32,435 nt of DNA from a virus. A program made the translations under genes and the position numbers. This document shows positions 1-32,435 of the stretch, piece by piece (the stretch's first letter is position 1; each line of letters starts with the position of its first letter). The notes beneath the pieces are model-generated. The model did not search any database. It worked only from the letters and a program-made list of their open reading frames with translations, and was not told the DNA's origin. The DNA is taken from positions 1 through 32,435 of IMG/VR virus record IMGVR_UViG_3300009100_000033. One strand, given 5' to 3'.

Positions 1-905
1 CCACCGATGTAGCCCCGGCGCCTGCGGCGCCGGAGACGAGCGCGCCCAGCGGTGCGGTCGCGTCCAGCAGCGACTGGCGCGCCACGCTCCCGCCCGAACT
101 CCAACTGGAGAAGTCGCTCGAGCGCTACAAGGATCCCGGCGCGCTCGCCAAGGCCTACCTCGAGGCCGAGAAGCGCATCGGCGCGCCGCAGACCCCGCCC
201 GCGCCCGACGCGCCGGCCGAGCAGCACGCCGCGTATCGCAAGCGCATGGGGCTGCCCGAGTCCCCCGACAAGTACGAGCTGACGCTCCCCAAGGCCAAGG
301 AGGGGACCGACTTCAGTTGGGACGAGGGCTGGATCGCGCGCCTCAAGGAACGCTTTCACGCCGCCCACGCCCCTCCGAAGGCGCTCCAGGCCGCGATCGA
401 CACGTTTCACGAGTACATGCATTCCACCTATGACACCGTGCGGGGCCAGCAGGCGCAGCGCGAGAACGAGGAGCGCGAGGAAGCCATGCGCGTCCTCGAG
501 CAGCACTGGGGGCCGCGCACCGGCCCCCTGTGGGAGCATCACCGCGCGCGCGCCGTTGCCGCCCTGGACCACGTGTTCGGCCCGCAGGCCTCCGCGGAGA
601 AGAACGCCATCATCGAGATGGCCGCCAATCCGCACTTCGCCGCGGGCCTCTCGCGCCTGGCCGATGGCCTGCTCGAGCGCGGCTTCGTCACCGGCAACGA
701 GATGGGCGGCACGCTCGACATCGGCGCCGCCCAGGCCAAGATCGAGGCGATGCGCGAGGCCTCGATCAAGGATCCCGGGCATCCGCTGAACAACCGGGCG
801 CATCCGCAGCACGAGCGCACGTGGGAGGAGTGGATGAAGCTCCAGGGGATCGTGGCCGGGCCGGATGCCTGGAAGCCGATTCCCGGGATGGTGCGACGCA
901 GCTAG
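1..905 (+). CDS. Capsid assembly scaffolding protein (5' partial)
   Basis: This is the C-terminal part of a T7-like head scaffolding protein, which would guide procapsid assembly around the portal and then leave. The reading frame is open from base 3, so the start lies left of the window. An Ala/Pro/Ser-rich stretch is followed by a conserved-looking block (DWRATLPPELQ, then KSLERYKDPGALAKAYLEAE) typical of podoviral scaffolds. The rest is charged and mostly helical with no enzyme motif, ending in GMVRRS and TAG. It directly precedes the major capsid gene, the usual place for a scaffold. The assignment rests on the N-terminal block, composition and gene order. Confidence 0.8.
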   Translation, partial: TDVAPAPAAPETSAPSGAVASSSDWRATLPPELQLEKSLERYKDPGALAKAYLEAEKRIGAPQTPPAPDAPAEQHAAYRKRMGLPESPDKYELTLPKAKEGTDFSWDEGWIARLKERFHAAHAPPKALQAAIDTFHEYMHSTYDTVRGQQAQRENEEREEAMRVLEQHWGPRTGPLWEHHRARAVAALDHVFGPQASAEKNAIIEMAANPHFAAGLSRLADGLLERGFVTGNEMGGTLDIGAAQAKIEAMREASIKDPGHPLNNRAHPQHERTWEEWMKLQGIVAGPDAWKPIPGMVRRS

Positions 906-914
906 CCGCACAGG

Positions 915-1020
915 GCCGGGCACTCCCGCGAGGGATCCGGCGACGGCGGGGAGAGACCCGCCGCAGGGAGCGTCCGCGACGCAGGACGCGAGGCCGATCG
1001 GGATGCCCCGGCACTCGGCC
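915..1020 (+). promoter_or_regulatory. Candidate structured RNA leader upstream of the capsid gene
   Basis: The 152-base gap between scaffold and capsid genes folds on paper into four consecutive hairpins. Stem 1 pairs GCCGG (915-919) with CCGGC (937-941) and has an inner stem TCCC/GGGA closed by a GCGA tetraloop of the GNRA type (928-931). Stem 2 pairs CGGCGGG (944-950) with CCCGCCG (957-963). Stem 3 pairs GCGTCC (970-975) with GGACGC (984-989). Stem 4 pairs GGCCGA (992-997) with TCGGCC (1015-1020) around CGGG/CCCG. Stems 1 and 4 both contain an asymmetric internal loop of GCAC opposite a single T. A cis-acting leader or processing site is inferred; no known RNA family was recognised, and high GC makes chance stems easier. 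Confidence 0.45.
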
Positions 1021-1057
1021 GCCATGGCGCAACACCGCAGTCCGTTGAGAGGTCTCC

Positions 1058-1939
1058 ATGGCTGCCTACGACACCGTCCCAGCCGTCTTCGTCCATGCGT
1101 ATCACGCCGAGTTGCACCGCCTCGTTGCCCAGCGCGAGTCGCGGCTGCGCTCCGCGGTGCGCTCCCGCACCGTCACCGGCAAGACCGACAACTGGGACCG
1201 CCTCGGGCCCAGTGACCTCGCCGCCATCGCCACCCGGCACGCGGCGACCACCATCCTCGATCCCATCCACTCGCGGCGCCGGGCCGTGATGACCGACCGC
1301 GGCGGCGCGATCATCCTCGACCGGCACGACGAGGTGAAGATGATCGCCTCGCCGCAGAACGAGTACGCGCAGAACCACGCGGACTCGATCAACCGCTTCT
1401 ACGACGACCTGATCATCACCGCGCTCGGCGGCACGGCCACCTCGGTCGCCGCCGACGACACCACGTCCACCGTCTCGCTGCCCGCCGGGCAGATCATCGC
1501 CGAGGCCGGCACCGCGGGCCTCACGTTCGCGAAGGTCAACGCCGCCGTGCAGCTCCTGAACAGCAAGGACGTGCCGTTCGAGAACCGCTTCGCCGTGGTC
1601 TCCGCCGCGGGCCTGTCCGATCTGCTCGCGACCACGCAGGCGACCAGTTCCGATTTCGTGGACCTGAAGGCGATCCAGTCCGGGCGCCTGCAGGGCACCT
1701 TCATGGGCTTCACGTGGATCATGAGTAACCGCCTGCCGTTCACCACGCCGAAGCGCACGAACTACTTCTTCCACAAGAACGCCGTCGGCCTGTCGATGGC
1801 CATGGACATGTACACGTCGGTCAGCGTGCGGCACGACCTGAACGACGCCACCCAGGTCTACGCCGCGTGCAGTGCGGGCGCGGTGCGGATCGAGGAGGAA
1901 CTGGTGGTCGCCGTCGAGATCGACGAAGTGACCGGGTAA
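1058..1939 (+). CDS. Major capsid protein
   Basis: A protein of 293 residues, probably the shell subunit of the phage head, in the HK97-fold capsid group used by podoviruses. It has typical features of this group: an N-terminal helical arm rich in Arg, a segment with aromatic and acidic residues (DRHDEVKMIASPQNEYAQ), a central Ala/Gly/Thr-rich stretch, and a C-terminal segment (VRIEEELVVAVEID) like the last beta strand of the axial domain. The ATG is preceded by GAGAGG at five bases, which supports this start. It follows the scaffold gene and is followed at once by a strong hairpin, as expected for the most highly expressed late gene. No catalytic motif is present. Confidence 0.85.
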   Translation: MAAYDTVPAVFVHAYHAELHRLVAQRESRLRSAVRSRTVTGKTDNWDRLGPSDLAAIATRHAATTILDPIHSRRRAVMTDRGGAIILDRHDEVKMIASPQNEYAQNHADSINRFYDDLIITALGGTATSVAADDTTSTVSLPAGQIIAEAGTAGLTFAKVNAAVQLLNSKDVPFENRFAVVSAAGLSDLLATTQATSSDFVDLKAIQSGRLQGTFMGFTWIMSNRLPFTTPKRTNYFFHKNAVGLSMAMDMYTSVSVRHDLNDATQVYAACSAGAVRIEEELVVAVEIDEVTG

Positions 1940-1955
1940 GGAGACCCGCGAGGCG

Positions 1956-1978
1956 CCCGGCGGGCCCGCGCCGCCGGG
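1956..1978 (+). terminator. GC hairpin just after the capsid gene
   Basis: CCCGGCGG (1956-1963) pairs perfectly with CCGCCGGG (1971-1978) around a seven-base loop, 16 bases after the capsid stop. There is no T-run, so it is not a classical intrinsic terminator. T7 has a partial terminator at the same place, behind gene 10. An attenuator or RNA-stabilising hairpin that separates capsid from fibre expression is inferred. Confidence 0.4.
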
Positions 1979-1989
1979 GGCCGATCCCC

Positions 1990-3636
1990 ATGCCTGTCTT
2001 CGAGCCAGCACACTGGGTCAGCCGCGGGTTTGCTCTGCCCGCGCGCACCTCGGAGGAGCCGACCGGCACCTGGGCGAGCTATGCCGGGCGGATCTACGTC
2101 GCCTACCGGGGCAACGAGGTCGTCGGGGGCTATCCGCGGCCCACCCGGGCCCGCTTCGGCAGCATCGCGAGCACCGCGGACGGCATCACCTGGTCCGTCG
2201 TCTGGGACGGCCAGGTGGCGTTCGCGGGCCATCTACACTGCCAGCCCCTGGCCCTCTGGGTCCATGCCGGGGCGCTCCACGCCGTCATCGCCTCCAATGG
2301 CCGGGCGGCCTTCTTCAACATGGGCCAGATCCCGGCGGGCGAGATCTTCATCGTCCGCACCACCACCGGCACGCTCTGGACCAAGGTCGCCTCGCTCCAC
2401 GCCTGGCCGGCCCAGGACTTCGGCGATGCCCCGGGGGCCGGCGGCGATGCCGTCGTCACCGGATGCGCGTGGGTGGACCGGGAGGGCGACGCCCGCGTCA
2501 TCGTCGGCTGGAACGTGGGGGCCGGTGGCCCCGGCGGCTCGTTCACCGACGTCGGCACCGACTGCTTCGTCTCTCCGGACGGTCTCGCGTGGTCGCTCGT
2601 CCGCCACATGCGCGGGAGCTATCCCTTCACCAGCAGCGATCCGAGCGTGGCCAATGGCCCCTCGCAGGTCGTGGCCATCACCCCGCCCACCCCGCCGGGC
2701 GCCCCCGAACGCTGGTTCATGATCGGCGGGCAAAACATCCTGAACTACTCCGACAACCAGGGGGCCACGTGGACGGCCTCCGTGTTCTTCACGCAATTCC
2801 CCTTCACCGTGGTCGGCCTGAAGTCGCGCGGGATGGCGGCCTTCGCCCACGGCACCGGGAGCTTCGGGCCCGACAGCAAGGTGTCGTGCGACCAGGGCGC
2901 ATCCTTCACCACGATCACGACGGGGGCCTTCGGCGGCCCCGCCAACGCCTTCGTGGGCATCACCCAGTTCGATGTCGGGGGCGGCGAGGAACTGCTGGTC
3001 TCGGTGCGCGATCCCACCGACTACACCACCAAGACCAATCTCTGGTACACCACCAACGGCGGGGAGACCTACACCAACCTCGGGTCGCTGCCCTTCGCCT
3101 ACACCCTGCCCGTGTACCTGCTCTACGCCAACGGGCTCACGATCCTCTACAGCGCCGGGCGCGACGTCTGGACCTGCGCCGATCACCCGACGGGGCTCTA
3201 CACGCCACGCACCATCTGCCCGGACCTGGTGCCGCCGCCGCCGCCCCCGAACCTGCGCGTGCCGATGGCGCCCTGCCCGCCGCCCTTCACGCCGGTGCTC
3301 TGTGAGCAGGTGTGCCCGCCCGAGCCGGCCGTCGTCACCATGGCGCGGATGCTCGGCCCCCTGGCCCTGCGCCGGCAGCAGCACTCGGCGCCGCGCGTGT
3401 TCGTCGGCGCCGAGTCCCCCGTGCTCCGGGTCACGCCTTTGGCCGTGGAGGACATCCCCGTCGGGGCCACGTTCATGAACATTCCCTGTGCCCCGGTGTG
3501 CCCGTCGGACCCGGATCTCACCACGACCTGCCACGCCCGGCTGGGCCTGTTCCAGCTCGGGGAGAACTGTCTGGGGACGCCCGGGCCGCTCAGTGCTCTG
3601 GCGCGCCGGCTCGCCGCGGCCGGCCGGAGACATTAG
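1990..3636 (+). CDS. Asp-box beta-propeller virion protein (sialidase-like fold)
   Basis: A 548-residue protein with at least five Asp-box/BNR-like motifs of the pattern S-x-D-x-G-x-x-W: near residues 61-69 (STADGITW), 195-202 (SPDGLAW), 253-262 (SDNQGATW), 299-306 (CDQGASF) and 353-362 (TTNGGETY). Such motifs lie on turns between strands of beta-propeller blades in sialidases and many carbohydrate-binding proteins. The C-terminal quarter is Pro- and Cys-rich (seven prolines near 415-420, then several Cys). It has no signal peptide and lies between capsid and tail genes, so a virion adhesin, decoration or glycan-binding role is likely. The sialidase catalytic Arg triad cannot be assigned, so enzymatic activity is not claimed. 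The ATG at 1990 is chosen because upstream in-frame sequence overlaps the capsid gene; its ribosome site is weak. Confidence 0.7.
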   Translation: MPVFEPAHWVSRGFALPARTSEEPTGTWASYAGRIYVAYRGNEVVGGYPRPTRARFGSIASTADGITWSVVWDGQVAFAGHLHCQPLALWVHAGALHAVIASNGRAAFFNMGQIPAGEIFIVRTTTGTLWTKVASLHAWPAQDFGDAPGAGGDAVVTGCAWVDREGDARVIVGWNVGAGGPGGSFTDVGTDCFVSPDGLAWSLVRHMRGSYPFTSSDPSVANGPSQVVAITPPTPPGAPERWFMIGGQNILNYSDNQGATWTASVFFTQFPFTVVGLKSRGMAAFAHGTGSFGPDSKVSCDQGASFTTITTGAFGGPANAFVGITQFDVGGGEELLVSVRDPTDYTTKTNLWYTTNGGETYTNLGSLPFAYTLPVYLLYANGLTILYSAGRDVWTCADHPTGLYTPRTICPDLVPPPPPPNLRVPMAPCPPPFTPVLCEQVCPPEPAVVTMARMLGPLALRRQQHSAPRVFVGAESPVLRVTPLAVEDIPVGATFMNIPCAPVCPSDPDLTTTCHARLGLFQLGENCLGTPGPLSALARRLAAAGRRH

Positions 3637-3638
3637 GC

Positions 3639-5072
3639 ATGCCGAACTGGTCCCCCACCCCGGTGCGCCCCGACGGCGAGTTCCTGACCGGGGCGAACTA
3701 TCAGGCCGACCGGCAGCAGGCCGCCAATGCCGATGTGCCGCAGGTGCAGGACGACTACTCCGCCACCGTGGCCCAGATGCAGACGGTGGCCGATCCCGCG
3801 CCCGCCGGCACGCCGTCCCTGGCCACCTCGCTGGCCGGGGAACTCGAGCGCCTCCGCTTCACCCTGCTCAAGATCAAGCAGAGTCTGCGCGGCACCGTGG
3901 CGCAGTGGTACGAGCCCTTCACCATCGACCCGGCCACGCTGCCGACGGGACCAACGGGCCCGGCGGGGCCGCAGGGACCGGCGGGCACCAACGGGGCGGC
4001 GGGCCCTCCGGGCCCCGGCGTCGCCGCGGGCGGCACGACCGGCCAGGTCCTGGCCAAGAACTCGGCCACGAACTACGACACCGGCTGGATCGATCCGCCT
4101 GCCGGTGGTGGTGGGGGCGAGGGCGCCGACGAGGTCCACATCGGGCCCGCCGAGCCCGTCGACCCGGCCATCGAGCTGTGGGTCGATTCCGATGAGCCCG
4201 CACCGGCCGGCGGGGGCGGCGGGGCGGTGCTCGCGAGCACGTGCGAGGGGCGATTGACGACCGAGAGCGGCGTGCCCGTCTCCACGACGGATCGCACGGC
4301 GCAGAGCACGCTCTACTTCACGCCGTACCGGGGCAACCAGGTCGCGCTCTACTCCGGGACCGCGTGGGCGTATGCGACCCTGACGGAGCGGAGCCTCGCG
4401 CTCTCCGGCCTCACGAGCGGCAAGCCGTACGATGTCTTCCTCTACGACAACGCCGGGACGCTCACGCTGGAATTGGTGGTGTGGACGAACGACACCACGC
4501 GGGCGACGGCGCTGGCGGTGCAGGACGGCATCTACGTCAAGACCGGCGCGCCGACCCGGCGCTATGTCGGGACGATCTACACGACCGGCACGACGACCAC
4601 CGAGGACTCTGCGGCGAGACGCTACGTGTGGAACATGCAGCACCGCGTGCGCCGGGTGCTCCGCAACGCGACCGAGACCACGGCGAGCTGGGCGTATACC
4701 TCCACCACGGTCCGGCAAGCCCGCGCGAGCGCCGCGAATCAACTGGACTACGTGGTCGGCTTGGCCGAGGTGCCCGTGGACGCCGAGGCCTGCGGCCTCT
4801 GCTCGGTGACCGTCAATGTCGTCTGTGCCGTGGGCATCGGCGTCGACAGCACGACCGCGAACAGCGCGCAGACCTACCAGGGCCTGCAGGTCGCGTCGGG
4901 GCAGGTCGCCGGGCCGCGCGCGCTCTACCGGGGTACGCCGGGCCTCGGGCGCCATGTCCTCACCTGGCTGGAGTGGATTCATTCGGTGTCGGGGGCCGTC
5001 ACCTGGTACGGGACGATGACGTTCACGGTCCCGGTCGGGCAGGCCGGCATCGTGGGAGCGATCGAGGGATGA
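3639..5072 (+). CDS. Tail fibre protein with collagen-like segment
   Basis: A protein of 477 residues. Residues 1-100 are polar and partly helical, a likely attachment or trimerisation region. Residues about 104-127 are a collagen-like G-x-y run with many GP pairs, a common shaft element in phage fibres. It is followed by a motif seen in many fibre proteins (GQVLAKNSATNYDTGW, 135-150), a Gly-rich linker, and a Thr/Ser/Val-rich beta C-terminus of about 280 residues that would form the receptor-binding tip. The ATG lies two bases after the previous stop. No cleavage or chaperone domain is recognised. The fibre assignment is secure by composition; the receptor is unknown. Confidence 0.75.
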   Translation: MPNWSPTPVRPDGEFLTGANYQADRQQAANADVPQVQDDYSATVAQMQTVADPAPAGTPSLATSLAGELERLRFTLLKIKQSLRGTVAQWYEPFTIDPATLPTGPTGPAGPQGPAGTNGAAGPPGPGVAAGGTTGQVLAKNSATNYDTGWIDPPAGGGGGEGADEVHIGPAEPVDPAIELWVDSDEPAPAGGGGGAVLASTCEGRLTTESGVPVSTTDRTAQSTLYFTPYRGNQVALYSGTAWAYATLTERSLALSGLTSGKPYDVFLYDNAGTLTLELVVWTNDTTRATALAVQDGIYVKTGAPTRRYVGTIYTTGTTTTEDSAARRYVWNMQHRVRRVLRNATETTASWAYTSTTVRQARASAANQLDYVVGLAEVPVDAEACGLCSVTVNVVCAVGIGVDSTTANSAQTYQGLQVASGQVAGPRALYRGTPGLGRHVLTWLEWIHSVSGAVTWYGTMTFTVPVGQAGIVGAIEG

Positions 5073-5563
5073 CGACCCTCAAGGCGAAGGTCGACGGCGC
5101 CTGGGTCACGGTCGGCGGCGTGGGCGTCGGCGTCCCGGCCGGCGGCGCGACCAACGCGATCCTGACGAAGGCGAGCGCGACGGACTATGCCACGGCGTGG
5201 ACGACCGCGCCGATCCTGACCGGCCTGACGCTGACCGGCGATGCGAGCATCACCGGCAACGCCACGATCACCGGCACCCTCACCAGCAAGCACGCGGTGC
5301 GGGCGGCAGCGGCCGTGGAGGGCACCGACGGGAGCCTGATCAACCAGTTCGGCTTCACCTCGTGCGCGCGGGTGTCCGCCGGCGTGTATCGGCTCACGCT
5401 GGCCACGGCCGTGACCTACCCCATCGCCATCGCCACCCCCCTGGCCGCGGTGGGGCTGACTGCCGTGGTCCAGGTCGAATCCGTGACGCAGTTTCTCGTG
5501 CGGATCTTTAGTGTGGGTACGGCCACGGACGGCTCCTTCACCGTCCACGTGGCGAGCCCGTAG
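5069..5563 (+). CDS. Short fibre-like virion protein
   Basis: A protein of 164 residues that starts inside the stop of the preceding fibre gene (ATGA overlap), so the two are probably translated together. Residues 25-44 repeat the fibre motif of its neighbour in diverged form (GGATNAILTKASATDYATAW). It continues into a Thr/Gly/Ile-rich repeat region (TLTGDASITGNATITGT) that looks like a beta-helical shaft, and ends in a compact beta C-terminus. It is likely an accessory fibre, fibre tip or baseplate component. No enzyme motif is visible. Confidence 0.6.
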   Translation: MTTLKAKVDGAWVTVGGVGVGVPAGGATNAILTKASATDYATAWTTAPILTGLTLTGDASITGNATITGTLTSKHAVRAAAAVEGTDGSLINQFGFTSCARVSAGVYRLTLATAVTYPIAIATPLAAVGLTAVVQVESVTQFLVRIFSVGTATDGSFTVHVASP

Positions 5564-5575
5564 GAGAGGCCCCCC

Positions 5576-5887
5576 ATGCCCTTGACCATCCAGCAAGGCA
5601 CCACGGGAACGCTGACCTTCGCCCCCGACCGCGTCGGTGTCGCCCCCGACACCGTGCAGAGCGTGTCCTGGCAGCCGCAGGGCAGCCAGCAGTACGTGCG
5701 CTTCATCGCGCCCGACAAGGTGGAAGGGCTCGCGCCCGGGTCCGGCAGCTACAAGTGCGCGGTGACCTTCAAGACGCCCGGGGAGAAGCATACGTGGCCC
5801 TTCGACGTGGTCTGCGTCGCGGCGGGCTTCACGGGCGTCGAGCCCGTCGTGCCCGTCGTCATCTTCATCCCGGTACCGGCGCCCTAG
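5576..5887 (+). CDS. Small beta-rich, Ig-like protein
   Basis: A 103-residue protein with a good ribosome site (GGAGAGG six bases before the ATG). The sequence alternates short hydrophobic strands with turns (SVSWQP, YKCAVTF, WPFDVVCV), and two cysteines sit in strand-like segments, as in an Ig-like or bacterial surface-type domain. The C-terminus is Val/Pro-rich and hydrophobic. It sits in the fibre block before the tail tube genes, so a virion decoration or fibre-associated role is inferred. No family was recognised with certainty. Confidence 0.55.
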   Translation: MPLTIQQGTTGTLTFAPDRVGVAPDTVQSVSWQPQGSQQYVRFIAPDKVEGLAPGSGSYKCAVTFKTPGEKHTWPFDVVCVAAGFTGVEPVVPVVIFIPVPAP

Positions 5888-5889
5888 CG

Positions 5890-6033
5890 ATGCCGACCGT
5901 CGACGAGCACGTCCAGCAGATTCTCGGCCACCTGCTCATGCAGAACGCCATCCTGCGCGCCGAGCTGGACGCCGCCCGGGAGCGCATCCGCACCCTCGAG
6001 GCCCAGAACGCGCGCGACGGAGTGCCCGCATGA
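5890..6033 (+). CDS. Small coiled-coil protein
   Basis: A 47-residue protein, almost entirely one amphipathic helix (HVQQILGHLLMQNAILRAEL followed by a charged heptad-like stretch ending RTLEAQNA). The start follows the previous stop by two bases and the stop overlaps the next ATG by four, so it is embedded in the virion operon. Its size and coiled-coil character suggest an oligomerisation or adaptor peptide. The upstream ribosome site is weak and coupling is likely. Confidence 0.5.
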   Translation: MPTVDEHVQQILGHLLMQNAILRAELDAARERIRTLEAQNARDGVPA

Positions 6034-6629
6034 TCACCACCCAGGCGCAAGTCAATCACGTCAACCAGGCCCTCCGCTCGCTCGGTGAGAAGCCCATCGC
6101 GCTGCCCTACGACGAGACCAACCCGCGCTGGCTCCTCGCGCAGGAGTTCTACGACCAGACGCAGGACGCGTTGCACGTGGAACACTTCTGGAACTTCGCC
6201 ACCATGCGCGCCGTGCTCGCCCCCGCGCCCGGGATCACGCCGGCCTACGGGTGGGGCTACGCCTTTGCGCTCCCCACGGACTATCTCGCCGTGCAGCGCG
6301 TGCAGCTCTACACCGAGTACCAGCGCGAAGGCGCCTACTTCCTCGCCGATGAGCCCACGTTGCCACTGACCTACACCGCGCGCATCGTCGACGTCACGCG
6401 CTGGCCGGCGTACTTCACGGCCGCGTTCATCGCCGCGCTCACCGCGGCGTTCGCCGAGCAGATCACCGGGCAACTGCAGAAGGCCCAGCTCTGGCTCCAG
6501 ATCGCCGAGAAGCGCCTCGCGCGCGCGAAGGTCCACGACAGCCAAGAGGGCTCGCCGCCCATCCTGCAGAGCAACGACCTCATCATCGCCCGCCGGGGCG
6601 GCTGGCGGCCCGGCACCGGGTGGCGCTGA
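6030..6629 (+). CDS. Tail tubular protein A-like protein (T7 gp11-like)
   Basis: A protein of 199 residues resembling the podoviral tail tube adaptor that connects portal to nozzle. The N-terminus (VNHVNQALRSLGEKPI) matches the 'few residues, then helix and SLG' opening of the family. The middle has the aromatic FWNF / YGWGYAFALPTDYL block with Leu-Pro-x-D-(Y/W)-L, a hallmark of gp11-type proteins. A long amphipathic helix near the C-terminus (QLQKAQLWLQIAEKRLARAK) is also typical. The ATG overlaps the upstream TGA, and GGAG lies seven bases before it. It is followed at once by the tail tubular protein B gene, as in T7. Confidence 0.8.
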   Translation: MITTQAQVNHVNQALRSLGEKPIALPYDETNPRWLLAQEFYDQTQDALHVEHFWNFATMRAVLAPAPGITPAYGWGYAFALPTDYLAVQRVQLYTEYQREGAYFLADEPTLPLTYTARIVDVTRWPAYFTAAFIAALTAAFAEQITGQLQKAQLWLQIAEKRLARAKVHDSQEGSPPILQSNDLIIARRGGWRPGTGWR

Positions 6630-6630
6630 A

Positions 6631-8700
6631 ATGCCGCTGCACCCGTGGCAGAGCAACTTCACGACCGGCGAGATCTCCGATCTCCTCGACGGCCAGACCG
6701 CCTGGAACAAGTACGCCGCCGCCGCGAAGTGTCTCGGCAACTTCGTCGTGCGCCCGCAGGGCGGCGTCGCCCGCCGCGCCGGCAGCGTCTACCTCGGCGA
6801 GGTCAAGGACTCGACCAAGACCGTGCGCCTCGTGCGCTTCGAGTTCAACGTCGAGCAGGCCTACGTCCTCGAGTGGGGCCACCTCTACGTGCGTGTCTGG
6901 GCCAACCGCGCGGCCGTCCTCGACGGCGGGGTCCAGGTCGAACTGGTCACGCCCTACCCCGAAGCCGAACTCATGGCGCTCCGCTTCGAGCAGTCCGCGG
7001 ATGTGATGTGGGTCGCCCACATCAATCACCCGCCCATGCGCTTCCAGCGCCTCAGCGCGACGACGTTCGAGCTGATCGAGGTCGATTTCAACCCGGCGCC
7101 CACGACGCTGCTGACGGACGTGGCCGCGCCGATCACCGGCCCCCTGACCGTCACCGGTAGCCGCCTGGCCGGCGGGACGGCCACGGCCACCGGCACCGCC
7201 GGCACCATCGACTTCACGTACCTCAGCGCCGTCCTCGCGGAGTTCGGCAGCGCGCCGATCCGCTTCCTCGAGGACATCCCGCAGTCCATCACCGCGCTCG
7301 ACGCGGGGGCCAACTCCTTCACCGTGTACCTGAACGGCGACCTGCCGCTCCCCGAGGACGGCATCCAGTACACGACGACACCGCCGGCGTATATCCCGGA
7401 CGGCACATTCGCCTACGAGACCGCCACCGGAACGTACACGTTTCCGGCCGGCAGCGTGCGCATCGAGGAGTACGTCTGGAACGCGGCTGACGGCTATCCG
7501 GGCGTCGTCGCCCTGTTCCAGCAGCGGCTCTGGTTCGCGGGCTCCGCGGGCTTCCCCGATCGCGTCTGGGGCTCCGCCGTCGCCGATTACGAGAACTTCG
7601 CCACCGGCGTCCGGGACGACGAGGCCGTCGAGTACCAACTCGCCTTCTCCGGCGTGAACATGATCCGCTGGATGAAGGCCCTGCCCGCCGGCCTGGCCAT
7701 CGGCACCTCCGCCGGGGAACTCACCCTCGAGGGCGGCAACGATAACCCCCTCACCCCGACCAACGTGCGCGCGCGGGAGCGCACGTTCTATGGCTCGGAC
7801 GCCACGCTGGACGCCGTCCGCACCGTCAACGTGATCCTGTTCGTGCAGCGCGGCGCGCTGCGCGTCCGCGAGTTCACCTACACCTACGAGCAGGACACCT
7901 ACGTGGCCCCGGACCTCACCATCCTCGCCGAGCACCTCACGCGCGCTGGCGTCATCGACTTCACGCGCAGCGTCTCGCCCGACTCGCTCCTCTTCGTCGT
8001 CACCGGGGACGGCGGCCTCGCCGTCTGTACCTACGAACGCGCCGAACAGATCGTGGGCTGGAGTCATCATGGCACCGGGGGCCGGTACGAGCGCATTTGC
8101 GTCATCCCCAACGCCTGCGGCACCGGCGACGAGGTGTGGACCGTCGTCAACCGCACCATCGAAGGCGTGACCCGGCGCTACCTCGAGGTCTTCGACGGCC
8201 GCCTCAACGTCGATTCCGGCCTCGCGTACGAGGGGGTCGCCGCCGGCACGTTCACGGGGATGGACCACCTCGAGGGCCAGGCGATCAAGGCCATCGCCGC
8301 CGACGGCACCGTGTTCGACCTGACCGTCACGGACGGGGGCTTCACGCTCCCCGATGGCCTCGCCACGACCAAGCTCGAGGCCGGCCTGCACTACACCAGC
8401 ACGCTGATGACCGTGCGGCCCGAGTTCGCCACCGGCCAGGGCAGCGCGCAGGCCATGCGCAAGCACTGGGACCATGCCACCGTCCGCGTGTTCTGCACCG
8501 CGTCCGCCCTCGTCTTCAACGGCGAGACCGTGCTCGAGCGCCCCGAGGGCTTCCCCGAGACCGGCGAATACACCGGCGACCTCGCGCGCCAGACGAACTT
8601 CGGCTGGAGCCGCGAGGGGCAGCTCGTCATCCAGACGCTCGAGCCGAAGACCGTCACCATCCTCGGCATCACCGGCGCGATCGAGGTGGAAAACCCATGA
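6631..8700 (+). CDS. Tail tubular protein B-like nozzle protein (T7 gp12-like)
   Basis: A protein of 689 residues, likely the tail nozzle of a short-tailed phage. The opening (QSNFTTGEISDLLDGQTAW, then a Gly/Arg-rich block GGVARRAGSVYLG) is characteristic: in these proteins the start reads as 'F..GE.SP...GR.D...Y..G...N....P.GG..RR.G'. A mid segment (FQQRLWFAGSAGFPDRVWGS) matches the family's 'QRL.f.g....P..i..S' stretch. The rest is beta-rich, consistent with its propeller-like fold. Length is close to that of T7 gp12. It starts two bases after the upstream stop and overlaps the next gene by ATGA. Confidence 0.85.
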   Translation: MPLHPWQSNFTTGEISDLLDGQTAWNKYAAAAKCLGNFVVRPQGGVARRAGSVYLGEVKDSTKTVRLVRFEFNVEQAYVLEWGHLYVRVWANRAAVLDGGVQVELVTPYPEAELMALRFEQSADVMWVAHINHPPMRFQRLSATTFELIEVDFNPAPTTLLTDVAAPITGPLTVTGSRLAGGTATATGTAGTIDFTYLSAVLAEFGSAPIRFLEDIPQSITALDAGANSFTVYLNGDLPLPEDGIQYTTTPPAYIPDGTFAYETATGTYTFPAGSVRIEEYVWNAADGYPGVVALFQQRLWFAGSAGFPDRVWGSAVADYENFATGVRDDEAVEYQLAFSGVNMIRWMKALPAGLAIGTSAGELTLEGGNDNPLTPTNVRARERTFYGSDATLDAVRTVNVILFVQRGALRVREFTYTYEQDTYVAPDLTILAEHLTRAGVIDFTRSVSPDSLLFVVTGDGGLAVCTYERAEQIVGWSHHGTGGRYERICVIPNACGTGDEVWTVVNRTIEGVTRRYLEVFDGRLNVDSGLAYEGVAAGTFTGMDHLEGQAIKAIAADGTVFDLTVTDGGFTLPDGLATTKLEAGLHYTSTLMTVRPEFATGQGSAQAMRKHWDHATVRVFCTASALVFNGETVLERPEGFPETGEYTGDLARQTNFGWSREGQLVIQTLEPKTVTILGITGAIEVENP

Positions 8701-9812
8701 CCTTGCGCGTCACCCCCTTCATCCCGTCCGACTACGTGCGGATCCTCGAGGCCGCGCAGATCGAGACGCCGTGGATCGAGGACCGCCTCGCGCACGGGCG
8801 CGCGTACGCCACCCACGGGCCGTCCTACACCATCTGGGCGGGCGACGAGATCGCCTGCACGCTCGGCCTCGTCATCCACTGGCGCGGACGCGCCTACGCG
8901 TGGGCCGTCTGGGGCCCCGCGGGCTACCGGCACGCGCTGGGCGTGCACCGACTGACCGTCCGCTACCTGAACGCGCTCCGCGACCGCTACCGCCTGCTCC
9001 GCATCGACGCCGACATCGTCGCGGGCTTCACGGCGGGGGCGCGCTGGGCCGCGCATCTGGACTTCGTCCCCCGCGGCGCGCCGGAACCCTTCTACGGTCC
9101 CGGCGGCGAGACCATGCAGCGGTGGGTGTGGCTCCACCCGCATGCGGACGTCCTCGCGCCGCAGTGGCTGGCCCACAACGAGCCCGTGGATCAGATCCCC
9201 CCCGTCCACCGCCCCGACGGCTCGCTCATGCCCGCCATCCGCGGCGGCACCGGGCTCGAGATCATCGCCATCGTCGCGGTCGTGGCGACCGTGGCCGCGG
9301 CCGGTGTCGCCGCCTACGCCTCCTACGAGCAGGGGCAGGCCCAGAAGAAGGCCTACAAGTACAACGCCAAGGTGGCCGAGAACCAGGCCGCCATCGCCAA
9401 GCAGCAGCAGGAGTACGCCGCCCGCCAGCAGCGCGAACGCGACCGCCGCCTGCGCGCCACGGCCCGTGCCGCCCAGGGCATCACCGGCACCGAGGTCGGC
9501 GAGGGCACGTCCTTGTTGGTCGACATCGAGAACGCGCGCACCGCGGAACTGAACGCCGCCGCCGCGCGCTACAGCGGGCAAGCCGTGCAGGGCGGCCTCA
9601 TCGGTCAATCGCTGCTCAGCCGCTACCAGGGCGATGTCGCCGCCCGGCAGGGCACCATCGGGGCGATCGGCGCCGGGATCGGCGGCGTGGCGAGCGCCGC
9701 GAGTTACGGGGCGGGCCAGTACAAGATGAGCAACCCCCCGCCCCAGAGCAGCACCAATCCCTCGGGCATCCAGGTGCCCGTCACCGGGTACTACGACTCG
9801 CCGGATTACTAG
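8697..9812 (+). CDS. Fusion of GNAT-like (gp13-like) and internal virion protein (gp14-like)
   Basis: A single 371-residue frame with two distinct parts. Residues about 1-150 look like the small acetyltransferase-fold protein found at the T7 gp13 position: hydrophobic strands IACTLGLVIHW and AYAWAVWGP, helix, then a C-terminal FVPRGAPEPFYG strand-turn. Residues about 178-371 look like a gp14-type internal/ejection protein: one hydrophobic helix (187-207), a charged coiled coil with QGQAQKKAYKYNAKVAENQ, then the Gly/Ala-rich GIGGVASAASYG segment. An in-frame ATG at 9228 could start the second part alone, but it lacks a clear ribosome site. GAGGTGG sits seven bases before the 8697 ATG. Gene order supports both identities. 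Confidence 0.7.
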   Translation: MTLRVTPFIPSDYVRILEAAQIETPWIEDRLAHGRAYATHGPSYTIWAGDEIACTLGLVIHWRGRAYAWAVWGPAGYRHALGVHRLTVRYLNALRDRYRLLRIDADIVAGFTAGARWAAHLDFVPRGAPEPFYGPGGETMQRWVWLHPHADVLAPQWLAHNEPVDQIPPVHRPDGSLMPAIRGGTGLEIIAIVAVVATVAAAGVAAYASYEQGQAQKKAYKYNAKVAENQAAIAKQQQEYAARQQRERDRRLRATARAAQGITGTEVGEGTSLLVDIENARTAELNAAAARYSGQAVQGGLIGQSLLSRYQGDVAARQGTIGAIGAGIGGVASAASYGAGQYKMSNPPPQSSTNPSGIQVPVTGYYDSPDY

Positions 9813-11630
9813 ATGGCTTCTCTGCCCATCCCCGATGTTCCCCTGATCCAGCCCTCGACCGACGTCGGCGGCTTGCCGCCCGCCCCGCGGCTCGACCCCC
9901 AGGAGTTCGCCTACTCGTCCACGTTCGGCCTGCGCAAGGCCGGCGAGGCGCTGGGACAGGTCAGCGCCGCCGCGCAGGAGTACGTGCGCGTCAAGCGCAC
10001 GCTGGACGAGGAGTCCGACCGGCAGGCCGCCGAGCGCGCCGCTAACGTGTACAAGGTCAACGTCGCCGAGGCGATGACCCAGGTGGAGAAGGATCTCTCG
10101 GTCCCGCCCGAGCAGTACGCCCCGAAGGTCGAGGAGGCCTCGCGCAAGGCCCGCGAGTCCGTCGGCAAGACGCTCACCACGGCCCGGTCGCGCGTGCTCT
10201 TCGAGCAGCGGGCCGACAACATCATGACCTCGACCACGATCAACGCGCGGGCCGAGGGGCTGAAGCTCCAGCTCGCCGGGATCAAGTCCGGCGCCGCCAT
10301 GGAGCGGCAGGCGTTGCAGCGCACCGCCGTCTACGCGCGGAAGCCCGATGGCACCCCCGATGAGGCCGCGCAGGCCACGGCCATGGCGGAGATCGAGGCG
10401 CAAATCACGACCTTTGTGCGGAAGGGCTTGTACTCCGGGGCCGAGGCCAACGCCATCCGGCTGGACAATGCCAAGACCGTGGCCAAGGGGCGCGTCCAGG
10501 TCGCGTGGCAGGACCCCGTCAAGCGGCCGGAGCTGATTCGCCAGCTCGAGAACGGCGAGATCATCGGCATGGACGCCGAGGAACAACCCGCCCTCGCGCA
10601 GCAACTCATCCGGCTGCAGGACCAGGAGGACGATCGCGCCTACACCAAGCAGGAGCGCGAAAGAAAGAAGGCGACCGACGCTGGGGTCAAGGACGTGACC
10701 GACCTCTGGTACGCGGGCGATACCAAGGGCGCGCAAGCGCGCCTCGCGGAGATTCACGACCAGATCCCCCGCGACGAGTACCGCCAGTGGATGGGCTGGC
10801 TCCAGGCCCCGCCCCCGAAGCCCGACATGCCCAACAACGACGCCGTGCTGGGCCCGCTGCAGGTCGAGGTCTACTCGGTGGACAACAACCCGCGCGACAT
10901 CCTCAAGAAGGTCCATCAGGCGATCGCCGATGGCCACCTCAACACGCCCACCCACCGCATCCTCGCCAACGAGCTGCAGAACCGCATCCTCGCCGAGGAC
11001 CAGCGGGCCGAGCGCCGCGCCGACCGCCGTGACCGCCAGGCTGACCAGATCCTGCAGGAGCGGAAGTTCAACTACACGCGCGGCAAGGACACGCTGGACG
11101 AGACCTTCCGCCTGACCAACCAAGATGCGAAGACCGACGACCTGATCCGGTCCAACTACGACGCGGCCATCCGCGATTACTACGAGCACGTGAGTCCGTA
11201 CCGCCCCAACAGCATGACGCCGGAGGACTGGCACGCGCGCCGGATGCCCATCTTCCGGGCCCGCCTCGACAGCAAGTTCAACGACCGCGCCCGCGAGATC
11301 ACCGGCGTCCTCACCGACAAGGGCATCCCGATCACCGGCGACCTCCGCGCGCCGCAGACCGCGACCAACGTCGGCAGCTACCTCAAGGCCAATCAAGCCG
11401 CGCTGGAGCAGAAGCACGGCGTGGGCGGCTTCAAACTCATCATGCAGGACGTCCGCGAGGCGCAGATCATGGCCAACGAACGGGTGCGCTTCCAGGAGTC
11501 GCTCCGCTCCCAGACCGGGGCCGCCGCGCCGCAGACCGGCGTGCCCGGCCCCGGCGCGCCGGCGAAGGGCACCCGGGCGCAGGACCCCGCACTCGCGAGG
11601 CCGAAGACGGGAGGGCGTTCGGCGAACTGA
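9813..11630 (+). CDS. Internal virion (ejection) protein, gp15-like
   Basis: A 605-residue protein, highly charged and almost all alpha-helical (long runs of Glu/Lys/Arg/Ala), with no enzymatic motif. Position between the gp14-like gene and a very large virion gene, together with size and helicity, matches T7 gp15, which helps form the channel through which DNA enters the cell. The N-terminal 45 residues are Pro-rich; the C-terminal 60 residues are Gly/Pro/Ala-rich and probably flexible. The ATG follows the previous TAG directly and shows no strong ribosome site, so translational coupling is likely. The stop TGA shares its last base with the next ATG. Confidence 0.65.
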   Translation: MASLPIPDVPLIQPSTDVGGLPPAPRLDPQEFAYSSTFGLRKAGEALGQVSAAAQEYVRVKRTLDEESDRQAAERAANVYKVNVAEAMTQVEKDLSVPPEQYAPKVEEASRKARESVGKTLTTARSRVLFEQRADNIMTSTTINARAEGLKLQLAGIKSGAAMERQALQRTAVYARKPDGTPDEAAQATAMAEIEAQITTFVRKGLYSGAEANAIRLDNAKTVAKGRVQVAWQDPVKRPELIRQLENGEIIGMDAEEQPALAQQLIRLQDQEDDRAYTKQERERKKATDAGVKDVTDLWYAGDTKGAQARLAEIHDQIPRDEYRQWMGWLQAPPPKPDMPNNDAVLGPLQVEVYSVDNNPRDILKKVHQAIADGHLNTPTHRILANELQNRILAEDQRAERRADRRDRQADQILQERKFNYTRGKDTLDETFRLTNQDAKTDDLIRSNYDAAIRDYYEHVSPYRPNSMTPEDWHARRMPIFRARLDSKFNDRAREITGVLTDKGIPITGDLRAPQTATNVGSYLKANQAALEQKHGVGGFKLIMQDVREAQIMANERVRFQESLRSQTGAAAPQTGVPGPGAPAKGTRAQDPALARPKTGGRSAN

Positions 11631-14600
11631 TGGCCGCCTCCACCTCCGCGAACTACAGCTCGAGCCGGGAGTATGTGGACAGCCAGGCTCTCTACGACTG
11701 GCTCAAGAACCAGCCGGACCTGACCCCGGCCATGCCGGTGGCGGGCCCCGAGGGCGTGGCCCCGCCGAAGGGGCGGGAGGGAGGCGCCGGCGGCCGCCCC
11801 CAGTACGGGCCGCTCGGGCTGGGGACGCTCGGCGAGGCGGTGAAGGAGGCGCCCCGCGTCCTCACGGAAGGCGTCGGCAAGATCCGGTCGGCGGCCACCG
11901 AGGCCGGGCTGGGCTTCTGGCAACGTGTCGGCCGCGCCACCATCGGCGGGCTCGAGGCCGTGGGCTTCGCCGGGGCGCCGGTCGGGCACGTCGCGGGGCG
12001 CCTCGGGGAAGAACTGACCAAGGCCACCGGCGAGCTGTCCGACGAGGTGCTCACGCAGCGCCTTGAGCGCGCCAAGAAGTACAACCCCGGCGAGGTCGGC
12101 GTGTACGAGGCGATCCTCGCCACGCCGGCGGAGCAGCGCGGCGAGGCGGTCTATGACGCCTACCGGAGCGGCGGCGAACTCGCCATCGGCGCGGTCCCCG
12201 GGTACAGCAAGGCGTTCAAGGTCATCTCGCGTCTGGCCGAGCGCATCGGCGTGGCCGAGGATGTGGCGCGCACCGCCGGGCAGGTGCCGACCGAGACGCC
12301 GCTCAGCACCGCCGCCGACGTCGCCGGGCGCGAGGGCCGCGCCACCCGAGGCTACGCAGAGGGCGCGCAGCTCCTCGAGCGGCAGACCACGCCGATGCGC
12401 CCCGAACTCCCCCCGCAGCCGACCGCGATCATGGTCGACGAGTTCAATCGCGTCGTCGACGTGCCCGTGCGCTCCTCCGAGGAACTTGCGGTGGCGCGGC
12501 GCGAGGCCATGCGCGCCACGCACCGGACGCCGCTCGAGGCCGAGGGGCGCCTCGCCCCGGAGCCGGCGGCGGCGCCCGCCGGCCCCGAGGCCGCGGGCGA
12601 GCTGTCCAGCGCCGGCGAGCAGGCCATGAAGCGCGCCGAGGCCGCGCTGGCCAAAGACCTCGAGCCACGGGTGCAGCGCCTCGAAGACGCGCTGGCCAAG
12701 GCGCCTGAGGAACCGACGGCGCCGGGCCGTGCCGAGGGCGCCATCCGGATGGAGGTCGAGCCGCGCCCGGAGCCCGGCTCCAAGGAGGCCAACGCGCTCG
12801 CCGAGGAGCAGGCGCAGGTCCGGCAGGAGTTCGAGGACTTCAAGTCGAGCCGCGCGGCGCAGCCGGCCGCGGCGGAGACCGCCCCCGCGGCTGGGGCCGC
12901 GCTGCCGCGCCCGGGCGAGGCCGGCTTTGCCACCGCGGGCACCTTGGTGCGCATGGCGCTCGGCGCGCTGGCTGGCGGGGCCACCGGCGAGACGCCCGAG
13001 GAGCAGATCCGCAACGGGCTCATCGGGGCCGGCGTCGGCGCGGCCCTGTCCCGCCGCACCGCCACGCATCTCGCCGCGGCCCTCAAGGACGAGCGCGGCG
13101 GCGTCGACATCACCAAGATCTTCCGCCGCCGCCCCACGGGCGAACTCATCACCCCACGCGTGCAGGCCGGCGAGCAGTACCAGCCCAACTACGAGCGCAT
13201 CGCCGCCGAGGGCGACCTCCGCCGCCTCATGGTCAACGTGCATCGCCAGTTCGCCGAGCAGATCACGGCGGCCCAGCGCATCCCGACCACGCACCGGGAG
13301 ACCACCTTCGAGGCGGCCCGCATGATCGAGAAGGGCGAGGTCTCGGTCCAATCCATCCTCGACAACGAGAAGGTCGACCTCGACAAGCTCCCCTCGTGGA
13401 GCAAGGCGGCCCGCGACATCAACGTCGCCGTCGCCAATGAGGCCTATGACATCGGCACGCGCATGCTCGCGGGCGAGGTCTTTCCCCCGGGCGAACTGCG
13501 CCGCGCGCTGGCCGTCAGCGGCGAGATCGCCGAGCGCACGCGGACGGCCCAGACCCGCTTCGGCCAGACCCTCAGCGCTCAGAAGATCAGCGCGCAGTTG
13601 CCGAGCGAGCAACTCGTCCGGCCCCGCGTCGATGCCATGCGCCTGAATCGCATGGCGAACGAGATCGCCCCCGGCGTAGACGACATGGAACTGGCCGCCC
13701 TCGTCGTCAAGGCGGGCGATCCTCAGCACATCATCCGGCAGTCGCGCTTCCTCGCCGTCATGCCCCGCGCCATCCTCGAGGCCACCATGTTCTCCCTCTT
13801 GGGCGGCGCCACGATGGCGAAGAACTTCTTGAGCCTGATGCTCGTGATGCCCGTCAGCATCGGCGTGCGCGGCCTGTCCCGCTTCATGCCCCGCTGGGGC
13901 GATCAGGCCCCGGGCGTCATGGCCGGCGAGGCCACGCAGATGATGATCGGCTGGTGGGAGGGCGTGACCGAGCAACTGCGCATGCTGCGCGAGTGGGATC
14001 GGCCCGCGTGGCGCGCCCAGCTCGAGGCCGCGGGCGGGCGGTTCCACGAGGGCATCCACACGCCCGTCATCACCGCCCAGAACTTCGGGATGGATGCGAA
14101 GTCCACCCCGGGCCAACTCGTGGACTATGCGGGGCGCGGGCTCCGACTGCCGATGGACATCCTCAACGGGACGGATGCCTTCGGCAAGGCCATCAACGGC
14201 CGCATGATGCACCGGGTGGAAGCCTTCCGGCAGGCCACGCTCGAGGGCCATGAGGGCGCGGCCTTCACGCGCACGGTCGATGACCTGCTGAACGACCCGA
14301 GCAAGTTGTCGTCGGAGGCGCGCTTCCGCATCGAGTCCTTCAAAGAGGAACAGACCTTCACCAAGGATCTCGAGGGGCGCGTGGGGCAGGCGTTGCAGCG
14401 CGGGCCCATCGACCCGTGGGCGAATCTGCTCTGGAAGAACACCGTCTCGATGTTTACCCGCACCCCCGTGCGCATCGCCGAGTACTCCCTCGCCCACACG
14501 CCGCTCATGAACGTGCTCGCGAAACAGTCACGGAGCGACTTCCTCGCCGGCGGCACGCACCGCCAGGTGGCGCAGGCCAAACTCGCGATGGGCGCCGGGA

Positions 14601-15751
14601 TCATCGGCCTGTTCGGCTACATGGAAAACCTCGGGATGATTACCGGTAGCGCGCCGGAGGACCACGATCTCAAGCGCGTCTACGAGGCGAACGGCTGGAA
14701 GGAGAAGTCGTTCTGGGACCCGATCACCGACCAGTGGCGCTCCTATGCGGGCCTCGAGCCGGCCGCCACGTGGATCGCCATCGGCGCGGACATCTCGTTC
14801 ACGATCCGCCACATGCCGGACCCCGACGCCCTGAAACTCTTCTCGGCCGGTGTCCTCGCCACGCTCCAGAACCTCGAGGCCGACCGCTTCGTGATGCAGC
14901 TCTCCGACATGATCCATGTCATCAAGTCTCCGACCAAGCAGGCCATGGTGCAGCGCGGGCTCGAGTACGTGGGCGAGCGGCTGGTGCGCATCATCCCCGG
15001 CGCGCAGCTCGCGGACAACGCCGCGCTGCGGGAGATCGAGGGCGTGGTTGATCCCGCCAAGCGGCGCATCACCCGCAGCGGGGCCATCGACAACCCGGTC
15101 CTCCGCGAGTTCGACGCGGTGCTGCAGTACTACCGGTCCCGCATCCCCGGTCTATCCAGCGCGCGCGATGCGGAAGGCGCCTACAAGGTCCGCCCCTGGC
15201 GCAATTCCTTCACCGGCGAGATCGACGTCACCGAGAACTTCCCGTTCACGAGCTTCGGCGGGCGCGCCCCGAAGTACGATCCCGTGTTCGACGAGATCAT
15301 CCGCCTGAACGGCGCGGGGCTGAAGGAACTGCCGGACTACATCGGCGCCCGGGAGGTGGCCGACTTCGGCCTGGTCCCCGTGCAGCAGAAGCCGGGCGTG
15401 CAGCTCACGCCCGCCCAGGCCGACCGCTGGGTCGTGCTGATGACGCAGGAGGTGAAGAACAGCCGGGGCGAGACCTACTACCAGGCGCTGCGCGCCACCA
15501 TCGCCTCGCCCCAGTATCAGCGCTACGATGACCGGCCCGTCGTCCAGGCCGAGCGGCTCCGGGCGCTCGAGGGCCAATACAAGGAACTCGCCCGGCGCGC
15601 GCTGTTCCGCGAGTACCCGCTGCTGGCGAAGCAGTTCAGGGCCGAGCAGATCGAAGAGCGCCTGCAGTCCGCCCCCGCCGACCGTCGCGACCAGTTGCGC
15701 GAGACCATGCGCAATGCGGCCGGCATCGGTCAGGGCGCGCCCGCCTTCTGA
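11630..15751 (+). CDS. Very large internal virion/ejection protein (gp16 position)
   Basis: At 1373 residues this is the largest protein in the window, at the gp16 position. The N-terminal 430 residues are Ala/Glu/Pro-rich with short amphipathic helices. A hydrophobic helix begins near residue 711 (FSLLGGATMAKNFLSLML). From about residue 930 to 1110 it carries a block known from large phage polyvalent/virion proteins: WKNTVSMFTRTPVRIAEYSL, a hydrophobic helix, ITGSAPEDHD, an NGW motif and a SYAGLEPAATWIAIGAD stretch, recalling the LPD38-type module. The lytic transglycosylase domain that opens T7 gp16 was not recognised. It is probably ejected with DNA and inserts in the envelope. It ends convergently, overlapping the minus-strand gene by 22 bases. 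Confidence 0.65.
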   Translation: MAASTSANYSSSREYVDSQALYDWLKNQPDLTPAMPVAGPEGVAPPKGREGGAGGRPQYGPLGLGTLGEAVKEAPRVLTEGVGKIRSAATEAGLGFWQRVGRATIGGLEAVGFAGAPVGHVAGRLGEELTKATGELSDEVLTQRLERAKKYNPGEVGVYEAILATPAEQRGEAVYDAYRSGGELAIGAVPGYSKAFKVISRLAERIGVAEDVARTAGQVPTETPLSTAADVAGREGRATRGYAEGAQLLERQTTPMRPELPPQPTAIMVDEFNRVVDVPVRSSEELAVARREAMRATHRTPLEAEGRLAPEPAAAPAGPEAAGELSSAGEQAMKRAEAALAKDLEPRVQRLEDALAKAPEEPTAPGRAEGAIRMEVEPRPEPGSKEANALAEEQAQVRQEFEDFKSSRAAQPAAAETAPAAGAALPRPGEAGFATAGTLVRMALGALAGGATGETPEEQIRNGLIGAGVGAALSRRTATHLAAALKDERGGVDITKIFRRRPTGELITPRVQAGEQYQPNYERIAAEGDLRRLMVNVHRQFAEQITAAQRIPTTHRETTFEAARMIEKGEVSVQSILDNEKVDLDKLPSWSKAARDINVAVANEAYDIGTRMLAGEVFPPGELRRALAVSGEIAERTRTAQTRFGQTLSAQKISAQLPSEQLVRPRVDAMRLNRMANEIAPGVDDMELAALVVKAGDPQHIIRQSRFLAVMPRAILEATMFSLLGGATMAKNFLSLMLVMPVSIGVRGLSRFMPRWGDQAPGVMAGEATQMMIGWWEGVTEQLRMLREWDRPAWRAQLEAAGGRFHEGIHTPVITAQNFGMDAKSTPGQLVDYAGRGLRLPMDILNGTDAFGKAINGRMMHRVEAFRQATLEGHEGAAFTRTVDDLLNDPSKLSSEARFRIESFKEEQTFTKDLEGRVGQALQRGPIDPWANLLWKNTVSMFTRTPVRIAEYSLAHTPLMNVLAKQSRSDFLAGGTHRQVAQAKLAMGAGIIGLFGYMENLGMITGSAPEDHDLKRVYEANGWKEKSFWDPITDQWRSYAGLEPAATWIAIGADISFTIRHMPDPDALKLFSAGVLATLQNLEADRFVMQLSDMIHVIKSPTKQAMVQRGLEYVGERLVRIIPGAQLADNAALREIEGVVDPAKRRITRSGAIDNPVLREFDAVLQYYRSRIPGLSSARDAEGAYKVRPWRNSFTGEIDVTENFPFTSFGGRAPKYDPVFDEIIRLNGAGLKELPDYIGAREVADFGLVPVQQKPGVQLTPAQADRWVVLMTQEVKNSRGETYYQALRATIASPQYQRYDDRPVVQAERLRALEGQYKELARRALFREYPLLAKQFRAEQIEERLQSAPADRRDQLRETMRNAAGIGQGAPAF

Positions 15752-16032
15752 AGCGCGGCCCCCAGACACTCCTTCATCGCGCCGTGGTAGAACTTCTCGG
15801 GGTACCCGCCCGGGTAGCGCGCATCCATGTACGCCATGAACTCGCGCGCCACCACGTCGCACCGCTCGGTGACGGTCGGTGCGGTCCACGGCATCCGCCA
15901 CGTCGTGGCGGCCCCCCACGGGACCGCGGCGAGACCCATCCAGAGGGCCATCGCCAGCGCCGGCGTGAGGACGCCCGCGATGGTCACCAGGATGGGATGC
16001 CGCTCTGCTGCGCGCTGCCACCAGCGTCTCAT
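15730..16032 (-). CDS. Small membrane protein of the accessory cassette
   Basis: A 100-residue protein with one or two N-terminal hydrophobic segments (HPILVTIAGVLTPALAMALW, then MGLAAVPWGAA) and a soluble C-terminal half of about 50 residues with two cysteines and many aromatics (FMAYMDARYPGGYPEKFYHG). The start is fixed by a very good ribosome site (GGGAGGA, seven bases upstream on the minus strand). It is the last gene of a leftward cassette opposite to all flanking genes, and its end overlaps the end of the large virion gene. Function unknown; an envelope-located accessory or superinfection role is possible. Confidence 0.65.
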   Translation of the reverse strand: MRRWWQRAAERHPILVTIAGVLTPALAMALWMGLAAVPWGAATTWRMPWTAPTVTERCDVVAREFMAYMDARYPGGYPEKFYHGAMKECLGAALQKAGAP

Positions 16033-16179
16033 TGGTTCAGTCCTCCCACCCGGAGCAGAGCACGCGCGATGCCAGCCCGGCGCCGTCTGGCGCGACGCGG
16101 GCTTGCCGCCGCCGCAGCATTCGGCGCTGACGGAATGCGGCACGGGCGTGACAGGAAACGGCGTCACGGCGTGTCCACC

Positions 16180-16320
16180 CTAGTCCGCGCCGCCCTCGCG
16201 TCGCAGCACCGGCGCGGCCATGAGGAGCAGGACGACCAGCGGAATCATCCACCAGCGCTGCGTGGTCCACAGGAATGCGAGCAGCTCGCGGGCGGTCCCG
16301 GCGCGGCCCCGCCGGCTCAT
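16180..16320 (-). CDS. Micro membrane protein resembling DUF5989
   Basis: A 46-residue protein. The pattern 'short basic start, ELLAFLW, a few polar residues, RWWMIPLVVLLLM, basic end' resembles DUF5989-type peptides (FLW...R..WW..P....LL). One transmembrane helix is expected, with Arg-rich ends. The ATG overlaps the stop of the upstream zinc-ribbon gene (ATGA) and GAAGG lies nine bases upstream, so translation is probably coupled. The family has no established function; in other genomes it lies beside unrelated membrane or secretion genes. The coding call rests on this pattern and on the overlap. Confidence 0.6.
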   Translation of the reverse strand: MSRRGRAGTARELLAFLWTTQRWWMIPLVVLLLMAAPVLRREGGAD

Positions 16321-16490
16321 GCCGCGCCGCCTTCACGTCGCAGCGGTTGGAACACAACCGGCGACAGCAGCATGCAGCCGAGCGAGCAGAACGTGAAATC
16401 GCCGACATCGGCGATGATCAGAATCACCGGAAGCGGAAGCGCGAGCGCGCGATCACAGCGGTTACAGAAGTGTTCGATTGCGTCAGACAT
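16317..16490 (-). CDS. Small zinc-binding (treble-clef-like) protein
   Basis: A 57-residue protein with two cysteine pairs, CNRC near residue 8 and CSLGC near residue 33, separated by a hydrophobic stretch (ALPLPVILIIADVGDFTF). The pairs resemble a single zinc knuckle as in MYM/TRASH-type or zinc-ribbon peptides. The ATG at 16490 is chosen over one 24 bases upstream because AAAGGG precedes it at a good distance. First gene of the leftward three-gene cassette; its leader contains a strong double palindrome. Role unknown. Confidence 0.6.
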   Translation of the reverse strand: MSDAIEHFCNRCDRALALPLPVILIIADVGDFTFCSLGCMLLSPVVFQPLRREGGAA

Positions 16491-16513
16491 CGGAGCCCTT
16501 TCTGGGTGCGACA

Positions 16514-16536
16514 TACGACTGAGGTCGTACTCAGTC
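16514..16536. promoter_or_regulatory. Overlapping palindromes (candidate operator or leader hairpin)
   Basis: TACGAC (16514-16519) is the inverted copy of GTCGTA (16524-16529), and GACTGAG (16517-16523) is the inverted copy of CTCAGTC (16530-16536). The two inverted repeats interlock, so they can form alternative hairpins or one double repressor site. They lie just upstream of the leftward cassette and in front of the XRE repressor-like gene. A repressor operator is the simplest reading; an RNA switch in the leftward leader is the alternative. Confidence 0.45.
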
Positions 16537-16545
16537 TCTCACAAG

Positions 16546-16565
16546 CATATGAACACTCATATGAA
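16546..16565. repeat. CATATGAA direct repeat in the control region
   Basis: CATATGAA occurs at 16546-16553 and 16558-16565, twelve bases apart, in an AT-rich island within very GC-rich surroundings. Each copy contains the palindrome CATATG. It sits between divergent transcription units beside a repressor-like gene, so repressor or RNA polymerase binding is plausible. No convincing -35/-10 pair could be assigned here. Confidence 0.4.
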
Positions 16566-16679
16566 GTTTTTCGCGGCGACGCCCCCTCTTGACTCCCGGC
16601 GCTCATCCCACGCACGATGTTTCTCACTTTCGCCCAATTCTTTTCCGACCCGACCGACCCTCCCCAGAAAGGAGGCCCC

Positions 16680-16916
16680 GTGTCTCGTGCCATTCGGAAA
16701 ACGACCGCGAAGGACAAGGGCAGCAAGGGCAAGGCCATCAACGAGCAGATCAGCGATTGGCGATTGGGAAAGTCGATAGGACAAGTCGATCTGGCAAAGA
16801 AACTGGGATACTCCCAAACCACCATCAGCAAGATCGAGAGGGGAAAAATTCCCGTCACCGAGAACTTCCTCTCCCGACTGAAGGCCACATATGGCATCAC
16901 CTTCAGCGCGTCGTAG
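16680..16916 (+). CDS. XRE-family HTH transcriptional regulator (repressor-like)
   Basis: A 78-residue DNA-binding protein with one HTH_3/Cro-CI-type domain at residues about 33-57 (GQVDLAKKLGYSQTTISKIE, the classic 'LA..LG.S...IS..E.G' pattern). The basic N-terminal arm (RKTTAKDKGSKGK) could contact DNA. There is no peptidase or oligomerisation domain, so it is closer to a Cro-like regulator than to a full CI. The GTG at 16680 is preferred because AAAGGAGG ends four bases upstream; an ATG at 16617 has no ribosome site. It lies beside two candidate operators and diverges from the leftward cassette. Codon use is less GC-rich than its neighbours, consistent with a separate origin. Confidence 0.8.
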   Translation: MSRAIRKTTAKDKGSKGKAINEQISDWRLGKSIGQVDLAKKLGYSQTTISKIERGKIPVTENFLSRLKATYGITFSAS

Positions 16917-16959
16917 CCGGGCTGTCAGGATAAACCCCGACGGGATTGTCCCGGCCCCC

Positions 16960-17124
16960 ATGCCGCGCAAGATCTCGCGCGCGGAAAACGAGAAGCTCTG
17001 GGCGGTCGCGAACACCGCGCAGGCCTTCTGCCGCGAGGAGGAACCAGCGACGTATCGCATGCTGCTCCTCGCGGTCGAACGGTGGCAGCGGTGGCGGCAA
17101 GAGCACCTGGGGGCCCAGACATGA
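16960..17124 (+). CDS. Small helical protein, unknown
   Basis: A 54-residue, charged, helical protein (ISRAENEKLWAVANTAQAFC, then RMLLLAVERWQRWRQEHLG) with no known motif. Start uncertain: the ATG at 16960 has no good ribosome site, while an in-frame ATG at 16891 with GAAGG upstream would add 23 Arg/Pro-rich residues and overlap the regulator gene. It ends in a four-base overlap with the next gene. Likely a small regulatory or accessory protein. Confidence 0.5.
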   Translation: MPRKISRAENEKLWAVANTAQAFCREEEPATYRMLLLAVERWQRWRQEHLGAQT

Positions 17125-17354
17125 CGGCCCCGTGCGACTGCGCCGAGATGGAGTACGCCGACGCGGATGGCAAGGTCCGGCGGCATACCCATCCTTGGCA
17201 TGACTGTGCGTACGTCAAGGTGCGGAACAAGCTGATCCCCGAGGCCGCGCGCGGGGCCCTCGTCCGAGATGCGGATGGCAAGTCCACCCGCCTCCACACG
17301 GAGCGCTTCATGGCCGAGATGGATCGGCTCTGGGCGGCCAGCAGGGATGTCTAA
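17121..17354 (+). CDS. Small Cys/His-containing protein, unknown
   Basis: A 77-residue soluble protein with Cys and His residues clustered in the N-terminal half (CDC near residue 5, HTHPWHDC near 22-29), which may bind a metal, and a charged helix at the C-terminus (LHTERFMAEMDRLWAASRD). ATGA overlap with the upstream gene and an eight-base overlap with the downstream gene show that it belongs to a coupled set. No family was recognised. Confidence 0.5.
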   Translation: MTAPCDCAEMEYADADGKVRRHTHPWHDCAYVKVRNKLIPEAARGALVRDADGKSTRLHTERFMAEMDRLWAASRDV

Positions 17355-18063
17355 GCCCGCGCAATTCCGCCGGGTGGACGCCCACAGTCATGAGGGCTTG
17401 GCGATGGGGAGCCACCGGTTCACTGGGCGCGAGAATCGGGGGCCATTGTGTGACTGCTGCCAGGAGAGGGAAGGCGAGAAGACCAAAGAGAAGGACGAGT
17501 TTATCCGGGCTCGCGATATCGCTTTGTGGCGCCACGGGATTAAGGCAGGAGGTCCGTGTACGCGCGCAGGAGTGATGTACATGTACCGCCCGCCTCCCCC
17601 AACGCCCCTCAAGGAGCGCACCGGGTATCGCCAGGGGCCCGCCCGGTTCCTTATGACGGACGGCGATCCCGTTCTGCTCACGCTGTGGACAGGAGGCCGC
17701 ATGGAACAGGAACTGAACATGCTCAAGGCCGTCAATGCGGAGATCGCGGAGTCGAAGAAGATCATGCAACAGCTTCATGACGAGGTCCGGGCGATCGGCG
17801 ATATCGTCGGCCCGCAATTGCTCAAGCAGATCGAGGCTCTCCGTGCGGCGCGTATGGCGGCCGTGACTGAGGTGCAGAAGAGCCTCAGCGCCCTGCGGGA
17901 TGTGCGGAACTTCTTCCTCGAGAGCACCTACGAGGTCGAGATCACGCGCCTCGAGCGGTTGGTGCGGTTGTGTCGGGAAGTGCAGGCGTTGAAGCAAGCG
18001 GGCGTCTTCGATGCGATCTGTGAGTCGGCGCTCAACTTGGCGGTGAAAGAGCCGGGGCCATGA
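17347..18063 (+). CDS. Unknown two-part protein with strong internal start
   Basis: A single 238-residue frame. The N-terminal part (1-118) has a Cys cluster (CDCCQ) followed by a Glu/Lys-rich stretch and a Pro-rich turn. The C-terminal 120 residues are a charged helical/coiled-coil domain (AEIAESKKIMQQLHDEVRAI, LEIT-like repeats, then CREVQALKQAG). An in-frame ATG at 17701 has a perfect AGGAGG four bases upstream, so the C-terminal domain may be made as a separate protein, or the upstream part may be a different use of the frame. GC at third positions in the N-terminal part is somewhat lower than in the virion genes. It overlaps the ParB-like gene by ATGA. No function is assigned. Confidence 0.5.
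   Translation: MSKPAQFRRVDAHSHEGLAMGSHRFTGRENRGPLCDCCQEREGEKTKEKDEFIRARDIALWRHGIKAGGPCTRAGVMYMYRPPPPTPLKERTGYRQGPARFLMTDGDPVLLTLWTGGRMEQELNMLKAVNAEIAESKKIMQQLHDEVRAIGDIVGPQLLKQIEALRAARMAAVTEVQKSLSALRDVRNFFLESTYEVEITRLERLVRLCREVQALKQAGVFDAICESALNLAVKEPGP
17691..17696 (+). promoter_or_regulatory. Internal ribosome binding site (AGGAGG)
   Basis: A perfect Shine-Dalgarno core lies four bases before the in-frame ATG at 17701, inside the preceding open frame. The XRE regulator start has the same layout (AGGAGG, four C/G bases, start codon), which supports real use. Confidence 0.5.
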
Positions 18064-18824
18064 GCAAGTCCCTGCGCCGAGCGCTGGCGGTCGATCCCAA
18101 TCGTGTCAACGCAGGCGTGCCGCTGATCGTGGACACAACGGACCTGGTCACGCCGCAGTCTGCGCAGGAGATGCTCAAGCGCAACACGTCCAACCGCCCC
18201 GTGAACTGGAACAAGGTCGAGGAGTACTCCGATATTATGCTGAACGGTGGCTGGAAACTGCATGGGCAGGGCATCATGCTCGACGCGAATGGCAACCTTC
18301 TCAACGGGCAGAACCGCCTCTGGGCCGTCGTCTACAGCGGCGTCAGCGTGTACATGCGGATCAGCCGAGGCAATCCCCCTGACACCGCGCGCGTGATTGA
18401 TCGCGGCGTGCCCCAGTCGGCGCGCGATCTTGCCACGCGAGAGACGACGGTCAAGCACTCGCCGCTTGAGGTCGCCGTTGCCCGTGGCGTGTGCATGTTG
18501 CGCGGCATCCCGAAGCCGTCGAAGGACACGCTCGCGGATACCATCGTGCGGCTGGCGCCGATGGCGCAACCGCTCCTCCGCGATCTGGCGGGAACCAAGA
18601 AGACCCGGGCCGTGCTGATGATCGTCGCGGCGATCTGTACCCAGGATTGGCCTGCAGCCGATGCCCGCCGCCGCCTGCGAGACGTCGATGACCTCGCCTG
18701 GCAACTGGACCGCGCGCTCCTTCCCCAGACGGCCGCGCAGTGCTGGGGCCGTGGAGCGGCCTTTGGACTTGCCATGGAACACGCTCGGCGGATCATCATG
18801 GGGCCCGCCCCGGTGCAGTCATGA
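18060..18824 (+). CDS. ParB/Srx-fold-like phage protein
   Basis: A 254-residue protein of a phage group that shares the ParB-N/sulfiredoxin-type core. Residues 46-62 give the 'NRP(V)NW.KV..Y...M..G.W' helix, and residues 82-87 the NGQNRL signature, a variant of the (D/N)GQHRL loop that contacts nucleotide or phosphate in ParB-type proteins, followed by a strand and VIDRG. The C-terminal half is helical and has no obvious DNA-binding HTH. Such proteins occur widely in phages without a defined role; DNA partition, DNA modification or host interaction are possible. Coupled to its neighbours by ATGA on both sides. Confidence 0.65.
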   Translation: MSKSLRRALAVDPNRVNAGVPLIVDTTDLVTPQSAQEMLKRNTSNRPVNWNKVEEYSDIMLNGGWKLHGQGIMLDANGNLLNGQNRLWAVVYSGVSVYMRISRGNPPDTARVIDRGVPQSARDLATRETTVKHSPLEVAVARGVCMLRGIPKPSKDTLADTIVRLAPMAQPLLRDLAGTKKTRAVLMIVAAICTQDWPAADARRRLRDVDDLAWQLDRALLPQTAAQCWGRGAAFGLAMEHARRIIMGPAPVQS

Positions 18825-19003
18825 CGCCGCTGGCCCGGGCGGAGATCACGCTGGCCAAGCGGCTAGTCGCCCTCGAACGCGAGCTGCCCGCTGATGGCGG
18901 CGACTCGCCGCGCTGGCCCGAATTCGTGGCCACGACCACGGCGCTGGTCGAGGTCCGCAAGCAACTGTACGGCGACGGCCCTCACCGACGCCGCAGTGCC
19001 TGA
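18821..19003 (+). CDS. Small helical protein, unknown
   Basis: A 60-residue protein: an Ala/Leu/Glu-rich helix (ARAEITLAKRLVALEREL), a short loop, a second helix (WPEFVATTTALVEVRKQLYG) and a basic tail. ATGA overlap with the ParB-like gene implies coupled translation. Its end overlaps the end of the convergent integrase gene by 22 bases. No family was recognised. Confidence 0.5.
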   Translation: MTPLARAEITLAKRLVALERELPADGGDSPRWPEFVATTTALVEVRKQLYGDGPHRRRSA

Positions 19004-20052
19004 TGCCGCGCCCCGCGATCCTGCAACTGGCGCAGGCGGTCGTTGCTGGCCGTCGCGTAGCGGTTGACCATCTTCGGGGTGGCCCAGCCGCCGAGCGCCT
19101 GGAGTTCGGGGAAGCTGGCGCCGTTGGCCAGCGCGGTCATGGCCGCGTGATGGCGGAGATCATGGAAGGTCACATCGTGTCGGCCCACGAGGTCCATGCT
19201 CTTCCGCCACATGTGGGAGACCTGTTTGCGGGAGTACGGCTGGCCGACCGACCGCGAGCGCGGGCCCGCCCGGCGTGGATCGCGGGGAAACACGACCTCG
19301 TGCACGTGCGAGGCGAGCACGTGGCGCAGGAGCGCACACGCCTCCTCGCCGAGCGAGACGACGCGCGGCCCCGCCTTGGCGCGCGGCAGCGTGATCGTCC
19401 GGGCGCGGAGGTCCACCATCTCCCGGCGCAGCGTGCGGATCTCGCCCTGCCGCATGAAGGTGATCTCGGCCAGCCGCGCCATGGTCGCGAACGGCTCGGG
19501 TGTGGCAAGATAGGCGCGCTTCAGTTCGGCGCGGGCCAGGACCCGGTGGCGCGTGTAGTTCGCATCGGGGAAGACCGAGGGGGGCAGATGGAACTCTGGA
19601 CGCAGGCGCCGGATCGCGGCGCGCAGCGTGCCCATGTGCGTGCGCAGCCCCGAGGGCTTCAGCCCCGCCGCCTCGTAGCGCCGCCGGAAGACCGCGCAGT
19701 GATCCGCCGTGACCGCTTCGAGGGGGAACCCCAGCAGCTCCGGGTAGCGCTTGCCGAGGACGCCCGTGGTGGAGCGCGCGTCCGCACTGGCGTGCAGTCG
19801 CAAGGCATCCTCCACGGTGGTCTCGGGCATCTCGGGCGTGGGCAGGGTCTCGGCCTCAGGCCGCGGCACGCCGCCGGCCAGCCACGCCTGCTTCGTGGCG
19901 ATCGCCTCGCCGAGGGTCTTGAAGAGCTTCGCGCGCCGGTTGCCCTTGCCGCGCCGGCCCATCTGCAGCAGGAAGCGCGGCTGCCCGCGCACCAGCACCT
20001 TCCGGATGTTCTTTTCGCCCGTGGGGCCCGTGTACTTGTCCTGTCCGCGCAT
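18982..20052 (-). CDS. int: Tyrosine recombinase integrase
   Basis: A 356-residue site-specific recombinase that would join phage and host attachment sites. The catalytic set can be read: Arg201 in FMRQGEIRTLRREM, Lys226 in the PRAKAGPR hairpin, His297 and Arg300 in FHDLRHH, Trp323 in LGGWATPKMVNRY replacing the more common His, and the nucleophile Tyr332. An N-terminal arm-binding region (1-60) and a SAM-like core-binding domain (about 78-150) precede it. The ATG has AGGAGG eight bases upstream. The gene points away from a repeat-rich gap (20053-20170) that is the natural place for attP. Strong evidence for a temperate phage. Confidence 0.92.
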   Translation of the reverse strand: MRGQDKYTGPTGEKNIRKVLVRGQPRFLLQMGRRGKGNRRAKLFKTLGEAIATKQAWLAGGVPRPEAETLPTPEMPETTVEDALRLHASADARSTTGVLGKRYPELLGFPLEAVTADHCAVFRRRYEAAGLKPSGLRTHMGTLRAAIRRLRPEFHLPPSVFPDANYTRHRVLARAELKRAYLATPEPFATMARLAEITFMRQGEIRTLRREMVDLRARTITLPRAKAGPRVVSLGEEACALLRHVLASHVHEVVFPRDPRRAGPRSRSVGQPYSRKQVSHMWRKSMDLVGRHDVTFHDLRHHAAMTALANGASFPELQALGGWATPKMVNRYATASNDRLRQLQDRGARHQALRRR

Positions 20053-20096
20053 CGTCGTGTCCTCCTGATCTCAAGCATACCGGGGCGCCAGATGAT

Positions 20097-20257
20097 TTGC
20101 ACAATGAATTGCACCGCGACCCCTGATTTGGACGGTGTCACCCGCGTAAGTATGTGAAACTCCGTCAGACATGGTGCAAACTCGCATGAGTGACCAAAAC
20201 GTGACTGAGGTTCAAAATCAGCTAGTTACTAGGGCCGATTTTGCACATGCTGTGCAC
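20097..20257. repeat. TTGCAC repeat cluster beside the integrase (candidate attP arm sites)
   Basis: TTGCAC occurs at 20097-20102, 20109-20114 and 20241-20246, its inverted copy GTGCAA at 20174-20179, and a related GTGCAC at 20252-20257. The first two are 12 bases apart in direct orientation. The region is AT-richer than its surroundings. Clustered short repeats upstream of an integrase suggest arm-type integrase or excisionase sites. Part of the cluster lies inside the start of the next gene. No core crossover sequence could be identified from the window alone. Confidence 0.4.
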
Positions 20258-20758
20258 GGCGCCCTGGTTACCCTCGGGCGCGACGAGTGGGAATGGGCCA
20301 TCCACGTCGGCATGCGGCGCACGCTGCGGGCGCGGGAAGCGCGCCGCGTCCAGGTGTACGGCGTGGCCCCCATCGACGCTGACGTGGAAGGGGCCTGCGC
20401 GGAGTGTGCCTTCGCGAAGTATCTTGGCGTGTACTGGGAGGCCCGCACCGACCCGGATCGCACGGTCGGTGATGTGGGCGGCTGGCAGGTGCGCTCGACG
20501 GTGCGGGACGATGGCCATCTGCTCCTGCACCGGGAGGATGCCGACGCCGGGCGCTACGTGCTGGTGACCGGCCGCGCGCCGCGCCTGACCGTGCGAGGCG
20601 CGATCGTTGCGCGGGCGGGGAAACGGGCGGAGTGGTGGCGCCAGCCGCGGGTCGACAAGTCGGCGTGCTTCTACGTCCCGCAGGCGGCGCTGGAGCCAGT
20701 GGATCCCACGATCGAGGCGTGGCGGGTGTTGCACGCGGCGCTGGAAGCCGCGTCATGA
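20171..20758 (+). CDS. PD-(D/E)XK-like phage protein
   Basis: A protein of 195 residues. It belongs to a phage family with the pattern 'W.WA.HVG..R......R....YG', 'GA.AE.AFAKYLGVYW', 'DVGGWQVR', 'GHLLLHRED', 'RYVLVTG', 'PQ..L.P'. Glu79, Asp101 and the Gln106-Val-Arg108 unit are arranged like a degenerate nuclease core of the PD-(D/E)XK type (D...(E/Q)xK/R); this is inferred from spacing, not proven. The start is uncertain: ATG 20171 or 20186, neither with a clear ribosome site, and the first 80 bases overlap the repeat-rich integrase region and are AT-rich. It is the first gene of a coupled operon running to 25323. Confidence 0.6.
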   Translation: MVQTRMSDQNVTEVQNQLVTRADFAHAVHGALVTLGRDEWEWAIHVGMRRTLRAREARRVQVYGVAPIDADVEGACAECAFAKYLGVYWEARTDPDRTVGDVGGWQVRSTVRDDGHLLLHREDADAGRYVLVTGRAPRLTVRGAIVARAGKRAEWWRQPRVDKSACFYVPQAALEPVDPTIEAWRVLHAALEAAS

Positions 20759-20964
20759 CCGCCGACACCCTGCGCGAAGTCCTCGCGACGCGCCGCCGCC
20801 GGCTGGATGGCGCCTCGGAGCGCAACGCTCGCCTCCGCCTCACGCTCGGGGCCGCCCTCGCCATGCTCGACGGCGGCGCCACGGTCGAGCAGGTGCAGGT
20901 CTACCTCTGGACCCGCTACATCCGCATCGCCGGCCGGTCAGTCGAGGTCGTCGCCACGCTGTGA
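20755..20964 (+). CDS. Small helical protein, unknown
   Basis: A 69-residue protein starting in an ATGA overlap with the nuclease-like gene. The first two thirds are a basic helical segment (REVLATRRRRLDGASERNAR and an Ala/Leu-rich helix); the last third alternates strand and turn (QVQVYLWTRYIRIAGRSVEV). No motif of known function. Its stop overlaps the GTG of the next gene. Confidence 0.5.
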   Translation: MTADTLREVLATRRRRLDGASERNARLRLTLGAALAMLDGGATVEQVQVYLWTRYIRIAGRSVEVVATL

Positions 20965-21488
20965 GACACGCCGTTGGGTGCACCACCTGCCGGGACCGCT
21001 GGGCTCGCGAGGGCGCCGTCGGGCACTGCCCGCACGCGCAGATCGCGAGATGCGAGACGCACGGCCATGTCTGGGGCCGCGATGGGCGGTGCTTTTTCTG
21101 CCGGACACCGAGGACACCACGGAAACCGAGAGGAGCCCTTGCGATGAAGATCACGATCGTTCTCACCAAGGACACCGGCACGAAGATGTGGGACTTCGAG
21201 ATGAACTACTTCGACCTGCCGGAGCCCTACGCCTGGGCCGTCGCCGAGAAGGCGGCGAGCCTGGCGAGCTTCATCGAGGGTCTCAAGAAGAAGGCCGCCA
21301 GCGTGCAGCCGGGCGGCAAGGCCTATGCGGTGACGTTCAACTACGCGGGGGACGCGGCCGAGGGCGAGGCCAGCGCCCGCAATCTCTCCTACTCGCAGGC
21401 GGTCAAGGTGCAGCGCGCCGGCTGGCGGATGCTCGACCAGTTGATCGAGTCGGCCGAGACGGAGATCGCCTCGGGGCAGCGCGAGTGA
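20961..21488 (+). CDS. Zinc-finger N-terminus fused to unknown domain
   Basis: One 175-residue frame from the GTG at 20961 (GTGA overlap with the upstream stop). Residues 1-52 carry metal-binding pairs: CTTC, a CPH/CETH stretch and CFFC, a probable double zinc knuckle. The part from Met62 on is a separate alpha/beta domain (MKITIVLTKDTG, YFDLPEPYAWAVAEKAASLA, a long C-terminal helix). An in-frame ATG at 21144 has GAGAGGAG eight bases upstream, so the second domain may also be made alone. No stop separates the two parts, so the zinc part can only exist as a fusion. Function unknown. Confidence 0.6.
   Translation: MRHAVGCTTCRDRWAREGAVGHCPHAQIARCETHGHVWGRDGRCFFCRTPRTPRKPRGALAMKITIVLTKDTGTKMWDFEMNYFDLPEPYAWAVAEKAASLASFIEGLKKKAASVQPGGKAYAVTFNYAGDAAEGEASARNLSYSQAVKVQRAGWRMLDQLIESAETEIASGQRE
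21128..21135 (+). promoter_or_regulatory. Internal ribosome binding site (GAGAGGAG)
   Basis: A strong Shine-Dalgarno element eight bases before the in-frame ATG at 21144, inside the frame that starts at the 20961 GTG. It suggests a second, shorter 114-residue product without the zinc-binding region. Confidence 0.5.
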
Positions 21489-24040
21489 TGCGCCTCGCCC
21501 TCGCCCTGGTCCTCCTGCTGCTGGCCGGGCCGGCCGTCGCCGGCGAGTTTGGCCCGGTGCCGAAGGAGCACCAGCTCCCCGGCGTCGATCCGCGCGCGCC
21601 GTCGACCTACCTGGTCATGGTGATCCCGTCGACCAGCCAAGTCGGCACCTACTCGCGCGTGATGGAAGTCGAGCGCTTCCCCGCAGACACGGAGTTCGCG
21701 ACGACGTGGGAGTACCAGGGCGGGCGCGCGAATGTGGATTCGCTGAGCTTGACCGTGCTCCACCCGAGCGGCGCCACGACGACGCTGGGGCCGACGCTGA
21801 TCAGCGGCGCGCGGCGGGTCGTGTTCCGTCTCACGCTGCCGGCGGGCCGCTACGCGCTGGTGCCGTCGAAGAACCCGACCGGGCCGTCGGCGACCCAGCT
21901 CATGGAGCAGATCCTCGTCGGCGCGCCGCCGCCCACGGGCGCCTACTGGGCCTGCCGGACGCGCTTCGAACTCACGTTCGGCCAAGTCGGCTGGACGCCG
22001 TGCGCGCGGCTCGACGTGACCGAGTGGCCCCCGAAGATCCCGACGGTGCAGATGACCCTGCCCACGGGCCTGCAGCCCTTCGCGCAGCAGAAGTACGCCG
22101 CGCAGGACTGGGCGAAGCTCGCGTGGGTCTACGACCTTGGCACCTACTCCAAGGCCAAGCGCCATCTCGTCTCGCTGCCGAACCCCACCGAGACCACGGC
22201 CTTCGGGTGGTTCCCGACGTACTTCCACTCGAGCATGGACGGCCGGCGCATCGGCCTCACCGAGGGCGACCCGCCCCTCGCGAGGTTGGGTCATTTAGCC
22301 AAGGCCATCGTGCATCCGCAGGGGCGCGGGTTCTACACGCTCGAGATCCAGGGACGGCTCGGCCTGCTCGAGACCACGGGGCGCTACACGCCCTTCGTCG
22401 GGTACGGCGTCACCGACTCCGCGGTGCCGTACTACTCCGAACTCGTGGTCTCGCCGCTCGACGCGGACAAGGCCTACGCGCGCGAGCGGCAGCAGAACAT
22501 CGGCCAGTGGCAGGACGGCGCCAATCCCGTGATGCGGCGCGCCTGGGGCTTCACCGCGTGGCCCAGCGCGGCCCCGCACGCCGAGGGCCTCCACCAGTTC
22601 ATCATCGCCGACACGTTCAAGCACCGGCTGGTGTACGTCGACCACCGGCCGTCGCACACGCCGAGTTCGCGCGAGGGGCCGGGCACCGGGGCACCCGCCA
22701 CGGTGCGCCAGATCGCCGGCGAGTACGGCACCATCACGCGCCCGTGCTTCGACCATCCGTGGGACGTGGAGATGGACCATCACCGCCCCGTCTCGCCGAC
22801 GGTGAAGTGGATCTACTGGACGGTGCGCGGCGGCCAGCCCAGCATGACGGATCCCGCGGGCGTGCCGCGCGATCCGGGCAAGGGCCTGATCTGCCGCATG
22901 CGGATCAACCTCGACGACGGCTCGCCAGTCGGCGCCCCGGAGGTGTTCATCGAGTCCGCGTACGCGCAGGACTCCGAGGGCGAGATCGCGCGCGCCACGG
23001 GCGGCGAGTACTCGGCCGACGGCACGGGCAAGGTGCAGGCCGCCTACCCCACGCTCGGCGACTCGGGCAAGCCCGGCTTCATCCTGCCCAACGCGCTGGG
23101 CTTCTACTCCACGGGCGAACTCTGGTTCGTGGAGCAGTGCGCGGGCCGGTTGCGCCAGGTGGAGATCGAGTCGCGCGCCGTCACGACCATCGTGGGCCAC
23201 GATCAGGTGGACGCCACCAAGCGCCGCTGGCTCGGCAAGCCGCGCAACTGCTACGAGATCACCGCGCAGGCCGACGTCGAGGGCGTGCTGGGCCCGAAGG
23301 ACACGATCTACGGCGGCACCTACGCGGTGCAGGCCGACTTCGCGGTGCATCGCGACGGGAGCCAGCGCCGCATCCTGCCCTGGACCGGGATTAGCCCCCC
23401 GCCGGCCGACCTCGGCCCGGGGCCGATGCACCAGACGATCTCCGGCCTCGAGGGCAACTATCAGTGGGTCTACGCGCCGGGCAACGCGGCCCTGCCGTGC
23501 CTGCTGGCGTCGCAGCAGGCCAACATCGGCACGTTCCTCCTCTGCCGGCGCACGACGGGCCAGGGCAGCGTCGACCGCACGAAGCTCGAGGCCGGCTACC
23601 GCGCCTGGATCACGAGCACCGGCGGCAAGCCCGCGCCGGCCGTGCTCTGCTCGCGCGGCGGATTCAATGCCCTGCCGGCGATCTGCTTCCCGCAGCTCGG
23701 CACGTGGGACGAGCCGGTGGCCCTCGAGTACCTCAAGACGGTCTACGCCAAGACCGACGCCGATGCCGCAGCCATCCGGTACGTCGCCGTCGCGGCGATG
23801 CGGTACAAGCACGTGTCGGGCGGCGTGGGCAATCCGCCGCCGTCGATCACCTTCGGCGCCACGGTGAACTGGACCACGACGCACGCGACCGACTGTGCCC
23901 CGCACCCGACGAGCGGGAGCGCCGCCGTGCCCGTGCCGGGCGCGTTCTCCCTGACCTGTACGGGCCCCGGCGGCACGACGGAGCGCGGCGTCACGATCAC
24001 CTCGCCGCCCCCCGTGCAGCGGCAGCGGCTGAAGCGGTGA
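21488..24040 (+). CDS. Large secreted NHL-like beta-propeller protein
   Basis: An 850-residue protein with a clear Sec signal peptide: Arg2, a Leu/Ala/Val core (LALALVLLLLAG) and cleavage expected after the AVA ending at residue 18. The mature part is beta-rich. Residues about 355-640 contain NHL-like repeats (FIIADTFKHRLVYVD, then an IAGEYG / PWDVEMD unit; later LPNALGFYSTGELWFVEQ followed by LRQVEI and TTIVG). Residues about 783-842 form an Ig-like domain with the DCAP ... FSLTCTGPGG signature known from secreted bacterial proteins. About a dozen cysteines fit an oxidising compartment. The ATG overlaps the upstream TGA by one base. Phage virion proteins do not normally carry Sec signals, so a periplasmic or surface role during lysogeny or infection is inferred. 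Confidence 0.75.
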   Translation: MRLALALVLLLLAGPAVAGEFGPVPKEHQLPGVDPRAPSTYLVMVIPSTSQVGTYSRVMEVERFPADTEFATTWEYQGGRANVDSLSLTVLHPSGATTTLGPTLISGARRVVFRLTLPAGRYALVPSKNPTGPSATQLMEQILVGAPPPTGAYWACRTRFELTFGQVGWTPCARLDVTEWPPKIPTVQMTLPTGLQPFAQQKYAAQDWAKLAWVYDLGTYSKAKRHLVSLPNPTETTAFGWFPTYFHSSMDGRRIGLTEGDPPLARLGHLAKAIVHPQGRGFYTLEIQGRLGLLETTGRYTPFVGYGVTDSAVPYYSELVVSPLDADKAYARERQQNIGQWQDGANPVMRRAWGFTAWPSAAPHAEGLHQFIIADTFKHRLVYVDHRPSHTPSSREGPGTGAPATVRQIAGEYGTITRPCFDHPWDVEMDHHRPVSPTVKWIYWTVRGGQPSMTDPAGVPRDPGKGLICRMRINLDDGSPVGAPEVFIESAYAQDSEGEIARATGGEYSADGTGKVQAAYPTLGDSGKPGFILPNALGFYSTGELWFVEQCAGRLRQVEIESRAVTTIVGHDQVDATKRRWLGKPRNCYEITAQADVEGVLGPKDTIYGGTYAVQADFAVHRDGSQRRILPWTGISPPPADLGPGPMHQTISGLEGNYQWVYAPGNAALPCLLASQQANIGTFLLCRRTTGQGSVDRTKLEAGYRAWITSTGGKPAPAVLCSRGGFNALPAICFPQLGTWDEPVALEYLKTVYAKTDADAAAIRYVAVAAMRYKHVSGGVGNPPPSITFGATVNWTTTHATDCAPHPTSGSAAVPVPGAFSLTCTGPGGTTERGVTITSPPPVQRQRLKR
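24024..24040 (+). repeat. 17-bp direct repeat, copy 1
   Basis: AGCGGCTGAAGCGGTGA forms the last codons and stop of the secreted propeller gene. An identical copy, 257 bases further on, ends the HTH gene at 24281-24297. Both genes therefore end in the same residues (RLKR) and both copies create a GTGA stop/start context. Confidence 0.7.
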
Positions 24041-24114
24041 GCGACGTATCCGCCCTGGGTGCTGCACACGCCGAACGGCGCTGGAGCGGATCGCCGCGGC
24101 CTTGGAGGCGCGAC

Positions 24115-24297
24115 ATGAGGGGCGGACCACGGCTGAAGGGGGTGACCGTGCAGGAGTTGATCGGGCGGCACTTTTTTGTCGGGATGACCGTCCGGCAGCT
24201 CGCGAGGAAGTTCAGAATGTCGCGGGCCGAGATCGAAGCGGCGTTGAGGAAGAAAGCCCCGCCATGTCCGACGCGGCGGGAGCGGCTGAAGCGGTGA
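24115..24297 (+). CDS. Small HTH peptide
   Basis: A 60-residue basic protein with a likely helix-turn-helix (MTVRQLARKFRMSRAEIEAA, residues about 26-45: 'V..LA..F.MS...IE..L'), similar to recognition helices of resolvase and sigma-like proteins. Start fixed by GGAGG six bases before the ATG. It is the only gene of this operon preceded by a gap (about 75 bases), and it is bracketed by a 17-bp direct repeat, so it may have been added as a unit. It could regulate the operon; no target site is known. Confidence 0.6.
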   Translation: MRGGPRLKGVTVQELIGRHFFVGMTVRQLARKFRMSRAEIEAALRKKAPPCPTRRERLKR

Positions 24298-24419
24298 CGT
24301 GCGATCCCACCATCGTCCTGGGCCTCTGGGCCGGCGCGGGCGCGGGCGGCGTGCTCCTCGGCCTGGCGCTGGCCACCCTGCCGCGGCGGGGCTGGCGGCG
24401 CCTCGTGAGACGCCGATGA
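24264..24419 (+). CDS. Small single-pass membrane protein
   Basis: A 51-residue protein with one transmembrane helix (IVLGLWAGAGAGGVLLGLAL) and a strongly basic C-terminal tail (RRGWRRLVRRR), giving an N-out/C-in orientation by the positive-inside rule. The start is ATG 24264, overlapping the HTH gene, or GTG 24294, which overlaps its stop by GTGA; the shorter form is still complete. Next gene overlaps by ATGA. Its position among small membrane genes suggests a lysis or envelope role, but no holin family was recognised. Confidence 0.55.
   Translation: MSDAAGAAEAVTCDPTIVLGLWAGAGAGGVLLGLALATLPRRGWRRLVRRR
24281..24297 (+). repeat. 17-bp direct repeat, copy 2
   Basis: Identical to 24024-24040. 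It ends the HTH gene, and its GTG (24294) is also a possible start of the following membrane protein gene. The 257-base period covers exactly the HTH gene with its ribosome site. Confidence 0.7.
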
Positions 24420-24691
24420 CCGTCCCAGTGGGCCTCGCCGCGACGCTGGCGCTGCTCGGACTCACGGGCTGCGGCGGGCCCTTCGGCCTGCGCTTCGGGC
24501 TGAACCCCGAGGTCATCGCGCAACTCAAAGGGGACCCCGCCGCGAGCTGCATCGTGATCGAGACGGCCACGGCCGGCGGCACGCGCATCATCTGGTGGCG
24601 CGATAACTCCCCGTCGCGCGAAGGGACGAGCATGCGGGATTGCCTGGACCCGCGCGCCTCAGCGCCGGTCGGGGCGCCGGTCGTGCGATGA
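24416..24691 (+). CDS. Putative lipoprotein
   Basis: A 91-residue protein with a lipoprotein-type signal: short hydrophobic core (GLAATLALLG) ending in the lipobox LTGC, Cys at residue 19. The mature part of about 70 residues is polar with two further Cys (SCIV, RDCL). It is not proline-rich, so it is not an obvious Rz1-type spanin, although the context of small membrane genes leaves a lysis role open. ATGA overlaps link it on both sides. It would be anchored in the outer or cytoplasmic membrane. Confidence 0.6.
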   Translation: MTVPVGLAATLALLGLTGCGGPFGLRFGLNPEVIAQLKGDPAASCIVIETATAGGTRIIWWRDNSPSREGTSMRDCLDPRASAPVGAPVVR

Positions 24692-24831
24692 GCGATCTGG
24701 GTGCGGCGCTGCAACTCGGCGGCTGGGCGCTCTGGGGCCTGCTCGCGCTGTGCTTCTGCGTCGGCATGCTCGTCGGCGCCCTGCTGAACGCCCCGTGGTT
24801 CACCGACAAGGCGCCCTGCGACACGCCATGA
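24688..24831 (+). CDS. Small membrane protein
   Basis: A 47-residue peptide with one transmembrane helix (GGWALWGLLALCFCVGMLVG) and a short tail with a Cys near the end. Four-base overlaps with both neighbours. No family was recognised; compatible with a holin-like or envelope peptide. Confidence 0.5.
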   Translation: MSDLGAALQLGGWALWGLLALCFCVGMLVGALLNAPWFTDKAPCDTP

Positions 24832-25043
24832 CGCCGGAAGAGCGCCTGAAGTTCGGCGAGAACGTGAGCGCCTACATCGAGGCCAGCGACCAGCAGGACC
24901 TCGAGGCGCTCGTCGATGCCCTCAGCACGGCGTTCGCGGCGCGGCTGACGTCCTATGGCCCACTGGCCCAGGTCGCCCTCGCGGGCGTGCGCGATGCGAT
25001 CCGCCGGGCGCACCGGGCGGTCGGCCCGGACCGCACGCGATGA
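24828..25043 (+). CDS. Small soluble helical protein
   Basis: A 71-residue protein made of three predicted helices (PEERLKFGENVSAYIEASDQ, DLEALVDALSTAFAARL, AQVALAGVRDAIRRAHRAV), with no membrane segment or cysteine. ATGA overlaps on both sides place it inside the coupled operon. No motif of known function. Confidence 0.5.
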   Translation: MTPEERLKFGENVSAYIEASDQQDLEALVDALSTAFAARLTSYGPLAQVALAGVRDAIRRAHRAVGPDRTR

Positions 25044-25150
25044 TCCGCGCGCTGCTCCTGGTGTTCGTCATCGAGGTGCTCATGCTCGGCGGCTCTTGGG
25101 TCCGATGGCTCCGGCAGGGAATGCCGAAGGGAGGCCCGTCATGGGATTGA
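25040..25150 (+). CDS. Micro membrane peptide
   Basis: A 36-residue peptide: one transmembrane helix (ALLLVFVIEVLMLGGSW) and a short basic tail. The ATG overlaps the upstream stop (ATGA), and its end overlaps the next gene by ten bases, containing that gene's ribosome site. Short, but the overlap pattern is the same as for all neighbours, which supports real coding. Confidence 0.45.
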   Translation: MIRALLLVFVIEVLMLGGSWVRWLRQGMPKGGPSWD

Positions 25151-25323
25151 TCGAGTTCATCGTGTTGGCCGTGGTGTTGGGCACCGTCGTGTGGTTGATC
25201 CAGACCTACACGCCGCTGCCCCAGGCGATCAAGACGATCATTCTCGTCGCCGTCATCCTCGTGCTCATCCTGATCCTCGTGCGGAGCTTCGTGGGCGACG
25301 TGCAACTGCCGCGGCTGCGCTAG
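25141..25323 (+). CDS. Thivi_2564-like small membrane protein
   Basis: A 60-residue protein with two hydrophobic segments: residues 1-20 (LIEFIVLAVVLGTVVWLI) and 33-50 (TIILVAVILVLILILV), joined by a short Pro-containing loop (TYTPLPQA). This pattern, 'two helices, W-L-I, T-Y, P, IK..I', matches the Thivi_2564-type membrane peptides common in phages and proteobacteria. GGGAGG lies six bases upstream. Last gene of the rightward operon; its TAG lies in a CTAG shared with the stop of the convergent gene. Possibly holin-like; role not established. Confidence 0.65.
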   Translation: MGLIEFIVLAVVLGTVVWLIQTYTPLPQAIKTIILVAVILVLILILVRSFVGDVQLPRLR

Positions 25324-25421
25324 CGCGAGCGCGTCTCGGTCCAGATGATCCACATGGCGAGCGCGCCCATGCTGCCGGCGATGACGGCCAGCGTGGCCGC
25401 GAAGGCGAGAGCGGTCCACAT
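25320..25421 (-). CDS. Micro membrane peptide
   Basis: A 33-residue peptide, almost entirely one hydrophobic helix (ALAFAATLAVIAGSMGALAM followed by WIIW) with a short polar tail. It lies five bases after the upstream gene, with GAGG in front of its ATG. The stop shares the palindrome CTAG with the stop of the convergent gene. Its small size leaves some doubt, but orientation and spacing fit a three-gene leftward unit. Confidence 0.45.
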   Translation of the reverse strand: MWTALAFAATLAVIAGSMGALAMWIIWTETRSR

Positions 25422-25426
25422 GGGCC

Positions 25427-25657
25427 TCAGCCGCGCCAGATTCGATACAGACCATACATGATGATGGCGAGCGAGCCGAATGCCCCGACGAGCATCAACA
25501 CGGCGGCGATCACGGCGGCATCCATCAGCGTCTCCTGTCCCGCGCGCGGGGCAATGCCGACCACCCATCCCACGAGCGCCCCGAAGGCCAGCGCGAAGAC
25601 CTTGGCGCTCTCCACGGCCACGCCGATCGCGATGGCCCAGCGCTCGGCCGGGCTCAC
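25427..25657 (-). CDS. Two-helix membrane protein (holin-like)
   Basis: A 76-residue protein with two transmembrane segments (residues about 15-38, ESAKVFALAFGALVGWVVGI, and 50-72, AAVIAAVLMLVGAFGSLAII) and a short charged N-terminus. It resembles small two-pass class II holins in size and layout, but no family signature confirms this. The GTG start overlaps the stop of the upstream gene (GTGA), so translation is coupled; an ATG eight codons upstream would overlap that gene more. Confidence 0.55.
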   Translation of the reverse strand: MSPAERWAIAIGVAVESAKVFALAFGALVGWVVGIAPRAGQETLMDAAVIAAVLMLVGAFGSLAIIMYGLYRIWRG

Positions 25658-25800
25658 CCCGCGGTCTTCTTGCCCGCCCACCGCGCGAGCGCGGCCTTGC
25701 GGGCAATGGCGCTCCGCTGGGCGGGTGGGATCTTCTTCATGCGGCCAACAGCAGCGAGGCGACTCAGCGCGACGGCGGCGGGGTTCTTGCGTTTGCCCAT
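25654..25800 (-). CDS. NPAAV/KGG-type small basic protein
   Basis: A 48-residue, very basic protein: MGKRKNPAAVALSRLAAVGR, then a PPAQRSAIARKAALARWAG repeat-like segment. The 'NPAAVALG(R/S)..G' opening and 'R...ARKAA.ARW' end define a widespread small family often found in mobile elements, thought to bind nucleic acid because of charge. A paralogue with the same NPAAV opening occurs at 30641-30952. First gene of the leftward unit, under a TTGACA-containing promoter candidate. It has no clear Shine-Dalgarno. Confidence 0.6.
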   Translation of the reverse strand: MGKRKNPAAVALSRLAAVGRMKKIPPAQRSAIARKAALARWAGKKTAG

Positions 25801-25806
25801 GACTCG

Positions 25807-25835
25807 AGGATGCCGCACCCCGGGCCGGGTGTCAA
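25807..25835 (-). promoter_or_regulatory. Candidate leftward sigma70-type promoter
   Basis: On the minus strand TTGACA (25835-25830) is followed after 17 bases by CATCCT (25812-25807), a consensus -35 with a weak -10. The -10 ends only about six bases before the NPAAV-type ATG, so transcription would start at or within that start codon, giving a leaderless message at best. It is divergent from the rightward promoter. Confidence 0.3.
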
Positions 25836-25850
25836 TGCTTACCGGGGGGC

Positions 25851-25879
25851 TTGACAGCATGCTCACCGAGAAGCATACT
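25851..25879 (+). promoter_or_regulatory. Candidate rightward sigma70-type promoter
   Basis: TTGACA (25851-25856), exact consensus, then 17 bases, then CATACT (25874-25879), four of six matches to the -10. It lies 50 bases before the first gene of the recombination and replication operon. Imperfect direct repeats TGCTTACCG (25836-25844) and TGCTCACCG (25860-25868) sit between and over the two promoters and are candidate operators. Confidence 0.55.
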
Positions 25880-25929
25880 GATCCTGTCGGTGCCGGTGAC
25901 GTGAGGCTGGCCCGTCAGGAGTGCGAGCG

Positions 25930-26172
25930 ATGAGCAAGAAGAAGAAGGGCGGGGCGCCCGGCTTCGGGCTGCACCCGAAAGGCGGCTACGTCTACGGGGG
26001 CACGCGCCAGCCCGGGCAGACCGTGCGCACGCCCGGCTACCGCCTCGCCGTCGGGCTCCAGCGGGCGCTGCGGGCCCGCCCGCCCGCCGACGTCATCGTG
26101 TACGACGCGCAGGGCCGCGTGGTGCGCGTCCTCGATGGCGCCACCAAGCAGCCGCGCGCCCAGGGAAAGTGA
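25930..26172 (+). CDS. Small basic Gly-rich protein, unknown
   Basis: An 80-residue protein, strongly basic and Gly-rich at the N-terminus (MSKKKKGGAPGFGLHPKGGY), followed by a small beta-like domain (ADVIVYDAQGRVVRVLDG). The ATG is preceded by CAGGAG at eight bases. It is the first gene behind the promoter at 25851 and ends in the start region of the zinc-ribbon gene. Charge suggests nucleic-acid contact; no family was recognised. Confidence 0.5.
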   Translation: MSKKKKGGAPGFGLHPKGGYVYGGTRQPGQTVRTPGYRLAVGLQRALRARPPADVIVYDAQGRVVRVLDGATKQPRAQGK

Positions 26173-26204
26173 TGCCGGACTGGACCGCCGGGGAGGACCG
26201 CTAC

Positions 26205-26501
26205 ATGGCTGAGTATCGAGGCGAAGACGTGGACGATCCGCCGACCTGCTGCGACGTGTGCGGCGAGTTGCTGGTCCTCGTGGGCGCGGGCGAGTGGGAG
26301 TGCCTGGACTGCCTCGATGCGTTCGTCGCCGAGCGCGACGCGGAGATCATCATCGATCAGGCGGTGCTGGAAACCGAGGCCACCCAGGTCGCGCCGCCGA
26401 CCGAGGACGAGGCGGAGGAGCCGCCGCTCGTGGCCGTCAATACGGAGATTCTCGTGCGCCGCATCGCCGAGGCCCTGCACCGGGCCCGCCGCGCGGCCTA
26501 A
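26205..26501 (+). CDS. Zinc-ribbon protein
   Basis: A 98-residue acidic protein with one zinc ribbon: CDVC at about residue 18 and CLDC at about residue 37, followed by an acidic helical tail (EDEAEEPP, then EILVRRIAEALHRARRA). The ATG at 26205 is preferred because GGGGAGGA lies eight bases upstream; an in-frame ATG at 26172 (overlapping the previous TGA) would add 11 residues. Its location ahead of the exonuclease suggests a replication or regulatory accessory role. Confidence 0.55.
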   Translation: MAEYRGEDVDDPPTCCDVCGELLVLVGAGEWECLDCLDAFVAERDAEIIIDQAVLETEATQVAPPTEDEAEEPPLVAVNTEILVRRIAEALHRARRAA

Positions 26502-26510
26502 ACACACGAA

Positions 26511-26541
26511 CCGGCCCGGAGGGGGGAAACCTCCGGGCCGG
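26511..26541 (+). terminator. Perfect 12-bp hairpin before the exonuclease gene
   Basis: CCGGCCCGGAGG (26511-26522) pairs without mismatch with CCTCCGGGCCGG (26530-26541) around a seven-base loop. No T-run follows, so it is not a typical intrinsic terminator. It lies between the zinc-ribbon stop and the exonuclease ATG and could attenuate transcription, be an RNase III site, or protect the downstream message. Confidence 0.45.
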
Positions 26542-26571
26542 CACTACATCGGGAAAGGACAGCGAGACACT

Positions 26572-27567
26572 ATGGCACTGGAGACCGTACCACCATCACG
26601 CCCGGCCCTGCAAGCGCCGGAGACGAGGCCCCGGATGCACGTCAGACTTGTGGATGTCGATGACGCGGACTGGCGCTCGGCCCGCCGCACCGGCATCGGC
26701 TCCTCCGATGCCCCGGCCATCGTGGAGGCGCTGCCCGCCACGTGGGCCCGCGGCCCCCTCGAGGTCTATCTGGAGAAGATCGGCGAGGCCCCTGACAAAC
26801 CCAGCAGCATCGCCATGCGGCGCGGCACCCTGCTCGAGCCGCTGGTGGCCCAGCTCTACGGCGAGGCGCACCCGCTGCGCACCGTGTCCGACCCGGACGG
26901 GCGCATGTTCCGGTCGCGCACCGAGCCGCATCTGCTCGCCAGCCCCGACCGCTGGATCGAGGATCCGGTGCGCGGGCTGGGCCTGCTCGAGCTGAAGACC
27001 TCCAGCGTGTGGGCGGCCGAGCACTGGCAGGGCGCCGCGCCCCCGCTCCATGTCCTCGTACAAGTCCAGCATCAACTGCTCGTCCTGGGCGCCTCCTGGG
27101 CGGCCGTCGCCGTCCTGATCGGGGACGACCCGATCCTCACGTGGGACGTCGAGCGAAACGAGGACTTCCTGGCCGCCTATCTCGAGCGCACCCGCGCCTT
27201 CTGGGCGTGCGTCCAGCGCCGGGAGCCCCCGGAGGCCGGCGCCGCGTCCCTCGACACCTTGCGGCGGCTCTACCCGACCGTCGAGCCCGCCACCATTGAT
27301 CTGCCGCCCGAGGCCACCCACTGGCACCGCGAGCGCCTCGAGGGCGACACCTTGGAGAAGCGCGGCAAGGCGATGCGCGAGGCGGCCACGGCCAAGCTCC
27401 TAGCCGCACTGGGCCCGGCCGAGGTCGGCCGCCTGCCCGGCGTGGACCTCTCCTACGTGCGCACCGTCGTGGACCGCGACTCCTACGTGGTCAAGGCCAC
27501 GTCCTACGTCAAGCTCAGCACGCGCACGGCCCGGTTGCCGCGACGCGACAAAGGAACCGCCGCATGA
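26572..27567 (+). CDS. YqaJ-type viral recombinase exonuclease
   Basis: A 331-residue 5'-3' exonuclease of the YqaJ/lambda-Exo group, which resects double-strand ends for annealing. The signatures are in order: RRTGIGSSDAPAI (39-50), MRRGTLLEPLVAQLYG with Glu89, LASPDRW with Asp126, LLELKTS with Glu140 and Lys142 (the D...ExK core), and VQVQHQLLVLG (163-173), in which Gln167-type residues are conserved. The C-terminal third is helical. The ATG lies 30 bases behind a strong hairpin; AAGGA is rather far from it (about 13 bases), so expression may be modest. Coupled by ATGA to the annealing gene. Confidence 0.88.
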   Translation: MALETVPPSRPALQAPETRPRMHVRLVDVDDADWRSARRTGIGSSDAPAIVEALPATWARGPLEVYLEKIGEAPDKPSSIAMRRGTLLEPLVAQLYGEAHPLRTVSDPDGRMFRSRTEPHLLASPDRWIEDPVRGLGLLELKTSSVWAAEHWQGAAPPLHVLVQVQHQLLVLGASWAAVAVLIGDDPILTWDVERNEDFLAAYLERTRAFWACVQRREPPEAGAASLDTLRRLYPTVEPATIDLPPEATHWHRERLEGDTLEKRGKAMREAATAKLLAALGPAEVGRLPGVDLSYVRTVVDRDSYVVKATSYVKLSTRTARLPRRDKGTAA

Positions 27568-28559
27568 GTGTCAAGGAAGCGAGGGAACAGATGAGCGACC
27601 ACATGGCGCTGGTGCGACAGAAGCGGCCCGTCGGGCTCGAGGTGCGCGGGCTCGACGAGTACATGCGGCTGGCCGACGTGATGGCCCATTCCGAATTGGT
27701 GCCGGCCGCCTATCGCGGCAAGCCCGCCGACATCCTGCTCGCCATGGGCATGGGGGCCGAGCTGGGCTTCGGCCCCATGCAGTCGCTGCAGGCCATCTAT
27801 GTGGTGGGGGGCCGCCCGAGCCTCTACGTGGAGGCGGCGATTGCCGTGGTGCGCGCTTCGGGCGAACTCGAGTCGCTCCGGGTCGAGGGCACCGACGAGG
27901 AGGCCACGGCGGCGGCCACCCGGCGCGGCCAGGGGACCATGTCCGTGACCTTCAGCTTCCGGGAGGCCGAGCGCTTGGGCCTCGTGAAGTCCGGGGGGCC
28001 GTGGCACACGCAGCGCGGCTGGATGCTGCAGACGCGGGCCATCGGGCGCGTCCTGCACCGGCTCTTCCCCGACCTCCTGCGCGGCGTCGGCATGGTGGAT
28101 CCCTCGGGGCGCCCCGTCGAGCAGGGCGAGGCCTTCGGCGGGAGTTCCGCCGTCGATCCCGCCACGGGCGAGATCAGCGAGTCCGCGCCGCCGATTGCCG
28201 GCGGCACCGATCCCCTCGCCGAGCTGACGTCGCGGCTCACCGCACGCACCCCGGAGCGCCCGCGGCCGCCCGAGCCCGAGCCGCCCGTCGAGGACGAGCC
28301 CGAGGACGAGGACGAGACGCCCGAGCGGCCCCCGCAGGAGGCCGCCACGGCGCCCGTGTCGGAGACCGCGCTCTTAATGAAGCGCAGCATCGTGCTCGCC
28401 AAGCGCACCAACATGAAGTTGACCGATACCGACTGGATGCGCCTGGTGCGCGAGCACTGCGGCGTCCGGTCCTTTCAGGACGCGACCGTGGCCGGACTCG
28501 AAGCCCTCGACCGGGCGCTCACCGCCCGGAGCGCCCCGCGAGCCCCCCGCTTGGGATAA
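27564..28559 (+). CDS. RecT-like single-strand annealing protein
   Basis: A 331-residue protein of the RecT/Red-beta superfamily, partner of the exonuclease. The key block is residues about 55-95: PADILLAMGMGAELGFGPMQ, then SLQAIYVVGGRPSLYVEA, where family members read 'A...G.ELG..P..A...I.vi.GK......'. After the core (to about residue 190) comes an acidic, Pro-rich linker (EPEPPVEDEPEDEDETPE) and a small helical C-terminal domain that may contact single-strand-binding protein or DNA. AAAGGA lies eight bases before the ATG. Its stop overlaps the next frame in a way that leaves that gene without an ordinary start. Confidence 0.8.
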   Translation: MSVKEAREQMSDHMALVRQKRPVGLEVRGLDEYMRLADVMAHSELVPAAYRGKPADILLAMGMGAELGFGPMQSLQAIYVVGGRPSLYVEAAIAVVRASGELESLRVEGTDEEATAAATRRGQGTMSVTFSFREAERLGLVKSGGPWHTQRGWMLQTRAIGRVLHRLFPDLLRGVGMVDPSGRPVEQGEAFGGSSAVDPATGEISESAPPIAGGTDPLAELTSRLTARTPERPRPPEPEPPVEDEPEDEDETPERPPQEAATAPVSETALLMKRSIVLAKRTNMKLTDTDWMRLVREHCGVRSFQDATVAGLEALDRALTARSAPRAPRLG

Positions 28560-28840
28560 AGAACGCCAAGGGCAAGGGCCGGCGCGCGGAGTGGAAGAGC
28601 CGCGACATCTTCCTCGCCGCCGGCTACGATGTCGTGCGGGCCGGGGCCTCCCTCGGCCCGTGGGACTTGGTGTGCCTGTGCCCGACCGGGGGCGTGCTCG
28701 TCCAGGTCAAGTGTAACGACTGGCCGGGCACCCTTGAGCGCCTCGCGTTGCAGGACTTCGTGGCCCCGCCCCACTTCCGCAAGGTCATTCATCGCTGGCG
28801 CGACCGCCATCGCACCCCCGATGAGCAGTGGCTCCAGTGA
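28556..28840 (+). CDS. PD-(D/E)XK nuclease, Holliday-junction-resolvase-like, with no ordinary start
   Basis: A compact nuclease of about 94 residues with the complete core: Glu12 in GRRAEWKS, Asp37 in SLGPWDLV, Gln50-Val-Lys52 in VLVQVKCN, followed by WPG, a helix and HRWRDR, a pattern known from phage PD-(D/E)XK proteins (GRR.E......L...GY.V.R...SLG.WD...). The domain must begin near position 28560, yet no ATG, GTG or TTG lies in frame between about 28001 and 28630. The candidates are an AUA at 28556, which overlaps the RecT TAA exactly as ATGA pairs do elsewhere, or a -1 frameshift on the CCCCCC run at 28543-28548 giving a RecT-nuclease fusion. Coordinates assume AUA. Confidence 0.7.
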   Translation: MKNAKGKGRRAEWKSRDIFLAAGYDVVRAGASLGPWDLVCLCPTGGVLVQVKCNDWPGTLERLALQDFVAPPHFRKVIHRWRDRHRTPDEQWLQ

Positions 28841-28861
28841 CTCACGATGGAGAGTGCCCGT

Positions 28862-29659
28862 ATGGCCTGGGCTCGGATCGATGACAACATGCCCGATCAC
28901 CCCAAGCTGGCCCGTCTCGGCCTGCTGCGCCCGCTCGCCGGCTGGCTGCACGTGTGCGGCATCTGTTACGCCACCCGGTACCTCACCGACGGCTTCATCC
29001 CCGCCGGCCAGGTCGTCGCGCTCACCCGGTTCGATCACGTCGGCTACGAGACCGGCGGCGTCCCCGGCATGTTCAGCGTGGGCGAAGATGCCGACCCGCT
29101 GACCCTGGCCGAGGCCCTCGTGAGCGTCGGCATGTGGCATCACGCGCGGGGCGGATATCTCATTCATGACTTCCTCGACTACAATCCCGCGCGCGATGTA
29201 ACACTCAAACGGCGGGCCGAAACGGCCGCGAGAGTGAAGGAACACCGTGAACGTAAGCTCGCGAATCTTCAGGCTTCACGTGAAAGTAACGGTGTTACTA
29301 ACGCGTTAGTAACCGCGTCCCCTACCCCTACCCCTATAAAAGCTTTTAAGAGTTCTTCGAACTCTTTGGTCGAGTCGAACTCGACCGGTGTGGATCCGGC
29401 GGTCGAGATTCTCGAGTTTCTGAACCGCAAGTGCGACCGCCGCTACCGGCCGGTGCGCGCCACGCTGGACTTGATCCGCGCCCGCCTGCGCTCCGGCGCC
29501 ACCGTGACCCAGGTCAAGGCGGTCATCGTCGTCAAGCGCCGCGAGTGGGCCGAGAAGCCCGACATGGCGCCCTACCTCCGCCCGTCCACGCTCTTTCGCG
29601 CCTCGAACTTCGAGACCTACCTCGGCCAGCTCCCGGCCTCCGCCTTCGAGGAACTCTGA
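28862..29659 (+). CDS. Replication initiator with Phg_2220_C-like domain
   Basis: A protein of 265 residues with two domains. The N-terminal one (1-115) opens with MAWARIDDNMPDHPKLARLG, typical of phage replisome organisers, and includes a winged-helix-like region ending in FLDYNPA. The C-terminal one (about 180-262) reads EILEFLNRKCDRRYRPVRA ... LIRARLRSG ... KRREWAEKPDM..YLRPSTLFR..NFETYLGQ, matching the conserved phage C-terminal domain Phg_2220_C. Between them lies a Ser/Thr/Asn-rich linker whose DNA is AT-rich and full of palindromes, a candidate origin. The ATG at 28862 is preferred (GGAGAG seven bases upstream) over one at 28847. Confidence 0.82.
   Translation: MAWARIDDNMPDHPKLARLGLLRPLAGWLHVCGICYATRYLTDGFIPAGQVVALTRFDHVGYETGGVPGMFSVGEDADPLTLAEALVSVGMWHHARGGYLIHDFLDYNPARDVTLKRRAETAARVKEHRERKLANLQASRESNGVTNALVTASPTPTPIKAFKSSSNSLVESNSTGVDPAVEILEFLNRKCDRRYRPVRATLDLIRARLRSGATVTQVKAVIVVKRREWAEKPDMAPYLRPSTLFRASNFETYLGQLPASAFEEL
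29275..29386. other. Candidate phage replication origin inside the initiator gene
   Basis: Within 112 bases, in an AT-rich island, lie: TTCACGTGAA (29275-29284); AGTAAC with its inverse GTTACT (29285-29299); a perfect 20-bp palindrome GTTACTAACGCGTTAGTAAC (29294-29313); three tandem CCCCTA units (29319-29336); TAAAAGCTTTTA (29337-29348); AAGAGTTC paired with GAACTCTT (29348-29366); and GGTCGAGT paired with ACTCGACC (29368-29386). They encode only the flexible linker of the initiator. In lambda the origin lies inside gene O in the same way. The origin role is inferred from this analogy. Confidence 0.6.
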
Positions 29660-29660
29660 C

Positions 29661-30149
29661 ATGCTCGAATGCCCCGATTGCGAGAAGGCCTTTCGCGGGG
29701 CCCGGTGCCCGACGTGCGGCTGGGCGCCCCCGGCCCCGCCGCCCCTGCGGGAGGCCAAGCCCGCGTACTGCGCCCTCGACGGCACCACGCTTGAGCGGGG
29801 CTTCTGTCACGCGGGCGGCGGCTACCCGGTCACGTCCGCGTGCCCGTTTGCCTGCCCGCTGTGCGGCCAGCGCCTCGGGTGGGACGGCGGCTGCGAGGCC
29901 TGCCATGGCTGCACGACCGGCCGCCGGGAGGACTGGACCTTCCCCGGCCATCGCTTTGAGTTGGACGCGGGCCACTACGTGCGGGACGACTCGCTCCCGC
30001 CTGGCCGCCGGGCCTGCACGCCGGCCCAAAACGCGGCGGGGCTCGCGGCCGTCCAGCTCATCCTGGCCACCGCAAATCTGCCGGCGGCCCCCGCACCACC
30101 CCGGCTTCGGCTTCTCCAGCGCGCTGGACTGGCTCAGGACGCGTCGTAA
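29661..30149 (+). CDS. Multi-zinc-finger protein of the replication operon
   Basis: A protein of 162 residues with about thirteen cysteines in CxxC pairs: CPDC and CPTC at the N-terminus (a zinc ribbon), then single Cys, CPFACPLC and CEACHGC in the middle. Two or three zinc sites are expected. The C-terminal 60 residues are hydrophobic/Ala-rich helix. GAGGAA within the end of the initiator gene serves as ribosome site. Primase-type motifs (such as EGxxD) are absent, so it is not a primase; a DNA-binding accessory role in replication is inferred. Confidence 0.6.
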   Translation: MLECPDCEKAFRGARCPTCGWAPPAPPPLREAKPAYCALDGTTLERGFCHAGGGYPVTSACPFACPLCGQRLGWDGGCEACHGCTTGRREDWTFPGHRFELDAGHYVRDDSLPPGRRACTPAQNAAGLAAVQLILATANLPAAPAPPRLRLLQRAGLAQDAS

Positions 30150-30246
30150 TAGGGGCGCCAATACCCTGATGGCGGGCCAGTGGCCAAAACGCGCGAGCGG
30201 TGATGCGGCGACACCACAGCGGGTTTCGCCGTGAGGAGTGAAACCA

Positions 30247-30495
30247 ATGCCTGAGCGGACCGCCCCTAACGTCCAGACATTCCACGTCATCTGCGCCGAG
30301 TGCAAGGAAGACCGCTGGCCGTACCTCCGCGAGCGCCCCTCCCGGTACGTGTGCGTCCGCTGTTCGGCAGAAACGCCGGCCACCCTCGCCAGCCGACGGC
30401 AGAAAGGGGCGCGCATGCTGGCGACCAAACGCCGCCGGAGGTCTGGCGCTTCCGGGCCAAATGCTCCCGGTCAGGGCCCAGATGCCGCCGCGTGA
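30247..30495 (+). CDS. Small zinc-ribbon protein
   Basis: An 82-residue protein with one zinc ribbon (CAEC near residue 14, CVRC near residue 34) and a basic, low-complexity C-terminus (TKRRRRSGASG). GAGGAG lies eight bases before the ATG. It follows a gap of 97 bases in which nothing beyond short weak inverted repeats is visible. The next gene begins inside its last 14 bases. Likely nucleic-acid binding. Confidence 0.55.
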   Translation: MPERTAPNVQTFHVICAECKEDRWPYLRERPSRYVCVRCSAETPATLASRRQKGARMLATKRRRRSGASGPNAPGQGPDAAA

Positions 30496-30694
30496 AAATT
30501 CTGCCGGGGCTCCGGCCTCGAGCCTGGCGCCGACTCCGGGCAGACCCCCGGAGCCGACGCGCGCGCGTGTTCTAGCGCGGGCCACCTGTGCCGTGTGCGG
30601 CTGGCAGGGCCCGCGCGCCGAGCGCGAAGTGAACCTCTGCTCACAGCATGGGCGGCTCAGCTGTGGACGGTGCTACCAGTCGGGCGCGTGTTAG
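30482..30694 (+). CDS. Small zinc-finger protein
   Basis: A 70-residue protein: a Pro-rich, flexible N-terminal 30 residues and a zinc-binding C-terminus with CAVC, a CSQHG unit and CGRC followed by a final Cys. Start is ATG 30482, or ATG 30461 seven codons upstream; the ribosome site is weak in both cases. Last gene of the rightward replication operon; its end overlaps the end of the convergent gene by 54 bases. Confidence 0.5.
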   Translation: MPPRENSAGAPASSLAPTPGRPPEPTRARVLARATCAVCGWQGPRAEREVNLCSQHGRLSCGRCYQSGAC

Positions 30695-30952
30695 CTCAAG
30701 CGCCTGTCGGAGTCCGGCCAGCTTGAGCATCGCGCGGCGCCGGCGCCGGTAGGCGGCCGCCGGCGACGGGGTCGCATGGCGCGGCCGACCGCCGCGCTTG
30801 CCATTCTCCCGCGCGGCCGCGCTCTTGGCCAGTGAGCGCACGCGGCCCCCTTTGCGCCCAAGCACGACCGCCGCGGGATTGGGGGCCCGCGGCGGATGGT
30901 CGGATGCCGGATCGGTCGCGCCCCGTCTCGTCGGGCCCCTATTCGCGCTCAT
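30641..30952 (-). CDS. NPAAV/KGG-type basic protein (paralogue)
   Basis: A 103-residue, Arg/Lys-rich protein. The segment NPAAVVLGRKGGRVRSLAKS followed by ARENGKRGGRPRH is the known small basic 'NPAAVxLGxxGG' motif, also found in the 48-residue protein encoded at 25654-25800. The C-terminal 40 residues form a basic helix (RRRRRAMLKLAGLRQALEL). AAGG precedes the ATG by six bases. Likely binds nucleic acid. Last gene of the leftward block; it overlaps its upstream neighbour by 14 bases and the convergent zinc gene by 54. Confidence 0.6.
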   Translation of the reverse strand: MSANRGPTRRGATDPASDHPPRAPNPAAVVLGRKGGRVRSLAKSAAARENGKRGGRPRHATPSPAAAYRRRRRAMLKLAGLRQALELTRARLVAPSTAEPPML

Positions 30953-31151
30953 ATTCGGCCTTGCGACTCAGCGGGCCCGGCCGGTGCGTGGCCGCGTAGC
31001 GCGCGCACAAGGCCCGCGCCTCGTCTTCGGTGCAATGCCGGGCGAGCGTGGTCTTCCGCGCACGCGGATCCGGCACCAGCTGGCCGGAGTCGCGGCGCCA
31101 CCAGTTGCGCACGAACACGCGATAGGTCTCCGCCGACCCCCGCGTGGTCAT
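30939..31151 (-). CDS. Small basic protein, unknown
   Basis: A 70-residue protein: an N-terminal strand-like part (SAETYRVFVRNWWRRDSGQL), then a helical part with CTEDEARALCARYAATH, and a charged tail. The pattern 'TYRVFVR.WW........L.P.......H..TE.EAR..C..Y' recurs in small phage genes, where it is annotated only as hypothetical. The ATG overlaps the stop of the upstream gene (ATGA). No function assigned. Confidence 0.6.
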   Translation of the reverse strand: MTTRGSAETYRVFVRNWWRRDSGQLVPDPRARKTTLARHCTEDEARALCARYAATHRPGPLSRKAEYERE

Positions 31152-31516
31152 GACTGCGCCGGGCGCGCCGCGCGCCGAACCGCGTCCGCGCAATCGGCGA
31201 GTTTGGCGTGCAATGTGGCGGGGTCGTCCGTCTCGCCGGTCGAATAGGCGAGGATGTCTCGTAAGATCCCCTCCCGCGAACGCTGGCCCTCGTCGTACCC
31301 GCGCAAGAACAGTTCCGCTTCCCGCGCGCCCACGCAATAGCCGACAGTCCGACCCATGAGGCGCCGGCGTTCGTGATAGCCGCGATCCTCATGATCGGGC
31401 GGAAATTCCAAGTAAAACTCATACCGGCGCTTGCCGTCGCCCGGGGCGTTCACCTGGAGTCCGAGCCCGAGGCGCGCCGCTTCCCGCCCGATGTCGTTCT
31501 TCCCCATGGTGGCCAT
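31148..31516 (-). CDS. Unknown small phage protein
   Basis: A protein of 122 residues with an alpha/beta N-terminal half (NDIGREAARLGLGLQV, then RRYEFYLEF) and a helical C-terminal half (AREAELFLRGYDEGQRSREG, LHAKLADCADAVRRA). The ATG at 31516 is preferred because GAGGTAA lies about eight bases upstream; a second ATG three codons later is possible. It lies five bases downstream of the preceding gene in the leftward block. No family with known role was recognised. Confidence 0.55.
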   Translation of the reverse strand: MATMGKNDIGREAARLGLGLQVNAPGDGKRRYEFYLEFPPDHEDRGYHERRRLMGRTVGYCVGAREAELFLRGYDEGQRSREGILRDILAYSTGETDDPATLHAKLADCADAVRRAARPAQS

Positions 31517-31521
31517 GGCGC

Positions 31522-31704
31522 TTACCTCGCCCCGCACGCGCGAATGAACCGCGCGCGATCAAACCGGGGGCTCGCGGCCGCGCAGGCGTCCGCAATCGCG
31601 TGCACATCCCGCTCCCATTGCGCGCGCGTGATCCCGCCCTGGGGCTCGTGCGCGAATGCGCTCCGCAATGCGGCCGCCAACGCGTCGAAGTGTTTCTTGC
31701 TCAT
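31522..31704 (-). CDS. Common small phage protein (MSKKHF... type)
   Basis: A 60-residue protein of a very widespread phage group with the opening MSKKHFDALAAALR and the end FDRARFIRACG: 'K.HF...A..L.......W..DV..IAD.C...NPRFD..RF..AC'. It is probably a small helical bundle. GGGGAA lies about eight bases before the ATG. These genes typically sit in early blocks of temperate phages; no function has been established. Confidence 0.7.
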   Translation of the reverse strand: MSKKHFDALAAALRSAFAHEPQGGITRAQWERDVHAIADACAAASPRFDRARFIRACGAR

Positions 31705-31716
31705 GATGTGGTTCCC

Positions 31717-31893
31717 CTATGCCTTTCCCGGTGTGGTGGTGGTGGTGCCCGTCGCCCGGGCGATCGCGGCCCGCGCGCGCTCGATCGCGACAAACGCGAT
31801 CAGCGGATCGACGCGCGTGACGTTGAACGCGCGCACCATGGTCTGGAGGGCGGCCAGTAGCTCGGCCGTGGTGTCCGGTCGCGCGGGGCTCAT
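31717..31893 (-). CDS. Small helical protein, unknown
   Basis: A 58-residue protein with two helices (AELLAALQTMVRAFNVTRVD and IAFVAIERARAAIARATG) and a Thr-rich tail. The shape resembles small phage peptides of the 'LL.AL......' type seen near the MSKKHF protein. The ATG overlaps the upstream stop by four bases, which decides the start. Role unknown. Confidence 0.55.
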   Translation of the reverse strand: MSPARPDTTAELLAALQTMVRAFNVTRVDPLIAFVAIERARAAIARATGTTTTTPGKA

Positions 31894-32270
31894 GCCGTCA
31901 CCTCGTCGTCGGCGCGCAAATCGACGCGCGTGTGGTAGCCCACGGCCGTATTGCCCAATTCGGGCTCGCCGATGAGGACTCCGCCATGAGCCGGGCAGTC
32001 CCATGTCTCTTGACATGCGTCGCACACCCCGACTTGCTTTCCGGGGGTGCCATTGCCGACGGTGTGGTCACACTGGCAATCGCACGGATGATACGTGCCC
32101 CCGTCGCCGTCCGACTCATCGTCCGGCCATGCCGTCTCGACCCATGTGAAGACTTGATCGTGCGCGTCGAGCGCCGATGGGGCCGTCACCAAGACGTCGT
32201 AGACCGTGACATCGTTCCCGTCCGAATCCCTCACGTCGACCGTGTACGTGTGCAGCGCTCCCTGTGCCAT
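31890..32270 (-). CDS. Acidic protein with zinc-binding cysteines
   Basis: A protein of 126 residues. The first 50 residues are a beta-rich domain (LHTYTVDVRDSDGNDVTVYD and a following helix) resembling small phage domains that process 'V.A.S..dA...a'. The second part has a Cys/His cluster, CDCQCDH, then CDACQETWDCPAH, compatible with one or two zinc sites, and an acidic C-terminus. AAAGGA lies seven bases before the ATG. Function unknown; a regulator or host-takeover protein would fit this position. Confidence 0.6.
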   Translation of the reverse strand: MAQGALHTYTVDVRDSDGNDVTVYDVLVTAPSALDAHDQVFTWVETAWPDDESDGDGGTYHPCDCQCDHTVGNGTPGKQVGVCDACQETWDCPAHGGVLIGEPELGNTAVGYHTRVDLRADDEVTA

Positions 32271-32287
32271 GTGTTGGTCCTTTTCCC

Positions 32288-32435
32288 CTAGCCCGCGTTC
32301 CGGAGCGTCGACACGATCCGGTCCAGCGTGCGCGCGTCCGTGGTCCAGTCGCGCGCCGCGGTCGCATCCTGCCAGGCGCTGCGCAGGTGATCGGCCTTGT
32401 AGTGGCAGATCTGCACCAACCCTTCGATGAGGTTC
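32288..32435 (-). CDS. Unknown protein (5' partial)
   Basis: The frame is open to the right edge of the window; 48 C-terminal residues are visible (LIEGLVQICHYKADHLRSAW, then DATAARDWTTDART and LDRIVSTLRNAG). It is helical, with no recognisable motif. It ends 17 bases before the next gene of the leftward block. The start and most of the protein lie outside the window. Confidence 0.55.
   Translation of the reverse strand, partial: NLIEGLVQICHYKADHLRSAWQDATAARDWTTDARTLDRIVSTLRNAG

Follow-up and report, generated by a model that had tools for sequence, protein, structure and literature searches.

A small nuclease gene directly follows the gene for a RecT-like single-stranded DNA annealing protein in the viral contig analysed here (IMG/VR record IMGVR_UViG_3300009100_000033; the whole stretch of 32,435 nucleotides is referred to as the window). 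The two genes overlap by the four nucleotides ATAA (28556–28559, plus strand), with an AUA at the start position of the nuclease and the TAA stop codon of RecT sharing its last two bases. As sequenced, the nuclease gene is probably genuine but weakly started, or has lost its start; it is probably not half of a frameshift fusion. The preferred reading, to which we assign a probability of roughly 0.58, is that the nuclease gene is independent and that the AUA is the true allele, initiating at a low rate by termination-reinitiation. The existence of the gene and its start position at 28556 are secure; initiation at the AUA and a low level of the nuclease are inferred.

The nuclease is the third gene of a recombination cassette on the plus strand, in the order YqaJ exonuclease, RecT, Hjc-like nuclease and replication initiator. 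The YqaJ/RecE-like exonuclease (26572–27567; Pfam YqaJ, E = 2e-18; PHROG 434, E = 1.5e-62) overlaps RecT by ATGA. RecT (27564–28559; PHROG 561, E = 1e-33; PHROG 4171, E = 1e-24) has an ATG start and a codon-usage score of 329, and its 3′ end reads TTG GGA TAA. The nuclease (28556–28840) has 94 residues and ends with TGA at 28838–28840. It is followed by a replication initiation-like protein with a Phg_2220_C domain (28847–29659; Pfam, E = 5e-22; PHROG 2447, E = 1.6e-26). A tyrosine integrase (18982–20052; Phage_integrase, E = 5e-23) is located on the minus strand, opposite to most other genes, and a plus-strand open reading frame overlapping it (19003–20157) is probably not a gene. Tail tubular proteins and internal virion proteins of the T7-like type are also encoded, and their occurrence in one phage with the integrase suggests a temperate podovirus. 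The first gene (1–905) is truncated at the edge of the contig. Since sister contigs reach up to about 5 kb further to the left, the genome of the phage must measure about 37 kb or more.

The nuclease gene is real, as judged from coding statistics based on codon usage. Other genes of the window served as the training set for codon usage, and no constraint was placed on the left edge of the coding stretch. The best-scoring stretch is 28559–28840 (92.5 bits), opening at the codon directly after the ATA (28556–28558, in the nuclease frame). In the sliding score, the nuclease frame takes over from that of RecT within about 28523–28556, and the RecT signal ends in the same 40 bases. Before 28530, the nuclease frame (the −1 frame of RecT) scores strongly negative for coding.

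As the original prediction had stated, no usual start codon is present in this frame for a long distance upstream or before the catalytic Glu. There is no ATG, GTG or TTG between a GTG at 28001, inside RecT and 185 codons upstream, and a GTG at 28634–28636, which corresponds to residue 27 and is located 3′ of the conserved Glu12 (28589). The near-cognate codons between these two are CTG 28019, CTG 28433, CTG 28457, ATA 28556 and ATC 28607. The upstream absence is weak evidence by itself, because in the −1 frame of genes in this window, at 70% GC, stops make up only 0.5% of codons and starts only 1.0%; the chance of 184 start-free codons in this frame is about 14%. An automatic gene caller would choose one of the two GTG codons or skip the nuclease, since they are the only usual in-frame starts. 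Translation from either of them, giving 68 residues from GTG 28634 or 279 residues from GTG 28001, is nonetheless extremely unlikely. The downstream GTG would remove helix 1 and the conserved Glu12, and the coding signal from this position is 57.8 bits, a loss of 35 bits. The upstream GTG would require 555 nucleotides to be read out of frame within RecT, where the coding score is negative. Readthrough of the RecT stop codon was also considered and rejected, as it leads into the wrong frame.

The nuclease protein alone gave no significant match in library scans, Pfam included, and direct scans of viral contigs with the nuclease or RecT gave no matches. The family was found instead with a degenerate DNA pattern of its motif (GR..E, G[FY].V.R, S.G..D), which returned 60 viral loci with clear full-length relatives of the nuclease. 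Among 35 aligned relatives, 30 match Pfam Hjc (PF01870), with a best E value of 2e-9, and the family profile finds the solved Hjc structure 1gef in the Protein Data Bank (E = 1e-13). A further nuclease scan added no relatives, and scanning 398 sampled Pseudomonadota genomes gave three weak matches. Two other candidates, a tblastn match in phage MT835696 and a single match in a scan of genome contigs (L010), are both spurious, being antisense to another gene.

The AlphaFold2 model of the nuclease translated from the AUA has a mean pLDDT of 92, with helix 1 beginning at residue 2. Its best PDB matches in Foldseek are Hjc resolvases, with TM scores of 0.78–0.80 for 1gef. The matches for this model (28556–28837) also include the SPARDA effector nucleases 9qcc and 9jt2 (query-normalised TM scores of 0.74–0.78) and the homing endonuclease I-Ssp6803I (2ost). 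The conserved residues are Glu12 (28589), Asp37 (28664) and Gln50-Val-Lys52 (28703–28711). Glu12 and Asp37 are invariant in the family alignment and Lys52 is nearly so. The acidic position before xK is occupied by Gln50 in the nuclease (VQVK), and by Gln or Ser in its relatives.

On the basis of these alignments, the PDB profile search, the model and the coding signal, the window protein is identified as a small Hjc-type PD-(D/E)XK nuclease. It resembles the archaeal-type Hjc enzymes (PF01870; 1gef, 2wcw, 1hh1) and their phage relatives in size and fold, and shares with Hjc the N-terminal Glu, the Asp of the PD motif and the lysine of xxK. In comparison with Hjc, the second acidic residue is replaced, by Gln in the nuclease and by Ser in the closest subfamily; the protein is shorter (94 residues, compared to about 120–140), its sequence alone falls below a Pfam Hjc match, and its resolvase role is a prediction. 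The complete PD-(D/E)XK domain that had been proposed to begin at the RecT stop is complete in its fold, but its third catalytic position is Gln rather than Asp or Glu. Nuclease activity is likely rather than certain, because of this Gln at the residue before xK. The predicted nuclease would cut branched recombination intermediates.

The start codons of the relatives support the start position at the AUA. A usual in-frame start is present in all 61 distinct relatives. It is located 6–11 codons before the GR motif in about 51 of them and further upstream, in an N-terminal extension, in about 10. The AUA is at −7 relative to this motif. Among close relatives, the start overlaps the upstream gene as TGATG in three (L071, L075, L077), as TTGA in two (L073, L079) and as ATGA in three (L078, L057, L087). 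Counted from GRRAE, the starts of relatives lie 6–8 codons ahead, often at an overlap of one of these three types. These observations agree with the original prediction that the AUA occupies the place of an overlapping start. One branch of the Hjc-like family (L015, L016, L035, L038, L041, L043, L056, L062 and L066) has a conserved N-terminal extension before the GR motif, ending in a pattern like KKKQSQYSL. The Hjc-like domain of L031/L076 lies in a longer open frame, whose ATG is 146 codons upstream, possibly a natural fusion to another domain.

The junctions of the window itself show a similar pattern. In a hand-made gene list, 17 of 35 junctions are four-nucleotide overlaps, 16 of the type NTGA and a single ATAA. 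Together with the overlapping starts of the relatives, this argues that ATAA holds the place of ATGA, and from sequence comparison it is read as ATGA with one G-to-A change. In an NTGA overlap the start and the stop share the G, and no base other than A can replace it without destroying the stop (A gives TAA). As had been predicted, the AUA at 28556 overlaps the TAA of RecT on the same strand by four nucleotides, as in a coupled stop/start overlap. Its codon is AUA instead of AUG, GUG or UUG, and the junction can therefore be said only to work like a coupled overlap. No conservation of the AUA was seen in near relatives. Normal starts in related phages, which the original prediction had named as evidence against it, are found across the family in general, but the contigs nearly identical to the window end before the junction.

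A fusion of RecT and the nuclease, by slippage into the −1 frame on a run of six C, had been proposed as an alternative. Such slippage could be either programmed frameshifting in translation or an event of transcription. The run is present where it had been placed, at 28543–28548, just 5′ of the RecT stop, and the −1 frame is open from there into the nuclease. Programmed −1 frameshifting, as in the tail assembly chaperones of phages, shares with the RecT end a homopolymer run near the stop and an open −1 frame. In contrast to such systems, there is no slippery heptamer, no stimulating structure and no conserved fusion at the RecT end. The RecT codons here are GCC CCC CGC, which contain no X_XXY_YYZ heptamer, and only the P-site tRNA-Pro could slip. 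The downstream RNA fold is ordinary (z = −1.02), with an equally good fold in 31 of 200 shuffled sequences, and the −1 frame has the negative coding score upstream of 28530 described above. No fusion of RecT and nuclease was found in relatives. Of 80 loci with RecT relatives, not one carries an Hjc-like gene up to a distance of about 2.5 kb, although the same HMM finds the one in the window; an alignment of six RecT sequences was too diverse to serve as a search query. Moreover, the relatives of the nuclease are located behind genes other than RecT, each with its own start. A fusion is thus very improbable, and the proposal is not upheld.

Three sister contigs from other metagenomes, found through a tail protein, are 99.92–99.99% identical to the window, but stop at window positions 20115, 16643 and 10210, short of the junction. 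Their divergence from the window is about 4 bases per 10,000, with no indels in 47 kb aligned. The window carries four private substitutions in 20 kb relative to every sister contig covering the position, all of them A or T in the window. A private G-to-A change at 28558 is plausible on account of these differences. The phage may then normally have ATGA at the junction, with the A as a private polymorphism, a minority allele or a sequence or assembly error, in which case a role of the AUA is not established. This alternative is unlikely, though appreciable. ATAA is one transition away from the expected ATGA, the private differences share its direction, and IMG/VR contigs are consensus assemblies. 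On the other hand, three of the four private differences either are silent or fall between genes, for which reason they look like real polymorphism rather than error, and the alignments are free of indels. A change hitting precisely this base has a chance of about 1 in 10,000; AUA starts are similarly rare, so this comparison favours neither side.

Initiation at AUA has precedents in bacteria. In S. aureus, infC, ccpN and citZ start at AUA; in reporter assays in poor medium, the ccpN and citZ sites reach about 10% of what AUG gives, and in rich medium ccpN attains up to 30% (PMC13009471). In Listeria, an ATG-to-ATA change in rsbW, which overlaps rsbV, leaves translation reduced yet detectable (PMC13068326), and an ATG-to-ATA allele of rpoS in E. 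coli O104:H4 gives less RpoS (PMC12864459). The nuclease resembles the S. aureus genes in having AUA at its start position, the rpoS allele in the single change from ATG to ATA, and rsbW in both this change and the overlap with the preceding gene. It differs from these bacterial genes in belonging to a phage, in the fusion of its start to the upstream stop (four nucleotides), in having no evident Shine-Dalgarno sequence, and in that the use of the AUA is putative. Among 61,358 reconstructed AUG starts, no fixed AUG-to-AUA changes were reported, a result in which annotation bias is likely (PMC5622118).

Termination-reinitiation at overlapping stop and start codons is established in bacteria and archaea (PMC6728339). 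The nuclease junction is similar to the ATGA and TGATG overlaps of that study in its four-nucleotide overlap, its co-directed genes and the relation of their frames; in contrast, it is AUAA and not NUGA, with UAA as the stop and AUA as the start. Shine-Dalgarno pairing upstream of the AUA is −2.2 kcal/mol, among the weakest for starts in the window, and low nuclease expression is therefore predicted. The S. aureus infC, cvfC1 and ccpN genes depend on extended Shine-Dalgarno sequences (PMC13009471), and the effect of losing the Shine-Dalgarno sequence at overlapping pairs varies (PMC6728339). A search of the window for a tRNA that might favour AUA found only one call, for tRNA-Gln. This ARAGORN call (21851–21942, minus strand) lies antisense inside a large coding gene (21485–24040) and is probably a false positive.

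An AUA with no Shine-Dalgarno sequence is a poor start, and the start may have been lost recently, leaving the nuclease silent and facing decay. This is improbable, as the open reading frame is intact, with the conserved residues of the family and the codon bias of the window throughout, and AUA is measurably functional in other systems.

Under the preferred reading, the junction would be an ordinary two-gene overlap of a phage recombination cassette, with an independent nuclease starting at 28556. One transition would have turned the ATGA overlap into ATAA, changing the AUG of the nuclease to AUA and the UGA of RecT to UAA. Only the downstream start would be weakened, since the same transition leaves RecT a stop codon. 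Ribosomes would terminate at this UAA and begin again at the overlapping AUA, using fMet-tRNA, and nuclease output would be low. It is possible, though we hold this only tentatively, that the AUA is a fixed functional start in the lineage, a one-base trim that keeps the ratio of nuclease to RecT low through termination-reinitiation.

Because bacteria are known to use AUA starts, the novelty is modest; the AUAA overlap is the twist here. If the change is a private variant, it is a warning against treating the start codons of single contigs as biology. If the AUA does initiate, gene callers limited to ATG, GTG and TTG would miss such genes or cut them short (here by 26 residues at the N-terminus), and AUAA overlaps would be a simple class to seek across phages. 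As A alone can replace the shared G and spare the stop, ATAA is a built-in route for weakening a coupled gene while its partner stays intact.
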